This document shows, piece after piece, positions 1 to 64,000 of a stretch of 64,000 nucleotides of DNA. Below the pieces are notes generated by a model. The model was not told the DNA's origin and made no database searches. It saw only the letters and a list, made by a program, of their open reading frames with translations. How positions within the stretch are numbered: the first letter of the stretch is position 1; the number at the start of each line of letters is the position of its first letter. The stretch comes from Burkholderiales bacterium (lineage in GTDB: Bacteria; Pseudomonadota; Gammaproteobacteria; Burkholderiales; Burkholderiaceae_D). Both the position numbers and the translations under genes were made by a program. The DNA is taken from NCBI GenBank assembly GCA_016196925.1, contig JACPWS010000021.1, forward strand, positions 1 through 64,000, written 5' to 3'.

Positions 1-1
1 C

Positions 2-103
2 AACTGGAATCCGGTCACCATCGTGCATTTAAACCCCGAAAAAGGATCCACACCGAACAAGAACATGGAGGAAGATCGGCGCGCACTAAAAAAAGCGGCC
101 TGA
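2..103 (+). CDS. C-terminal tail of an unidentified upstream gene (partial)
   Basis: An open frame enters from the window edge and stops at TGA 101-103. It reads as a plausible hydrophilic tail: WNPVTIVHLNPEKG near the edge, ending DRRALKKAA. A second open frame (starting at base 1) is also open for a similar length, so the frame choice rests only on how protein-like the residues look. No family is recognised and no start lies in the window. Confidence 0.3.
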   Translation, partial: NWNPVTIVHLNPEKGSTPNKNMEEDRRALKKAA

Positions 104-544
104 ACTACGAAATTAGGCGACAACTAGCTTGAAAAATTCCGCGAATTGCCATAATGGAAAATATAGCATAGGCCAGGTCGTTAATTGCTCAAATAATAAA
201 TTCAGTTGAGCCTTAACGAAAAAGTGTGAAGGTTGTTAGTTGGTCGTTTGACGTTGTTGCTGTGACGAAAGCAAAATCTTAAACTGAATGAAAATGTCTC
301 GATTTCAAGTCAGCGGGTTAAATTTTGCAAATGCAATATATGATTCCAAAGATGTAACTGGTTGAAGACTTTCAGGGGAGAAAAAGCTGGAATTTCCGTT
401 ATTTCGACTTTGCACGTCTTATTCCAACTTCCCACACAACACTCCCTAACCCCCCCCAACTTGCCGCTATAATGCCGCTGCCACACAGCGGGCATTTTTT
501 CTCCATCTCCTTGATTTTTCGCAAATTTTTACGCAAATAAGTCC
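104..544. other. intergenic region with probable promoter of the symporter gene
   Basis: This roughly 440-base stretch is AT-richer than its surroundings and holds no convincing gene on either strand. A TATAAT hexamer lies at 468-473, about 70 bases before the symporter start; no good -35 hexamer stands at the right spacing because that position is a run of C. No RNA gene is recognisable. Confidence 0.4.
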
Positions 545-1969
545 ATGAACACTCTCATCTGGTTCGTCATCCTGTATTGGGTCATTTCGGTCGGCATCGG
601 TCTGTATGCGGCGCGCTTTGTGAATAACTCTAAGGATTACGCGGTGGCGGGGCGGTCTTTGCCTATGTATGTGGTGACGGCGACGGTGTTTGCGACCTGG
701 TTCGGGTCGGAGACGGTGTTGGGGATTTCTTCTACCTTCGTCAAGGAGGGGTTGCGCGGGGTGGTGGCCGATCCGTTTGGGTCTTCGTTGTGCCTGATTT
801 TTGTCGGGCTGTTTTTTGCGCGGCCGCTGTACCGCATGAACTTGCTGACGATAGGCGATTACTACCGCAACAAGTTCGGCCGCACGGCCGAGGTGCTGGT
901 CACGCTGTGTATCGTGGTGTCTTACCTGGGCTGGGTGGCGGCGCAGATCAAGGCGCTCGGGCTGGTATTTAACGTGTTGTCGGGCGGCGCGATTTCCATG
1001 GAGATCGGCATGATGATAGGCGCGGCCAGCGTGCTGATTTATACCCTGATGGGCGGCATGTGGTCGGTGGCGATCACCGATTTTTTGCAGATGATTATCA
1101 TCGTGATCGGCATGCTGTATATAGGCTGGGAAGTGTCGGGCATGGTGGGCGGGGCCGGGACCGTGATCGCGCATGCGGCGAATGCCGGCAAGCTGGAATT
1201 CTGGCCGGCGCCGACCGCGAAAGAGGCGCTGTGGTTCTTTGCGGCCTGGATCACCATGATGCTCGGTTCTATCCCGCAGCAAGACGTGTTCCAGCGCGTG
1301 GCTTCGTCCAAGAATGAAAAAATCGCCGGCAGCGCTTCGGTGCTGGGCGGCGTGCTGTATTTCTGTTTTGCCTTTATCCCCATGTTTTTGGCGTATTCGG
1401 CCACGCTGATCGATCCGGCCATGGTGGAGCGCCTGATCGACAAAGATTCGCAATTGATCCTGCCTACCCTGATCATGACCAAGGTGCCGATGCTGGCGCA
1501 GGTGATGTTCTTCGGCGCCTTGCTGTCGGCCATCAAGAGCTGCGCCAGCGCGACCCTGCTGGCGCCTTCGGTGACTTTCTCGGAAAACATCCTGAAGGCG
1601 CTGCTGCCCAAGCAAAGCGACAAGCAATTCCTGTTCATGATGCGGGTGGTCGTTTTGATCTTTACCGCCATCGTGACGGCGTTTGCGATGAATACCGGCT
1701 CCAGCATTTACAAGATGGTGGAAAACGCCTACAAGGTGACGCTGGTGGCGGCCTTCGTGCCGCTGGCGTTTGGCCTGTACTGGAAGCGCGCCACCAGCCA
1801 GGGCGCGCTGGCGTCTATTATCCTCGGTCTGGTCTCGTGGATCGCGCTGGAATACGGCGCGCCGGAAGGGCTGTGGCCGCCGCAACTGGTGGGCGTGCTG
1901 CTCAGCATGACGGGCATGCTAGGCGGGTCTTTGCTGCCGCAGTTTACCCGCGTGCCGCAGCGGGTGTGA
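545..1969 (+). CDS. sodium:solute symporter (SSS/SLC5 family)
   Basis: The 474-residue protein is almost entirely hydrophobic, with about 13 membrane segments, as expected for SSS permeases that couple Na+ entry to uptake of a small solute at the inner membrane. The early segment with FATWFGSETVLG and the later GALLSAIKSCASATLLAPS (roughly residues 320-345) match family signature regions around the sodium site. The C-terminus has the usual ...GLYWKRAT loop followed by two more segments. The start at ATG 545 is preceded by an AT-rich leader without a strong Shine-Dalgarno sequence. The substrate cannot be told from sequence; amino acids, acetate and pantothenate are all transported by relatives. 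It stands alone between its own promoter region and the fmdB-like gene. Confidence 0.88.
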   Translation: MNTLIWFVILYWVISVGIGLYAARFVNNSKDYAVAGRSLPMYVVTATVFATWFGSETVLGISSTFVKEGLRGVVADPFGSSLCLIFVGLFFARPLYRMNLLTIGDYYRNKFGRTAEVLVTLCIVVSYLGWVAAQIKALGLVFNVLSGGAISMEIGMMIGAASVLIYTLMGGMWSVAITDFLQMIIIVIGMLYIGWEVSGMVGGAGTVIAHAANAGKLEFWPAPTAKEALWFFAAWITMMLGSIPQQDVFQRVASSKNEKIAGSASVLGGVLYFCFAFIPMFLAYSATLIDPAMVERLIDKDSQLILPTLIMTKVPMLAQVMFFGALLSAIKSCASATLLAPSVTFSENILKALLPKQSDKQFLFMMRVVVLIFTAIVTAFAMNTGSSIYKMVENAYKVTLVAAFVPLAFGLYWKRATSQGALASIILGLVSWIALEYGAPEGLWPPQLVGVLLSMTGMLGGSLLPQFTRVPQRV

Positions 1970-2037
1970 GGCAATCCGCAAATTCCGGCCAAAAACCTTT
2001 ATAATTCAGGGTTTTATCAGTTTTTTTGGGGCGACAG

Positions 2038-2298
2038 ATGCCGATTTACGCTTACCGCTGCGAAGAGTGCGGTTTTGCCAAGGACGTTTTGCAGAAAATT
2101 TCCGATGCGCCACTCAGCGATTGTCCGACTTGCGGCAAATCCACGTTCAAGAAACAAGTGACGGCTGCGGGTTTCCAGTTGAAGGGCTCGGGCTGGTATG
2201 CGACCGATTTTCGCGGCGGCGCCAGTGCGTGTCCGGCGGCTCCGGCAGAAACGGCGGCGCCCGCCTGCGCTGCCTGCCCGTCCGCCGAGGCGGCCTGA
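2038..2298 (+). CDS. FmdB family zinc ribbon protein
   Basis: This 86-residue protein begins MPIYAYRCEECG and carries a second CxxC pair (CPTCG) about 22 residues later, the zinc ribbon of the FmdB/CxxC-CxxC-SSSS regulatory family. The FQLKGSGWYATDF stretch is the typical second half of the domain. The C-terminal tail is rich in Ala, Pro and Cys (CAACPS) and probably disordered. An upstream in-frame TTG at 2026 is possible, but ATG 2038 gives the conserved N-terminus. It sits just ahead of the DUF502 and aspS genes, an order common in Burkholderiales (established knowledge). Its molecular role is not known; a regulatory function is only suggested by the family name. Confidence 0.85.
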   Translation: MPIYAYRCEECGFAKDVLQKISDAPLSDCPTCGKSTFKKQVTAAGFQLKGSGWYATDFRGGASACPAAPAETAAPACAACPSAEAA

Positions 2299-2338
2299 GT
2301 CCGCTTTTTTTCATATCCTCTAAAAATAAGCGGGCACC

Positions 2339-2941
2339 ATGCGCAAATATTTCATCACCGGCTTGCTGATCCTGGTTCCCCTGGCGATTACGCTGTGGGT
2401 GCTGCATGCGGTCATCAGCACCATGGATCAGTCGCTGTTGCTGCTGCCGGCGCGCTGGCAGCCGGAAGCGCTGTTCGGTTTCAGGATACTGGGGCTGGGC
2501 ACCATCATGACCTTGCTGATCGTTTTTGTAACCGGTTTGCTGACGCAAAACTATGTAGGCAATTATGTGCTGGATGCGTGGGAAGCGCTGCTCAAGCGCA
2601 TTCCTATCGTGAATTCGATTTATTCCAGCGTCAAGCAAGTGTCCGACACGCTGTTTTCTTCGAACGGCCATGCATTCCGCAAGGCTGTGCTGGTCGAATA
2701 TCCGCGCGAAGGTTGCTGGGCTATCGCGTTCCTGACCGGGGTGCCGGGCGGCGACGTGGTCAATCATTTGCCGGGCGATTTCATCAGCATCTATGTGCCG
2801 ACCACGCCGAATCCGACTTCAGGGTTTTTTTTGATGCTGCCGAAAGACCAGGCTATAGAGCTGGATATGAGCGTCGATGCGGCATTGAAGTACATCGTTT
2901 CCATGGGGGTGGTGGCTCCCGACCAGCTGCCCACCAAATAA
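2339..2941 (+). CDS. DUF502 family inner-membrane protein
   Basis: The 200-residue protein starts MRKYFITGLLILVPLAITLWVL, a strong N-terminal membrane segment, and has a second segment near residues 50-75 (TIMTLLIVFVTGLL). The motif RIPIVNSIYSSVKQV followed by the VPTTPNPTSGF region is characteristic of DUF502. It is the usual neighbour upstream of aspS in betaproteobacteria. The function is unknown; family members are thought to be membrane proteins of the cell envelope. The start ATG 2339 immediately precedes the first membrane segment. The gap to aspS is 65 bases, so cotranscription is likely. Confidence 0.87.
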   Translation: MRKYFITGLLILVPLAITLWVLHAVISTMDQSLLLLPARWQPEALFGFRILGLGTIMTLLIVFVTGLLTQNYVGNYVLDAWEALLKRIPIVNSIYSSVKQVSDTLFSSNGHAFRKAVLVEYPREGCWAIAFLTGVPGGDVVNHLPGDFISIYVPTTPNPTSGFFLMLPKDQAIELDMSVDAALKYIVSMGVVAPDQLPTK

Positions 2942-3006
2942 TTCAGTCGCGCCGTTCGCGGCATGATCCAAGCATTTTAATTTTGAATACAGACAGGTAA
3001 GAAATT

Positions 3007-4812
3007 ATGTCCATGCGTACCCATTACTGTGGCCTCACTACTGAGGAATTACTCGGTCAAACCGTCAGCCTGTGCGGCTGGGTGCACCGTCGCCGCGATC
3101 ACGGCGGCGTGATCTTCATCGATCTGCGCGACCGCGAAGGCTTGGTGCAGATCGTCTGCGATCCGGATCGCGCCGAAGTGTTTGCGGCGGCCGAACATGT
3201 GCGCAACGAATACTGCCTGCGCATCACCGGCCTGGTGCGCGCGCGCCCTGAAGGCACCACCAACGCCAACCTGAAATCGGGCAAGATCGAAGTCTTGTGC
3301 CAGAACCTGGAAGTGCTGAACGCCTCCGTCACGCCGCCGTTCCAGCTCGACGACGACAACCTGTCCGAAACCACCCGCCTGACCCACCGCGTGCTGGACT
3401 TGCGCCGTCCGCAAATGCAAAACAACCTGCGCCTGCGCTACAAGGTCGCGATGGAAGTGCGCAAGTTCCTGGACGCCAACGGCTTCATCGACATCGAAAC
3501 CCCGATGCTGACCAAGTCCACCCCGGAAGGCGCGCGCGATTACCTGGTGCCTTCGCGCGTCAACGCCGGCGAATTCTTCGCCTTGCCGCAATCGCCGCAG
3601 CTGTTCAAGCAATTGCTGATGGTGGCCAACTTCGACCGCTATTACCAGATCACCAAGTGCTTCCGCGACGAAGACTTGCGCGCCGATCGCCAGCCTGAAT
3701 TCACCCAGATCGACTGCGAAACTTCGTTCATGAACGAGCAGGAAATCCGCGACATGTTCGAAGGCATGATACGCCTGGTATTCAAGAACACGCTCGACAT
3801 CGACCTGCCGAATCCTTTCCCTGTGATGGATTTTGCCGAAGCCATGGGCCTGTACGGTTCCGACAAGCCGGACATGCGCGTCAAGCTGCAATTCACCGAC
3901 CTGACCGAGGTCATGAAAGACGTCGATTTCAAAGTGTTCGCCGGCGCCGCGAACATGGCGAACGGCCGCGTGGTCGGTTTGCGCGTACCGGGCGGCGCGA
4001 ACATGCCGCGTTCCGAGATCGACGCTTACACCCAGTTCGTCGCGATCTACGGCGCCAAGGGCCTGGCTTACATCAAGGTCAACGACAAGGCGCAAGGCCG
4101 CGACGGTCTGCAATCGCCTATCGTCAAGAACCTGCATGACGCCGCTTTGGCGCAAGTGCTGGAACTGACCGGCGCGCAAGATGGCGACCTGATTTTCTTC
4201 GGCGCCGACAAAGCGAAAGTCGTCAACGACGCGATCGGCGCCTTGCGCGTGAAGATCGGCCACAGCGAGTTCGGCAAGGCCAACGGCTTGTTCGAAGACG
4301 CCTGGAAGCCGCTGTGGGTGATCGACTTCCCTATGTTTGAACACGATGAAGAAAACGACCGCTGGGCCGCGACCCACCATCCGTTCACCGCGCCGAAAGA
4401 CGGCCACGAAGACTTCATGGAAACCGATCCGGGCAAGTGCATCGCCAAGGCTTACGACATGGTCTTGAACGGCTGGGAACTGGGCGGCGGCTCGGTGCGT
4501 ATCCATCGCGCCGACGTGCAGAGCAAGGTATTCCGCGCCCTGAAGATCAGCGACGACGACGCGCAACTGAAGTTCGGCTTCTTGCTGGACGCGCTGCAAT
4601 ACGGCGCGCCTCCGCACGGCGGCCTGGCTTTCGGCCTGGACCGCATCGTCACCATGATGACCGGCGCCGAATCGATCCGCGACGTGATCGCCTTCCCTAA
4701 GACCCAGCGCGCCCAGTGCCTGCTGACACAGGCGCCATCGGCGGTGGATGAGAAGCAACTGAAGGAATTGCATATCCGCCTGCGTGCAGCGGAGCCTGTC
4801 ATCAAGGGCTAA
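3007..4812 (+). CDS. aspS: aspartyl-tRNA synthetase
   Basis: This 601-residue enzyme charges tRNA with aspartate, using ATP, in the cytoplasm. The N-terminal OB-fold for anticodon binding is clear ([26 protein letters not shown], residues about 19-45). The class II catalytic core carries motif 2 ([18 protein letters not shown], about residues 219-236) and motif 3 ([10 protein letters not shown], near residue 540), and the bacterial GAD insertion lies between them. The length fits bacterial AspRS. Proteobacteria of this group often use a non-discriminating AspRS that also charges tRNA-Asn; the sequence alone does not settle this. The start ATG 3007 follows an AGGTAAG ribosome-binding site. Confidence 0.97.
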
Positions 4813-4856
4813 GCGCTTCGCTAGTAGTTAGTAAAACGCAGATTAAATCAAAAAAG

Positions 4857-4929
4857 CGTCATTCCCGCGAAAGCGGGAATCCATGTAAATCAAACATTTC
4901 GGTGGATCCCCGCTTTCGCGGGGATGACG
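4857..4929. repeat. dRS3-like palindromic repeat pair
   Basis: Two inverted units face each other: GTCATTCCCGCGAAAGCGGG (from 4858) and CCCCGCTTTCGCGGGGATGA (from 4908). Each unit is itself a hairpin of the ATTCCC-N-GGGAAT type known as dRS3 in Neisseria and widespread in betaproteobacteria. The pair lies between the convergent aspS and SDR genes, so it may also act as a two-way terminator, though no T-run follows it. Confidence 0.7.
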
Positions 4930-4984
4930 AAATCCGGATAAATCCGCGCCTTTTTTTCTCCCACCGCCGCTCAGCGCATCCGGC

Positions 4985-5590
4985 TCAGGCATACGCCCTG
5001 GCGTCGAGTATCTGCCCGTTCATTGCTCCTTCCACGCTGGACAGATAAGCCTTGGCGGTGTCCGCGGCGGACAGGGTGTTGCCGGTGTCCATGCCCATGA
5101 TGGCGGCGGTCTCGGTGACGAACACCGGGCTGACCGTGTTGATGCGCAAGCCGCGCGGCAATTCCAGCGCGGCGGCGCGGGTAAAGCCTTCCAGTCCGGC
5201 GTTGACCATGCTGATCACGGCGCTGCCTGTCATCGGGTGCTGCGCCAGCACGCCGCTGGTGAGCGTCACCGAGCCGTGATCGTGCAGAAAGTCTTGACCC
5301 AGGCGCAACAAGTTGATCTGACCCATCAATTTATTGCGCAATCCAAGCTGGAAATCGGCGTCGTGCAGGCTGGCCAGGTGGCCGAAATTGGCCAGACCGG
5401 CAGTGCAGACGATCGCATCCAGCTGGCCTGCCGCTGCCAGCACCGTCTTGATCGAGGCCGGGTCGGACAAGTCTATTCTGTACTGGCCGCTATGATGGCT
5501 GGCGCCCAACACCTGATGGCCGTGCGTCATCAGTAATTGCTGTACGGCGGCGCCTATGGTGCCGGTATTGCCGACGAGTAAAATTTTCAT
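4985..5590 (-). CDS. short-chain dehydrogenase/reductase (SDR)
   Basis: The 201-residue protein begins MKILLVGNTGTIGAAV, a Rossmann fold with the glycine-rich GNTGTIG cofactor loop. It is short for an SDR and close to the atypical group seen as YbbO/CsgA-like or 'short chain dehydrogenase' of about 200 residues. The usual catalytic Tyr-x-x-x-Lys is not evident; the matching helix reads SVTLTSGVLAQHPMTGSAVISMVNAGLEG, with Ser and no YxxxK, so activity as a dehydrogenase is uncertain. The start at 5590 is supported by CAGGAG at the right distance; longer frames upstream lack support. It is transcribed away from the DMT exporter gene. Confidence 0.8.
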   Translation of the reverse strand: MKILLVGNTGTIGAAVQQLLMTHGHQVLGASHHSGQYRIDLSDPASIKTVLAAAGQLDAIVCTAGLANFGHLASLHDADFQLGLRNKLMGQINLLRLGQDFLHDHGSVTLTSGVLAQHPMTGSAVISMVNAGLEGFTRAAALELPRGLRINTVSPVFVTETAAIMGMDTGNTLSAADTAKAYLSSVEGAMNGQILDARAYA

Positions 5591-5810
5591 GATCGGTTTA
5601 CTCCTGGGTGGGTGAGCGCCCGCTGACGCGTTTTGGCTCAGGGGCGCGCATGGCTGATACTCCTGACTCAGTGTAGTCAAGCCATTTATGAAAGAGAAGA
5701 CGAGATGCAGAACGGCGCCGCTTGTTCTTTCTGAGGCGCGACAGGGGCGGGCCAGGCGGCGAAAATCTGGGATAATCCTCGCTTCGTCTGCGCAACATTG
5801 CTACCCATCC

Positions 5811-6674
5811 ATGAATTTTCACGCCGCACTGCTACTCTTGGTCACCCTGGTCTGGGGCACGACTTTTCCGGTTTTAAAAAATGCCGCCCTGCATTTGTCG
5901 GGGCTGGAAGTCTCGGCCTTGCGCTTTCTGGTGGCGGCCGTCTGCATGGCGCCGTTTGCCTTCCGATGCAGCCGCGCCGCCTGGCGCGACGGCGCCTTGC
6001 TGGGCGCGGTGGCGTTGATTTCCTATGTCAGCCAGGCTTACGGCTTGCAATTTATTTCCTCGAATCGCAGCGCCTTCCTGACCAGCCTGAACGTCTTGCT
6101 GGTGCCCTTGCTCGCCTGGCTGCTGGGCGGCAAGCTGTCTTTGCAATTGCTGCTGGCGGCCGGGCTGGCCTGCGCCGGCATAGGCTTCATGTCGTGGGAG
6201 GGCGGCGCTAGCTGGAGCGGCGATAGCGCCACCCTGGTCTGCGCCCTGAGCTATGCGGCTTACGTGCTGATGCTGGCGCGCATGGTGCAGCGGCACACGG
6301 CGCGCACGCTGGCGGCGACCCAGATCGTCATGATGGCGCTGTTCGGCACGGTACTGCTGGCGCTGGAAGGCGGCGCGCAATTGGCGAGCTTGCCGGCCCG
6401 CTTGCAGCCGGCGCTGCCCGCCATCCTGTACCTGGGCGTGATCGCCACCGCCGCCATGCTGTTTTTGCAGGCGATAGGCCAGCAGCGCATCAGCGCGGCC
6501 AAGGCGGCGCTGATCTTCGCGCTGGAACCGGCCTTCGCCGCGCTGTTTGCCTGGATCTGGCTGGGCGAGCTGCTGAGCCAGCGCGCGGCCATGGGCGGGG
6601 CGCTGGTGGTGCTGGCGGTCGTGTTGTCTGAGTGGAAGTTTGCTTCGGCGACGCGCTTGAGCAGTGCCGAGTAA
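5811..6674 (+). CDS. EamA/DMT superfamily transporter
   Basis: The 287-residue protein has ten predicted membrane segments in two EamA repeats, beginning MNFHAALLLLVTLVWGTTFPVLK, with the hallmark WGTTFP motif in the first segment and the second repeat starting near residue 145. DMT exporters of this kind pump metabolites or amino acids out across the inner membrane; the substrate is unknown. A GATAAT hexamer at 5770-5775 may be the -10 element. No clear ribosome-binding site precedes ATG 5811, and the longer frame from 5688 adds non-conserved charged residues. Divergent from the SDR gene at 4985-5590. Confidence 0.88.
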   Translation: MNFHAALLLLVTLVWGTTFPVLKNAALHLSGLEVSALRFLVAAVCMAPFAFRCSRAAWRDGALLGAVALISYVSQAYGLQFISSNRSAFLTSLNVLLVPLLAWLLGGKLSLQLLLAAGLACAGIGFMSWEGGASWSGDSATLVCALSYAAYVLMLARMVQRHTARTLAATQIVMMALFGTVLLALEGGAQLASLPARLQPALPAILYLGVIATAAMLFLQAIGQQRISAAKAALIFALEPAFAALFAWIWLGELLSQRAAMGGALVVLAVVLSEWKFASATRLSSAE

Positions 6675-6683
6675 AGCGAAAAC

Positions 6684-6932
6684 AGTTGTCCACGAAAGGC
6701 GCGAAAAGCACGAAAAAAAGCTTGAAAATCTATCCAACACTGCGAACATGGCGAAGTGAAAAGTCCCCTCCCCTTCAAGGGGAGGGCTAGGGTGGGGATG
6801 GGTTTCCGTCGCACAGGAAACCCATCCCCCACCCGACCTCCCCCTTGAAAGGGGAGGAGAAAAGCGCGGTAGTGGCCGTGTTTAGTTGATTTTTCTTTTC
6901 ATGCTTTTCGTGTTTTTCGTGGACAATGCTTT
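6684..6932. repeat. nested composite palindromic repeat
   Basis: Two inverted repeats are nested here. The outer arms, TTGTCCACGAAAGGCGCGAA (from about 6685) and its near-complement ending TTTTTCGTGGACAATG (to about 6927), enclose an inner palindrome with arms of about 42 bases at 6765-6807 and 6816-6859, built on CCCCTTCAAGGGGAGG and GGTGGGGATGGGTTTCC. The inner unit recurs at 12845-12952. The region carries no gene. Confidence 0.8.
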
Positions 6933-6963
6933 TAACCCCAACACGCATTGAATAATTCTAAGC

Positions 6964-7404
6964 ATGTCCTACAAAATCCCCGTATCGGTCCTGGTCGTGA
7001 TCTACACTCCCGAATTGGATGTGCTGCTGCTCGAGCGCGCCGACAAGCCAGGCTTCTGGCAATCGGTGACCGGTTCCAAAGACAGTCCGGATGAGGCTTT
7101 GCGCACGACGGCGATGCGTGAAGTGCAGGAAGAAACCGGGCTGGACGCGGCGCGCTATGCGCTGAGCGACTGGAAGCTGGAAAATATCTACGAAATTTAC
7201 CCGGTGTGGCGCCATCGCTATGCGCCGGGTGTGACGCAAAATACCGAGCATGTATTCGGCCTATGCCTGCCGCACAGGCTTGACGTACAGCTGGCGCCGC
7301 GCGAACATCTGCAATATCAGTGGTTGCCGTGGCGCGAAGCTGCCGACCGCTGTTTCTCGTCTTCCAACGCCGAAGCCATTTTGTTGTTGCCGTCTATCTC
7401 CTGA
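6964..7404 (+). CDS. nudB: dihydroneopterin triphosphate diphosphatase
   Basis: A 146-residue Nudix hydrolase. The Nudix box is complete (GSKDSPDEALRTTAMREV then QEETGL, residues about 37-60) and supplies the metal-binding glutamates. The NudB signature features are present: the start YKIPVSVLVVIYT, FWQSVTGS, and EHVFGL. NudB removes pyrophosphate from dihydroneopterin triphosphate in folate synthesis. In Burkholderiales nudB commonly lies near aspS and the DUF502 gene, as here, with an interruption by two other genes and a repeat. The stop is 12 bases before the YbhP-like gene, so the next two genes are probably cotranscribed. Confidence 0.92.
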   Translation: MSYKIPVSVLVVIYTPELDVLLLERADKPGFWQSVTGSKDSPDEALRTTAMREVQEETGLDAARYALSDWKLENIYEIYPVWRHRYAPGVTQNTEHVFGLCLPHRLDVQLAPREHLQYQWLPWREAADRCFSSSNAEAILLLPSIS

Positions 7405-7416
7405 GGGAGTGCAATC

Positions 7417-8214
7417 ATGAAACTGCGTATCGCTACCTACAACATCCACAAGGGCGTCAGCGCTTTCGGACGCAAGGCGCGCATACACGGTATCAAGGAT
7501 GCGATCAGTTTGCTGGACGCCGACCTGGTGTTCCTGCAAGAAGTGCAGGGCCAGCACGATTACCATGCCGAAATCCACACGCGCTGGCCGGACGTCGGTC
7601 AGCATGAATTCCTGGCCGGTGAATCGCATGAAGTGGCATATGGCATGAATGCGGTGTACGAGCACGGCCATCACGGCAACGCCTTGCTGAGCCGCTTCCC
7701 GATCGCCTCTTTCGCCAATCACGACGTGTCCGATCACGCTTACGAACAGCGCGGGATTTTGCACGCGGTGGTGAGAGTCGACGGCAGCGACATCCATTGT
7801 TTCGTGATCCACCTCGGCTTGTTTGCCGCCAGCCGGCGGCGCCAGGTGCAGGCGCTGATCCACACGATACAGGGCACGTTGCCGCCGGATGCGCCGTTGC
7901 TGATCGCCGGCGACTTCAACGACTGGAGCCAGCGCCTGAGCCAGACCCTGTACCGCGAGCTGGGCGTGCAGGAAGCCTTCGATGCGGACGGCCGCCATGC
8001 GTCGCAGGAATTCGCCCCCTGGCGCAGCTTGTTTTCGGCGGGGCGGCATGCGCGCACCTTTCCGGCCGGTTTTCCGTGGCTGTGCCTGGACCGTGTGTAT
8101 GTACGCGGCTTTCGCGTACTCGAGGCGCAAGTGATGAGCGGCGCACCGTGGACCGCCTTGTCCGACCACGTGCCCATCGTGGCGGCGCTGGAAACCCTGC
8201 CGTCCCGGGCTTGA
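7417..8214 (+). CDS. endonuclease/exonuclease/phosphatase family protein (YbhP-like)
   Basis: The 265-residue protein has the EEP fold: an N-terminal TYNIHKG, FLQEVQ with the metal-binding Glu (near residue 42), HGNALLSRFPI, VIHLGLF, IAGDFNDW (catalytic Asp/Asn, near residue 165) and a terminal SDHVPIVA with the catalytic His. It lies directly upstream of a clsB-type gene with only 3 bases between; the same pair, ybhP-clsB, exists in Escherichia coli, which supports the assignment and suggests a role in phospholipid metabolism. The biochemical substrate is not established. A GAGGGAGTG ribosome-binding site precedes ATG 7417. Confidence 0.9.
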   Translation: MKLRIATYNIHKGVSAFGRKARIHGIKDAISLLDADLVFLQEVQGQHDYHAEIHTRWPDVGQHEFLAGESHEVAYGMNAVYEHGHHGNALLSRFPIASFANHDVSDHAYEQRGILHAVVRVDGSDIHCFVIHLGLFAASRRRQVQALIHTIQGTLPPDAPLLIAGDFNDWSQRLSQTLYRELGVQEAFDADGRHASQEFAPWRSLFSAGRHARTFPAGFPWLCLDRVYVRGFRVLEAQVMSGAPWTALSDHVPIVAALETLPSRA

Positions 8215-8217
8215 CGC

Positions 8218-9381
8218 ATGAGCAAGCTGCATTTCGTCAGCGGCAATCAGGTGCGCCTGCTGCATTGCGGCGCCGACTATTTCCCGACGCTGCTGGCCGA
8301 AATCGTGCAAGCCCGCCACGAAATTTATCTGGAAACCTATATCTTCGCCGACGACGCCACGGCCGAGCGGGTGCGCCTGGCGCTGAGCGCGGCGGCCGCG
8401 CGCGGCGTGGCGGTGCGGGTGATCGTTGACTGGGTAGGCAGCGGCGACCGTTATTCCGCCCTCCTGATGCAGCGGTTCGCCGCGGCCGGAGTCGCCTGCC
8501 GCTGCTTTAATCCCTGGTTCAAGCGCGGTCTGGCGCGCACCCACCGCAAGATCTGCGTGATCGATCAGCGCGTGGCCCTGGTCGGCGGCCTGAATATCAA
8601 CGACGACATGCTGTCCGACGACGACGAAGCGCGGCCGTTGGCTTTTCCGCGCTGGGATTTCGCGGTGCGCCTGGCCGGCCCGCTGGTCGCCCATGTGCAT
8701 CTGGAAGTGCAGGCGCAATGGCGCAAACTGGGCAAGCTAGGTTTGCGCCGCCGTTTTGAGTTGTTGCGCAATCTGCGCGCCGAAGCGCGCGCCGAGCGCG
8801 CCCGGCTGACTGCGGCCGCCTTCGTGGTGCGCGACAACTTGCGCAACCGCGCCACCATACAAAAAGCGTATCTGCAGGCGCTCGGCCTGGCGCGCACGCG
8901 CGCTATCCTGGCCAATCCGTATTTCGCGCCCGGTCGCAAATTGCGCAGCGCTTTGATCTCGGCCGCCGGGCGCGGGGTGGAAGTGATCTTGCTGATAGGC
9001 GTGGGGCAATTCCCGTTGCAGGATGCGGTCGCGCATTCGTTTTACCCGAAGTTGCTGAAGCACGGCGTGCGCATCGTCGAATACCGCAAGACCCAGCTGC
9101 ACGCGAAGGTGGCGGCGATCGACCACCACTGGGCCACGGTAGGTTCCAGCAATTTCGACGGCCTCAGCCTGTTCGTCAACCACGAGGCGAACGTGGTGAT
9201 ACGCGAGCGCGAATTCGTCGACGCCCTGAGCAGCCACTTGCTGCGCGGCGTCGCCGACGGTATGGAAATCGTGGCGGCCGATTACGACAACCAAGCCTGG
9301 TACCGGCGCGCCTGGTATGGCGCCGCCTACCTGATCTACCGCGGCCTGATGCGCATCGTGACGCTGGGCGGCTATACCTGA
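8218..9381 (+). CDS. clsB: cardiolipin synthase B (phospholipase D superfamily)
   Basis: The 387-residue protein has two HKD motifs of the phospholipase D superfamily: HRKICVID (about residue 111) and HAKVAAID (about residue 298), each followed by a Gly-Gly/Gly-Ser and Asn (VGGLNIND; VGSSNFDG). This is the arrangement of bacterial cardiolipin synthases, which join two phospholipids at the inner membrane. It lacks the N-terminal membrane segments of ClsA, so it belongs to the ClsB/YbhO type, in agreement with the YbhP-like gene just upstream. Confidence 0.92.
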   Translation: MSKLHFVSGNQVRLLHCGADYFPTLLAEIVQARHEIYLETYIFADDATAERVRLALSAAAARGVAVRVIVDWVGSGDRYSALLMQRFAAAGVACRCFNPWFKRGLARTHRKICVIDQRVALVGGLNINDDMLSDDDEARPLAFPRWDFAVRLAGPLVAHVHLEVQAQWRKLGKLGLRRRFELLRNLRAEARAERARLTAAAFVVRDNLRNRATIQKAYLQALGLARTRAILANPYFAPGRKLRSALISAAGRGVEVILLIGVGQFPLQDAVAHSFYPKLLKHGVRIVEYRKTQLHAKVAAIDHHWATVGSSNFDGLSLFVNHEANVVIREREFVDALSSHLLRGVADGMEIVAADYDNQAWYRRAWYGAAYLIYRGLMRIVTLGGYT

Positions 9382-9387
9382 AACTCG

Positions 9388-9550
9388 CCCCGTTTTCGGT
9401 AATGCCGTTCAGTTAAGCCGTATTCTTCGCTTCGTCATTCCGGCGAAGGCCGGAATCTAGTGACGTAATGGCCAAAAGACGCTGGATCCCTGCCTGCGCA
9501 GGGATGACGACTTTGAGTTTACGGCTTAACTGAGCGGTATTACCCCGTTT
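9388..9550. mobile_element. MITE-like palindromic element with 8-bp flanking duplication
   Basis: Between clsB and hslR lies a compound palindrome. Outer arms GGTAATGCCGTTCAGTTAAG (from 9398) and CTTAACTGAGCGGTATTACC (9525-9544) enclose two dRS3-like hairpins facing each other (GTCATTCCGGCGAAGGCCGG from 9434; GGATCCCTGCCTGCGCAGGG from 9484). The whole is flanked by the direct repeat CCCCGTTT at 9388-9395 and 9543-9550, which looks like a target duplication. No coding capacity, so movement would need a transposase in trans. Confidence 0.6.
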
Positions 9551-9570
9551 GCAGGCTTTTTTTTCATGAA

Positions 9571-9651
9571 AATACTCCCCCCTAGTATTTATGGGGGGCC
9601 TTTGTTTTCGCGGACGACAGGGCGATTTTTATAAAAAAAAGGGGGAGTATC
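9571..9651. repeat. ATACT-N7-AGTAT repeat element, copy A
   Basis: The dyad ATACTCCCCCCTAGTAT starts at 9572 and is followed after about 50 bases by the inverted half GGGGGAGTAT (9641-9650). Between them GCGGACGACAGGGCG (9610-9624) is the near-complement of CGCGCTGTCATCAGC at 52633-52647, and spacing agrees, so the two loci are diverged copies in opposite orientation. The dyad core resembles operators of the CsoR/RcnR/FrmR family (TACT, G/C run, AGTA). Confidence 0.5.
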
Positions 9652-9812
9652 TTGTTTCCACGGCCGATTCCCGGGCTGCCGCCGCGTCGCGGGCGCGCCA
9701 TGCATGTGCGCCGCGACAAATACCTTGTAATTGCCTGTGCCCTGCAATACATTGCAGAAAATAGAATGAACGTATTAAAAATTCACCTACTACGACGAAA
9801 ACGACGAGAGCG

Positions 9813-10190
9813 ATGAGCGACAGCATCCGTATCGACAAATGGCTGTGGGCCGCCAGATTTTTCAAGACCCGCAACCTGGCCAGCGCCGCCGTGGAACTCG
9901 GGCGCGTGTTGCAAAACGCGCAGCGCGTCAAGCCGGCGCGCAGCGTCAAGCTGGGCGATCTGATCGCGATCCAGCAAGAGCAGCAAGCGTGGCAAGTCAG
10001 GGTCTTGCGCATCCTGGATGTGCGCGGCCCGGCCAGTGTGGCGCAGACCATGTATGAAGAGACCGCCGACAGCGCCGCCCAACGCGCTCAGGCGGCAGAA
10101 CAGCGGAAATATTTCCGCGAACCGGGCGCGACGCTGCGCGGCCGTCCGACCAAGCGCGATCGCCGCCAGATCGACTCTACCCGCGACTGA
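9813..10190 (+). CDS. hslR: heat shock protein 15 family RNA-binding S4 protein
   Basis: The 125-residue protein opens with the S4 RNA-binding domain (IRIDKWLWAARFFKTRNLA, residues 5-23) and continues with GDLI as in Hsp15. In E. coli Hsp15 binds free 50S subunits that carry a nascent chain and helps recycle stalled ribosomes. The basic tail (RKYFREPGATLRGRPTKRDRRQ) is typical of the family. The 270 bases upstream carry repeats and only weak promoter-like sequence. Confidence 0.88.
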   Translation: MSDSIRIDKWLWAARFFKTRNLASAAVELGRVLQNAQRVKPARSVKLGDLIAIQQEQQAWQVRVLRILDVRGPASVAQTMYEETADSAAQRAQAAEQRKYFREPGATLRGRPTKRDRRQIDSTRD

Positions 10191-10245
10191 GGCCGGCGCC
10201 ACGAGGAAAATAAATAGATACTCTCCTCTAAAGGCGGAAACGGGT

Positions 10246-10288
10246 TTGACTTTTAATGCGTCGTGCTTAATAGTACGAGCGTTCGATT
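10246..10288 (+). promoter_or_regulatory. promoter and overlapping operator of the TetR gene
   Basis: TTGACT (10246-10251) is followed after 17 bases by AATAGT (10269-10274). The -10 region lies inside the 20-bp dyad AATAGTACGAGCGTTCGATT (10269-10288), in which seven of nine base pairs of the arms are symmetric. A dyad over the -10 box some 60 bases before a TetR gene suggests autorepression (inference). No second copy of the dyad was seen in front of the beta-oxidation genes. Confidence 0.55.
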
Positions 10289-10349
10289 AATTCATTTGTT
10301 TGCATCTACCCGGTGTAAACAAAGAGCATTTCAACACAAACAATGTAAT

Positions 10350-10973
10350 ATGAATATGACATCGAAATTCATGCGTAAAGGGGAATTGACCCGCGCCGCC
10401 ATCCTGGATGTCGCGCTGGACGCCGCCAGCCGCGACGGCATAGAAGGCCTGACCATAGGCTTGCTGGCCGACAAAATGAACATGAGCAAGTCCGGCGTGT
10501 TCGCCCATTTCGGTTCGCGTGAAGATTTGCAGATAGAGGTGCTGAAGCTGTATCACCATCACTTCGAGCAAGAGGTGTTCTATCCGAGCATGAAAGAAGA
10601 GCGCGGCTTGCCGCGTCTGCAGTCGATGTTTGCATTGTGGGTCAAGCGCGTCACGGTAGAAATCGCGTCCGGCTGTATCTATATCAGCGGCGCGGCCGAA
10701 TACGATGACCGCCCCGGCCCTATCCGTGACGAGTTGGTCGGCATGGTGCACGCCTGGCAAGGCGCCTTGCACCGCGCGGCGATCCAGGCGATCGAGCTCG
10801 GGCATTTGCGCGCCGATGTCGATCCCGACCAGATCGTGTATGAAATGTACGGCCTGATACTGGCACTGCATCACGATGCGCGTTTCCTGCGCAAACCGGG
10901 CAGCGTCGACCGGGCCGAGGCAGGCTTTGAACGAATGATTGAATGTTACGCGCCGGTGCCTGAAGCTGTCTGA
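10350..10973 (+). CDS. TetR family transcriptional regulator
   Basis: The 207-residue protein has an N-terminal TetR helix-turn-helix (TRAAILDVALDAASRDGIEG then LADKMNMSKSGVFAHFGS, roughly residues 14-57) and a ligand-binding C-terminal domain. It precedes an acyl-CoA dehydrogenase gene by about 70 bases and heads a cluster of beta-oxidation genes, so it probably senses acyl-CoA like other TetR-type fatty acid regulators; this is inferred from context. Three in-frame ATGs (10350, 10356, 10371) are possible; no good ribosome-binding site picks one. Confidence 0.88.
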   Translation: MNMTSKFMRKGELTRAAILDVALDAASRDGIEGLTIGLLADKMNMSKSGVFAHFGSREDLQIEVLKLYHHHFEQEVFYPSMKEERGLPRLQSMFALWVKRVTVEIASGCIYISGAAEYDDRPGPIRDELVGMVHAWQGALHRAAIQAIELGHLRADVDPDQIVYEMYGLILALHHDARFLRKPGSVDRAEAGFERMIECYAPVPEAV

Positions 10974-11044
10974 AACACCGGCGTCGCTGTTAGCTTTTCC
11001 TTATCCTCATCTACCGTTTTACCATTTGCCGTCAGGAGAAAAAC

Positions 11045-12835
11045 ATGGGTCAATATATCGCTCCCTTGCGTGATATGCAGTTTGTGTTGCATGAGCTGTT
11101 GAAAGTCGAAGATGAATTGAAAGCTTTGCCTAAGCATGCCGAAGTCGATGCCGACATCATCAACCAGATTCTGGAAGAAGGCGGCAAATTCACGTCCGAA
11201 GTCTTGTTCCCGCTGAACCATAGCGGCGACCGCGAAGGCTGCCACCACGACAAGGCCGAGCACACCGTCACCACCCCGAAAGGCTTCAAGGAAGCCTACA
11301 ACCAGTACGTGCAAGCCGGCTGGCCGGCATTGTCTTGCGACCCGGAATACGGCGGCCAGGGTTTGCCGCTGGTGCTGAACAATTCGTTCTACGAGATGAT
11401 GAACTCGGCCAACCAGGCCTGGACCATGTATCCCGGCCTGTCGCACGGCGCCTACGAATGCATCCACGAGCACGGCACGCAAGAGCAGAAAGACGTCTAT
11501 CTGCCTAAGCTGATTTCCGGCGACTGGACCGGCACCATGTGCCTGACCGAGCCGCATTGCGGCACCGACCTCGGCCTGCTGCGCTCGAAAGCCGAGCCGC
11601 AGGAAGACGGTTCCTACAAGATCAGCGGCGCCAAGATTTTCATCTCGGCCGGCGAACACGACATGTCGAACAACATCGTGCATCTGGTGCTGGCGCGCCT
11701 GCCGGGCGCACCGGAAGGCTCGAAAGGCATCTCGCTGTTCATCGTGCCTAAGTTCTTGCCGAACGCCGACGGTACGCTGGGCGCGCGCAACCCGATTTTC
11801 TGCGGCGCGATCGAAGAAAAGATGGGCATCCACGGCAATTCGACTTGCCAGATGAACCTGGACGGCGCCACCGGCTGGCTGATCGGCGGCCCGAACAAGG
11901 GTCTGAATGCGATGTTCGTGTTCATGAACGCGGCCCGCCTCGGCGTCGGCATGCAAGGCCTGGGCTTGACCGAAGTCGCCTACCAGAATGCGCTGGTGTA
12001 CGCCAAAGACCGCATCCAGATGCGCAGCTTGTCCGGCATCAAGGCCGCCGACAAGCCGGCCGACCCTATCATCGTGCACGCCGACGTGCGCCGCATGCTG
12101 CTGACCGCCAAGGCTTACGCCGAAGGCGCGCGCGCTTTCTGCTCTTACGTCGCGCTGCAACTGGACAAGGAACTGAACCACCCGGACGAAGAAGTGCGCA
12201 AGGATTGCGCCGATGAAGTCGCGCTGCTGACCCCGGTCATCAAGGCCTTCATCACCGACAATGCCTGGACGTCGACTTCCGAATGCCTGCAAGTGTACGG
12301 CGGCCACGGCTTCATCGCCGAATGGGGCATGGAGCAATACGTGCGCGACGCCCGCATCAACATGATTTACGAAGGCACCAACACCGTGCAATCGCTCGAT
12401 TTGCTCGGCCGTAAAATCCTGATGGACAACGGCGCCAAGCTGCGCAAATTCGGCGCGAAAGTGCAGAAGTTCGTGGAAGAAAACGGCACCGATGAAGCGA
12501 TGGCGGAATTCGTCACGCCGCTGGCCGAGCTGGGCGACAAAGTCACCAAGCTGACCATGGAAATCGGCATGAAGGCTTTCCAGAATCCGGACGAAGTCGG
12601 CGCCGCCGCCGTGCCTTATCTGCGCGTAGTCGGCCACCTGGTGTACAGCTACTTCTTCGCGCAAATGGCGAAGATCGCGCTGGCCAAGCAGGATTCCGGC
12701 GACAACTTCTACAAATCCAAGCTGGCGACCGTGCGCTTCTACTTCGCCCGCCTGTATCCGGAAACCGCGATGCTGATCCGCCAGGCCCGTTCCGGCGCTG
12801 CCAATCTGCTGTCGCTGGAAGCGGATTTGTTTTAA
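11045..12835 (+). CDS. acyl-CoA dehydrogenase (long form)
   Basis: The 596-residue flavoprotein catalyses the first step of beta-oxidation, forming the trans-2-enoyl-CoA. The acyl-CoA dehydrogenase core is clear: MCLTEPHCGTDLG (substrate/FAD region, near residue 165), KIFISAGEHD, and the C-terminal VYGGHGFIAEWGMEQYVRDARI followed by YEGTN with the catalytic-base glutamate region. The extra C-terminal domain of about 130 residues marks the long group common in Burkholderiales. A CAGGAG ribosome-binding site precedes ATG 11045. Followed after a palindromic repeat by the bifunctional dehydrogenase/hydratase gene. Confidence 0.94.
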   Translation: MGQYIAPLRDMQFVLHELLKVEDELKALPKHAEVDADIINQILEEGGKFTSEVLFPLNHSGDREGCHHDKAEHTVTTPKGFKEAYNQYVQAGWPALSCDPEYGGQGLPLVLNNSFYEMMNSANQAWTMYPGLSHGAYECIHEHGTQEQKDVYLPKLISGDWTGTMCLTEPHCGTDLGLLRSKAEPQEDGSYKISGAKIFISAGEHDMSNNIVHLVLARLPGAPEGSKGISLFIVPKFLPNADGTLGARNPIFCGAIEEKMGIHGNSTCQMNLDGATGWLIGGPNKGLNAMFVFMNAARLGVGMQGLGLTEVAYQNALVYAKDRIQMRSLSGIKAADKPADPIIVHADVRRMLLTAKAYAEGARAFCSYVALQLDKELNHPDEEVRKDCADEVALLTPVIKAFITDNAWTSTSECLQVYGGHGFIAEWGMEQYVRDARINMIYEGTNTVQSLDLLGRKILMDNGAKLRKFGAKVQKFVEENGTDEAMAEFVTPLAELGDKVTKLTMEIGMKAFQNPDEVGAAAVPYLRVVGHLVYSYFFAQMAKIALAKQDSGDNFYKSKLATVRFYFARLYPETAMLIRQARSGAANLLSLEADLF

Positions 12836-12844
12836 GCCGTTCAC

Positions 12845-12952
12845 TCCTCCCCCTTCAAGGGGGAGGTTGGGTGGGGGATGGGTTTCTGCTAAGTAGCTCT
12901 TTGTCAAATGAAACCCATCCCCACCCTAACCCTCCCCTTGAAAGGGAGGGAA
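12845..12952. repeat. palindromic repeat, second copy of the 6765-6859 family
   Basis: Arms beginning CCTCCCCCTTCAAGGGGGAG and containing GGGGGATGGGTTTC pair with their near-complement up to about 12952, around a loop of roughly 24 bases. Sequence and layout match the inner palindrome at 6765-6859. It sits between two genes that should be cotranscribed, so it would form a strong stem in the mRNA. Confidence 0.8.
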
Positions 12953-12987
12953 CCTTCAAGTTAATCGCAGTTCACATGAGGTTAAAA

Positions 12988-15390
12988 ATGACCAATTTCA
13001 TCGTTAAAAAAGTCGCCGTGCTCGGCGCCGGCGTGATGGGTGCGCAGATTGCTGCCCACTGCATCAATGCCAAAGTTCCTGTCGTACTGTTCGACCTGCC
13101 GGCCAAGGAAGGCCCTAAGAACGGCATCGTCTTGCGCGCCATCGAAAACCTGAAGAAACTCAATCCTGCGCCGCTAGGCAACAAGGATGACGCCGCCCTG
13201 ATAGCAGTCGCGAACTACGAAGACAACCTGGACCTATTGGCCGGTTGCGACCTGATCATCGAAGCGATCGCCGAACGCATGGACTGGAAGCACGACCTGT
13301 ACCAGAAAGTCGCTTCCCATATCGCTCCTAACGCGATCTTCGCTTCCAACACTTCCGGCCTGTCGATCAACGCCTTGTCCGAAGGTTTCGACGCCGAACT
13401 GAAGGCGCGCTTCTGCGGCGTGCACTTCTTCAATCCGCCGCGCTATATGCATCTGGTGGAACTGATCCCGACCGCCGCCACCCGTCCGGAAATCATCGAC
13501 CAGCTGGAAGGCTTCCTGACCACGACCCTGGGCAAGGGCGTGGTGCGCGCCAAAGACACGCCTAACTTCATCGCCAACCGCGTCGGCATCTTCGGCATGC
13601 TGGCCACCATCCATGAAGCCGAAAAATTCGGCCTGAGCGTCGATGTGGTGGACGACCTGACCGGCAAGAAACTCGGCCGCGCGTCTTCCGGCACTTTCCG
13701 CACCGCCGACGTGGTCGGTCTGGACACCATGGGCCATGTGATCAAGACCATGCAAGACAGCTTGCAGGACGATCCTTTCGCCGCCGCCTACAAGACGCCG
13801 GAAGTGCTGGCCAAGCTGGTCGCCGCCGGTGCGCTCGGCCAGAAATCCGGCGCCGGTTTCTACAAGAAAGTCGGCAAGGATATCCAGCGTCTCGATTTCG
13901 CGACGGCGCAATACGTGAGCGGCGGCGCGAAAGCCGATGAAGTCGTGGCGCGCATGCTGAAGGAAAAAGACCCGGTCAAGAAAATGAAGACCCTGCGCGA
14001 ATCGACCAATGTACAGGCGCAGTTCCTGTGGGCGATTTTCCGCGACGCTTTCCACTACATCGCCGTGCACGGCGCCACCATCGCCGACAATGCGCGCGAC
14101 ATCGATTTCGCGATGCGCTGGGGCTTCGGCTGGAACGTCGGCCCTTTCGAAACCTGGCAAGCGTCCGGCTGGCAAGAAGTCGCGAACTGGGTCAAGGAGG
14201 ACATTGATGCTGGTAAGGCGCTGTGCAATACGCCGCTGCCGGCCTGGGTATTCGACGGCCGCACAGGCGTGCATACCGCTGAAGGTTCCTGGTCGCCAAG
14301 CAGCAACAGCTATGTGCCGCGCTCTAAGCTGGCCGTGTACGAGCGTCAGGCCTTCCGCGCTCCGGTATTGGGTTCCGGTGCTGCCACCGGCGCGACCGCC
14401 GGCGCCACCTTCTTTGAAGACGACTCGGTCCGCATCTGGCACCAAGGTACAGCTGACAAGCGCGACGACGTGCTGATCTTGTCGCTGAAGACCAAGATGC
14501 ACGTGATCGGCCCTGGCGTGATCGAAGGCATGGAAAAAGCGATTGCCGAAGCCGAGAAAAATTACAAGGGTCTGGTGATCTGGAGCGCCGATGCAGCCGA
14601 AGGCGGCGCCTTCTCGGCCGGCGCCGATCTGCAGGCGATGCTGCCGCTGTTTATGTCGGGCGGCGTGAAAGCGATCGAGCCTGCCATCAGCCGTCTGCAA
14701 CAAGCGCATCAGGGTCTGAAATACGCGAACATCCCGGTGGTGGCGGCAGTGTCCGGCCTGGCGCTGGGCGGCGGTTGCGAACTGATGATGCACGCGGCGA
14801 AACGCGTGGCGTCTATCGAATCGTATATCGGTCTGGTGGAAGTCGGCGTCGGCCTGATCCCGGCCGGTGGCGGTTTGAAAGAAGCGGCAGTGCGCGCAGC
14901 GAAAGACGCCAAGGGCACCGATATCCTGCAATTCCTGAAAAATTACTTCACCAATGCGGCGACGGCTGCCGTTTCCAAGTCGGCGCTGGAAGCCAAGAAG
15001 ATGGGCTATCTGTCGGAAGACGACGTGATCGTGTTCAACCCTTACGAATTGCTGCACGTGGCCAAGGTGGAAGCGCGCGCCATGTTCGACGCCGGCTATC
15101 GCGCACCGCTGAAGGCGCCGGTCAAGGTCGGTGGCCGCTACAGCATGGCGACCATCATGGCGCAACTGGTCAACATGCGTGACGGCGGCTTCATCTCCGC
15201 CCACGATTACAAACTCGGTGCGATGATCGCAGAAATCGTGTCCGGCGGCGAAATCGAAAACGGCAGCATCGTGAATGAACAATGGTTGCTGGATCTGGAG
15301 CGCAAGGCGTTTATGGAATTGCTGAATCATCCAAAAACCCAGGAGCGCATCATGGGCATGATGCAAACCGGCAAACCTGTACGTAACTAA
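12988..15390 (+). CDS. 3-hydroxyacyl-CoA dehydrogenase / enoyl-CoA hydratase (FadB/FadJ-type fusion)
   Basis: An 800-residue bifunctional beta-oxidation enzyme. The N-terminal half is the NAD-dependent dehydrogenase (VAVLGAGVMGAQIAAHC, residues 8-24; FCGVHFFNPPRYMHLVE). The C-terminal part holds a crotonase domain with the oxyanion-hole stretches FSAGADLQAML and VSGLALGGGCELMMHA (about residues 535-605). The order, dehydrogenase first, is the reverse of FadB and FadJ of E. coli, which is usual for the Burkholderiales protein. ATG 12988 with GAGGTT upstream begins at the conserved MTNFIVKKVAVLG; the longer frame runs into the palindrome. Confidence 0.94.
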   Translation: MTNFIVKKVAVLGAGVMGAQIAAHCINAKVPVVLFDLPAKEGPKNGIVLRAIENLKKLNPAPLGNKDDAALIAVANYEDNLDLLAGCDLIIEAIAERMDWKHDLYQKVASHIAPNAIFASNTSGLSINALSEGFDAELKARFCGVHFFNPPRYMHLVELIPTAATRPEIIDQLEGFLTTTLGKGVVRAKDTPNFIANRVGIFGMLATIHEAEKFGLSVDVVDDLTGKKLGRASSGTFRTADVVGLDTMGHVIKTMQDSLQDDPFAAAYKTPEVLAKLVAAGALGQKSGAGFYKKVGKDIQRLDFATAQYVSGGAKADEVVARMLKEKDPVKKMKTLRESTNVQAQFLWAIFRDAFHYIAVHGATIADNARDIDFAMRWGFGWNVGPFETWQASGWQEVANWVKEDIDAGKALCNTPLPAWVFDGRTGVHTAEGSWSPSSNSYVPRSKLAVYERQAFRAPVLGSGAATGATAGATFFEDDSVRIWHQGTADKRDDVLILSLKTKMHVIGPGVIEGMEKAIAEAEKNYKGLVIWSADAAEGGAFSAGADLQAMLPLFMSGGVKAIEPAISRLQQAHQGLKYANIPVVAAVSGLALGGGCELMMHAAKRVASIESYIGLVEVGVGLIPAGGGLKEAAVRAAKDAKGTDILQFLKNYFTNAATAAVSKSALEAKKMGYLSEDDVIVFNPYELLHVAKVEARAMFDAGYRAPLKAPVKVGGRYSMATIMAQLVNMRDGGFISAHDYKLGAMIAEIVSGGEIENGSIVNEQWLLDLERKAFMELLNHPKTQERIMGMMQTGKPVRN

Positions 15391-15416
15391 GGATTGCGCA
15401 AACATTTCAAAACATA

Positions 15417-15481
15417 ACCGCGCAGAGAACGCAGAGTAAAAACACGCGATATTCCTCTGCGTACTCTGCGCCTCTGCGGTG
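15417..15481. repeat. GCAGAG-rich inverted repeat
   Basis: The arms ACCGCGCAGAGAACGCAGAG (from 15417) and CTCTGCGTACTCTGCGCCTC (from 15455) are near-complements. It is another short palindromic repeat in the spacer between two beta-oxidation genes and probably belongs to a dispersed family. Confidence 0.6.
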
Positions 15482-15534
15482 AGATTTTTATCTGTTTTTA
15501 TTTGCGTAAGACCTAACTAATTGAGGTACCCAAA

Positions 15535-16731
15535 ATGACTAAACAACTTCAAGACGCATATATCGTCGCCGCTACCCGCACTCCTATCGGCAGATCCGGC
15601 CGCGGCATGTTCCGCAACACCCGCCCTGACGATTTGCTGGCGCGCGTATTGCAATCCGCCCTGGCTGCAGTGCCGAATCTCGATCCTAAACTGATCGAAG
15701 ACGCGATCGTCGGCTGTTCTTTCCCGGAAGCCGAGCAAGGCAGCAACCTGGCGCGTATGGCCGTGCTGCTGGCCGGTTTGCCTAACACCGTGGGCGGCGT
15801 GACCGTCAACCGTTTCTGCGCTTCCGGCATCACGGCCGTGGCGATGGCGGCCGACCGCATCCGCGTCGGCCAGGCCGATGTGATGATCGCGGCCGGCGCC
15901 GAATCGATGTCCATGGTGCCGATGATGGGCCACCACCCATCGATGAACATGGGCATCTTCAAGGATGAAAACATAGGCATGGCTTACGGCATGGGCCTGA
16001 CCGCGGAGAAGGTCGCCCAGCAATGGAAGATCTCGCGCGAAGCGCAAGATGCGTTCGCCCTGCAATCGCACCAGCGCGCGATCGCTGCGCAAAACGCCGG
16101 TTACTTCGATGCAGAGACCACTTCGGTCGATATCATCGAGCGCATCCCGAATCTGGCGACCGGCCAGATCGAGCTGAAGACCCGCACAGTGAACCGCGAC
16201 GAAGGCGCGCGTCCCGACACGACGCTGGAAGGCCTGGCAAAACTGAAGGCGGTATTCGCCGCCAAGGGCAGCGTCACCGCCGGCAACAGCTCGCAGACTT
16301 CCGACGGCGCCGGCGCCCTGATCCTGGTCAGCGAAAAAATCCTGAAGCAATTCAACCTGACGCCGTTGGCGCGTTTCGCCTCGTTCGCGGTGCGCGGCGT
16401 ACCGCCGGAAATCATGGGCATCGGTCCGAAAGAAGCGATCCCTGCGGCTTGCCGCGCCGCCGGCATCACACAAGACCAGATCGACTGGTTCGAGCTGAAC
16501 GAAGCGTTCGCGGCGCAATCGCTGGCCGTGGTGCAAGACCTCGGGCTCGATCCGGCCAAGGTCAATCCTATGGGCGGCGCGATCGCCCTCGGCCACCCAT
16601 TGGGCGCGACCGGCGCGATCCGTTCCGCCACCACCATCCACGCCTTGCACCGTAACAATCTGAAGTACGGCATGGTGACCATGTGCGTCGGTACCGGCAT
16701 GGGGGCAGCCGGCATTTTCGAACGCATGTAA
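15535..16731 (+). CDS. acetyl-CoA C-acyltransferase (thiolase)
   Basis: The 398-residue enzyme cleaves 3-ketoacyl-CoA with CoA, the last step of beta-oxidation. The active-site cysteine lies in VNRFCASGITAVAMAADRI (about residue 92), the His in ALGHPLGATGA (about 351), and the second cysteine in MCVGTGMGAAG (about 381). NEAFAAQ is the other thiolase signature. It follows the dehydrogenase/hydratase gene, as in fadBA operons, with a GCAGAG repeat between. Confidence 0.95.
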   Translation: MTKQLQDAYIVAATRTPIGRSGRGMFRNTRPDDLLARVLQSALAAVPNLDPKLIEDAIVGCSFPEAEQGSNLARMAVLLAGLPNTVGGVTVNRFCASGITAVAMAADRIRVGQADVMIAAGAESMSMVPMMGHHPSMNMGIFKDENIGMAYGMGLTAEKVAQQWKISREAQDAFALQSHQRAIAAQNAGYFDAETTSVDIIERIPNLATGQIELKTRTVNRDEGARPDTTLEGLAKLKAVFAAKGSVTAGNSSQTSDGAGALILVSEKILKQFNLTPLARFASFAVRGVPPEIMGIGPKEAIPAACRAAGITQDQIDWFELNEAFAAQSLAVVQDLGLDPAKVNPMGGAIALGHPLGATGAIRSATTIHALHRNNLKYGMVTMCVGTGMGAAGIFERM

Positions 16732-16901
16732 TCGGAAGTGTCGATTCAGCTAAGCGCGACGCAATCTTTAACCTGTGATGCTCACCGTACCTGCGTACGG
16801 TTGCGCTTCTCGGTTAAACCTTGCGCCGCTCGTTACGCTCACTGCATGCTTAAATGCCGGTTCTGAAAATCGGACTAGAAAAGCAGGACTGCAAAACAAA
16901 A

Positions 16902-16936
16902 AAACCGCATAAGAAGCAGTTCTGTGCGGTTTTTTT
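16902..16936 (+). terminator. rho-independent terminator
   Basis: AAACCGCA (16902-16909) pairs with TGCGGTTT (16925-16932), followed by a T-run. It ends just before the ribosome-binding site of the hydrolase gene and probably ends transcription from the beta-oxidation cluster. Confidence 0.7.
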
Positions 16937-16949
16937 AAAAGGGGCGAGG

Positions 16950-17828
16950 ATGGAGACCGTTCACATTACGACCGCGGATCAGACGCGCTTGACCGCGAAA
17001 AAATTTACGCCGCTGGGTGAGGTGAAGGCGGTCGTGCTGATGCCCGCCGCGATGGGCGTCAAGCAGAGTTTTTATGCGCCGTTCGCCGAATTCCTGGCCG
17101 AGCATGGGATGGCGGTGCTGAGTTTCGATTATCGCGGTATGGGGGAGTCGATTCCCGCCGCTTATCAGAAATCCCTGCGCGGCTTCGACGCAACGATTTT
17201 TGACTGGGCCGAGCAGGATTACAATGCGGCGCTGCACGCGGCCAAAGCCTGGCAGCCTGAGGTACCCTTGCTGGTGGTCGGGCATTCGCTAGGCGGGCAA
17301 TTGCCGGGGCTGGTGCCGGACATTCATCTGATCGACGGCATGCTGACCATAGGCTCAGGCAGCGGCTACTGGCGCGAAAATTCGCCGCAGCTCAGGCGTT
17401 TTGTCTGGCTGCTCTGGTATTTTCTGGTGCCCTTGTACACCAGCTTGTGGGGCTATTTCCCCGGCAAGAAAATGCGCAAGGTCGGCGACTTGCCGAAAGG
17501 CGTGATTTATCAGTGGTCGAGATGGTGCCGCAGCCCGCATTATTTTGCAGATAAAAAAGGGCGCCTGCTGCCGACCTGGCATCATAAGATACGGATTCCG
17601 ATACTCGCCCTGAGTTTCACCGACGACGAAATGCTGAGCCGGCGCAGTATCGACCGCCTGCACGATTATTACTGCGCCGCTGAAGTCGAACGCCGTTACA
17701 TTCACCCCAGGGAAGTCGATGCCGCAAGGATAGGCCACATGGGATTTTTCCGGCCGGAGTTCCGTCACACACTGTGGCAACAAGCCTTACAATGGCTGGC
17801 CGCCGCACCATACAAACGCGTCATTTAA
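16950..17828 (+). CDS. alpha/beta hydrolase family protein
   Basis: The 292-residue protein has an alpha/beta hydrolase fold: VVLMPAAMGVKQSFYAPFAEF, SFDYRGMGES, and the nucleophile elbow VVGHSLGGQ (GxSxG, Ser near residue 113). A late Asp (FTDDEM) and the His in RIGHMGFFRPEF complete a likely triad. Relatives are called 'serine aminopeptidase domain' or YheT-like hydrolases; the substrate is unknown. ATG 16950 is preceded by GGGGCGAGG. It is 20 bases upstream of the enoyl-CoA hydratase gene, so both are likely cotranscribed. Confidence 0.87.
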   Translation: METVHITTADQTRLTAKKFTPLGEVKAVVLMPAAMGVKQSFYAPFAEFLAEHGMAVLSFDYRGMGESIPAAYQKSLRGFDATIFDWAEQDYNAALHAAKAWQPEVPLLVVGHSLGGQLPGLVPDIHLIDGMLTIGSGSGYWRENSPQLRRFVWLLWYFLVPLYTSLWGYFPGKKMRKVGDLPKGVIYQWSRWCRSPHYFADKKGRLLPTWHHKIRIPILALSFTDDEMLSRRSIDRLHDYYCAAEVERRYIHPREVDAARIGHMGFFRPEFRHTLWQQALQWLAAAPYKRVI

Positions 17829-17848
17829 AACACAAGAGACTACACACT

Positions 17849-18622
17849 ATGGATATCCTGACCCACAAAGAAAACGGTATTTTGACGATCTCCTTCAATC
17901 GTCCTGAAAAGAAAAACGCGATCACGGCCGCCATGTACCAAACCATGGCCGACGCCTTGCGCGAAGCCGAAACCGATAGCGCAGTGCGCGCCATCCTGAT
18001 CACCGGCAAACCGGAAATTTTCACGGCCGGCAACGACCTGGAAGATTTCATGAAAAACGCCGCGAAATTCACCGACGGCACGGTGCCGTCCGTGTACCAG
18101 TTCATGCAAGCCCTGAACGAGTGCGGCAAGCCGGTGATCGCGGCGGTGGCCGGCGCGGCGGTCGGGATCGGCACCACGCTGCTGATGCATTGCGATCTGG
18201 TATACCTGGCCGACAACGCGAAACTCTCGATGCCTTTCACCCAACTCGGCCTGTGCCCGGAATTCGCATCCAGCATGATTTTCCAGAACATCGTCGGCTA
18301 TCAGCGCGCCGCCGAGAAGCTGATGCTGGGCGAAGCCTTTGGCGCCCAGGAAGCGTTGGAGATGGGCTTCGTCAACAAGGTCTTGCCATTGGAAGAAATG
18401 CTGCCGTATGCGCAGCAACAGGCGGCCAAGCTGGCCGCCTTGCCGGCCGCCTCTATCCGCGTCACCAAGCGTTTGATGAAAGGCGCGCAGCCGCAAGCGG
18501 TGGCGAGCAAGATGATGGAAGAAAACCAGCATTTCGCCGCGATGCTGAATGCGCCGGAAGCGAAGGAAGCTTTCATGGCTTTCTTCCAGAAACGCAAGCC
18601 GGACTTCAAGCAATTTAACTGA
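17849..18622 (+). CDS. enoyl-CoA hydratase/isomerase family protein
   Basis: The 257-residue crotonase-fold protein reads MDILTHKENGILTISFNRPEKKNAIT at its start. Oxyanion-hole stretches are FTAGNDLEDF (about residue 58) and AAVAGAAVGIGTTLLMHCDL (about residue 97). The catalytic glutamate positions of true hydratases are not both clear (LSMPFTQLGLCPEFAS), which fits a PaaG/isomerase-like or hydratase-like member. It closes the beta-oxidation cluster and is followed by a strong terminator. Confidence 0.92.
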   Translation: MDILTHKENGILTISFNRPEKKNAITAAMYQTMADALREAETDSAVRAILITGKPEIFTAGNDLEDFMKNAAKFTDGTVPSVYQFMQALNECGKPVIAAVAGAAVGIGTTLLMHCDLVYLADNAKLSMPFTQLGLCPEFASSMIFQNIVGYQRAAEKLMLGEAFGAQEALEMGFVNKVLPLEEMLPYAQQQAAKLAALPAASIRVTKRLMKGAQPQAVASKMMEENQHFAAMLNAPEAKEAFMAFFQKRKPDFKQFN

Positions 18623-18680
18623 TCGTTCAGCGGCAATTTACACTCGCTGCGCCTGGTGGCGATGCGCAAGCGATGAAATG

Positions 18681-18722
18681 AAACTGGCCTGGCGGGTCTT
18701 GCGACTCGCCAGGCCAGTTTTC
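18681..18722. terminator. bidirectional terminator
   Basis: AAACTGGCCTGGCGGGT pairs with ACTCGCCAGGCCAGTTT (18704-18720), with T-runs on both strands. It separates the convergent enoyl-CoA hydratase and ThDP enzyme genes. Confidence 0.85.
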
Positions 18723-18735
18723 TTGTTGCCGGAGT

Positions 18736-20433
18736 TTATTTGCCGGCTTCCTGCGCCAGCTTGCGCAGGCTTGCCAGGGTGGCGCCCGGCGTGATCAGAT
18801 TGCCGTCGTAGCGTAATTCGATCAGGGCCGGCAAGTTGTGACTGCGCGTGTGCTCCAGCGCGCGTTGCAGGGCCGGCGCGAATTCGGCGGTGCTGCTCAC
18901 GGTTTCGCCGGCGGCGCCGTAAGCGCGCGCCAGCGCCGCGAAATCGGGGTTGTGCAACTCGGTGCCGGAAACGCGGGCCGGGAACTCGCGTTCCTGGTGC
19001 ATGCGGATCGTTCCGTACATGCCGTTGTTGAACACCAGGATGATGACGCCGGCGCCGTATTGCACGGCGGTCGCGAGCTCCTGGCCATTCATCATGTATT
19101 CGCCGTCGCCGGCAAAGGTGATCACGGTGCGCTCGGGCTGGGCGATCTTGGCTGCCACGCCGGACGGCACGCTGTAGCCCATGGCGCCGGACGTCGGGGC
19201 CAGCTGGGTGCGCAAGCCGCCGTAGCGGAAATAGCGGTGGGCCCAGGTCGCGTAATTGCCGGCGCCGTTGGTGATGATGGTGTCGGCCGGGGTCGCCTGC
19301 ATGATGTCTTGCACCACTTGCCACAGGTTCAGCGGCGCGTTTTCCCTGGCGAAAATCGCCGGTTCGCTTTGCCAGGCGGCCAGCTCGGTCTTCGCTGTTG
19401 AGAGCGCAGCTTGCCAGCTCGATTTGGTTTCCAGGTTGCCGATGCCGTCCAGGGCGGCGGCGATTTCCTTCATGCCGCTGTTGATCATCAGGTCGGCTTG
19501 ATACACGCGCCCCAGTTCCAACGCATCGCTATGGATGTGCACCAGTTTTTGTTTCGGTATCGGCGCTTGCAGCACGCTGTAACCGCCGGTGGTCATTTCG
19601 CCGAGGCGCGGGCCGATCGCCACGATCAGGTCGGCATCCTGGAAGCGTTGCGCCAGCTTGGGGTTGACGCCTATGCCGACGTCGCCGACGTAATTCGGAT
19701 GGGCATTGTCCATCAAGTCCTGGAAACGGAAAGCGCAAGCCATAGGCAAGTGGTTGCGCGTAGCGAAGTCGGCGATCTGCCGGCAGGCGGCCTGATCCCA
19801 GCCGCTGCCGCCCAGCAGCACGAGCGGACGTTGCGCCGCTTCCAGCATGCTGCGCAATTGCGCCAGTTGCTGCGGCGAAGCGCAGGCTTGCACCGGGGTG
19901 TAATGGCGGGTGTCGGCCACTTCGGCCACTTGCGCCAGCATGTCTTCCGGCAAAGCCAGCACCACCGGGCCGGGGCGGCCGCTGGTGGCGACCTGGAACG
20001 CGTGCGCGATGTATTCCGGCACGCGCTCGGCGCGGTCGATCTGGGCCACCCATTTCGCCATCGGCCCGAACATACGGCGGTAATCGATTTCCTGGAAAGC
20101 TTCACGTTCGACGAAATCGTTGCCGACCTGGCCGATGAACAGGATCATGGCGGTCGAGTCCTGGTAAGCGGTATGCACGCCTATCGAGGCGTTGGTGGCG
20201 CCCGGACCGCGCGTGACGAAGCAGATGCCCGGTTTGCCGGTCAGCTTGCCGTAGGCGTCCGCCATGAAAGCGGCGCCGCCTTCCTGGCGGTTGATGATGA
20301 AGCGGATAGGGCTGTCATGCAGCGCATCGAGTACCGGCAGATAGCTTTCGCCGGGAACGCCGAAAATGGTATCGACACCGTGGACTTGCAAAGCATCCAC
20401 CACCAACTGACCACCGGAACGGGATTTCAACAT
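18736..20433 (-). CDS. thiamine diphosphate-dependent enzyme (acetolactate synthase-like)
   Basis: A 565-residue protein with three ThDP-enzyme domains. The N-terminal PYR domain has the conserved glutamate in INRQEGGAAFMADAYGKLTG (about residue 46) and TRGPGATNAS. The C-terminal PP domain holds the GDG...NN motif (FAGDGEYMMNGQELA ... VFNNGMYGTI) that binds the cofactor through Mg2+. The overall pattern is of the acetolactate synthase/glyoxylate carboligase group, but without a small regulatory subunit gene nearby it is probably a catabolic or orphan member. The start at 20433 gives the standard MLKSRSGGQLVVDALQ; the longer frame enters the rnpB promoter region. Confidence 0.9.
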   Translation of the reverse strand: MLKSRSGGQLVVDALQVHGVDTIFGVPGESYLPVLDALHDSPIRFIINRQEGGAAFMADAYGKLTGKPGICFVTRGPGATNASIGVHTAYQDSTAMILFIGQVGNDFVEREAFQEIDYRRMFGPMAKWVAQIDRAERVPEYIAHAFQVATSGRPGPVVLALPEDMLAQVAEVADTRHYTPVQACASPQQLAQLRSMLEAAQRPLVLLGGSGWDQAACRQIADFATRNHLPMACAFRFQDLMDNAHPNYVGDVGIGVNPKLAQRFQDADLIVAIGPRLGEMTTGGYSVLQAPIPKQKLVHIHSDALELGRVYQADLMINSGMKEIAAALDGIGNLETKSSWQAALSTAKTELAAWQSEPAIFARENAPLNLWQVVQDIMQATPADTIITNGAGNYATWAHRYFRYGGLRTQLAPTSGAMGYSVPSGVAAKIAQPERTVITFAGDGEYMMNGQELATAVQYGAGVIILVFNNGMYGTIRMHQEREFPARVSGTELHNPDFAALARAYGAAGETVSSTAEFAPALQRALEHTRSHNLPALIELRYDGNLITPGATLASLRKLAQEAGK

Positions 20434-20622
20434 GAGAGAACTCGTGAAAAAAGGGAAAAACAGTACGCTACCAGAAAGCCTGCTTAATTTGCATCGCTTC
20501 TGTCGCTTATCTGCGGAATTATTGATCTCCGCCTTCATTTCCTGTGCCCGGCCCGGCCGACGGCGCGCTGCGGCCAGCCGCATTCTGCTTAGCCGGTGGC
20601 GGAATGCGGTAGAATAGCGCCC

Positions 20623-20971
20623 GAAGCAGGCCAGACAATCGCTGGTCGCCATGTTTTGCATGGCGGCGGGAGGAAGGTCCGGACTCCATAGAGCAGGGTG
20701 ACGGCTAACGGCCGTACGTTGAAAGCCAAAGCGCAAGCCGAGGTATAAGGCGAGGAATAGGGCCACAGAGACGAGCGTATTAAGTTACGGTGAAACGCGG
20801 TAACCTCCACCCGGAGCAATTTCAAATAGGCACGCGTTGAGGCGGCTCGCGGAGCGTGCGGGTAGAAAGCTTGAGCGGCGGAGCAATCCGTCGCCTAGAG
20901 GAATGATTGTCATAGCAGAGGGCAGCAATGCCTGAGCCGTAACAGAATCCGGCCTACCGGCCTGCTTCATT
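20623..20971 (+). ncRNA. rnpB: RNase P RNA, bacterial class A
   Basis: The catalytic RNA that trims the 5' ends of tRNA precursors. The 5' end GAAGCAGGCC (20623-20632) pairs with GGCCTGCTTC (20959-20968) to form helix P1. The conserved core GGGAGGAAGGTCCGGACTCC lies at 20668-20687, close to the E. coli M1 RNA pattern, and the 3' half shows the conserved ACAGAATCCGGCCTA. TAGAAT at 20610-20615 is a probable -10 box. It lies between the ThDP enzyme and the GGDEF/EAL gene and is transcribed toward the latter. Confidence 0.95.
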
Positions 20972-21182
20972 TTTACTTCTTAGACACCGGATACCTTGAG
21001 GATCCGCTCATGCTAGCGCTGTGGACAATTCGAAAGTGCCAGAAAGCGGGCGTATTTTCTTGATTTTGTATCCGCCTGGCGTCAATGTCTATGCTCTGTT
21101 TCTTCCGTAAAAGTTACCGGTGGTACACTGCTGACTTGGGGTTTTAACGACCTTATCCATTACCAAATCATATTGCAAACGC

Positions 21183-24100
21183 ATGGAGAAAGCTGGCACC
21201 AGGGAAGAGCGTGATGTACCCATCGTAGCGTTTGTGCTTTGCGTCAGCCTGATTATCGCTGCAATTATCGGCCAGAGCTGGTGGTCGATCGCCCAGGACA
21301 GGGCGCTCACCATGGCTGCGGCGCGGGAGCACAACTACCTAGCGGTGCGTATTCTGGAGGAACACGCCAGTCGGGTCATGCATGATGCCGTGCATGTGAT
21401 CGGTGCCGCCAGCGAAAATATCCGCAATGAACCCGATCTCCTGTCCAGGGATGAAGCGGCGATCCGTCAGATATTGATCAATCAGTATCAGGACTCACAG
21501 TTTTTGTACGCAATTTCGGTACTCGATAGTCAGGGGATACGCAGGGTCTCGACTTTGCAATTTCCTGCGCTCGGGGCGGACGAACATGAGCGGCAACAAA
21601 TAAAATTTTTGCTCGAACATCCATCCCATACGCAGGTAGTGATAGGGGCGCCGGTCAAATTGCCGCAATCTGAGCAATGGGTGTTGCCGATTTCAAAAAA
21701 CATCTTCGACCGGCACGGCGGACAGCTGGGGATGATGCAGGTTGATATCAACCTCAATTATTTCCAGGAATTTTACGAGCGCGTCGCCCAAGGCGGTAGC
21801 GCGATTATTTCCCTGCACGACAGTGCCGGCAATATGTTTGCCAGGGCGCCGTTCGATGTTCATTATTTGCAACAGAATATGGCGCAGTCGGTGCTGGCTG
21901 AGTCTATTCAGGGCAAGTCGCTTGAGGGGACGGTGCAAGATGCGCCCCTGCTGGGCGGCGAAGGAACGCTGCTGTATACCTACAGAAAAATGCCGGATTT
22001 CCCGCTGACACTGGTCTATGCAAAAGACGTAGACAGCATCCTGGCCGACTGGAGTAGCCGGGTCAATCAGAAATTATCTTTTGCTGCGATTACGACGGCA
22101 TTCATCGTGATACTGGCGCTGCTCTTGCTGTGGCAAATTCGCTATTTGCATTTTTCAAAAAAACGGCTGGAAGCGAGCGAGAGCCGTTATCGCTTGTTGT
22201 ACAAGGGGGCGCAAGACGCCATCTTACTGATCAGCCGCGACTATAAGTATGTGGATTGCAATCCGGCAGCGGTCAAGTTGTTCGGCCTGCAAAGCGAAGA
22301 TGACATTATCGGCAAGCGCGTCGGCAGCTTTTCCAACGATGCGCAGAATGTGGCGGGCTTGTCCAGCAAGGATAAGGATACGCTGGTTGCCACCCTGGTC
22401 GATCAGGCATTCAAGGGAGTGTCGCAACGTTTTGAGTGGGTGACTCAGCGGCATGGCCAGCAGCAATACAATGAAATCACTCTGAATCGGGTTGAGGTCG
22501 ACGGTGAAATGTTGTTGTTTTGCGTGGAAAGGGATATCAACGCCAGGAAATATACCGAGCATTTGCTGGAGGGGCAGAACCGCCTGTTGCAATTGATAGG
22601 CGGCGACGAAGATTTATCTTTTATCCTGGAAGCAATTTGCCAGTTTGTGGAAAAACTTTGCCCACACTGGTATGCCGGCATTCAACTGTTATCCGATGAC
22701 AGGCGCAGTTTTGCGCAAGCGTTAGGCAACCGTTTCCCTGAGGTGCTGCAAGCGCAGCTGCCCGGCATGACGCTGACCTATGGCAACGGTATCTGGAGTG
22801 AAGCGGTGCTGAACGTATTGCCGGCCTGGACCGACGATATTTTGCATGCTTCATCCATGCAATTCGTGAACGCATTGGAAACACTCGCCGGTTTCGCATC
22901 TTGCGGCGCCTGGCCCATCATAGGGAAAAACGGTCAGTTGCTGGGCAGCTTCACCCTGTTCTTTTCGAGCCGGGAGCCGCTCAGCGAAGAAGATCTCGGT
23001 TTGATAGGCATCACCACCGATATCGCCGGTATCGCGATCGAGGGCCGGCGTTCCGAGAAAAAAATCCTGCAACTTGCCCATTACGATGACTTGACCGGCC
23101 TCCCCAATCGCTTCTTGTATAACCAGCATCTGGCGAAATCGCTGGCCCTGGCGGAACGCAATCGCAACCGCCTTGCGGTATTGTTCCTCGATCTCGATCG
23201 CTTTAAAAATATCAACGACACCTTCGGACATGACGAGGGGGATAAGGTGTTGCATAATGTTGCGCATCGTTTCCGCCAATGTTTGCGCGAATCCGACATC
23301 ATCGCCAGGGTGGGGGGCGATGAATTTATCTTATTGATCGACGAATACAGCGATCCGCGCGACCTGGGCGATATCGCCGATAAATTGCTGTTCGAAGCGG
23401 CGCAACCGTTCGATATCGCCGGACAGGAGTGTCAGTTGAGCGCCAGCATAGGCATCGCGACTTATCCGGCGGACGGCAAGGATGCGCAGACGCTGCTGAA
23501 AAACGCCGATATCGCCATGTATCGCGCTAAAAACAAGGGCAAGGACAATTACCAGTTTTACGCATCGGAAATGAATGTCCATACCGTAGAGCGGCTGGCG
23601 TTCGAGGCGCGTTTGCGTAAAGCGCTGGAGCGACGGGAATTTGTCGTGTATTACCAGCCCAAGGTCGATGTCAGTTCGGGGATGATAGTCGGCGCCGAAG
23701 CGCTGGTACGCTGGAATCATCCCGAGCGGGGCATACTGTTTCCCGGCGAATTCATTACGCTGGCGGAAGAGGCGGGGCTGATTTCCAGGCTGGGCATGCT
23801 GGTACTCGACATCGCTTGTCGCGACATCCTGAGTTTCCGTGCCGTCGATAAGAGCTTCGGCCGGGTCGCGATCAATCTTTCCGGTGTGCAGTTCAACGAT
23901 ATGCATATGCTGGACGAAGTGAAAAGCGTCGTCGATTTCTGGCGCGTTCCGGCGAACTCGATAGAGTTCGAAATCACGGAAAGTATGGTGATGCACAATC
24001 GGGAGCAGGCGATTATCTTGATGGATGGCCTGAAGGACGCCGGATTCACGCTGTCTATCGACGATTTCGGTACCGGCTACTCTTCCCTCGCTTACCTGAA

Positions 24101-24374
24101 GCGTTTCCCGGTCGATAGCGTCAAGGTGGATCGCTCTTTCATCAAGGATATTCCCGACGATCCGAACGATACGGCGATCGTATTGGCCATCGTCGCCATG
24201 GCGCATACCCTGGGGCTGAAAGTGATAGCCGAAGGGGTCGACTCCGAGGTCCAGCTCGATACCTTGCGCGACTGCCGCTGCGACGAATACCAGGGGTATT
24301 ATTTCAGTAAAGCGGTGCCGGACCAGGAATTCGTGCAGTTGCTGCAAAAACAGGCAAACGCCTCCTTGTTTTGA
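21183..24374 (+). CDS. membrane-bound PAS-GAF-GGDEF-EAL sensor protein
   Basis: The 1063-residue protein makes and/or breaks cyclic di-GMP. A membrane segment at about 13-35 and a second near 300-320 bracket a periplasmic Cache-like sensor. PAS (about 330-455) and GAF (about 470-625) domains follow, then GGDEF and EAL. The cyclase site is intact (RVGGDEF, residues 711-715) with an inhibitory site RESD five residues before it. The EAL domain is also intact (EALVRW from 839; later DDFGTGYSSL and EGVD). Both activities are therefore possible. Its start follows the rnpB gene by about 210 bases. The Mu-like element begins some 130 bases downstream. Confidence 0.93.
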   Translation: MEKAGTREERDVPIVAFVLCVSLIIAAIIGQSWWSIAQDRALTMAAAREHNYLAVRILEEHASRVMHDAVHVIGAASENIRNEPDLLSRDEAAIRQILINQYQDSQFLYAISVLDSQGIRRVSTLQFPALGADEHERQQIKFLLEHPSHTQVVIGAPVKLPQSEQWVLPISKNIFDRHGGQLGMMQVDINLNYFQEFYERVAQGGSAIISLHDSAGNMFARAPFDVHYLQQNMAQSVLAESIQGKSLEGTVQDAPLLGGEGTLLYTYRKMPDFPLTLVYAKDVDSILADWSSRVNQKLSFAAITTAFIVILALLLLWQIRYLHFSKKRLEASESRYRLLYKGAQDAILLISRDYKYVDCNPAAVKLFGLQSEDDIIGKRVGSFSNDAQNVAGLSSKDKDTLVATLVDQAFKGVSQRFEWVTQRHGQQQYNEITLNRVEVDGEMLLFCVERDINARKYTEHLLEGQNRLLQLIGGDEDLSFILEAICQFVEKLCPHWYAGIQLLSDDRRSFAQALGNRFPEVLQAQLPGMTLTYGNGIWSEAVLNVLPAWTDDILHASSMQFVNALETLAGFASCGAWPIIGKNGQLLGSFTLFFSSREPLSEEDLGLIGITTDIAGIAIEGRRSEKKILQLAHYDDLTGLPNRFLYNQHLAKSLALAERNRNRLAVLFLDLDRFKNINDTFGHDEGDKVLHNVAHRFRQCLRESDIIARVGGDEFILLIDEYSDPRDLGDIADKLLFEAAQPFDIAGQECQLSASIGIATYPADGKDAQTLLKNADIAMYRAKNKGKDNYQFYASEMNVHTVERLAFEARLRKALERREFVVYYQPKVDVSSGMIVGAEALVRWNHPERGILFPGEFITLAEEAGLISRLGMLVLDIACRDILSFRAVDKSFGRVAINLSGVQFNDMHMLDEVKSVVDFWRVPANSIEFEITESMVMHNREQAIILMDGLKDAGFTLSIDDFGTGYSSLAYLKRFPVDSVKVDRSFIKDIPDDPNDTAIVLAIVAMAHTLGLKVIAEGVDSEVQLDTLRDCRCDEYQGYYFSKAVPDQEFVQLLQKQANASLF

Positions 24375-24508
24375 TCCCTCGTCTGACGATCCCTGGCAGC
24401 TGCCGGCGCGGCTGCTGATCGTGTTATTGAGGGGGAGTCATTGAATTGAGACATTGAGAGAAAGCCAGGCGAAACGCGGAAAGCTAAGCGCGGCGCGGCT
24501 TTTGAGGC
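24375..24508. other. spacer between the GGDEF/EAL gene and the Mu-like element
   Basis: I see no gene and no clear terminator here. The outer boundary of the Mu-like element should lie near its right edge, since the outermost end repeat starts at 24509; TG at about 24503 could be the terminal dinucleotide, but a matching 5-bp target duplication was not found. Confidence 0.4.
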
Positions 24509-24564
24509 ATTTGCCGGAAATTTTGATTCTGAAACAAAATGGAGATTATTGGTAAATTCCGCGC
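24509..24564. repeat. left-end transposase-site cluster of the Mu-like element
   Basis: ATTTGCCGGAAATTTTGATT runs from 24509, and GCGCGGAATTTACC on the minus strand covers 24551-24564. Both share the core CGGAA(A)TT with repeats at the right end (32789-32874). In Mu, MuA binds several such sites at each end. Confidence 0.6.
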
Positions 24565-24638
24565 ATATTTTGATACAGGAATGAAAAATACTGATTTGAT
24601 TATGAGCGGTTTCTAATCAATCTCGGAAAGAAGCATGC

Positions 24639-24677
24639 AAAAGGGGCGCTGCCAGGATTACCTGGCGGCGCCCTTTT
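24639..24677. terminator. terminator downstream of the repressor gene
   Basis: AAAAGGGGCGCTGCCAGG pairs with CCTGGCGGCGCCCTTTT around ATTA. T-runs flank both sides, so it can end the leftward repressor transcript and also rightward readthrough from the host gene. Confidence 0.75.
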
Positions 24678-24739
24678 GTTTTGATGAGCGGATTTGCGCG
24701 AAATTTGGCACTGGTCGGCAGAACCGTTAAAGAGTGAGA

Positions 24740-25348
24740 TTAAGAGGCGGCAAGTTTAACAGTGTCTTCTAACATTGCTTGGTCTATTTTGCCGCTTGCC
24801 TTGAAGGTGCGATAAAGGATAGCGATAGCACTAGCCTTTTTTTGTGGAGAAATCTGTAGAGCTTTTTTAAAGACATTATTCTCTATTTCACTGATGATTT
24901 CAGTCAGCATCAACACATCAATAGCGGCAGCATATCGGTCCGCCATTAGACGGAATACGGCACTTTCACGCAACAAGTTGTTAAAAAATATTGCTGGATC
25001 AAATCCGATTACTGAGGTATCGAGATCAGCTTTTACGCATGCATCGGTAGTGATTTTCATGAGACAGTCGTTAGAAATTCCAAGAATGCTTTCTAATAAC
25101 AGAACTGTTCCCATATCGTCATCAGTTCCATGGGGTTTGTTGACCTCATCACCATTCAAGACATAGCTGATATTTATACCAAGAGGCGCGATAGCTGCCA
25201 AATATTCAGCATCAGGAATTCGTTTCCCCGATTCGTAGTTTCGCTGCGAACGCACGGTAATGCCTGTTTGTTCCGCTATTTGCGCTTGAGAAAAGCCAAT
25301 TGACTCTCTTTCTTCGCGAATTCTAAGTCCTATCGTTCCTTTTTCCAT
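24740..25348 (-). CDS. phage repressor (XRE family)
   Basis: The 202-residue protein has an N-terminal XRE helix-turn-helix (IGLRIREERESIGFSQAQIAEQTGITVRSQRNYESGKR, about residues 6-43). The C-terminal part is helical and not recognised; it lacks an evident Ser/Lys peptidase site, unlike LexA-type repressors. Position and leftward orientation at the left end match the c repressor of Mu-like phages. It is divergent from the Ner-like gene, and the gap carries a dyad operator inside the rightward promoter, which this protein probably binds (inference). Confidence 0.88.
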   Translation of the reverse strand: MEKGTIGLRIREERESIGFSQAQIAEQTGITVRSQRNYESGKRIPDAEYLAAIAPLGINISYVLNGDEVNKPHGTDDDMGTVLLLESILGISNDCLMKITTDACVKADLDTSVIGFDPAIFFNNLLRESAVFRLMADRYAAAIDVLMLTEIISEIENNVFKKALQISPQKKASAIAILYRTFKASGKIDQAMLEDTVKLAAS

Positions 25349-25358
25349 GAATTTCCCA

Positions 25359-25388
25359 TTGACTGAGGAACATTTGTTCCATTATGAT
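25359..25388 (+). promoter_or_regulatory. early promoter with an operator in the spacer
   Basis: TTGACT (25359-25364) and TATGAT (25383-25388) are separated by 18 bases. The spacer holds the dyad GGAACATTTGTTCC (25367-25380). Half-sites TTTGTTCC (25392-25399) and AGAACA (about 25416) follow. This is the expected place for repressor or Ner control of the transposition genes. Confidence 0.65.
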
Positions 25389-25441
25389 TTGTTTGTTCCG
25401 CTTTTTCCTAGAAGTAGAACATCATCTTAACAGGAGGTTAC

Positions 25442-25648
25442 ATGGAACAAAAGCAGCTAAAAACGCGTGAAGAGGTGTTGCGTGATTTTGAAAGCAAAGG
25501 CATCAGTATTCGTGGATGGGCAATTGCACACGGTATTCCGCCAGCAGTAGTGCATGGATTACTGAAAAATGGGCGTCAAGGCCGTATAGGTAAGAGCCAC
25601 AAAGCAGCCGTACTGCTGGGCTTGAAACACGGCGAAATCGTCGAGTAA
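25442..25648 (+). CDS. Ner-like small DNA-binding protein
   Basis: The 68-residue protein contains a helix-turn-helix-like segment (EEVLRDFESKGISIRGWAIAHGIPPAVVHGLLKNG, residues 10-44) followed by the basic RQGRIGKSHKAAVLLGL. Small proteins of this type occupy the ner position in B3-like and other Mu-like phages, where they lower early transcription. AGGAGG precedes ATG 25442. The stop is 10 bases before the transposase gene. Confidence 0.82.
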   Translation: MEQKQLKTREEVLRDFESKGISIRGWAIAHGIPPAVVHGLLKNGRQGRIGKSHKAAVLLGLKHGEIVE

Positions 25649-25658
25649 GGCTATCGCC

Positions 25659-28139
25659 ATGAGAAACGACAGCCAGCCAGCGTTAAATCCAGTTCAGTTC
25701 GTCACCGTGTCGGAGGCGGCGGAACTGGAAGGCGTGACAGAGCGCACGATTAAAAACCGTTGCGCCAATAAAGAGCATAAGCAACGCTACTGCGGTGCTG
25801 AGGAAGTCATTATTAACGGTGTAGCCACGTGGCGAATCCCTGTCACCAGCATTTCCAACGAAGCGCACTACCAATTTATCAAAAAACAAAAAGACGTGGG
25901 CGAAGGTCGGCAATTTCCCAGCGAAATGCCGGGTGAAACTGCCGACCTTTCAGAAAAAAGGTCGGCAATTATTGCGATGCCCGAAATTTCCACTGCCGAC
26001 CACGCCAAAACCGTTGCCAGCATTGACGATTCCGAATTCAATGATGCAAATGACTGCCGACCAATGGTCGGCAAAAGGTCGGCAATTTCGGGAGTGTTTT
26101 TAACGGTTACGCAAGTGTCTGAGTTGGAAGATAAATCACTCAGGACTATCCGTGATCGCTGCAATAACGGTTTTTACAAAGGCGTTAAAAAAGAGTCGCT
26201 TAACGGCGGTGAAGGCTGGCTAATCCCCTTAACCAGTCTCTCAAAATCCGCTCAAAAGGCTTACGCCAAGAAATTTACCCAGGAAATCACTGAACGAACC
26301 GGCGTTAAACCGGCAGTTCCGGCGGTGCGCACAGATCGCCATGCTGAATACCAGCAAATGCTGGATATCTATGATCGCAAAACAGCCAATTTCAAGCGAC
26401 GGGCAGAGCAAGCGCTGACAGAGCTACGCGCCTATCACGACTACATGGGCAGCGGCATGAGCATCGGAGAGGCGGCGCAAGCGTTAAAGCAGAGCCACGG
26501 CGTATCCCGCTCCACTATCCGGCGTTACCTGGACAAAACCAAGCTTTACCCAGAATTTTGCTGGCTGCCAGCGTTGTGCGATCAGCACAAAGGAGGCCGG
26601 GCAAGGGCGGAATTCACGCCGGATGCTTACAGCTACATCCTTGCCGCCAAGATCAAAGCGCCACAAGCGAAACTGCGCGTCATTCTCCGTGAGGCTCAGA
26701 AAATTGGTGCGAACTTGGAGTGGGTGATTCCCAATGAGGACACAGTAGCAAAGCGTATCAAGGAAGAGCCGGCACACCTGTTCCTAAGTGAAAAGGAGTT
26801 GGAGCGTAGCTATCCCGTTATTGAGCGTGAATTCTCCATGTTGGTGAATGAAATGTGGGAAACCGATGGTCGCAAAGCGGATGTGTGGTGCATATGGCCG
26901 GATGGCACAGAAGGCAGGCCGTATGTCATTGCGTATAGGGATGTTCGCAGTCGTTATGTGCTGTCGCTCAGAATTTGCCATGCCCCAGATACGGAAGCTG
27001 CTGCCGGAGCGTTCGGGACAGCCTGCAAAAATGCCCAAGCCATCCCGCAACACATGAAAGTAGACAACGGGCGCGAATACGATAACCACGTGCTGACGGC
27101 GGGACAGAGCAACCGCTACCGCCGTAATTTCAGGGCAGATGTTGCCGATGGTCTTTGGAAAGAGATGGGCATTACTGCACGTTTTTCCAAGCCAGCCAAC
27201 GGACGTGATAAGCCAATTGAATCGTTTTGGAACGTTGTTTCTGAAAATGTCGATAGATTGCCGGTTTTTGCCGGTGCGTATTGTGGTCATAACGTCTTAA
27301 GCAAACCAGAAGACTTTGACCAGAGAAAAGCCGTCCCTGTCGAGCTGTATGCCAACTTATTGAAGCAAGCGATAGCGGAGTATCACCAAAGGCCACACCG
27401 TGGCAAAGGCATGAATTTGCGTACTCCAAATGAGGTGTTTAACGACCCCGCAATCCAGTCTGAAACCCGCAAACCGACTGCATCCGAGTTACGCAAATGC
27501 CGCATGGGGAAAACTCAGCTTAGGCTGGACAAAAAAGAAGCCTCTTTCCGTTTCAAGATGAAAGGCTTCGATGCAGAGATGAAATACAGCGCGCCGGAAT
27601 TATTGGAGCTGCCCACGTCTCAGCGCCATGGCAAGTTTGATGTGTATTACGACTACGGCCAGCCAAATGAACCCGTATCCGTATGGCAAAACGGCGGATT
27701 TATTTGTGACGCCATTCCTAAGGGGCGAATTGACTTTATTGAGGCGGGTGCTAAGCAAACGGTAGCGCACATGGAAGGCAAGAATAAATATATCGCCAGC
27801 GTTAAACGGCTGAAAAAAGAAATCGCAAAAGCCGGTGCAAGCGCTTTGTCGGCATTCTATTCGGCGCCAACATTGGGCGCGGCCGAAGCTCAAACAGAGT
27901 CGTTAATTGCACCGTCGAGCAAACCCAAGGCCGTGTCAGTGCTGGCAAGCCCTATTCAAGCTGATCCTGAGCGCCCAGGCGAAAGCATCAACACAGAAAC
28001 AGGGGAGCGCTACATAGGGTTTGCGGCGGAACAGGAGCAAGAAAGGCAAGCGCGCTTAAAAGCGGTAGCAGATGAAGCCAAGTACCTGGCGGATTTGAAG
28101 AAAAAACAGGAAGAAAAATTAAGGAGTTCTGCTTACTGA
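25659..28139 (+). CDS. Mu-type DDE transposase (MuA family)
   Basis: The 826-residue protein joins the element's ends to target DNA. Two winged-helix DNA-binding modules lie in tandem: FVTVSEAAELEGVTERTIKN (from about residue 14) and FLTVTQVSELEDKSLRTIRD (from about 145), each ending in a WxIPxTS motif. The RNase H-like core has candidate catalytic residues Asp403 (WETDGRKAD), Asp469 (KVDNGRE) and Glu521 (DKPIESFW), with spacing close to that of MuA. A beta-barrel domain and a C-terminal coiled, charged tail, where MuB contact is expected, follow. All catalytic residues are present, so the enzyme may be active. The linker between the two N-terminal modules is coded by repeats (see 25905-26092). 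Confidence 0.93.
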   Translation: MRNDSQPALNPVQFVTVSEAAELEGVTERTIKNRCANKEHKQRYCGAEEVIINGVATWRIPVTSISNEAHYQFIKKQKDVGEGRQFPSEMPGETADLSEKRSAIIAMPEISTADHAKTVASIDDSEFNDANDCRPMVGKRSAISGVFLTVTQVSELEDKSLRTIRDRCNNGFYKGVKKESLNGGEGWLIPLTSLSKSAQKAYAKKFTQEITERTGVKPAVPAVRTDRHAEYQQMLDIYDRKTANFKRRAEQALTELRAYHDYMGSGMSIGEAAQALKQSHGVSRSTIRRYLDKTKLYPEFCWLPALCDQHKGGRARAEFTPDAYSYILAAKIKAPQAKLRVILREAQKIGANLEWVIPNEDTVAKRIKEEPAHLFLSEKELERSYPVIEREFSMLVNEMWETDGRKADVWCIWPDGTEGRPYVIAYRDVRSRYVLSLRICHAPDTEAAAGAFGTACKNAQAIPQHMKVDNGREYDNHVLTAGQSNRYRRNFRADVADGLWKEMGITARFSKPANGRDKPIESFWNVVSENVDRLPVFAGAYCGHNVLSKPEDFDQRKAVPVELYANLLKQAIAEYHQRPHRGKGMNLRTPNEVFNDPAIQSETRKPTASELRKCRMGKTQLRLDKKEASFRFKMKGFDAEMKYSAPELLELPTSQRHGKFDVYYDYGQPNEPVSVWQNGGFICDAIPKGRIDFIEAGAKQTVAHMEGKNKYIASVKRLKKEIAKAGASALSAFYSAPTLGAAEAQTESLIAPSSKPKAVSVLASPIQADPERPGESINTETGERYIGFAAEQEQERQARLKAVADEAKYLADLKKKQEEKLRSSAY
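25905..26092. repeat. GGTCGGCAATT repeat cluster inside the transposase gene
   Basis: Direct copies of GGTCGGCAA(T/A) start at 25905, 25960, 26066 and 26077; inverted copies ACTGCCGACC lie at 25938-25947, 25992-26001 and 26053-26062. Two copies extend to GGTCGGCAATTTC. The cluster codes for the linker between the two winged-helix modules. A related GGTCGGAAATTG occurs in the right end (complement of 32826-32837). Confidence 0.75.
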
Positions 28140-28221
28140 CAGGGTTGATTTGTGAGTAAGCAAAACAAAAAAACCAATGCAGTCGGTTACAGCCAACTGC
28201 GAACTTCAACAAGGAGAGCAG

Positions 28222-29304
28222 ATGTTAAACGATACAAATATCGAAGTAAACAAGGAATTTAACGCTTTAAGTGACGATGAATTAATAAGTAACTATGAGC
28301 GAGAGAGTGTCGCACGTAAAGAAAGGAATGCGCAATTTAACCTGCAAGCGGAACAGCATTGGAAAAAGTTGACTGGAAGGCTGGCCGATGAAATTTCACA
28401 AGGCTATTCCGTGGCGCGGCTGGCCAATGAAATTGGATATAAGGCGGAAACCATACATTTCTGGTCGAAGGAATACCGCGAGCGGGAATGCGAAGACCGT
28501 TGGAGCGATATGGCGCGCGTAGAGGTCGCGATAGAGACCAGGTTTAAGGAGTTGGATAAAGAACGCCTGGCAACGAGAAACAGCACCCCGGCACGCATAG
28601 AAACCAGCGTTACCTTAGCTGTGATGAAAGGAATTCAGACCGCGAGGGATGAACAGCAAATCGTGGATATCTGCGCCCCTTCCGGCTGCGGAAAAAGCCA
28701 GGGCGTGGCGGAATATCTGGCGCGTGCACGTAAAGAGGAAGGCTTCAGTTGCCCGGTATGGCCGGTGGAGTTAACCGCATTCGCACTATCCGCCAAATCT
28801 ATATTGGAAACGATTGCCACCGCCTGCGTTAGCCCTAATTTCGAGGTAAGCAATGATTTGCGCGCAGTTCGTGCCATTGAGGAGGCCACGCAGGGTAGGG
28901 GCGGCGTGCTGATTATCGAAGAAGCGCAGCACTTGGGCGACTTGAAAAATGTGAATGGCATTCACGTATTTAACGGTTTGCGCCGCTATGTCGATGCTGG
29001 TTGTTTCGGAATTGCGCTCATAGGAAACGGCGAGCTGTACGAGGCGTTAAAAAAGGGAAGGGGGTCGGCGCAGTTGTTAAGCCGCATGGCTGCCTTTCGG
29101 GAAGTGATACCAGGATGCACGGATGAAGATGTCGACCGCATCATGCAAGCCTGGGGCGTGAGCGGAAAAAGCGAGCGCGCCGCCTGTCTGAAGATCGCCA
29201 AAAGCCCCGGCGCATTGCGTAATCTGGTCGGCGTGTTTAAGCGCGCCTTGCGCGAATACGGCGTCATCAATCTGGCAACGATCAACGCCGTGCCGAAAGG
29301 ATAA
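28222..29304 (+). CDS. MuB-like AAA+ ATPase, target-DNA activator
   Basis: The 360-residue protein has an N-terminal helix-turn-helix (SQGYSVARLANEIGYKAETI, about residues 60-80) and an ATPase domain with Walker A APSGCGKSQ (about residue 153) and Walker B GGVLIIEEAQHL (about residues 226-237). MuB selects target DNA, gives immunity to self-insertion and stimulates MuA. ATG 28222 is chosen over 28177 because AAGGAGAG stands at the right distance. It follows the transposase gene, as in Mu. Confidence 0.9.
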   Translation: MLNDTNIEVNKEFNALSDDELISNYERESVARKERNAQFNLQAEQHWKKLTGRLADEISQGYSVARLANEIGYKAETIHFWSKEYRERECEDRWSDMARVEVAIETRFKELDKERLATRNSTPARIETSVTLAVMKGIQTARDEQQIVDICAPSGCGKSQGVAEYLARARKEEGFSCPVWPVELTAFALSAKSILETIATACVSPNFEVSNDLRAVRAIEEATQGRGGVLIIEEAQHLGDLKNVNGIHVFNGLRRYVDAGCFGIALIGNGELYEALKKGRGSAQLLSRMAAFREVIPGCTDEDVDRIMQAWGVSGKSERAACLKIAKSPGALRNLVGVFKRALREYGVINLATINAVPKG

Positions 29305-29307
29305 ACC

Positions 29308-29745
29308 ATGCCCAGCAGAAGCGATTACATCAAAATCATCCACATGGGGGCGCATCGCCTGGGCTACGGCGATGACGCCGATTACCGCGCCTGGCTGGAA
29401 AGCCTGACCGGCCATCGCAGCACCAAGGATTGCAGCGAGGCGGAATTAAGCGCAGTCGTCAATACGCTGCGCGCCTGCAAGGCGCTGGAACATCCGCGCA
29501 TCAACAAGGTGCGGGGCGCCAGCGCAAAAAACGACAGGCCGAGCAGCAGCCAATGGAGCGTAGCCAATCAACGTTGCCAGGCGCTGGGCATGAGCGGTTG
29601 CGACGATGTGCGATTTACCCGGTTCGCCCAGAAAATTTGCAAGGTCGATCATCCCCGATTTTTAACGCGGGACGCCATGCGCAAACTGATCGCCGCTTTG
29701 AATAAATGGATAGCCAATAACGAGAAGAAGGAAGCCCAGAAATGA
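29308..29745 (+). CDS. GemA/gp16 family protein (DUF1018)
   Basis: The 145-residue protein matches the Mu gp16 (GemA) family: an N-terminal IKIIHMGAHRLGYGDDADYRAWLESLTG and a C-terminal NQRCQALGMSGCDDVRFTRFAQKICKVDHPRFLTRDAMRKLIAALNKW. In Mu, GemA modulates host gene expression and supercoiling; the exact role is not settled. It starts 3 bases after muB and overlaps the next gene by ATGA. Confidence 0.85.
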   Translation: MPSRSDYIKIIHMGAHRLGYGDDADYRAWLESLTGHRSTKDCSEAELSAVVNTLRACKALEHPRINKVRGASAKNDRPSSSQWSVANQRCQALGMSGCDDVRFTRFAQKICKVDHPRFLTRDAMRKLIAALNKWIANNEKKEAQK

Positions 29746-30170
29746 ATGCAGCCGGACAATGTGAAACACTTTTTAGCCAAGTGGATGATCTTGGCGCAGG
29801 CATCGCCGCTATCGGGGATTTGCTGCAATTCGGTAAGGATGACGCCTACCCGGAAACCTTAAACGGCGTAGGCATCGTTTTGCGCCAACTGGGGGCCAGT
29901 ATGCGCAACCTGAACGGGCAATTCCTGGGCGGCGCGTATCAGGGTATTCGGGAATTGGAAAGAAAAGACGAGCAAGCCATAGTGGCAAAACTGGCGGTGG
30001 AGAAAATTACCCAGAGACAGAACGCCACTTCCATCCCCGACAATTTAACGCAGGAGGAAACCATTGCAGCGCTTGCAAGATTGCTGGATGAAGCGGTAGA
30101 CGTGAACCGTGTCAGCCATGCGCCGCCAGCCAGAGCCGCACTAAGGATAGTCCCAGCGCTAGAGCGTTAA
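29742..30170 (+). CDS. phage protein of unknown function (142 aa)
   Basis: The protein is not recognised. It is mostly helical and soluble, with an N-terminal MNAAGQCETLFSQVDDL and a middle GVGIVLRQLGASMRNLNGQF that could form an amphipathic pair of helices. The start overlaps the stop of the GemA gene (ATGA), so the two are translationally coupled, and a terminator follows 18 bases after the stop. It is the last gene of the early operon. Confidence 0.72.
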   Translation: MNAAGQCETLFSQVDDLGAGIAAIGDLLQFGKDDAYPETLNGVGIVLRQLGASMRNLNGQFLGGAYQGIRELERKDEQAIVAKLAVEKITQRQNATSIPDNLTQEETIAALARLLDEAVDVNRVSHAPPARAALRIVPALER

Positions 30171-30187
30171 ACATCTTGAGCAAGAAC

Positions 30188-30217
30188 AAAAAGCCGCTGA
30201 CAACAGCGGCTTTTTGC
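30188..30217 (+). terminator. terminator of the early operon
   Basis: AAAAAGCCGCTG (30188-30199) pairs with CAGCGGCTTTTT (30204-30215) around a four-base loop. Confidence 0.88.
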
Positions 30218-30909
30218 ATATGGAGGGGGAATTTGTGTGGAATGGTCGAAAAGCGTTTAAACGCGCTGCAAGCGGTTTTTGTGTTGCGCCTATCACTTTC
30301 TACGCCGGGAAAGTTTGCGCGGTTTTTAACGCGGGTTTAACGGTGCTGGGGAGGATGTGTAAGGAGGGCGCTTAATAGGAGGATTGGATTTGAACCAACG
30401 TCAACGGAATTCGGGGTAACAGCAAACGCCCTGTTATTGCCATTCCCTTTATGAATACCGCCCCTTCTACCTGAATTGGGCTCTACTTCTATCAAGCTAT
30501 AGGCATTATTGCCGAACAGGGAGCTTACTGCAAATCGAATGGTGTGATGCCGGGGTTTAATTGCGGGGTCTGATGTTTTGTCAGCTCCCCAGACATTACG
30601 CCCAAAGCGAAGCCGCACCGCCAGCAACACACACAAAGAGGTTAGCACAATCCTGTGCTACTCTTTAACGATCTGGCGGCCAGTGCATGGAACGTGGGAA
30701 CAGGAAGGCGGTATTTCCGTCGCTTATGTCGGTTCGACCCCGACCTGGCTGCCAGATACGCTAATCGCTTCCCTCTGTCTATCCCCCTCCAAAAAAAACA
30801 AACGTCCAAAACGGTGATGTCTATGCCGTCAGGGTAGCGCAGCCTGCCCGTCATGCTTATCGCCAAGCTTCACACTGAACCCCATCAACTTAGGTGGAGG
30901 ATGCACTTC
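30218..30909. other. non-coding stretch with tRNA-like T-arms
   Basis: About 690 bases without a convincing gene. Two segments resemble tRNA T-arms: on the plus strand GTCGG-TTCGACC-CCGAC (30728-30744), enclosed by a 13-bp helix ATCTGGCGGCCAG (30671-30683) with CTGGCTGCCAGAT (30745-30757); on the minus strand GTTGG-TTCAAAT-CCAAT followed by CCTCCTA (complement of about 30374-30398). GTAGCGCAGCCTG (30834-30846) equals the D-arm region of many proline tRNAs. No complete cloverleaf could be drawn: anticodon loops come out at eight bases or the D-arm fails. These may be decayed tRNA pieces or an unrelated structured RNA. Confidence 0.35.
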
Positions 30910-31341
30910 ATGGAAAATTTGCTGGTGTTCACATCACTATTTTTCAGAAAGCGCGCCATGCCCATCAAACACGTCGAAACAAAGGCTCTGCTGACCCACA
31001 TCATTGGCGTAGCGGCTACGTTAGAGATGATGCAAAACAGAAAGATCGCTGGTACTACGATTGAAGTGCCAAAAAATAGCGAAGGCCGTGGCAAAAAAAT
31101 GGCCGATTTTTTAATCGGCGTTATTGGTGCTGAGGCAGCGCTCAAACTGATCGCGCATTTTGGCGGCGACCGACTCTATGTTCCAAAGGATGATGCACAT
31201 AAGAAAAGCCAGCGCAATCGGCTCATTGTAGAAACGTATGGCGGAGGCCGCTCTATCAACCAAATCGCCTCTGACTTCAATCTGACCGACCGAAGGATTC
31301 GCGAAATTCTGAAAACGACCGACATGAGCGCGGCCCATTAA
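30910..31341 (+). CDS. Mor family transcriptional activator
   Basis: The protein has the Mor/C family layout: an N-terminal dimerisation part (KNSEGRGKKMADFLIGVIGAEAALKLIAHFGGDRLYVPK) and a C-terminal helix-turn-helix (IVETYGGGRSINQIASDFNLTDRRIREILK, the last 40 residues). Mor turns on the middle promoter of Mu. ATG 30910 fits the GGTGGAGG ribosome-binding site (143 residues); ATG 30958 would give a 127-residue protein closer to the usual length. With most late genes gone, its remaining target is unclear. Confidence 0.82.
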   Translation: MENLLVFTSLFFRKRAMPIKHVETKALLTHIIGVAATLEMMQNRKIAGTTIEVPKNSEGRGKKMADFLIGVIGAEAALKLIAHFGGDRLYVPKDDAHKKSQRNRLIVETYGGGRSINQIASDFNLTDRRIREILKTTDMSAAH

Positions 31342-31389
31342 ATAGCCGCTTCATTCCCTTCCGTCATTACCTCAACTTAAGGACACATC

Positions 31390-32013
31390 ATGCAACAAAA
31401 CGACTTGAACGATTCGCTCGCCGCCGTGGAATTGATTAAAAATTCGCTCGCGGCGCTACGCCTGCAACGCAAAGCGATTTTGGAGGAAGAAAGCAGCTTA
31501 AAAGCAGAAATAGCCGCGCTGAACGCGCAGCCTGTCCCCATGGACGACGTTAAACAAGTCGTCTGCGACTATATCGACGCCAGGGCAAAGCTGTTTCTGG
31601 AAAGCGGCGAATGGGCGCGCAATTTAAACCAATTCATCTATCCTATCCACAATGCCCATTTGCCGACAGCCAAATGCACGCCGTTGACCTACGAGGAGGC
31701 CGGGCAATTGCGGCAAGGCGACCCTGGCCGGAAGATATTTCAAAGCCACCATCCTAAGCTGGTGATTCCCGATGTCGGTCTATTTACGGCGACCGACGCG
31801 CCATTGCTGTACTTCTTCGGCGACATCATCAAGGCAAAGATCGCGGCGTATTTCGACGCCATGCAATTGAATCACGATGCCTGCGACATCAAGAACATAG
31901 GCACGCCGATAGCAGAGCGCACGCAAGAGATTGCGCGTATAGGGCAGTGTATAGAGCGGCTGGTCAGCCAAAGGAGCGCTATCGACCAACAAATCGCCTC
32001 ACTCAGCGTATAA
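31390..32013 (+). CDS. unknown protein of the Mu-like element (207 aa)
   Basis: No family is recognised. Both ends look like coiled coils: the first 50 residues (VELIKNSLAALRLQRKAILEEESSLKAEIAAL) and the last 30 (IERLVSQRSAIDQQIASL). The centre is globular with HSHH-like and proline-rich turns (SHHPKLVIPDVGLF). AAGGACACATC precedes ATG 31390. It lies where Mu carries middle genes, 12 bases before the gpI fragment, and could be a lysis-region, structural or cargo protein; the sequence does not say which. Confidence 0.7.
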   Translation: MQQNDLNDSLAAVELIKNSLAALRLQRKAILEEESSLKAEIAALNAQPVPMDDVKQVVCDYIDARAKLFLESGEWARNLNQFIYPIHNAHLPTAKCTPLTYEEAGQLRQGDPGRKIFQSHHPKLVIPDVGLFTATDAPLLYFFGDIIKAKIAAYFDAMQLNHDACDIKNIGTPIAERTQEIARIGQCIERLVSQRSAIDQQIASLSV

Positions 32014-32025
32014 GACGGGAGCAAT

Positions 32026-32682
32026 ATGACTAATTTAACGACATGCTTGTCTGTATTGGCGCAACCCCTGACGCTTAGTAAAGAGTTCCGTATCTTGCCC
32101 GCTGGTCGTTTTAAAGCCGTAGACGGACGACCAGGACAGGATGTTTACTGGAACCTGAGCGAGGCAAGCGGACGGCGCTTAGTGGCTGAAGCCGCCAGCC
32201 GCAATCAAGACTACCTGATTGACTACGAGCACCAAAGCATAACCGGCAATACCGCGCCAGCGGCGGGGTGGTTTAACACCTTGGTTTGGAAGCCGGACGG
32301 CCTATATGTTCAAATGGCGCGCTGGACGGACGCAGCCAAAGCCATGATAATCGCCAACGAATACCGCTTTATCTCGCCTGTATTTACGTATTCAAAGGAC
32401 AGCTACGAGGTGCAATCCCTCACCAGCGTGGCTTTAACCAATACTCCGGCATTGCCGCAATTGACCGACCTCAGCAGCGTGGCCTTAAAGCAGCAAGGCA
32501 TGGCTATGGGAATAGACCAGCAAGGCGAACTGGCAAAGATGGCGAACGTATTTGGCGTATCCGTTGCGGCGCTTACTCAGGCGGGCGTCGAGAAGCCAAA
32601 GACCGATATACAAATGCAAGGCCGAAGCCTGGAAGTGTTTAAGCATGTATTCCCAGGGATACCAGTCGGCGCAGCGGAGTAG
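32026..32682 (+). pseudogene. gpI-like phage protease, C-terminally shortened
   Basis: The first 160 residues match the Mu gpI protease/scaffold family (Mu-like prophage I protein): FRILPAGRFKAVDGRPG, DYEHQSITGNTAPAAGWF, YRFISPVFTYSKDSYEVQSLTSVALTNTPAL. The 218-residue product is much shorter than Mu gpI (about 360) and ends in a sequence that reaches a stop soon after the protease part, so the scaffold region is missing. Downstream there are only a terminator and the right end. The deletion that removed the late genes probably ran through this gene. Confidence 0.72.
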
Positions 32683-32746
32683 CGCTTAGCAGGGCGTCAT
32701 TGAACGCCAGAGCTGGAGCGCCACGAGCGCCGACCGAGGGTAAAGC

Positions 32747-32770
32747 AAAGGCCGCAAAACGCGGCCTTTC
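32747..32770 (+). terminator. terminator near the right end of the element
   Basis: AAAGGCCGC (32747-32755) pairs with GCGGCCTTT (32761-32769). It should keep element transcription from entering the dcw promoter. Confidence 0.7.
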
Positions 32771-32788
32771 GTATGTCTGGAATCAATG

Positions 32789-32874
32789 GCGGAAATCTCA
32801 CAGGTTTAGCGGAAATGTTTCAAATCAATTTCCGACCATCACCTGCGCCTTGAAGCGTGGAATTTCCGGTAAAT
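32789..32874. repeat. right-end transposase-site cluster of the Mu-like element
   Basis: GCGGAAAT at 32789 and 32809 (plus strand), GGTCGGAAATTGATTTGAAA (complement, from 32837 leftward) and ATTTACCGGAAATT (complement of 32861-32874). The last is the mirror of the left-end repeat at 24509-24522; the second resembles the left end as far as GATT-TGAAAC. Confidence 0.6.
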
Positions 32875-33042
32875 CCCCCCTATTCCTAAGTGCAAACACA
32901 TGTTTATATGTGAGATGCCACCTTCACTATTGTTTGTAAGTCCCTAATTTATTGGGATATTTCTTTAAAATGCCTATCTTAAGTAGTTGCGCTAAGTCAT
33001 TGACTTCATTAAAGAAATTCGCGTTTTGGCCTGCAAATCCGC

Positions 33043-33071
33043 TTGACCCGGCTCAAGTCATCCTCTAAAGT
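33043..33071 (+). promoter_or_regulatory. dcw operon promoter
   Basis: TTGACC (33043-33048) and TAAAGT (33066-33071) are 17 bases apart. This is the only good sigma-70 promoter between the Mu-like element and mraZ. Confidence 0.65.
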
Positions 33072-33108
33072 GGGCAATAGTGTGAAAAAGTGTAATTTTG
33101 TGGTGTAA
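33069..33108 (+). promoter_or_regulatory. MraZ boxes
   Basis: Four direct repeats with a strict 10-base period: AGTGGGCAAT, AGTGTGAAAA, AGTGTAATTT, TGTGGTGTAA. MraZ of E. coli binds GTGGG-type repeats with the same helical spacing upstream of its own gene (established knowledge). The first overlaps the -10 box, which fits autorepression of the division cluster. Confidence 0.65.
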
Positions 33109-33175
33109 ATTCATCGTGATTGCCCGCTTTTCTCAAGTCATCATTCCAATCAAAATCCAGGGTAAAGGTATTAGC

Positions 33176-33604
33176 GTGTTTCAGGGAGCATCCGCACTCA
33201 ATCTCGATGCAAAAGGCAGAATGTCTATCCCTGCCCGGCATCGTGACGCGCTGAATGTACAGTGCGAAGGACGCCTCACGCTGACCCGCCATCCCGACGG
33301 TTGCCTGTTGTTGTTTCCGCGTCCGGTGTGGGAGACGCATCGCGAACAGATCGCGGCCTGGCCGATACAGGCGCGCGACTGGAAGCGTATTTTCCTCGGC
33401 AACGCTTTCGATGTGGAAATGGATAGCGCCGGGCGCATCTTGTTGGCGCCCGAGTTGCGCAATGCCGTTGGCATGCAGCGCGACCTCATGCTGCTGGGCA
33501 TGGGCAGTCATTTCGAAATCTGGGATGCAGGCAAATTGGCGGAAAACGAAGCCAAGGCGATCGCAGGCGGCACCCCCGATGTACTCAGCAATTTTTCTTT
33601 CTGA
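33176..33604 (+). CDS. mraZ: transcriptional regulator MraZ
   Basis: The 142-residue protein has two AbrB-like SpoVT/MraZ repeats: [22 protein letters not shown] (residues 5-26) and [22 protein letters not shown] (about 75-96), both with the DxxGR signature. It forms a ring that binds the repeats just upstream and represses the dcw operon. The start is GTG 33176, which gives the conserved (M)[10 protein letters not shown]; an upstream ATG at 33098 would lie within the MraZ boxes. Confidence 0.93.
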
Positions 33605-33613
33605 TCGCCGGCG

Positions 33614-34573
33614 ATGAGTAATCCGCAAGCGGCAGATTTTACGCACCAGACCGTGCTGTTGCACGAGGCTGTCGACGCGCTCGATATTTCCGGTGCGCGC
33701 GCTGCCGGCGTGTATGTGGACGGTACTTTCGGGCGCGGCGGCCATAGCCGGCTGATACTGGAGAGGCTGGCGCCGGCCGGCCGCCTGATCGCGTTCGATA
33801 AGGATACCCAGGCCATCGCCAGCGCGGCGCAGATCGCCGATCCCCGTTTTCAGATAGTGCACGACAGTTTCGCCAGCATCGGACTGGCACTGCCAGCCTG
33901 CGGCGCTACGCAGGTTGACGGTATTTTAATGGATCTCGGCATCTCTTCGCCGCAGGTGGACGATGCCGCACGTGGCTTCAGTTTCAGGGCCGACGGGCCG
34001 CTCGATATGCGCATGGATACCACGCGCGGCATCTCGGCCGCGGAATGGCTGGCGAGCGCCGATGAAGAGAAAATCAGAGAGGTAATCAAAAATTATGGGG
34101 AAGAACGGTTTGCTTTTCAGATTGCAAAGGCGATTGTTGCTCGCCGGCAGACAGAGTCGATTGCTGGAACCAGGCAGCTCGCTGAAATCGTCGCACACGC
34201 CGTCAAAACTCGCGAGAAGGGCAAAGACCCGGCAACTCGCACCATTCAGGCTATACGGATTTTCATCAATAAAGAACTTGAAGATCTCGAAATAGGGCTG
34301 GACGCCGCTTTTGCGGCGCTGGCCCCGCACGGAAGAATGGCGGTCATCAGCTTCCATTCTCTGGAAGACAGGATAGTGAAGCAATTTTTCGCTTCTAAAG
34401 TCAACGTGGCGCAACCGGATCGTCGTTTGCCGATCCGTACCGTCGATCTGCCGCAAGCGCAGATGCGCTTGATTAGCCGCGTCAAACCTTCGGCGGCCGA
34501 GGTGAGCGCCAATCCGCGCGCACGTTCCGCTATCTTGCGCGTTGCCGAGCGCCTGCCCGAGGGCGGTGCATGA
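33614..34573 (+). CDS. rsmH: 16S rRNA m4C1402 methyltransferase
   Basis: The 319-residue enzyme (also MraW) methylates N4 of C1402 in 16S rRNA using SAM. Family motifs are complete: [24 protein letters not shown] (SAM loop), [18 protein letters not shown], and the C-terminal [15 protein letters not shown]. It starts 9 bases after mraZ and overlaps ftsL by ATGA. Confidence 0.96.
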
Positions 34574-34845
34574 CGGCGCGCCTGAATATCGTTCTGGCCA
34601 TGATACTGATAGGCTGCGCCTTGTCCTTGATTAATGCGCAGTATCAGGCGCGGCGTCTGTTCATAGAGTTGGAGCGCGCCCAGAGTCTGAGTCGGCAATA
34701 TGAATTGCAATGGGCGCAGCTCAAGCTGGATCAGTCGACCTATGGCAAGCATGCGCGGATAGAAGCGAATGCCATCCGCGAACTGGGCATGGTCAGTCTG
34801 ACGCCCGATCGCACCCAGTATCTGAAATCGACGGAGCTGAAATGA
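34570..34845 (+). CDS. ftsL: cell division protein FtsL
   Basis: The 91-residue bitopic membrane protein has one N-terminal membrane segment ([20 protein letters not shown], residues 4-23) and a periplasmic coiled coil ([25 protein letters not shown]). It forms the FtsQLB complex that activates septal wall synthesis. Its place between rsmH and ftsI, with four-base overlaps at both ends, makes the identification firm despite low sequence conservation. Confidence 0.9.
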
Positions 34846-36605
34846 GCCGCTCTGCCCATATCCAGCGTACCGCCGCCGCGCGCGGCGTGCCTTTTTCTTC
34901 CAGTCCGGTATTGGATGTGAAATTGCCGACCTGGCGCTCGCGCCTGGTGCTGTTTTTGCTGTTTGCGGCTTTTCTGGCTTTGATGGCGCGCGCCTTGTGG
35001 TTGCAGGGGATGTCCACGGAATTTCTGCAAAAACAGGGCGCCAGCCGTTATGCGCGCACGCTGGAGCTGCCCGCCACGCGCGGAAAAGTCACCGACCGCA
35101 ACGGTCAGGTGCTGGCTTCCTCGGTTCCGGTCAAGGCGATCTGGGCGATACCGGATGACGTGCTGGAGGCGCCGAAGGAAAAATTGCAGAAACTCGCCGC
35201 GCTGCTGGAAATGAGCGAGAGCGAATTGCGCAAGAAGCTCGACTCCGACCGCCAGTTCGTGTATCTGAAACGGCAAGTGGAGCCGGAAGTCTCCGATAAA
35301 GTGCTGGCGCTCGGCATTGCCGGGATAGAGACGCGCAAGGAGTATAAGCGCTTTTATCCGGAAGGCGAAGTTATGGCCCACGTGGTCGGCTTCACCAATG
35401 TGGAAGATATAGGGCAGGAAGGCATAGAGCTCGCTTCTGAAAAAAATCTGGCCGGCAAGACCGGCAGCCGCCGCGTCATCAAGGACAGGCTGGGGCGTAT
35501 CGTGGAAGATATCCAGGCGATACGCGAGCCGCACGACGGCAAAGACCTGACTCTCTCGGTAGACAGCAAGATACAGTACATCGCTTTTACCCACTTGAAA
35601 GAAGCGCTAGAAAAGCATCAGGCCAAGGCCGGCGGCGCGGTGGTGCTGGACGCCAAAACCGGTGAAGTGCTGGCCCTGGTAAATTTGCCCAGCTATAACC
35701 CGAATGACCGTTCGGTGCTGACCGGCGCGCAATTGCGCAACCGTGTCATGACCGACACCTTCGAGCCCGGCTCCACCATGAAGCCGTTCACCGTCGCGCT
35801 GGCGTTGGAGACCGGCCGAGTCACGCCGGACACCGTATTTCAGACCGCTCCCGGGTTTATGACTATAGGCACCGCCACCATCCACGATGCGCATAAACAG
35901 GGGGCGCTGACGGTGGCGCAGGTGATACAGAAATCGTCGAACATCGGCACGGTCAAGATGGCTTTGCAGATGCCGCCGCAGGAAATGTGGGAATTGTTTA
36001 CCACGGTCGGTTTCGGCCAGCAGCCGAAGTTCGGCTTCCCTGGCGCCGTGGCCGGGCGCTTGCGCAATTACAAAACCTGGCGTCCGATCGAGCAAGCCAC
36101 CATGAGTTACGGCCACGGGGTATCGGTGTCGCTGATACAGATGGCGCGCGCCTACATGATTTTTGCGCGCGACGGCGACATGATCCCGCTGACTTTCCAG
36201 AAGTCGAACGAGACGCCGGCCGGGCATCGCGTGATTTCTGAGAAAACGGCGCGGCAGATGCGCCTGATGATGGAGGCGGTTACCGAGCCGGGCGGCACCG
36301 CGACCAAGGCCCGCATCGCCGGCTACCGCGTGGCCGGCAAGACCGGTACTGCACACAAGCTGGAAGGCGGCCGTTACGTGAACAAATATGTCGGCGATTT
36401 CATCGGCTTTGCACCGGTCTCGAATCCGCGCGTGATCGTCGCCGTGATGATAGATGAACCGACTACCGGCGGCCATTACGGCGGCGACGTTGCGGCTCCG
36501 GTGTTCGCGGCGATTACCGCGAACGTCTTGCGCTCGATGAACGTGGCTCCCGATTCTTCTATCACCAGCATCATTCCTGACAACAGCGTACAGGAGAGCA
36601 TGTAA
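34842..36605 (+). CDS. ftsI: peptidoglycan transpeptidase FtsI (PBP3)
   Basis: The 587-residue class B penicillin-binding protein cross-links septal peptidoglycan. A single membrane segment lies near residues 28-48. The pedestal domain and the transpeptidase domain follow, with STMKPF (active Ser near residue 309), KSSN and KTGT. ATG 34842 overlaps the stop of ftsL; the longer frame is in the ftsL coding region. It ends with a one-base overlap to murE (TAATGG). Confidence 0.96.
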   Translation: MSRSAHIQRTAAARGVPFSSSPVLDVKLPTWRSRLVLFLLFAAFLALMARALWLQGMSTEFLQKQGASRYARTLELPATRGKVTDRNGQVLASSVPVKAIWAIPDDVLEAPKEKLQKLAALLEMSESELRKKLDSDRQFVYLKRQVEPEVSDKVLALGIAGIETRKEYKRFYPEGEVMAHVVGFTNVEDIGQEGIELASEKNLAGKTGSRRVIKDRLGRIVEDIQAIREPHDGKDLTLSVDSKIQYIAFTHLKEALEKHQAKAGGAVVLDAKTGEVLALVNLPSYNPNDRSVLTGAQLRNRVMTDTFEPGSTMKPFTVALALETGRVTPDTVFQTAPGFMTIGTATIHDAHKQGALTVAQVIQKSSNIGTVKMALQMPPQEMWELFTTVGFGQQPKFGFPGAVAGRLRNYKTWRPIEQATMSYGHGVSVSLIQMARAYMIFARDGDMIPLTFQKSNETPAGHRVISEKTARQMRLMMEAVTEPGGTATKARIAGYRVAGKTGTAHKLEGGRYVNKYVGDFIGFAPVSNPRVIVAVMIDEPTTGGHYGGDVAAPVFAAITANVLRSMNVAPDSSITSIIPDNSVQESM

Positions 36606-38137
36606 TGGTTCACGACTCTTTATCCATGAATGAAATAGTAGCTTGGCTCAGAGCGGTCGCGCCGGCGGCGCAACTGAGTTCCGATTCCCGCGCGATACGA
36701 CAAGGCGACGTATTCTTCGCGTTTCCGGTGGCGGCGCAAGCCGGCGACGGCCGGCGACATATCCGTGACGCCATCGCCAACGGTGCGGCGGCAGTAGTCT
36801 ATGAAGCCGACAATTTCAGCTGGGATGAGGCGCTGCAGATTCCTCGCCGGGCCGTGCCGGATTTAATGCGGCAGGTCGGTTGTATCGCCAGCGTCTGGCA
36901 TGAGGTACCGGATCAGGCCATGTTCAGCGTGGCGGTGACCGGCACCAACGGCAAGACTTCCTGCTCGCAGTGGCTGGCGAAAGCTTTTTCGTTAACTGCC
37001 ACGGATAGCGCCGTGGTCGGTACCCTCGGCGTGGGGCTGTACCGGAACGGCGTCTTGAAGAATCTGGAAGAAACCGGTTTCACCACCCCCGACGCCGTCA
37101 GCCTGCAGCGCAAACTGGCGCAATTGCGCGACCAGGGGGCGCAGGCATTGGCAATAGAAGCTTCATCGATAGGCTTGCAGCAAGGCCGTTTGAATGGCTT
37201 GCATTTCGACGTCGCTGTGCTGACCAATCTGACGCGCGACCATCTCGACTACCATGGCGACATGGATGCTTATGCAGAAGCGAAAACCATGTTGTTCGAC
37301 TGGCCGTCGCTCGGTGCGGCCGTCGTCAATCTGGATGATCCCTACGGCGCAACATTGCTGGAACACTTAAGGCTCACGCAGCCGCATACCCGCTTGCTCG
37401 GCTATAGCCTCGAGCAGAGCGCCTGCCCTGGAGTGGAAATGCTGAGCGCCAGCCATCTGCGCACTACCCATAGCGGCACCAGTTTTCATCTTGATTCGCC
37501 TTTCGGTTCCGGCCTGGTCAAGACCCAGCTGATAGGCCGCTTTAACGTCAGCAACATACTGGCTGTGCTGGCCGTCATGCTGAGCAAGGGGATAGCCTGG
37601 AACAAGGCGGTCGCCATCATCGAGAAGCTGACGCCGGTTCCCGGCCGTATGCAGTTGCTCGGTACGGCCGGCCATGTGATGGTCGTGATCGACTACGCCC
37701 ACACCCCGGATGCGCTGGAAAAGACCCTGGAAACCCTGCAGCACGTGGCGCTGGAAAGAGGCGGTGCTTTGTGGTGCGTCTTCGGCTGCGGCGGCGACCG
37801 CGACCCCGGCAAGCGCCCGCAAATGGGCAAGATCGCCCAGCTGGCGCAGCACGTTGTCGTGACCAGCGACAATCCGCGCAGCGAAAATCCCGATGCGATC
37901 ATTCAGGATATTTTGCTGGGGATGGATACGACTCCCCAGGTGATAGCGGACCGCGCCAATGCGATCCTGTACGCGATCAAGCACGCAGGCAATCAAGATG
38001 TGGTGCTGCTGGCGGGCAAGGGGCATGAGACTTACCAGGACATCAAGGGAAAGAAGTGGCCGTTTTCCGATGAAGAGCACGCCTCGCTGGCGCTGGCGAC
38101 CATCGCCACCAGCGCCAATCTGAAGAAGGCGAATTGA
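36605..38137 (+). CDS. murE: UDP-N-acetylmuramoyl-tripeptide synthetase MurE
   Basis: The 510-residue ATP-dependent ligase adds the third residue (meso-diaminopimelate in Gram-negatives) to UDP-MurNAc-L-Ala-D-Glu. The Mur ligase P-loop is VTGTNGKTSCSQW; the carbamylated lysine region and the DNPRSENPD motif, typical of meso-DAP-specific MurE, are present. Two in-frame ATGs (36605, 36629) are possible. Stop and murF start overlap (TGATG). Confidence 0.96.
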   Translation: MVHDSLSMNEIVAWLRAVAPAAQLSSDSRAIRQGDVFFAFPVAAQAGDGRRHIRDAIANGAAAVVYEADNFSWDEALQIPRRAVPDLMRQVGCIASVWHEVPDQAMFSVAVTGTNGKTSCSQWLAKAFSLTATDSAVVGTLGVGLYRNGVLKNLEETGFTTPDAVSLQRKLAQLRDQGAQALAIEASSIGLQQGRLNGLHFDVAVLTNLTRDHLDYHGDMDAYAEAKTMLFDWPSLGAAVVNLDDPYGATLLEHLRLTQPHTRLLGYSLEQSACPGVEMLSASHLRTTHSGTSFHLDSPFGSGLVKTQLIGRFNVSNILAVLAVMLSKGIAWNKAVAIIEKLTPVPGRMQLLGTAGHVMVVIDYAHTPDALEKTLETLQHVALERGGALWCVFGCGGDRDPGKRPQMGKIAQLAQHVVVTSDNPRSENPDAIIQDILLGMDTTPQVIADRANAILYAIKHAGNQDVVLLAGKGHETYQDIKGKKWPFSDEEHASLALATIATSANLKKAN

Positions 38138-39537
38138 TGCAATTTTCACTGAAACAATTGCAGACCGTCTTGAGCGGGGCTAGTGTCAGCTCGGATGCGC
38201 TGGTATCCGGCCTGAGCACCGACAGTCGCAAGATCAAGCCGGGGGATTTGTTTGTCGCCTTGCGCGGCGAACATTTCGACGCCCACGATTTTCTGCCGCA
38301 AGTCGCCGCCTCCGGCGCCGCTGCCGTGGTTGCCGAACATCTACCGGAAAATTTTTCTTTGCCGGCCTTGCTGGTGCCCGACGCCAAGATGGCGCTGGCG
38401 GAAATCGGCCGTTACTGGCGCCGGCAATTCAGCTTGCCGGTGATCGGCGTCACCGGCAGCAACGGCAAAACCACGGTCAAGGAAATGATCGCCGCCATCT
38501 TGGCGGCCGCCTATGGCGAGGAACGGCGCCTGGCGACCAGCGGCAATCTGAACAATGAAATCGGCGTCCCTATGACCATGCTGCGCTTGCATGCCGGGCA
38601 TCAGGCCGCAGTCATAGAGATGGGCATGAACCACCCCGGCGAAATCGCCTTGCTGGCTTCGGTGGCATTGCCAACGGTGGTCCTGGTCAACAATGCGCAG
38701 CGCGAACACCAGGAATTCATGCAAACCGTGCAGGCGGTGGCGCAGGAAAACGGCGCCGCCATACGTGCCTTGCCGGATGACGGGGTGGCGGTATTTCCGG
38801 CCGACGCTGCCTACAGCGCCTTGTGGCGCAGCTATGCAAACGAAAGTGCGGCACGCAAGGTGCTCAGCTTCGGTTTGTCCGGTGGCGCCGATGTGCAGGG
38901 CAGTTATCAGGCCAACGAATTCGGCAGCGCGCTGCAGATACGCATCGCTGCGCAGACTTTCGCGCTGCAACTGCATGCGGCGGGCGAGCACAACGTCATG
39001 AATGCGCTGGCCGCCGCCGCCTGCTGTGCGGCGATAGGCATAGACCATCAGACGATCGCCCGCGGCCTGGAAGCGTTTCAACCGGTCAGCGGTCGCTTGC
39101 AGCGCAAGCAGGCGCCTAACGGTAGGACCGTGATCGACGATACCTATAATGCCAACCCCGATTCCGTGCGCGCCGCCATCGATGTGCTGTCGCAGATGGG
39201 CGGCGACAGCGCGCTGGTATTGGGAGATATGGGCGAAGTCGGCGACGAAGGAGTGCAGTTTCATGAGGAAATCGGCAACTACGCACGCGAGCGCGGCGTA
39301 GCGCATTTGCTGGTGCTCGGCGAACTGGTGCAGCATGCGGCCCGCGCTTTCGGCGCAGGCGCCCGGCACTTTTCCGAGATCGGCGAATTATTATCGGCGC
39401 TCGATGCGGAGCTGAGCGGCAAGACGACCGTGCTGGTCAAGGGTTCGCGCTTCATGAAGATGGAGCGCGTGGTCGCCCATCTGCTGGCGACGCCAGGAAC
39501 AAATTCATTACAACAAGAAACTAAAGGAAATCACTAG
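38137..39537 (+). CDS. murF: UDP-N-acetylmuramoyl-tripeptide--D-alanyl-D-alanine ligase
   Basis: The 466-residue ligase attaches D-Ala-D-Ala to the tripeptide precursor, completing the pentapeptide. Visible motifs: [15 protein letters not shown] (ATP loop, about residue 106), [20 protein letters not shown], and [16 protein letters not shown] 38137 is used; a TTG one codon earlier is unlikely. It follows murE with an overlap and precedes mraY. Confidence 0.96.
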
Positions 39538-39538
39538 C

Positions 39539-40708
39539 ATGTTGCTCTGGCTGGCAGAATATTTTAAACAAGACCTGGGATTGCTGCGCGTCTTCGGGTT
39601 TATTACCTTTCGCGCAGTGTTTGCCACCATGACAGCGATTTCTATCGGTATTTTTTCCGGTCCGGCCGTGATACGCATGCTGACCCGTTTGAAGGTGGGG
39701 CAGGCGGTGCGCAGTTATGGCATGGAAACGCATCTGGTCAAGTCCGGTACGCCGACCATGGGCGGAGCGCTGATCTTGCTTTCCATAGGCATCTCGACTT
39801 TGCTGTGGGCCGATCTCAGCAATCGTTTCATCTGGGTGGTGATGATAGTCACGCTCGGCTTCGGCGCCGTCGGCTGGGTCGACGATTACCGCAAAGTGGT
39901 CTACAAAGATCCGGAAGGCATGCGCTCCAGGGAAAAATATTTCTGGCAATCGGTGATCGGCATCGTGGCCGCGGTCTACCTGGCGTTCTCAGTGTCGGCG
40001 CCCAGCAATACCAAAGTGTGGGAATTGTTCGTCGCCTGGGTGCAGTCGGGCTTCAGCATGGATTTGCCGCCTAAGGCGGATTTGATCGTGCCTTTCTTCA
40101 AATCGATCAGCTATCCGCTTGGCGTGTGGGGCTTTATTGCGCTGACTTATTGCGTGATCGTCGGCACCAGCAACGCTGTCAATTTCACCGATGGCCTGGA
40201 TGGGCTGGCGATCATGCCGACCATCATGGTCGGCTCCGCATTAGGCTTGTTCGCCTACCTGAGCGGGCACGTCGGTTATTCCAAGTATCTGTTGATACCG
40301 CACATACCGGGCGCCGGCGAGTTGCTGATCTTTTGCGGCGCCATGGCCGGCGCCGGGCTGGCATTTTTATGGTTTAACGCGCATCCGGCGCAAGTGTTCA
40401 TGGGCGACGTCGGCGCGCTGGCGCTCGGCGGCGCGCTCGGCACGATCGCTGTGATCGTGCGTCAGGAAATCGTCTTGTTCATCATGGGCGGCGTGTTCGT
40501 GGCGGAAACCGTATCGGTGATGTTGCAGGTGACTTACTTCAAATACACCAAGAGAAAATACGGCGAAGGCCGCCGTCTGTTTCTGATGGCGCCGCTGCAT
40601 CATCACTTCGAAAAGAAAGGCTGGAAGGAAACGCAGGTCGTCGTGCGCTTCTGGATCATCACGATGTTGCTGGTGCTGGTGGGCTTGTCGTCGCTGAAGT
40701 TGCGTTGA
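39539..40708 (+). CDS. mraY: phospho-N-acetylmuramoyl-pentapeptide transferase
   Basis: The 389-residue integral membrane enzyme transfers phospho-MurNAc-pentapeptide to undecaprenyl phosphate, giving lipid I. Family motifs: GTPTMGG (about residue 72), the Asp-rich [15 protein letters not shown], and [14 protein letters not shown] near the C-terminus. About ten membrane segments. AAAGGAAA precedes ATG 39539. Confidence 0.97.
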
Positions 40709-40747
40709 TTTTTATAGTCGAGATAGTCTGGATTTTATTTGGAACGC

Positions 40748-42247
40748 ATGGATTTTTCTGGAAAACACGTATTGGTTCTGGGGCTGGGTGAAACCGGCCT
40801 GGCGATGGCGCGTTGGCTGCTGCGCTGCGGCGCGCGCCTGCGCGTTGCCGATACGCGGCCGGCGCCCGATCGTTTGACGAACTTGCGTGCCTTGTCGGAT
40901 CAGCTAGAGTTTGTCGGCGGTGAATTTACCGGCGCTTTGCTGGACGGGATAGATCTGGTCGCGGTCAGCCCCGGCCTCTCGCCTTTGGCCGAATTGCGGG
41001 ACTTGGTACCGCTGTTGCAAGAACGGGGAATCCCGTTGTGGGGCGAGATCGAGCTGTTTGCTCAGGCATTGGCGGCACTGAAAGCCGGGCGCGCTTATCA
41101 ACCGAAGCTCATTGCGATTACCGGCACCAATGGTAAGACAACCGTCACCAGCCTGGTCGGTTTGCTGTGCGAACGCGCCGGTCTGACGATCCGTGTGGCC
41201 GGCAATATCAGCCCGGCCGCGCTGGATGTCTTGTGCGAGGAGCTGGATAAAGACAATTTGCCGCAAGTCTGGGTGTTGGAGCTATCCAGCTTTCAATTGC
41301 ACACCACTTACAGTTTGCAGGCCGATGCGGCGACCGTACTGAATATCACGCAGGATCACCTCGACTGGCATGGCGACCTGGCGGCCTATTGCGCCGACAA
41401 GGCTAGAATTTTCGGCGCGCAAACCGTGCAAGTGCTGAACCGCGACGATGTGCTGGTGATGGCGATGGCCAAACCCCTGTCCACCGTGGTCGGCTTTGGC
41501 GTGCACGCGCCGGAGCAGGCCGGTGATCTCGGCATATTGAACGAGCACGGTATGCTGTGGCTGGCAGCGGCCAGCGCCGCGGAAGAAACGTCGAACGCCG
41601 GCCGGCGTCGCAAAAAAGAAATCGCTGAGGCGCCGCCCACGGTTACGCGCCTGATGCCGGCCGACGCCTTGCAGATACGCGGCCAGCATAACGCCAGCAA
41701 TGCGCTGGCGGCATTGGCGCTGTGTCGCGCCATCGGCCTGCCTTTCGCGCCCTTGTTGCATGGCTTGCGCGAATATAAGGGCGAGCCGCACCGCGTGGAA
41801 CTGGTCGCCAGCATCGCCGGGGTCGATTATGTCGACGACAGCAAGGGCACCAATGTCGGCGCCACCGTGGCAGCCCTGAAGGGTTTGGGGATATCGTCCG
41901 CGGCGCAGCACAAGCGCATCATCCTGATCGCCGGCGGCGAGGGCAAGGGCCAGGACTTCGCGCCGCTGGCCGATCCGGTCGCGCGCCATGCCAAGGCGGT
42001 GCTGTTAATCGGCAAGGCGGCCGATGATATCCGCCAGGCGCTGCTTCGCGTCGACGTCTTGCTACAGGATTACGCCACGCTGGAGCGGGCGGTAGAGGCA
42101 GCGGCGGCGATGGCGCTGGACGGCGATATCGTCTTGCTGTCGCCGGCTTGCGCCAGCCTGGATATGTTCCGCAATTACGCCCATCGCGCTCAGGTGTTCG
42201 TCGACGCTGTGCGTGACATTGCCCTCGCGCGCGGAGAGGTTTGCTGA
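40748..42247 (+). CDS. murD: UDP-N-acetylmuramoylalanine--D-glutamate ligase
   Basis: The 499-residue ligase adds D-glutamate to UDP-MurNAc-L-Ala. The N-terminal Rossmann part reads [16 protein letters not shown]; the P-loop is [14 protein letters not shown] (about residue 125). It is longer than E. coli MurD (438), in part because of an insertion around [17 protein letters not shown] (near residue 285), a poorly conserved surface segment. ATG 40748 is preferred over TTG 40739. The stop overlaps ftsW (TGATG). Confidence 0.96.
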
Positions 42248-43461
42248 TGAAGCAGCTATTGCTCCCGTTCCAGCGCTGGTCGCCGTTTTCAGCGGCGCCC
42301 GCCACGCAATTGGTCAAGCGTTCGAGGATGATGGAGTACGATCAGCCGCTGGTGTGGGTCACGATGATACTGATGCTGTTCGGCATGGTGATGGTGTATT
42401 CCGCTTCCATCTCTCTGCCAGATTCTCCTAAATACGCCAACTACAAGAATGCGCATTTCCTGATCCGCCAGGCTATGTTCGTCAGCGTTTCCATCCTCGC
42501 TGCGATCTTCACCTTTCGCATCCCGCTGGCGGTCTGGCAAAAACTGGCGCCTTATCTGTTTGTCGGCACCCTGATTTTATTGATGGCGGTCTTGATTCCC
42601 GGCCTCGGTAAAGGCGTGAACGGCGCCAAGCGCTGGCTCTCGTTCAAGGTGTTCAATCTGCAACCGTCGGAATTGATGAAGTTATTCATGGTGCTGTATG
42701 CCGCCGATTACACCGTGCGCAAGCAGGAATACATGCATAAGCTGACCAAGGGTTTCGTTCCCATGTTGCTGGCGGTGGGCGTGGTCGGTCTATTGCTGCT
42801 GCTGGAGCCGGACATGGGCGCGTTCGGTGTGATCGTCTGCATCGCCATGGGCATCTTGTTTCTGGGTGGGATCAACGGCGTATGGTTCGGTGGCATCGCG
42901 GTGACACTGGTCGGTATCTTCAGTATGATTATCCTGTTCTCGCCGTGGCGGCGCGAGCGCATTTTTGCCTACCTGAACCCCTGGGAAGAGCAAAACGCGC
43001 TCGGCAAGGCTTACCAGCTGTCGCATTCGCTGATCGCATTCGGCCGCGGCGAACTATTCGGCGTCGGCCTCGGCGCCAGCGTAGAGAAATTGCATTACCT
43101 GCCGGAAGCGCATACCGATTTTCTGCTGGCCGTGATAGGCGAAGAATTGGGGTTTGCCGGCGTGCTGGTGGTGGTCTTGCTGTTTTACTGGATATTGAAG
43201 CGCGCGTTCGAAATCGGGCGTCAGGCGATTGCGCTGGAGCAGACCTTTGCCGGATTGACCGCCAAGGGCATAGGCATCTGGATAGGCGTGCAAGCCTTCA
43301 TCAATATGGGCGTCAATCTCGGCTTGCTGCCGACCAAGGGCTTGACTTTGCCGCTGATGAGTTACGGCGGCTCCGGGGTGATGATTAACTGTGTCGGCCT
43401 GGCCATCTTGCTGCGCGTCGATTATGAAAACCGGGTGCTGATGCGCGGAGGCCGCGTATGA
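42247..43461 (+). CDS. ftsW: septal peptidoglycan glycosyltransferase FtsW
   Basis: The 404-residue SEDS-family membrane protein polymerises septal glycan strands with FtsI. About ten membrane segments; conserved SEDS stretches [25 protein letters not shown] (with the catalytic Asp region), [17 protein letters not shown] and [13 protein letters not shown]. The start at ATG 42247 overlaps the murD stop. Confidence 0.96.
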
Positions 43462-44534
43462 CGCAGCAACGCCAGAAAAGATTGCTGATCATGGCGGCCG
43501 GCACCGGCGGCCATATTTTCCCGGGACTGGCGATTGCCGAGTTGCTGCGCGAACGCGGCTGGCAAGTCAGCTGGCTGGGAACCACGCACGGCATGGAAGG
43601 CCAGATCGTGCCGCGCCACGGCATCGCCATGGACAACATCGCATTTTCCGGTTTGCGCGGCAAGGGCTGGCGCCATACCGTCAGCGGCGCGTTTAAATTG
43701 CTGGCCAGCTTTTTTACTTGCGCCCGCATCATAGGCCAACGTCAACCGGACGCCGTGCTGGGGATGGGCGGTTACGTCACGGTGCCGGGCGGCCTGATGG
43801 CGGCCTTGCGCGGCAAACCGTTGGTATTGATGAACGCGGATGCTGCCTTATTGTTATCGAATAAAGTGCTGCGTCCGCTTGCCAGCCGGCTGCTGTTCGG
43901 CTTGCCGTCGGCCGTCGGCGACGCCAAGGCGCAAGTCACAGGCAACCCGGTGCGCAAGGAAATCTGCGAATTGGCAGTGCCGCAACAAAGATATGCGGAA
44001 CGCAGCGGCGCCTTACGCATCCTGGTAGTCGGCGGCAGCCTCGGCGCCAGGGCCTTGAACGATTGCCTGCCGGCGGCGCTGGCGCTGATTCCGGCCGACT
44101 TGAGGCCGGTGGTCACGCATCAATCCGGCAAGCAGCATATCGCCGCCTTGCGTCAGCGCTATGCCGAGTCCGGCGTGCAGGCCGAGGTGCTGGATTTTAT
44201 CGACGACATGCCGCGCCGTTATGCCGAGGCCGATCTGGTGATTTGCCGCGCCGGGGCGATTACGGTGTCGGAACTGACCGCCGCCGGCGTGGCCAGTATA
44301 CTGGTGCCTTTCATGGCTTCCAGCACGTCGCATCAGAAAGAAAATGCGCTCTGGATGGCTCAACAACAGGCGGCGCTGTATCTGCCGCAAGCCGACATGA
44401 CCCCGGCCGCACTCGCAAAACAATTGCAGGCGCTGGACCGGGCGCAATGTCTGGCGATGGCGCAGACAGCCTACGCGCTCGGCCGGCGCGAGGCGAGCGC
44501 CGCCATCGCAAAAATTTTGGAAGAATTGGCATGA
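43458..44534 (+). CDS. murG: UDP-GlcNAc:lipid I GlcNAc transferase MurG
   Basis: The 358-residue peripheral membrane glycosyltransferase makes lipid II from lipid I. Motifs: [17 protein letters not shown] (G-loop 1, residues 11-27), [20 protein letters not shown], and [11 protein letters not shown] in the UDP-GlcNAc site. It overlaps ftsW by four bases. Its stop overlaps, as ATGA, the start of a 37-codon ORF that mimics the murC start. Confidence 0.96.
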
Positions 44535-44644
44535 AGCATAAAGTTAAACACATACATTTCGTCGGCATAGGCGCTGAGCCGTGCGGTCGCACGGCGTTCC
44601 ATAATCATGGCGCTTGCCGCTCCGCCAGTGAGCAAACATCATGA
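44531..44644 (+). CDS. 37-residue ORF duplicating the MurC N-terminus
   Basis: The ORF starts in the murG stop (ATGA) and stops in the murC start (ATGA). Its first 14 residues, [14 protein letters not shown], equal those of MurC, but the DNA differs at seven bases, all third-codon positions and all silent. After that it departs ([20 protein letters not shown]). A GGAAG ribosome-binding site in the end of murG precedes it. A small hairpin, CCGTGCG/CGCACGG, lies at 44579-44594. It may be a coupling peptide, or a scar of a recombination event that duplicated the murC start; both are inference. Confidence 0.55.
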
Positions 44645-46023
44645 AGCATAAAGTCAAGCATATCCATTTCGTAGGAATTGGCGGAAGCGGCATGAGCGGC
44701 ATCGCCGAAGTCTTGCTGAATCTCGGCTATACCATTTCCGGTTCCGATCTCGCCAGCAATGCCGCTTCCCAGCGTCTGGCCGGCTTGGGCGCCAAAGTGG
44801 CGGTCGGGCATGCCGCAGAAAACATAGAGGACGCGGATGCGGTGGTGACGTCCACCGCAGTCAAACCGGATAATCCCGAAGTCGTCGCAGCACGCGCCAG
44901 ACACATCCCTATCGTGCCGCGTGCGCTGATGCTGGCGGAACTGATGCGCTTGAAGAGCGGGATCGCGATTGCCGGCACCCACGGCAAGACCACCACCACC
45001 AGCCTGGTCGCGAGCGTGCTGGCGCAGGGCGGCTTCGACCCCACCTTCGTGATCGGCGGCCGCCTGAACAGCGCCGGCGCCAACGCCAAGCTCGGCAGCG
45101 GCGACTTCATCGTGGCCGAAGCCGATGAATCGGATGCGTCTTTCCTGAATCTGCTGCCGGTGATCGAGGTGATCACCAATATCGACGCCGACCATATGGA
45201 AACCTATGGTCACGATTTTGCCAAACTGAAGCAAGCCTTTATCGAGTTCACCCAGCGCCTGCCGTTTTACGGCGTAGCCGTGCTGTGCCTGGACGATGTG
45301 CATGTGCGTGAAATTATGCCTTTCGTTTCCAAGCCTATCGTGACTTATGGTTTTCACGAAGACGCCGAAGTGCGCGCAGTGAACGCCTATGCTGCTGAAG
45401 GCAAGATGCATTTCACGGTGGTGCAGCAAGATTACCCCGACATGCAAGTCAGCCTGAATCAGCCCGGCATGCACAATGTGCAAAATGCCTGCGCCGCGAT
45501 CGCGATTGCGCGCGAAGTGGGCGTAGCGGATGAAGCTACCCAAAAAGCCCTGAGCGAATTCAACGGCGTCGGCCGCCGCTTCACGCGTTACGGCGAAATC
45601 GCGCTGGCCGCCGGCGGCAGCTTTGCGCTGGTCGATGATTACGGCCATCACCCGGTCGAAATGGCGGCGACGCTGGCCGCCGCGCGCGGCGCCTATCCGG
45701 GGCGGCGTCTGGTGCTGGCGTTCCAGCCGCATCGGTATACCCGCACCCGCGATCTGTTCGAAGATTTCGTCAAGGTCATGTCGTCGGCCGATGCGGTGGT
45801 GTTGGCGGAAGTGTATGCGGCCGGCGAGACTGCGATAGTCGCGGCCGATGGTCGTGCATTGACCCGCGCCCTGCGTGTGGGCGGCAAGGTGGAACCGGTA
45901 TTCGTGGAGGATATCCAGGAGATGCCGGAGAGTTTGCTGCATGTGTTAAAAGACGGCGACGTGCTGATCGTCATGGGCGCCGGTTCCATCAGCGCGGTGC
46001 CGGCAAAACTGGCGCAGGCATAG
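44641..46023 (+). CDS. murC: UDP-N-acetylmuramate--L-alanine ligase
   Basis: The 460-residue ligase adds L-alanine to UDP-MurNAc, the first step of the peptide stem. The dinucleotide-like start is [18 protein letters not shown], the P-loop [11 protein letters not shown] (about residue 110), and DDYGHHPVE is the later family motif. The start follows the 37-codon ORF; the ribosome-binding site directly before it (GTGAG) is weak, so translation may depend on coupling. Confidence 0.96.
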
Positions 46024-46055
46024 TGATAGTTGATTGACTGAGTGATTAAATCATC

Positions 46056-47018
46056 ATGAGTGAAATGAATAACAAAGCTTTAGGTAAAGTCGGCGTACTG
46101 TTCGGCGGACGTTCTGCTGAACACGACATTTCCATCATGTCCGGCAACGGTGTATTGGCGGCTTTGTTGAGCAAGGGCGTCGATGCGCACGCCTTCGATC
46201 CGGCCGTGCGCAGCATCGCCGAACTGGCGGCGGAAAAATTCGACCGCGTCTTCATCGCGCTGCATGGCCGCTACGGCGAAGACGGCAGCCTGCAAGGCGT
46301 GCTGGAACAATTGAATATTCCTTACACCGGCAGCGGCGTGATGGCGTCGGCGATAGCGATGGACAAGATTTTCACCAAGCGCATCTGGCAGACCCATGGC
46401 CTCAGTACACCGAAGTATGCGGTGCTGACGGCCCAGACCGCCTTGCGCCAGGTGCCGGACGAACTGGGCTTGCCGCTGATTATCAAGCCGCCGCATGAAG
46501 GCTCGACCATAGGCATCACCAAGGTCAAGGGTTATTCCGAGATGCAGGAGGCGTACGCGCTGGCGGCGCAATTCGACGAAGTAGTGCTGGCCGAAGAATT
46601 CGTCGAAGGGCGCGAACTGACCGTCGCCGTGCTCGGTCGCGGCGAACAGGCGTATGCCTTGCCGGTGATCGAGATCGTGGCGCCGGAAGGCAATTACGAC
46701 TACCAGAATAAATACTTCACCGACGACACCAGGTATCTGTGCCCGGCGCCGCTGGATGCCGCGCTGACGGCGCAGATCCAGCAAATGGCGCTGGACGCTT
46801 ATCGCGCCCTCGATTGCGAAGGCTGGGCGCGCATCGATGTCTTGCTGCGCAAGTCGGACAACCAGCCGTTTTTGCTGGAAATTAATACTTCGCCAGGCAT
46901 GACCGGCCATTCGCTGGTGCCGATGGCGGCGCGCGCAATAGGCATGAGTTATGAAGACCTGTGTCTGGAAATTTTGCAGACGGCGCGTCTGAAAATCAAG
47001 TCGGACACGCACAAGTAA
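46056..47018 (+). CDS. ddlB: D-alanine--D-alanine ligase
   Basis: The 320-residue ATP-grasp enzyme makes the D-Ala-D-Ala dipeptide used by MurF. It shows [20 protein letters not shown] (residues 10-29), [25 protein letters not shown], and the metal site [15 protein letters not shown]. It lies between murC and ftsQ as usual in the dcw cluster. Confidence 0.97.
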
Positions 47019-47035
47019 TAAAGGATAGAACCCGG

Positions 47036-47818
47036 ATGTGGCATGACGTCAAATTGCTGAACAACACCGCCAACGCCTTGTTTGGCCTGGTGTTGCTCGC
47101 CTTGCTGGCGTCCGGCGTCTGGTGGCTGATACAGCGCCCGATGTTCACCTTAAAACTGATCAGTGTCGAAGGCGCCGACAGCGTCGTGCTCAGGCACGTG
47201 AATGCCCTGACGATACGCGATGCGGCATTGCCTAAGATTAGCGGTAATTTTTTTACGACCAATCTCGATACGGTGCGGACCGCATTTGAAACCGTACCCT
47301 GGGTGCGCAAGGCCAGCGTGCAAAGGGAATGGCCGAACCGCCTGATCGTCACGCTGGAAGAGCATACGCCGCTCGGTGCATGGGGCGAAGACGGTCGCCT
47401 GATTTCGGTGAAAGGCGATGTGTTCACCGCCAATCTGGCCGAGGCGGAAGAAGATGCGGAGCTGATCGCTTTCAGCGGTCCCGAGGGCAGCGAGAAAGAA
47501 GTGCTGGCGCGCTATCACGATTTTAAGAGCTGGTTTGTGAAAATCAGCCTGGCGCCGGAAGTGGTGCAGTATTCCAGCCGCTATGCCTGGAGCCTGAAGC
47601 TGAACAACGGCATGCGGGTCGAGCTGGGGCGGGTGCAGGATGAAACGACGCTCAAGCAGCGGGTGGATAAATTGATGGCGGTATATCCGCAACTGGTGGC
47701 AAGTTTGCAGGACAGTATTGAAAGTGTGGATATGCGGTATCCGAATGGTCTGGCGCTCAAATCGAGCAACAGCGCGATCGGCTTGAAAAAGCAAACCAAG
47801 GCAAGTGGAAAGACATGA
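47036..47818 (+). CDS. ftsQ: cell division protein FtsQ
   Basis: The 260-residue bitopic protein has a membrane segment near residues 16-36 (LFGLVLLALLASGVWWLI), then the POTRA domain (FTLKLISVEGADSVVLRHVN) and the beta domain. It joins FtsL and FtsB to control septal synthesis. ATG 47036, after AAAGGATAG, is chosen rather than the longer frame that begins inside ddlB. ATGA overlap with ftsA. Confidence 0.93.
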   Translation: MWHDVKLLNNTANALFGLVLLALLASGVWWLIQRPMFTLKLISVEGADSVVLRHVNALTIRDAALPKISGNFFTTNLDTVRTAFETVPWVRKASVQREWPNRLIVTLEEHTPLGAWGEDGRLISVKGDVFTANLAEAEEDAELIAFSGPEGSEKEVLARYHDFKSWFVKISLAPEVVQYSSRYAWSLKLNNGMRVELGRVQDETTLKQRVDKLMAVYPQLVASLQDSIESVDMRYPNGLALKSSNSAIGLKKQTKASGKT

Positions 47819-49047
47819 CAAAAGACGCAAAAAATCTGATCGTTGGTCTCGATATCGGCACCTCAAAAATCGTGGCGGTGGTGGCGGAAGTCATGCCGGA
47901 CGGCCGGCATGAAGTCATCGGTCTGGGCCAGCATGAATCCAAGGGCTTGAAAAAAGGCGTGGTGGTGAATATCGAAGCCACCGTGGAATCTATCCAGCGC
48001 GCGCTGGAAGAAGCCGAGCTGATGGCCGATTGCAAGATCCGTCATGTCTACACCGGCATCGCCGGCAGCCATATCCGCAGCTTTAATTCCAGCGGTATGG
48101 TGGCGATCAAGGATAAGGAAGTCACCGCGGCCGACGTTTCGCGCGTGATAGAAACTGCGAAGGCCGTCAATATCCCGACCGACCAGCAGTTGCTGCACAC
48201 CTTGCCGCAGGAATTCATCGTCGACAGCCAGGACGATGTGCGCGAGCCGATAGGCATGAGCGGCATCCGTCTCGAAGTCAAAGTCCACATCGTGACCGGC
48301 GCGGTGTCGGCGGTGCAGAACATCGTCAAGTGCGTGCGCCGTTGCGGCCTGGAAGTGTCCGATCTGATCCTGCAACCGATGGCCTCGGCCGAAGCGGTGC
48401 TGACCAAGGATGAAAAGGAACTCGGCGTGGTGTTGATCGACATTGGCGGCGGCACCACCGACGTCGCTGTGTTTTCCGAAGGGGCGATCCGCCACACTGC
48501 GGTGATCCCGATTGCCGGCGACCAGATCACCAACGATATTGCGATGGCTTTGCGCACGCCGACGTCGGAAGCGGAAGAAATCAAGATCCGTTTCGGCGTC
48601 GCCAAGCAGGTGCTGGCCGATCCCGGCGATACGCTGGAAGTGCCGGGCCTCGGCGACCGCGGCCCGCGCTCCTTGTCGCGTCAGGCGCTGGCAGCCGTGA
48701 TCGAGCCGCGCGTGGAAGAATTGTTCGCACTGGTGCATCAGGTGGTGCGCGAATCCGGTTACGAAGATGTACTGTCTTCCGGCATCGTACTGACCGGCGG
48801 TTCGGCCGCCATGCCGGGCATGGTCGAGATGGCGGAAGACATCTTTCTGAAACCGACCCGACTGGGCATGCCGGGCTATAGCGGGCAGCTGGCAGACGTG
48901 GTGCGCAGCCCGCGTTATGCCACGGTTTTAGGTTTGTTGTTGGAGGCGAAGAAGCAGTATTTGCGCGGTCATCTGGTCACGCGGCAGGAAGGTTCGGCCA
49001 AAGCGGTCTGGCAGCGCATGAAAGAGTGGTTTTTGGGGAATTTTTAG
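47815..49047 (+). CDS. ftsA: cell division protein FtsA
   Basis: The 410-residue actin-like ATPase tethers FtsZ to the membrane. ATP-site motifs: VGLDIGTSKIVAVV (residues 9-22), VLIDIGGGTTDVAVF (about 203-217) and SGIVLTGGSAAMPGM. The C-terminal amphipathic helix (WQRMKEWFLGNF) is the membrane anchor. Overlaps ftsQ by four bases. Confidence 0.97.
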   Translation: MTKDAKNLIVGLDIGTSKIVAVVAEVMPDGRHEVIGLGQHESKGLKKGVVVNIEATVESIQRALEEAELMADCKIRHVYTGIAGSHIRSFNSSGMVAIKDKEVTAADVSRVIETAKAVNIPTDQQLLHTLPQEFIVDSQDDVREPIGMSGIRLEVKVHIVTGAVSAVQNIVKCVRRCGLEVSDLILQPMASAEAVLTKDEKELGVVLIDIGGGTTDVAVFSEGAIRHTAVIPIAGDQITNDIAMALRTPTSEAEEIKIRFGVAKQVLADPGDTLEVPGLGDRGPRSLSRQALAAVIEPRVEELFALVHQVVRESGYEDVLSSGIVLTGGSAAMPGMVEMAEDIFLKPTRLGMPGYSGQLADVVRSPRYATVLGLLLEAKKQYLRGHLVTRQEGSAKAVWQRMKEWFLGNF

Positions 49048-49082
49048 TCGGTTTTTTGTAGTGTAAATTGGTGTAGTCATTT

Positions 49083-49152
49083 TATAATATTGCAGTCTAC
49101 AGTTTTCAGCCGCTAGGTGTCACATAGGGTGAGATTTAGCGACTGAAAACTG
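49083..49152 (+). promoter_or_regulatory. ftsZ upstream region: -10 box and leader hairpin
   Basis: TATAAT at 49083-49088 may be an ftsZ promoter -10 box; its -35 is weak. The following leader forms a strong hairpin: CAGTTTTCAG (49100-49109) with CTGAAAACTG (49143-49152), extended by GCTA with TAGC after one mismatch. The ftsZ ribosome-binding site (GGAGGAG) starts eight bases later, so the stem may affect translation. Confidence 0.5.
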
Positions 49153-49168
49153 CCTACCTGGAGGAGTC

Positions 49169-50365
49169 ATGATGGAGTTCGATATGGTTGATAACGCCAC
49201 ACAAGGCACCGTGATCAAGGTTGTCGGCGTAGGTGGCGCAGGCGGTAATGCAGTTCAGCACATGATTAACAAAGGTGTGTCCGGTGTCGAGTTCATCGCC
49301 GCCAACACCGATGCGCAAGCGCTGACACAATCCAAGGCGCATAACGTGATACAGATCGGCGAAACCGGCCTCGGCGCTGGCATGAAACCGGATGTCGGCC
49401 GCCAGCTGGCGGAAGATTCGCGCGCCCGCATCGAAGATGCCTTGCGCGGTTCGCACATGGTGTTCATCGCGGCCGGCATGGGCGGCGGCACCGGCACCGG
49501 CGCCGCGCCGGTAGTGGCGCAAGTCGCCAAAGAACTCGGCGCGCTGACCGTGGCCGTGGTCTCCAAGCCGTTTTCTTACGAAGGCAAGAAATGCATGGAC
49601 ATCGCCGACGAAGGCCTGGAAGCCTTGTCGCAGCATGTCGATTCGCTGATCATCATCCTCAATGAAAAGCTGGAAGAGATTTACGAAGACGACAGCATGA
49701 TCGAGTGGCTGCAACACGCCGACGACGTGCTGAACAACGCCGTGGCCGGTATCGCCGAAATCATCAATGTGCCCGGCCATATCAACGTCGACTTCAACGA
49801 CGTGAAAACCATCATGGGCGAGCAGGGCAAGGCGATGATGGGCACCGCCACCGCTTCCGGCCTCGACCGCGCCCGTATCGCCGCCGAGCAAGCGGTCGCT
49901 TCGCCGCTGCTGGATGGTATCGATTTGTCCGGCGCGCGCGGCGTGCTGGTCAACGTCACCGCCAGCCGCAGCCTGAAAGGTAAAGAGATCAAGGAAGTCA
50001 TGGCGGCGGTGCGCGCGTTTGCCGCACCCGACGCCTCGATCGCGCAAGGTATCGCTTACGATGACAGCATGGGCGACGATATCCGCGTGACCGTGGTGGC
50101 CACCGGCCTCGGCCGCGGCAAGAAAAACATCCAGCTGGTGCAGACGCCGATGCTGCGCACCGGCACCCACAACGAACCGGTGATGGCGACGCCGGTGATG
50201 GCTTCGGCTGGCATCAGCAGCGGCATGGCGACGCCGGCTTTCGACGGCCTCAGCAAGCCCGCCGTCTGGCGCCGCGAATCGGCTTCCGATACCGTGCGCG
50301 CGCTGGAAAAGAATGGCATGGAGACCTACGACATTCCGGCTTTCCTGCGCAAGCAAGCCGACTGA
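49169..50365 (+). CDS. ftsZ: cell division protein FtsZ
   Basis: The 398-residue tubulin-like GTPase forms the division ring. The GTP loop GGGTGTGAAPV (about residues 108-118) and VVGVGGAGGNAV are intact, and the C-terminal peptide YDIPAFLRKQAD binds FtsA. ATG 49169 and 49172 are both possible; GGAGGAG precedes. A terminator follows 20 bases after the stop and ends the dcw cluster. Confidence 0.98.
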   Translation: MMEFDMVDNATQGTVIKVVGVGGAGGNAVQHMINKGVSGVEFIAANTDAQALTQSKAHNVIQIGETGLGAGMKPDVGRQLAEDSRARIEDALRGSHMVFIAAGMGGGTGTGAAPVVAQVAKELGALTVAVVSKPFSYEGKKCMDIADEGLEALSQHVDSLIIILNEKLEEIYEDDSMIEWLQHADDVLNNAVAGIAEIINVPGHINVDFNDVKTIMGEQGKAMMGTATASGLDRARIAAEQAVASPLLDGIDLSGARGVLVNVTASRSLKGKEIKEVMAAVRAFAAPDASIAQGIAYDDSMGDDIRVTVVATGLGRGKKNIQLVQTPMLRTGTHNEPVMATPVMASAGISSGMATPAFDGLSKPAVWRRESASDTVRALEKNGMETYDIPAFLRKQAD

Positions 50366-50384
50366 TCTGTCGCCCGCCATCTTT

Positions 50385-50419
50385 AAAAACGCCAGCCTCG
50401 CAAGACGCTGGCGTTTTTC
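50385..50419 (+). terminator. dcw cluster terminator
   Basis: AAAAACGCCAGC (50385-50396) pairs with GCTGGCGTTTTT (50407-50418). Confidence 0.9.
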
Positions 50420-50561
50420 TTGGGCGTTAAAACTCCGACCTCAGCAGGAAATGACAGACTCGGGCATACTTGCGCACGGCCCCTTGCCGCGACCGCCTGC
50501 CCAGGCAGGCTCGCGTTGTGGCGACGGCGGCGTAACGATTATTCCAACAAGGAGCAAAAAC

Positions 50562-51068
50562 ATGACTATCAAGATAGGCGATCAATTACCCGCGGGCAGC
50601 CTGGCAGAATTTATCGAAGTGGAATCCGCCGGCTGCGCACTGGGCCCGAATACTTTTCAGGTGGCGGACCTGGCAAAAGGCAAAACCATCGCGATTTTCG
50701 GTTTGCCCGGCGCTTACACGCCGACTTGCTCGGCGCAACACGTGCCCGGCTATGTGGCGCATGCGGCCGAGTTGAAAGCCAAGGGCGTCGATGAAATCTG
50801 GTGCATTTCGGTGAACGATGCCTTCGTGATGGGCGCCTGGGGCCGCGATCAGAAAGCCGCCGGCATCGTGCGCATGATGGCCGACGGCAATGCCGATTTC
50901 AGCAAGGCTCTGGGCCTGGACGCCGACTTCAGCAAGCACGGCATGGGCACGCGTTCGCAGCGTTATTCCATGCTGGCGGTGGATGGCGTCGTCAAGCAAT
51001 TGAACGTGGAACAGGGCGGCAAGTTTGAAGTGTCGAACGCGGAAACCATGCTGGCCCAGCTCGCATAA
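50562..51068 (+). CDS. peroxiredoxin (Prx5 type)
   Basis: The 168-residue thiol peroxidase reduces hydroperoxides. The peroxidatic cysteine lies in GAYTPTCSAQHVPGY (Cys near residue 50), the Prx5 form of the PxxxTxxC motif. No second conserved cysteine is obvious except near the N-terminus (SAGCALG), so it may use glutathione or glutaredoxin. AAGGAGC precedes ATG 50562; the longer frame from 50313 lies in ftsZ and the terminator. Flanked by terminators, so monocistronic. Confidence 0.92.
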   Translation: MTIKIGDQLPAGSLAEFIEVESAGCALGPNTFQVADLAKGKTIAIFGLPGAYTPTCSAQHVPGYVAHAAELKAKGVDEIWCISVNDAFVMGAWGRDQKAAGIVRMMADGNADFSKALGLDADFSKHGMGTRSQRYSMLAVDGVVKQLNVEQGGKFEVSNAETMLAQLA

Positions 51069-51090
51069 CGCTGCCGTAAATAAAAAGAAG

Positions 51091-51123
51091 CGACGCCCGG
51101 CGTAATGCGGGCGTCGTTTTTTT
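51091..51123 (+). terminator. terminator after the peroxiredoxin gene
   Basis: CGACGCCCG (51091-51099) pairs with CGGGCGTCG (51108-51116), followed by seven T. It also covers the end of the convergent GNAT gene. Confidence 0.88.
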
Positions 51124-51628
51124 ACGCTAAACCTTTGCGCATGACGTGCGACAGTGCGCTAAATCCAAGGTGTTCATAAAATGCCAGCGCATCGCGATTG
51201 AAGTCCATGACCGCCAACTGAACTTCCATTGCGCCGTGCTCTCGTCCCCAGCTCGTTGCCGCTTCCATCAACAGCTTCCCTACGCCGCGTTGCCAATGTT
51301 TTTCCGCAACGACGATAGTGCCGATGCGGCAGATTCTACGCGGGTTCAGGAATGGCAGTTCTGTGTTCTCCATCCATTTGCAGCTGATGAAGCCGAGAAT
51401 GTCTTCACTTTCGCAGGCGACCAGCAGCGCGCCATTTTCAGTTTCGAGCACTGCTTGTAAATAGCTACGTTGACGCTCCGGTTCGACTTTGGCAGCAAAG
51501 ATTTCGGGCAGATGTTGATGATGCTGCTGATCGATTTGCGCTTCGAGCTGGCAGATGCTGTCGAGATCCGATATGGCCGCTACGCGAACCAGAATTTTGT
51601 CGTTTGAATTCTTGATTTTGTGCCTCAC
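51122..51628 (-). CDS. GNAT family N-acetyltransferase
   Basis: The 168-residue protein has the GNAT fold: [19 protein letters not shown] at the start, the acetyl-CoA loop region [21 protein letters not shown] (about residues 105-125) and [18 protein letters not shown]. The acceptor substrate is unknown. The start is GTG at 51628; no clear ribosome-binding site is visible. It is divergent from lpxC with 41 bases between. Confidence 0.85.
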
Positions 51629-51669
51629 TGAGATCGAATCGATTTGAGACGAAACTATATAATAGCGTC

Positions 51670-52605
51670 ATGTTAAAACAAAGAACCATCAAGCAGCAGG
51701 TCAAAACTATCGGCGTCGGCGTGCATTCCGGCACCAAAGTCGACCTGATCCTGCGCCCGGCCCCGATAGACGCCGGCATCGTGTTTACCCGCATCGACCT
51801 TGATCCGCCGGTAGTGTTTCCGGCCCAGGCCATGAATGTCGGCGACACGCGCATGGCGTCCACCCTGAGCAATGGCGCGGCGAAAGTGTCAACGGTCGAG
51901 CATTTAATGTCGGCGTGCGCCGGTCTGGGCATCGATAATTTATACATCGACGTCAGCGCCGAAGAAATCCCTATCATGGATGGCTCGGCCTCGTCTTTCG
52001 TCTATCTGCTGCAGCAGGCGGGGATGCAAGAACAGGAAGCGCCGCGCAAATTCATCCGCGTGCTGAAGCCTGTGGAAATCCGCGAAGGCTCGGGCAAGTC
52101 CGAGAAATGGGCGCGACTGGAGCCGTACGACGGCTTCAAGCTGAATTTCTTCATCGAATTCAACCACCCGGCGGTGGATGGCACGACCCAGACCGCGGAA
52201 GTGGATTTTGCCAAAGTCTCTTACGTGAAAGACGTGGCGCGCGCCCGTACTTTCGGCTTCATGCAAGATGTGGAAACCTTGCGCGGCATCGGCCTGGCGC
52301 GCGGCGGCTCTATGGAAAACGCGATCGTGATGGATGAATACCGTATTCTGAACGCCGACGGCCTGCGCTTCGACGACGAATTCGTGCGCCACAAAATCCT
52401 CGATGCGATCGGCGACCTCTACCTGATCGGCCACCCCTTGTTGGCCAGCTATACCGCCCATAAATCGGGGCATGGCTTGAATAACCAATTGTTGCGCGCC
52501 TTGCTGGCGCAACCGGACGCCTACCAGATCGTCAGCTTCGACGACGCCGCTGCGGCACCGCTGGCCTACGCCGGGCTAGACGCGCGCGAATGGGCGTTTA
52601 TTTGA
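51670..52605 (+). CDS. lpxC: UDP-3-O-acyl-N-acetylglucosamine deacetylase
   Basis: The 311-residue zinc enzyme catalyses the committed step of lipid A synthesis. Zinc ligands lie in STVEHLMSA (His near residue 78) and in the [12 protein letters not shown] region; the catalytic [17 protein letters not shown] is present. Its place after ftsZ and a peroxiredoxin gene is typical of Burkholderiales. TATAAT at 51658-51663 is close to the start and may be a -10 box for a transcript with a short leader. Confidence 0.97.
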
Positions 52606-52610
52606 TGTTT

Positions 52611-52692
52611 TATGGGGAGTATATGCCAGAAACGCGCTGTCATCAGCATATTTAAAGGCAGCTTTAGATATACTCCCCTCCAGTATATATCC
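52611..52692. repeat. ATACT-N7-AGTAT repeat element, copy B
   Basis: The half GGGGAGTATAT (52614-52624) pairs with ATATACTCCCC (52668-52678). The latter begins the dyad ATATACT-CCCCTCC-AGTATAT. CGCGCTGTCATCAGC (52633-52647) and AAAGGC match copy A at 9571-9651 in the opposite orientation. It lies between the convergent lpxC and dciA genes, where no promoter is expected. Confidence 0.5.
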
Positions 52693-52702
52693 TTGCGGCG
52701 CG

Positions 52703-53206
52703 CTAGCCGGGGCCTTGATGACGCCTGACCAGGCGCTGCAGGGCGGCGCGTAAAGCGGCGTTTTGCGGCGTATCTTCCAGCGTGTGTTCCAGCGTATCGA
52801 AGGCTTGCAGGGCGCGGCCGGGTAGCGCCAGTTGCTTTTCCGGCGCCGCTTTCTCCACGGTCCGCCTGACTTGTACTTTGATACGGATTGCGTTAATCTG
52901 CCATCCCCGTTCTTGCAAATTTTCTTGCAATTTTGGACATTGCTGCTTGAGCTTGGTGGCTAAGGCAGCGTTGGGCGCCGATAGCGTCAGTTGTCCTTCC
53001 GCCAGTTGCATGACTTCACACGATGCGAAGATCGGCGGCAGTATCGCCCCGCAATCTTTTTGCAGCTTAGCGTTGCGCCTGAGGGTAGGCAGTAAGGGCG
53101 AAATTTTGTCGTTGCTGCTCAAAAAAGCGGCGATGCCGGTGGCGCCTGGCGGCTTGCGGCCGCGCTTGATGTTGATACGATACGGAGGGGATGACGATGT
53201 TGACAT
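52703..53206 (-). CDS. dciA: DciA-like protein (DUF721)
   Basis: The 167-residue protein has the DUF721 domain in its middle part (LPPIFASCEVMQLAEGQLTLSAPNAALATKLKQQCPKLQENLQERGW), a KH-like fold. DciA loads the replicative helicase in bacteria that lack DnaC. The N-terminus is basic. ATG 53206 is chosen; the much longer open frame upstream is antisense to the M23 gene. Convergent with lpxC and divergent from the M23 peptidase gene, a common layout in this order. Confidence 0.85.
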   Translation of the reverse strand: MSTSSSPPYRINIKRGRKPPGATGIAAFLSSNDKISPLLPTLRRNAKLQKDCGAILPPIFASCEVMQLAEGQLTLSAPNAALATKLKQQCPKLQENLQERGWQINAIRIKVQVRRTVEKAAPEKQLALPGRALQAFDTLEHTLEDTPQNAALRAALQRLVRRHQGPG

Positions 53207-53284
53207 GCCTAGCACCTTACCACAAACAGCGTAGACAGACAGCGGCCCGGCTGCCCATTTGCCTGCCTTAGCCGGAGCTTTTCG

Positions 53285-54232
53285 ATGCAAATTATTTTGA
53301 TGCATACGCGGTTTACCCAGGCCAAATCGGTGACGTTGTCGTCGCGCCACGTGATACTCGGCGCGCTCTGCTTCCTGACCATCATCACCGTCTGCGCCGC
53401 CATGATGGCGGCCCTGACCTTGCGCCTGGCCAGCGCCGATCTGCCCTTGTTGCGCGATCTGGTGCCGGCGGCGGCGGCCAGCCCTGTCGCCAAGGACCGT
53501 TACCTGAAGGAAAACCTGGCGGCGATGGCCGTCAAGCTCGGTGAAATGCAGGCGCAACTGATACGCCTCGATGCGCTGGGCGAGCGGGTGCAGGGCCTGG
53601 CCGGCGTCAAGCCGGAAGAATTCAATTTCAAGGAATTGCCGGCGCGCGGCGGACCGGAAGTGGCTAGCGCACCGGCGCATGAGCTGAACATGGCGGAATT
53701 CCAGGCCGCGCTCGATGCGATGGCGAAGGGCGTGGAGCAGCGCTCGGACTATATGAATGTGGTGGAAACCAAGTTGATGGGTTTCAAGCTGCAATCGAAA
53801 CTGTTGCCGACCATACAGCCGGTCAACGTCAGCTATAACGCTTCCGGCTTCGGCTGGCGACTCGATCCGTTTTCCGGGCGCAGCGCGTTCCACGAAGGCA
53901 TAGACTTTCCCGGCGCTACCGGCACGCCTATCGTGGCGGCGGCCGGCGGCGTCGTGGTTGCGGCGGAATTCCATCCGCAATTCGGCAATATGCTGGAAAT
54001 CGACCACGGCGGCGAAATCATGACGCGCTATGCACACACGTCGCGCATCTACGTGAAAGTCGGCGACATCGTCAAACGCGGCCAGCACGTGGCCGATATC
54101 GGTTCCACCGGGCGCTCCACCGGGGCTCACCTGCATTTCGAGGTGCATGTCAAAGGCGTGCCGCAAAATCCGCACAAGTTCCTGTCGGCCGGCGCCAATC
54201 AAGCCAATCTGGCAAGTTTGAGTCAAAAATAG
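53285..54232 (+). CDS. M23 family metallopeptidase
   Basis: The 315-residue protein has an N-terminal membrane segment (VILGALCFLTIITVCAAMMAALTL, about residues 23-46), a coiled region and a C-terminal LytM domain with HEGIDFPG (HxxxD zinc motif) and GAHLHFEVH. It is probably an envelope peptidoglycan endopeptidase. The MQIILMHTRFTQAKSVTLS start is typical of the betaproteobacterial group found upstream of secA. Confidence 0.9.
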   Translation: MQIILMHTRFTQAKSVTLSSRHVILGALCFLTIITVCAAMMAALTLRLASADLPLLRDLVPAAAASPVAKDRYLKENLAAMAVKLGEMQAQLIRLDALGERVQGLAGVKPEEFNFKELPARGGPEVASAPAHELNMAEFQAALDAMAKGVEQRSDYMNVVETKLMGFKLQSKLLPTIQPVNVSYNASGFGWRLDPFSGRSAFHEGIDFPGATGTPIVAAAGGVVVAAEFHPQFGNMLEIDHGGEIMTRYAHTSRIYVKVGDIVKRGQHVADIGSTGRSTGAHLHFEVHVKGVPQNPHKFLSAGANQANLASLSQK

Positions 54233-54401
54233 GCTTGAGTTTGCGCATTTAGTCTCCAATTCCCTCCTTGCTTGCCGCGATTGCCCAGTGTTTACTGGTC
54301 AAGCCGGCATCGCATGGTAAAATCGCGAGTTAGCCTATAGTTGCTGTGCGATTAAGTTTTTTGCCGCAGCCCTTTTAAGAATTTAACTTTCCGTTCATAG
54401 C

Positions 54402-57161
54402 ATGTCATTCCTGACCAAGATATTCGGCAGCCGCAACCAGCGGCTTTTGAAGCAATACCAAAAGACCGTGCGTGAGATCAACGCACTGGAAACCCAGCTG
54501 GAGACCTTGACTGACGACGCTTTGCAAGCCAAGACCGCCGAGTTCAAGGCGCGCGTGGCAAACGGAGAGGCGCTCGACAACCTACTGGTGGAAGCGTTTG
54601 CGGTCTGCCGCGAAGCGAGCAAGCGCGTGCTGAAGATGCGCCATTTCGATGTACAGCTGATAGGCGGGATGGTGCTGCATTACGGTAAGATCGCCGAAAT
54701 GGGCACAGGCGAAGGCAAGACCCTGATGGCAACTCTGCCGACTTACCTGAATGCCTTGTCCGGCCAGGGCGTGCACGTGGTCACCGTGAACGATTACCTG
54801 GCTCAGCGCGATGCCGAATGGATGGGGCAATTATACGGCTGGCTGGGCCTGACGACCGGCGTCAACCTGTCGCAACTCGAGCACGACGCCAAGCAAGTCG
54901 CTTACGGTTCCGATATCACTTACGGCACCAATAACGAATTCGGCTTCGACTACCTGCGCGACAACATGGTGTATGAAGCGAAAGACCGCGTGCAGCGCAG
55001 CCTGAACTTCGCCGTGGTCGATGAAGTCGATTCGATCCTGATCGACGAAGCGCGCACACCGCTGATTATTTCCGGCCAGGCCGAGAACCATACCGAACTG
55101 TATTACAAGATCAACGAAGTGCCGAAACTGCTGACCCTGCAAATCGGCGAAGAAACCCCGGACGGCAAGGGCCAGATCGAGGTTCCCGGCGACTACACCA
55201 AGGACGAGAAGGCGCATCAGGTCTTGCTGACCGAGGCCGGACACGACAAGGCCGAGCAAATCCTGACCCAGATGGGCTTGCTGCCGGAAGGCGCCTCGCT
55301 GTACGACGCCGCCCACATCAGCCTGATCCACCACCTGTACGCTGCGCTGCGCGCGCATGCGCTGTACTTCAAGGATCAGCACTATGTGGTGCTGAACGAC
55401 GAAATCGTGATCGTCGACGAATTCACCGGCCGCATGATGACCGGCCGCCGCTGGTCGGATGGCTTGCATCAGGCGGTGGAAGCCAAGGAAGGCGTCAAGA
55501 TCCAGAACGAAAACCAGACCCTGGCTTCGATCACTTTCCAGAATTATTTCCGCATGTATAACCGCTTGTCCGGCATGACAGGCACGGCCGATACCGAAGC
55601 CTACGAATTCCAGGAAATCTACGGCCTGGAAACCGTGGTGATACCGCCAAACCGCCCTTCGCAGCGCCAGGACAGGCAAGACCAGGTGTACAAGTCGGCC
55701 GAGGAGAAATACGGCGCGATGTTGAAAGACATCCAGGATTGCTTTGAGCGCGGCCAGCCGGTGCTGGTCGGCACCACCTCGATAGAGAATTCCGAACTGT
55801 TGTCCGGGATTCTGGATAAAGCCAAACTGCCGCATAACGTGTTGAACGCGAAACAGCATGCGCGCGAAGCGGAAATCATCGCCCAGGCCGGTAGTCCGAA
55901 AGCGATCACCATCGCCACCAATATGGCGGGCCGCGGTACCGATATCGTGCTGGGCGGGAATGTCGCCAAGCAGGTGCAGCTGATCGAAGCGAATCCGGCC
56001 TTGGCGGATGCCGACAAGGCAGCGCAGGCGCAAAAGCTGCGCGACGAATGGCAATCGCTGCACGAACAGGTGGTGGCGGCCGGCGGCCTGCATATCGTCG
56101 GCACCGAGCGCCACGAGTCGCGCCGCGTCGACAACCAGCTGCGCGGCCGCTCGGGCCGTCAGGGCGATCCCGGATCTTCGCGTTTCTATCTGTCGCTGGA
56201 CGACACCTTGTTGCGCATCTTTGCCGGCGACCGCGTGCGCGCCATCATGGACAGGCTGAAAATGCCGGAGGGCGAGCCTATTGAAGCCGGCATCGTGTCG
56301 CGTTCTATCGAGTCCGCCCAGCGCAAGGTGGAAGCGCGCAATTTCGACATCCGCAAACAATTGCTGGAATACGACGACGTCGCCAACGACCAGCGCAAAG
56401 TGATTTACCAGCAGCGCAATGAATTGCTGGAAGCGCAAGACATGTCCGAGCTGATCACCTCGCTGCGTTACGGCATGTTCCAGGACGTAGTGCGCGCCCA
56501 TGTACCGGAAGAATCGGTCGAAGAGCAGTGGAATATTCCGGCGCTGGAAGCGGCGCTGGCCAGCGAATGGGCGCTCGACCTGCCATTGACGGCGATGCTG
56601 GCGGCCGAGCACAACCTGAGCGACGAAGACATCCTGGAGCGCGTGCAGCAGGCGGCGACCGAGGCGTATGAGGCTAAAGTCGCTTTGGTCGGCAAGGTAG
56701 CGTTTGCCGGTTTCGAGCGCAGCGTCATGCTGCAGAGCATAGATACGCACTGGCGCGAACATCTGGCCGCACTCGACCACCTGCGCCAGGGCATCCATCT
56801 GCGCGGCTATGCGCAGAAAAACCCGAAACAGGAATACAAGCGCGAAGCGTTCGAACTGTTCGGCCAGATGCTGGACCTGATCAAGAATGAAGTGGTCAGA
56901 ACCGTGGTGACGGTGCGCATACAGTCGCGCGAAGAAATCGCGGCGGCCGAAGAGCAAATGGCGCAATCGCAAGTCGAGAACGTGCATTATCAACATGCCG
57001 ATTTCAATGCGAATGCCTCGCCGGAAGAGATGCTGGCGCCGACCGCCATGCCCGAAGGGCAACAGCCGGAAATCAGCTATGCGCTGAAAGTCGGCCGTAA
57101 CGATCCTTGCCCTTGCGGCAGCGGCAAGAAATTCAAGCAATGCCACGGCAGGCTGGCCTGA
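54402..57161 (+). CDS. secA: preprotein translocase ATPase SecA
   Basis: The 919-residue motor drives export through SecYEG. Walker A is [11 protein letters not shown] (about residue 103), the DEAD-type box [20 protein letters not shown] (about 208-227), and the motif VI region [14 protein letters not shown]. The C-terminal zinc-binding tail [14 protein letters not shown], which binds SecB, is intact. No secM-like gene is seen upstream; a strong terminator follows. Confidence 0.97.
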
Positions 57162-57176
57162 GCCGGTTTTGATGTT

Positions 57177-57215
57177 GCAAGAAAAAAGGACGGATTTTCC
57201 GTCCTTTTTTCTTGC
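57177..57215 (+). terminator. secA terminator
   Basis: GCAAGAAAAAAGGACGG pairs with CCGTCCTTTTTTCTTGC around a short loop. Confidence 0.88.
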
Positions 57216-57295
57216 CGCGAGGCGCAGTTGCTCGCTTCGCACCGTAAAAAAATGTCCTACAATGTCGGCTTGATTTCATCGCAAGGATATTTATC

Positions 57296-58534
57296 ATGGC
57301 CGTCAATTCCCCTATTCCCGTCGCCGCCGACCTGAAGCCGGTCGCCGGCATCCGTCTTGGCCATGCCGAGGCCGGCATACGCAAGCCCGACCGCAAGGAT
57401 GTGCTGGTCATGGAGTTGGCGCCGACCGCGACGGTGGCAGGCGTGTTCACCACCAATCGCTTTTGCGCGGCCCCGGTACAAGTCTGCAAGGCGCATCTGG
57501 AAGGTTTGCACATGGCGTCCGGCCCGATACGCGCGCTGGTGGTGAATACCGGCAATGCCAATGCCGGCACCGGCGATGCCGGACTGGCGGCCGCCAATGC
57601 CACCTGCGCCGCGCTGGCCGAATTGCTCGGTTGCGAGGCGGCGCAAATCCTGCCGTTTTCTACCGGCGTGATCCTCGAGCAATTGCCGGTGGAGCGCCTG
57701 GTAGCCGGTTTGCCGCAAGCCATCGCTAATTTGCAGGAAGATAACTGGTTCAACGCCGCGCTCGCCATCATGACCACCGATACCCAGCCCAAGGCAGCCT
57801 CGGCTACGGTCGTGATCAATGGTCAGACCGTGCAAATGACCGGCATCAGCAAGGGCGCCGGCATGATCAAGCCGAATATGGCGACCATGCTCGGCTATCT
57901 GGCGCTCGACGCCAAAGTCGCGCAGCCTGTGCTCGATCATCTGGTGAAACAGACGGCCGATAAATCGTTTAACTGCATCACGATAGACGGCGACACCTCG
58001 ACCAACGACTCCTTCATGCTGATCGCCACCGGCGCTTCCGATCTGGAAATCAACGAGATCGACACGCCCGAATATGCGGCGCTGGCGGCAGCGGTGATTG
58101 CGCTGGCGCAGAAGCTGGCGCACATGATCATCCGCGACGGCGAAGGCGCCACCAAGTTCATTACGATCGCGGTGGAAGAGGGGCGCGACGTCGAAGAGTG
58201 CCGCAAGATCGCTTATTCGATCGCCCATTCGCCGCTGGTGAAAACGGCCTTCTTTGCCTCCGATCCGAATCTCGGTCGCATCCTGGCCGCGATCGGCTAT
58301 GCCGGCGTAGACGATCTCGATGTCGGCAAGCTGAACCTGTATCTGGACGACGTCTGGGTCGCCAAGCACGGCGGGCGCAACCCCGATTACCGCGAAGAAG
58401 ACGGCCAGCGCGTGATGCAGCAAAGCGAAATCACGATACGCGTCAAGCTGGCGCGCGGCGCCGCGGCGGCTACCGTCTGGACTTGCGATCTGTCGCACGA
58501 CTATGTGTCGATTAACGCCGATTATCGTTCTTAA
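57296..58534 (+). CDS. argJ: glutamate N-acetyltransferase/amino-acid N-acetyltransferase
   Basis: The 412-residue enzyme makes N-acetylglutamate and recycles the acetyl group from N-acetylornithine in arginine synthesis. It self-cleaves before the Thr in [13 protein letters not shown] (near residue 194), which becomes the nucleophile. [11 protein letters not shown] is the other family motif. AAGGATAT precedes ATG 57296. The order secA-argJ-DUF815-mutT is common in Burkholderiales. Confidence 0.96.
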
Positions 58535-58545
58535 GAAGAGAGTTC

Positions 58546-59415
58546 ATGAGCCAGCTAGACCAGTTTTTGTTGCGCGCCGAACATATGCTGAATCGGCTGG
58601 AAAGCATCTTGCCGACCGCAATGCCGGCGCCGGACTGGGCGCTGGGAACGGCGTTCCGCTGGCGCAAACGCGCCGGACTGGCTTATCTGCAAGTCGTCAA
58701 ACATGCCGCCAGCATCGCCTTGGACGATTTGCACAAGATCAGCCAACAAAAGCTGCAGATAGAGCAAAACACGCGCCAGTTCGTCCATGGCAAACCGGCC
58801 AATAACGTTTTGCTGACCGGCGCGCGCGGCACCGGGAAATCCTCGCTGATCAAGGCTTGCCTGAACCAGTACGCGGATCAGGGTTTGCGCCTGATCGAGG
58901 TCGATAAATGCGATCTGGCCGATTTGCCGGACATCGTCGACCTGGTGGCGGAGCGGCCCGAGCGCTTCATCATCTTTTGCGACGATCTCTCGTTCGAAGA
59001 GGGCGAGCCCGGTTATAAAGCGCTGAAAGTGGCGTTGGACGGCAGCATCGCCACGCAGACCGAGAATGTGCTGATTTACGCGACTTCCAACCGTCGCCAC
59101 TTGCTGCCGGAAAAAATGTCGGATAACGCCGCCTACACCCATGGCGACGATGGCGACTTGCATCCGGGCGAAACCGTTGAGGAAAAAATCTCGCTGTCGG
59201 AACGTTTCGGTCTATGGCTCTCGTTTTATCCATTCCGGCAAGACGATTATCTGGAGATCGTGGCGCACTGGTTGGCCAGCCTCGGTTGCGATATCGGCCA
59301 GATCGCGGCGGCCCGCGACGATGCCTTGCGCTGGGCACTGCAGCGCGGCTCGCGTTCCGGCCGCGTCGCCTGGCAGTTTGCCCGCGATTACGCCGGCCGT
59401 CTGGCGGAAGGTTGA
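58546..59415 (+). CDS. DUF815 family ATPase
   Basis: The 289-residue AAA+-like protein has Walker A LLTGARGTGKSSLIKA (about residues 89-104) and a Walker B-like FIIFCDDLSFEEGE (about 139-152), then the sensor ATSNRRHLLPEKM. The function is unknown. It starts 11 bases after argJ and its stop nearly touches the mutT start, so the three form an operon. Confidence 0.9.
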   Translation: MSQLDQFLLRAEHMLNRLESILPTAMPAPDWALGTAFRWRKRAGLAYLQVVKHAASIALDDLHKISQQKLQIEQNTRQFVHGKPANNVLLTGARGTGKSSLIKACLNQYADQGLRLIEVDKCDLADLPDIVDLVAERPERFIIFCDDLSFEEGEPGYKALKVALDGSIATQTENVLIYATSNRRHLLPEKMSDNAAYTHGDDGDLHPGETVEEKISLSERFGLWLSFYPFRQDDYLEIVAHWLASLGCDIGQIAAARDDALRWALQRGSRSGRVAWQFARDYAGRLAEG

Positions 59416-59416
59416 G

Positions 59417-59821
59417 ATGAATGCAAAACCTATCGATGTCGCGGTCGGCATCTTGCTGCAGGCGAACGGCGACGTCTTGCTGGGCCAGCGCCCGGCCGGC
59501 AAGCCTTACGCGGGTTACTGGGAATTTCCCGGCGGCAAAGTGGAACCCGGTGAAAGCATACTCGATGCCTTGAAGCGAGAGTTTTTTGAAGAACTCGGCG
59601 TTACCATCTTAAGCGCCGAGCCATGGTGCGGCGTCGAGTACGTGTATCCACATGCGCATGTGCGACTGCATTTCTATATCAGCCGCGATTGGCAGGGCGA
59701 GCCGCAAGGCCTGGAAGGGCAGGCATTTGCCTGGCAGGGCAGCGTCGCTGTTTCCCCCTTGTTGCCGGCCACCATACCGTTGCTGGAGTGGCTAGATATG
59801 TTGCGCCACAGCATAGATTGA
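59417..59821 (+). CDS. mutT: MutT/8-oxo-dGTP diphosphatase family Nudix hydrolase
   Basis: The 134-residue protein has a complete Nudix box, GGKVEPGESILDALKREFFE followed by ELG (residues about 37-59), and the MutT-like ends VAVGILLQANGDVLLGQRP and GYWEFPGG. It likely removes 8-oxo-dGTP. The start ATG 59417 is one base after the DUF815 stop; the longer frame is in the DUF815 gene. Confidence 0.92.
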   Translation: MNAKPIDVAVGILLQANGDVLLGQRPAGKPYAGYWEFPGGKVEPGESILDALKREFFEELGVTILSAEPWCGVEYVYPHAHVRLHFYISRDWQGEPQGLEGQAFAWQGSVAVSPLLPATIPLLEWLDMLRHSID

Positions 59822-59922
59822 TCCTGGGTCTGTACTTTTTCCGCAACCTTCCACGTAGTTTTACGTATTGCCCGATGCTTTTCAGGCTGGAATCATCGTC
59901 CCTTATTTTTCTATATCCACAG

Positions 59923-59959
59923 TGTATTGATTTCAATACACTGTAAGTATTTCAATACA
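59923..59959. promoter_or_regulatory. two TyrR-type boxes upstream of dadX
   Basis: TGTATT-N6-AATACA (59923-59940) and TGTAAG-N6-AATACA (59942-59959) follow each other with 19 bases from start to start. Both fit the TyrR box TGTAAA-N6-TTTACA in length and in the invariant G and C. They lie about 165 bases before a sigma-54 promoter, the usual distance for an enhancer-binding protein. A tyrR-type gene is three genes downstream. Confidence 0.6.
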
Positions 59960-60072
59960 TCGTTCATTTTCCTTTACGTCATAGAAGTGATACTCTAGAT
60001 TTTTTGCCGAACTTAAACATCGTGTGTATGAAATTTGATACAGGGTTTTATCCGTTTTCGACGAAAATTTTA

Positions 60073-60085
60073 TAAGCTATTGATT
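60073..60085 (-). promoter_or_regulatory. IHF-like site
   Basis: The minus strand reads AATCAATAGCTTA, a full match to the IHF consensus WATCAA-N4-TTR, between the TyrR-type boxes and the sigma-54 promoter. Confidence 0.5.
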
Positions 60086-60103
60086 TTGTTTAATAAAATT
60101 TTG

Positions 60104-60119
60104 TGGCATGCCGATTGCT
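60104..60119 (+). promoter_or_regulatory. sigma-54 promoter of the dad operon
   Basis: TGGCATG-CCGA-TTGCT matches the -24/-12 consensus TGGCACG-N4-TTGCW at all but one base, with the required 12-base GG to GC spacing. Predicted transcription start is near 60130, about 34 bases before dadX. Confidence 0.65.
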
Positions 60120-60163
60120 ATAACTAATCGCAAATTCCCTTTAAGCGATGGAGTGTTGAAACT

Positions 60164-61288
60164 ATGCAACAAATGGCTGGACGCGCTGGAGCTGTGCTGC
60201 GTATCGATCTGCAGGCAGTCAGAAATAATTACCGCTTGCTTCGCAGTAAGCTCGGCGCCGCGCAATGTGGCGCGGCGGTCAAGGCGGATGCCTATGGACT
60301 GGGGGCGGTACCGGTGTCCAGGGCTTTGCTGGAAGAGGGGTGCCGGCATTTTTTCGTCGCTCATCTGGATGAGGCGATCGCACTGCGCCCGCATTTGCCG
60401 GATCAGGCCGCCATTTATGTCATGCACGGCTCGCCGCTCGGTTATGAAGCCGAATTTCTCGAACATCGTTGCATTCCGGTCTTGAACAGCGCAGCGCAGA
60501 TACTTGCCTGGCGCGCCTTGGCGGAACAAAAACAGCAAGCCTTGCCGGCGATCATACAACTCGATAGCGGGATGTCGCGCATGGGTTTGTCATCCGAGGA
60601 AGTGCAGACCTGGCTGGCCGAGCCCGGCTATATCCGCGGCATAGACTTGCAATACCTGATGAGCCATCTCGCATGCGCCGAGGATCAGGCCCATCCTATG
60701 AACCGTCATCAGTTGCAGACGTTTAAGGCATTGCGGGCGCAGTTGCCAGGTTGCGGCGCCAGCCTCGCCAATTCTTCCGGTATTTTCCTCGGCAGCGATT
60801 TCCATTTCGACCTGGCGCGGCCGGGCGCCGCCTTGTACGGCGTGGCGCCGGTCGCCGGCCAGCCGAATCCCATGCAGGCGGTGGTGCATTTGCAGGGGCG
60901 CGTCATACAGACGCGTGAAATATTTCCCGGTACCGGCGTCGGCTACGGCCTGACCTGGCGCAGCCAGCAGCTCAGCCGCATTGCGACGGTGGCGGTAGGT
61001 TATGCCGACGGCTGGATGCGCAGCCTCAGCAATCGCGGCCTGGTGCAGATCGCGGGGCAGACGGTGCATATGGTCGGGAATGTATCGATGGACACGATCA
61101 CGCTCGACGTCAGCCAGGTCGCTATCGAGCATTTGCAGCCGGGTGCGCTGGTCGATCTGATTTCCGACACGAATACCGTCGATCAGGTGGCGGCAAAGGC
61201 CAAAACGATAGCTTACGAAATCCTGACCAGCCTGGGCATGCGCTACCAGCGCGAGTATTTGGGTCAGACCGAACATACAACAGCTTAA
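60164..61288 (+). CDS. dadX: catabolic alanine racemase
   Basis: The 374-residue PLP enzyme converts L- to D-alanine. The PLP lysine lies in [12 protein letters not shown] (about residue 40) and the catalytic tyrosine in [10 protein letters not shown] (about residue 262). Its neighbour dadA, which oxidises D-alanine, shows it is the catabolic form rather than the biosynthetic Alr. Start ATG 60164 follows GATGGAGTG. Confidence 0.93.
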
Positions 61289-61310
61289 TTCAGCATCAAG
61301 GGGGAGTATA

Positions 61311-62603
61311 ATGAAGGTAGTCATACTGGGCGCAGGGGTCATCGGTACCGCATCGGCCTATTATCTGGCCAGGGCAGGGCATGAAGTCACGGTGCTGGAG
61401 CGCCAGCCGGCCGCCGGCCTGGAAACCAGTTACGCCAACGCCGGCGAAGTTTCGCCCGGCTATTCGGCGCCGTGGGCCGGCCCCGGTGTGCCTTTGAAGG
61501 CGATCAAGTGGCTGATGATGCAACACAGCCCGCTGGCGATACGCCCGAGCCTCGATCCCGTCATGTGGCGCTGGATGATGCAGATGCTGATGAATTGCAC
61601 CAGCGAGCGTTACGAAGTGAATAAAGGACGTATGCTGCGCATGGCGGAATACAGCCGCGACGTGCTGCAGCAGTTGCGCGAAGATACCGGCATCCACTAT
61701 GACGAGCGCACCCAGGGTACCCTGCAGCTATTCCGCAATCAGCAGCAAGTCGATGCGTCGGCGGCCGACATCGCGATTTTGCAGCGTTACGGCGTGCCGT
61801 ACGAAGTGCTGGACAAGGCCGCCTGCCTGAAGGTGGAGCCGGCGCTGGCTCAGGTGCAGCATAAGTTTGTCGGCGCCTTGCGTCTGCCTGGCGACGAAAC
61901 CGGCGATTGCTTCAAGTTCACGCAAAATCTGGCGCGCCTGGCCGAAGGCTTGGGCGTGCAATTCAAGTACGGGGTGAATATCCAGCGTCTGGTGCGCGAG
62001 GGCGACAGGCTGGAGTCGGTGCTGACTTCCGAAGGCACGTTCAAGGCGGACAGCTTCGTGCTGGCTCTGGGCAGTTATTCGCCTATCTTGCTGCGCGAAC
62101 TCGATATCGAGATCCCGGTTTATCCTATCAAAGGCTATTCGCTGACGATACCGATCAGCGATGTGCAGCGCGCACCGGAATCGACGGTCATGGATGAGAC
62201 TTATAAAGTCGCCATTACCCGTCTCGGTGACCGTATTCGTGTCGGCGGCACGGCCGAAATCACAGGATACAACCTCGACCTGCGCGCCGACCGCCGCGCC
62301 ACGCTGGAGCATTCTGTCACCGACCTGTTCCCCGGCAGCGGCGATGTCGGCCAGGCGGAATTCTGGACCGGCCTGCGCCCGATGACGCCGGATGGCACTC
62401 CGGTGCTCGGCCCTACACCGTACCGGAATCTGTTTTTGAATACCGGGCATGGCACGCTGGGCTGGACCATGTCTTGCGGTTCCGGCCAATTTATCGCCGA
62501 TGTGGTGTCGGGCAAGCGTCCTGCCATATCCACCGAAGGTTTATTCATGGACCGTTACGGCAGCATCAACCGTCCTATCATTGTTTCCAAGGAGTTGGCA
62601 TGA
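61311..62603 (+). CDS. dadA: D-amino acid dehydrogenase, small subunit type
   Basis: The 430-residue FAD enzyme deaminates D-alanine to pyruvate and passes electrons to the respiratory chain. The FAD-binding start [42 protein letters not shown] and the C-terminal [14 protein letters not shown] match DadA. AAGGGGGAG precedes ATG 61311. Its stop overlaps the next gene (ATGA). Confidence 0.95.
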
Positions 62604-63163
62604 ACCAGTTTGAGCAATTACTCTCTTCAACCCAGGTTTTTTCCGATGCCAGCCTGAACGCCCGTTTTTATACCGCGATAGAATTGCTGGCGCAAATCGT
62701 GATGGTCATGCCGCGCACCACCACGGTGGCGACGCTGGCGCAGACTACCGGAAAAACGCCGCGTCTGATTCGTTCCATCCTGGCGACCTTGAGTAAAGAT
62801 GGCTTGGCGAGCCGCGATGCCAAGGAAAAAGATGCCTGGCATTGCCGCGACTGTAACGGCATCATTACCCTGGCCGACGTGTACCGCTGTTTTGTCCGCG
62901 CGGAAGAGCGCGCGCTGGCGAAGGCTGCCGCCGTCGCACAGCAAAAAACTGAGTCCGAGCAGGCCGTGGAAAAACGCGACATCCGCAGCTCCAGCCAACA
63001 AAGCGTCGATCTCTTGATGATGCAGGTAAAAATGACCGTGAATCGCGCGGTACTCCAGCAACTGGAGCAATTCGATCTCGGCCGTTTGCGCGGCCTGGCT
63101 TCCAGCACCGCTTTCCGCCGGCAACATGCGCGGCCACGCGGCTATATTGCCGAACCGTATTAA
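62600..63163 (+). CDS. Rrf2-like transcriptional regulator
   Basis: The 187-residue protein has an N-terminal winged helix ([44 protein letters not shown], about residues 27-75) followed by [19 protein letters not shown], which resembles the Rrf2 family. Cysteines in the CRDC pair could bind a metal or an Fe-S cluster, but the classic three-cysteine IscR set is absent. It is coupled to dadA by an ATGA overlap, so it probably has a role in amino acid catabolism; this is inference. Confidence 0.75.
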
Positions 63164-63169
63164 TTTTCC

Positions 63170-64000
63170 ATGCGTATCAATATCCAGTTCAAGGATAGGG
63201 TAGGCATCGCCCATGAAATCCTGGCGGTGCTGGCGCGCCGCGGTTTAAATGTGGTCGGGGTCGAAGTCGATCCACCGAATATCTATATCGATAGCCCGGA
63301 ATTGTTGGAATTTATGCTGCCTTCCTTGCAGGAGGATTGTCAGCAAGTGCGCGGCGTCGGCGTCATTAAAGTCATGGACATCATGCCCGGGATCAGGCGC
63401 CGCCTGAATCTCGACACCATGATGGCGGTGATGGAAGACCCGGTGCTGGCGATCGATGCCAGCGGCCGGCTGGTGATCGCCAATGCGGCCGCGGCCGCCG
63501 TGGCGGGCTTGGATGAGGCCAGTTTGTGCCAGAAGAGCCTGAGCCAGGTATTGGACGATGCCGGCATACAGGAAGAACTGATCTGCAGCGGCTTTCGCAT
63601 GCCGACCCGGGAAGTCAACCTGAACGGCGAGCCGTTTTTTATGGATGTGACGCCGGTTTCCGAGCCGCAGGATAGCGATCTGGCGCAATTGGGCAGATCG
63701 GTCGGCGCCGTACTGACTTTGCATGCACCGACCCGTATCGGCGGACGTTTGCACGCACTGCAGCACTCCGAGGGCAGCGGTTTTCATTTCATCATCGGCG
63801 AGTCGGAACAGATACGCGCGCTCAAAACACGCGCAGCCAGAGTGGCGATCGTCGATGCGCCTTTGCTGATTACCGGCGAAACCGGCACCGGCAAGGAATT
63901 GCTGGCGCAAGCCTGTCATGGCGTCAGCGCCCGCAGCAGCGCGCCGTTTCTCGAATTGAATTGCGCCGCCTTGCCGGAAAGCCTGGCCGAAAGCGAGTTG
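63170..64000 (+). CDS. tyrR: TyrR/PhhR family sigma-54-dependent regulator (partial, cut by window end)
   Basis: The visible 277 residues hold an N-terminal ACT domain ([20 protein letters not shown], residues 1-70), a PAS domain (about 85-190: [19 protein letters not shown]) and the start of the AAA+ domain with Walker [13 protein letters not shown] (about residues 234-245). This is the TyrR/PhhR layout. Whether the GAFTGA loop for sigma-54 contact is present lies beyond the window; the sigma-54 promoter upstream of dadX suggests it is. ATG 63170 follows the rrf2-like gene by six bases, so it may belong to the same operon. Confidence 0.9.

What the first reader, a model, noticed from the sequence alone, without database searches (positions are those of the whole stretch)
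44531..44644. A 37-codon ORF between murG and murC copies the MurC N-terminus with only silent differences
The frame fits exactly, with ATGA overlaps to murG and to murC. Codons 1-14 give the same peptide as MurC, yet seven of 42 bases differ and all seven are third positions. A fresh tandem duplication would be identical; random decay would alter residues. So either the peptide was kept by selection, or the second murC start came from a diverged relative by recombination, leaving the old start as a leader. The ribosome-binding site stands before the small ORF, not before murC, so MurC output may depend on coupling through it.
Basis: partly seen in the sequence, partly recalled or inferred. 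Interest (0 to 1): 0.72.

Follow-up and report, generated by a model that had tools for sequence, protein, structure and literature searches.

The report
Duplicated murC start with hairpin leader
Just before an essential cell-wall gene, this bacterium carries a spare copy of that gene's own first codons joined to an RNA-type hairpin; the same unit turns up, sometimes twice in a row, in scattered relatives, so it looks like a real inherited structure and not a sequencing error.

Summary
Confirmed, and larger than reported. The small ORF (44531-44644) belongs to a 110-bp unit at the murG/murC junction: a copy of murC codons 1-14, a strong hairpin (44578-44595), a weaker second hairpin and a short tail, then the real murC start. 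The unit lies at the same junction in 19 of 392 Oxalobacteraceae genomes; 18 were read in full, giving 20 units. Two carriers have complete tandem pairs; a third has at least two units. Hairpin 1 pairs in 140 of 140 cells, with compensatory changes. The leader ORF is open in 20 of 20 units and stops at the next murC start in 19 of 20. Insert divergence tracks host murC divergence (Mantel rho 0.72-0.85): old, mostly vertical, often absent. The leader copy's MurC-like peptide is constrained (19 silent: 6 non-silent), unlike the rest of the leader (7:31). Best reading: a translationally coupled leader unit that relays ribosomes from murG to murC and may be lost by recombination between start copies. 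Its effect on MurC is inferred. The hairpin's origin and the reason for the peptide constraint are open.

The parts
43458..44534 (+). murG; its stop TGA overlaps the ATG of the small ORF (ATGA)
44531..44644 (+). 37-codon leader ORF; its stop TGA overlaps the murC ATG (ATGA)
   Evidence: leader frame open in 20 of 20 homologous units
44531..44572 (+). start copy A: murC codons 1-14, same peptide as MurC, 7 third-position differences
44578..44595 (+). hairpin 1: 7-bp stem, 4-nt loop (GGTC)
   Evidence: 140 of 140 cells paired and 4 of 7 pairs changed on both sides over 20 units; one exact site in the own genome
44609..44623 (+). weaker hairpin 2 (4 predicted pairs, 3 of them formed here), 7-nt loop
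   Evidence: RNAalifold on 9 units
44624..44640 (+). tail before the murC start, weak Shine-Dalgarno potential
44641..44682 (+). start copy B: true murC codons 1-14
44641..46023 (+). murC, 460 codons, open throughout; the junction DNA matches once in the genome

Best explanation
The small ORF is the front part of an old, heritable unit of 103-125 bp: a copy of murC's own first 12-15 codons, a hairpin module and a short tail, placed before the real murC start. Inferred mechanism: ribosomes ending murG start at copy A, translate through the hairpins, stop at the next start codon and restart there to make MurC. The unit would act as a translationally coupled relay that keeps the murG-murC chain intact and probably tunes MurC output. 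Because both ends carry the same start sequence, recombination between copies could duplicate the unit or remove it and leave an intact murC, which would explain arrays and patchy absence. Shown: structure, recurrence, hairpin covariation, frame and stop position, co-divergence with the host. Inferred: coupling in vivo, effect on MurC, the loss mechanism. Not explained: where the hairpin module came from, and why the leader copy's peptide is conserved.
For: Same unit at the same junction in 19 of 392 family genomes (first seen); 20 units read in 18 genomes. Hairpin 1: 140 of 140 cells paired, 4 of 7 pairs changed on both sides, partner slides give 0 or 1. Leader frame open in 20 of 20 units, the other forward frames in 16 and 8 of 20. 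Stop within -5 to +4 nt of the next ATG in 19 of 20 units; 6 of 7 length classes tested, chance 3.5e-4. Mantel rho 0.72 (18 genomes), 0.85 (9) and 0.83 (6), permutation p 0.0005-0.005. Copy A 19 silent: 6 non-silent in six within-genus pairs; rest of leader 7: 31; Fisher p 7e-6. Two complete units in G061 and in G159, at least two in G046. A decayed unit (G191, L193) still keeps an open ORF that ends 1 nt before murC's ATG.
Against: No expression data. Most family genomes searched show no unit, so any function is dispensable; on a murC tree of 68 rows presence is not clustered beyond shuffled labels (15 changes, shuffled mean 16.2). Single inserts do not fold better than shuffles (z -0.94 to +0.44, 7 tested). 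Copy A differs in residues from the following start in 6 of 20 units. In L161 the leader starts with GTG and overruns the murC start by 11 nt. Predicted openness of the murC start is unchanged in 11 of 18 genomes, and shifts by -0.06 to +0.09 in 7, when the leader is masked as translated, so the hairpins do not obviously hide that start. In Herbaspirillum the copy B sequence does not look local.
Confidence: 0.5

Rival explanations
1. A site-specific selfish insertion: a hairpin element of about 110 bp that enters murC at codons 12-15 and carries its own replacement start, so the essential gene survives.
For: In Herbaspirillum copy A matches local unit-less starts, copy B does not until about nt 33-44, and both joints lie near the same GGC-rich stretch. 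Patchy presence. Structured hairpin with covariation.
Against: Insert divergence follows host divergence. No convincing copy away from murC in 392 family genomes or a 399-genome order sample (8 weak hits inspected; only 12-14 candidates per genome are scored). No phage or plasmid copy found. Y1 transposase (PF01797) shows no link: no match in 5 of 18 carriers, and a match in 18 of 18 non-carriers.
Confidence: 0.2
2. A neutral scar: an old tandem accident, tolerated because the frame stays coupled, now drifting and being lost.
For: Most family genomes searched lack it; decayed and partly fused forms exist (L193; L164). The leader peptide beyond copy A is not conserved.
Against: Hairpin 1 is kept by paired changes over 20 units; copy A is constrained. 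The insert shows no consistent similarity to murC or the murG tail.
Confidence: 0.15
3. A recent event in this genome only: recombination with a diverged relative brought a second murC start and left the old one as a leader.
For: Seven silent differences between copies; copy A here is like genus starts, e.g. L015.
Against: The whole unit with its hairpins occurs in five other genus groups. Among the 18 carriers, the nearest insert and the nearest murC to this genome's are those of the same genome, L115 (0.19 and 0.20).
Confidence: 0.08
4. Ribosomes that start at copy A sometimes skip the hairpin and resume at the matching Gly codon of copy B, so copy A also supplies the N-terminus of MurC.
For: Copy A's peptide is constrained about as much as MurC's own start (19:6 against 13:3), and copy A ends at a GGC or GGT glycine codon (by eye). 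T4 gene 60 is a precedent (PMC5009743, passages read).
Against: murC keeps its own ATG after every unit read; a glycine boundary is unremarkable in a GIGG motif; no stop codon follows the presumed take-off site.
Confidence: 0.04
5. Assembly artefact in a draft genome.
For: The window's genome is a draft of 107 contigs and reads cannot be checked.
Against: The same unit was read in 17 other assemblies, including contigs of 544 and 718 kb.
Confidence: 0.01

Closest known systems
Translationally coupled leader ORFs (for example the leader ORF of erm genes)
   Same: A short ORF upstream of a gene with mRNA hairpins. The erm example was seen only as the start of an abstract in a search listing (PMC5118997).
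   Different: Here the leader is a copy of the served gene's own first codons, sits inside an operon, and occurs as a unit that can be tandemly repeated. No ligand and no stalling are known.
Integrative elements that enter the 5' end of a gene (SXT in prfC)
   Same: An insertion at a gene's 5' end; SXT in the 5' end of prfC was read as passages of PMC10866021. That such elements supply a replacement 5' end is recalled.
   Different: SXT is described there as 100 kb with its own tyrosine recombinase; the unit here is about 110 bp, encodes no recombinase and follows host descent.
T4 gene 60 bypass and block inserts of Magnusiomyces mitochondria
   Same: A short insert in a coding region; for gene 60 a hairpin takes part (PMC5009743, passages read).
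   Different: In gene 60 the ribosome must skip the gap to finish one protein; here murC has its own start after the insert.
REP elements moved by Y1 transposases
   Same: Short hairpin DNA (family features recalled).
   Different: Seen only at one site in one family; no link with PF01797.

Membership tests
Translationally coupled leader ORF | Open frame whose stop lies at the start of the downstream gene | tested here: met
   20 of 20 open; 19 of 20 stops within -5 to +4 nt; chance over seven length classes 3.5e-4
Translationally coupled leader ORF | Downstream translation depends on leader translation | not testable with these tools
   Needs reporter fusions or ribosome profiling
Structured cis-acting RNA | Compensatory base changes in a conserved stem | tested here: met
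   Hairpin 1: 4 of 7 pairs changed on both sides, 140 of 140 cells paired; single-sequence folding is not better than shuffles
Known Rfam family | Match at the gathering score | tested here: not met
   No match at E up to 1 in window 44300-44900; in four other carriers one sub-threshold hit, 22.2 of 70 bits, in L156
5'-end integrative element (SXT-like) | Recombinase gene within the element | tested here: not met
   Units are 103-125 bp, too short for one
5'-end integrative element (SXT-like) | Movement independent of host descent | tested here: inconclusive
   Mantel rho 0.72-0.85 argues for descent; the Herbaspirillum copy B pattern leaves occasional transfer open
REP element / Y1 transposase | Copies scattered over the genome | tested here: not met
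   One exact hairpin site in the own genome; no convincing copy away from murC in the family search
[quoted passage not shown]
   Glycine GGC or GGT at the boundary, by eye, but the motif is Gly-rich

The most novel reading that the evidence does not exclude
An essential gene carries an expandable start cassette: a reusable unit of start codon, N-terminal codons and structured RNA that can multiply or vanish by recombination and always leaves an intact gene. Unit number would set MurC output, and the leader copy's peptide is kept because it is still used, either as MurC's N-terminus (after unit loss or ribosome bypass) or as a regulatory peptide.
Probability: 0.15. Interest if true: 0.85.

Novelty: new variant of a known kind. 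Interest (0 to 1): 0.6.

Why it matters
It is a recurrent, structured unit inside the core cell-division and cell-wall cluster, made from the served gene's own start. It offers a natural test case for how bacteria keep translation coupled across an insertion in an essential gene, and for how tandem start units appear and vanish. It also shows that a short, silently diverged ORF, easily passed over in annotation, can be an old inherited feature.

Tried and rejected
Hairpin as a genome repeat: one exact site in the own genome, two further places with 2 mismatches. Insert as a decayed murC or murG duplicate: local alignments against shuffles gave p 0.008-0.96 for the peptide (18 genomes), 0.017-0.91 for DNA against murC (18) and 0.02-0.85 against the murG tail (17), low in only one or two each. 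Phage or plasmid source: weak short matches and ordinary murC genes only; a hairpin pattern gave 0 matches in viral contigs. Low-scoring model hits elsewhere: 8 inspected (L162, L163, L165, L169, L170, L173, L208, L209), none with a direct repeat around the hit; the other weak hits were not read one by one. Long murG-murC gaps in other relatives: 26 loci read, no unit seen. Y1 transposase association: none. Literature: six answered searches; the two aimed at the subject listed nothing that describes this unit in the 15 and 10 rows shown; the library lacks most subscription papers.

Rows dropped before counts: G334 (L122, L153) was found by the model but its contig breaks inside the hairpin, so it is in the 19 and not in the 18. 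Only the last unit of each genome entered the distance tests, and one search used the first 62 columns of the insert alignment. The stop-position test used one genome for each of seven length classes; the 125-nt unit was not tested separately. The six within-genus pairs were chosen by me as roughly independent and their counts were copied in; in its leader comparison one of the seven rows compared a unit with itself and adds nothing, and units of L160 enter three of the other six.

Full report
Observation. The ORF at 44531-44644 is real. It has ATGA overlaps with murG and murC, and its first 14 codons encode the same peptide as MurC with 7 third-position differences. The junction matches once in the genome, a draft of 3.5 Mb in 107 contigs. 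MurC's best named hit is Undibacterium aquatile (92% in the best segment).

Recurrence. In the genus (43 genomes searched), 29 other murG-murC junctions were read; none has the unit, 18 have the direct overlap and 11 have gaps of 9-64 nt. A family-wide DNA search with the junction (392 genomes) gave matches across the whole insert in other genera. A covariance model of the insert found it at murC in 19 of 392 genomes (84 of 392 have some match at E 0.1 or better; six of the weak ones were read and show no repeat). 18 of the 19 were read in full: 20 units, lengths 110 (9 units), 122 (5), and 103, 104, 106, 112, 113 and 125 (one each). Two carriers are MAGs whose titles say Herminiimonas (L048, L054); tree neighbours suggest Herbaspirillum, Herminiimonas and Noviherbaspirillum relatives, a relative of the Massilia group and an unnamed genus near Oxalobacter. 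In a 399-genome order sample, which includes some of the family, only the own genome and G046 gave strong matches; two weak hits in another family show no repeat. So outside the family it was not seen in that sample.

Anatomy. Each unit has a copy of murC codons 1-12 to 1-15, then hairpin 1, a linker, a weaker hairpin 2 and a tail. In hairpin 1, 140 of 140 cells pair over 20 units and 4 of 7 pairs have changes on both sides; partner slides give at most 1 such pair. Hairpin 2 is less sure. Single inserts fold no better than shuffles (7 tested), so the case for structure rests on covariation. Rfam gave no match in the window stretch at E up to 1 and none at threshold in four other carriers.

Translation signals. 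The leader frame is open in 20 of 20 units; the other forward frames in 16 and 8. Its stop ends within -5 to +4 nt of the next ATG in 19 of 20. With shuffled inserts and jittered length the chance of that is 10-23% per genome; at least 6 of 7 length classes gives 3.5e-4. A decayed unit in G191 keeps this too. Shine-Dalgarno strength varies between carriers and is not biased to the first start. Masking the leader as translated leaves the predicted openness of the murC start unchanged in 11 of 18 genomes and shifts it by -0.06 to +0.09 in the others.

Evolution. Insert divergence follows host murC divergence: Mantel rho 0.72 for 18 genomes, 0.85 for the 9 of one genus, 0.83 for 6 of Herbaspirillum and Herminiimonas. 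This favours old, mostly vertical inheritance with many losses; the murC tree of 68 rows needs 15 changes, 12 forced by well supported branches, and presence is no more clustered than shuffled labels. Against a purely vertical story, in Herbaspirillum copy B is identical in four carriers over codons 2-12 while copy A follows local starts, and B is unlike local unit-less starts until about nt 33-44; the L116-L119 pair also has an insert distance twice its murC distance (0.30 and 0.15). Two complete units stand in tandem in G061 and in G159. G046 has at least two, since its murG contig and its murC contig both carry unit sequence with different lead-ins. G279's murC start holds six extra in-frame codons that look like a collapsed second unit (L164).

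Selection. Between copy A and the following start there are 72 silent and 12 non-silent differences over 20 units (summed). In six within-genus pairs copy A shows 19 silent and 6 non-silent changes, close to murC's own start (13 and 3), while the rest of the leader shows 7 and 31 (Fisher p 7e-6). About 18% of possible changes in these codons are silent. So the MurC-like peptide is constrained and the rest of the leader peptide is not. Exchange between unit-bearing and unit-less alleles in populations could produce this without any role for the peptide; one genome per species cannot test it.

Conclusion. The evidence supports a genuine inherited leader unit, translationally coupled by its layout, with a conserved hairpin. 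Its effect on MurC is inferred. A selfish insertion that brings its own start is the main rival.

Noticed in passing
L164 (G279), murC start: murC begins with six extra in-frame codons (QVHFVG after codon 12) that look like a collapsed second unit; if that is the true start, MurC there tolerates a longer N-terminus.
   Followed up: partly
L193 (G191), positions 1395-1500: A decayed unit: leader peptide largely changed and hairpin 1 not found by the model, yet the ORF is open and stops 1 nt before murC.
   Followed up: partly
L204 and L126 (G046): The assembly breaks at the repeat, which points to an array of at least two nearly identical units of unknown number.
   Followed up: partly
L122/L153 (G334): A contig breaks inside the hairpin and continues into what looks like another murC sequence; probable chimera or mixed assembly.
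   Followed up: no
L094 and L103, upstream of murC at position 6001: Long murG-murC gaps (123 and 109 nt) in a Gallionella and a Nitrosomonadales MAG hold other sequence that by eye contains inverted repeats.
   Followed up: no
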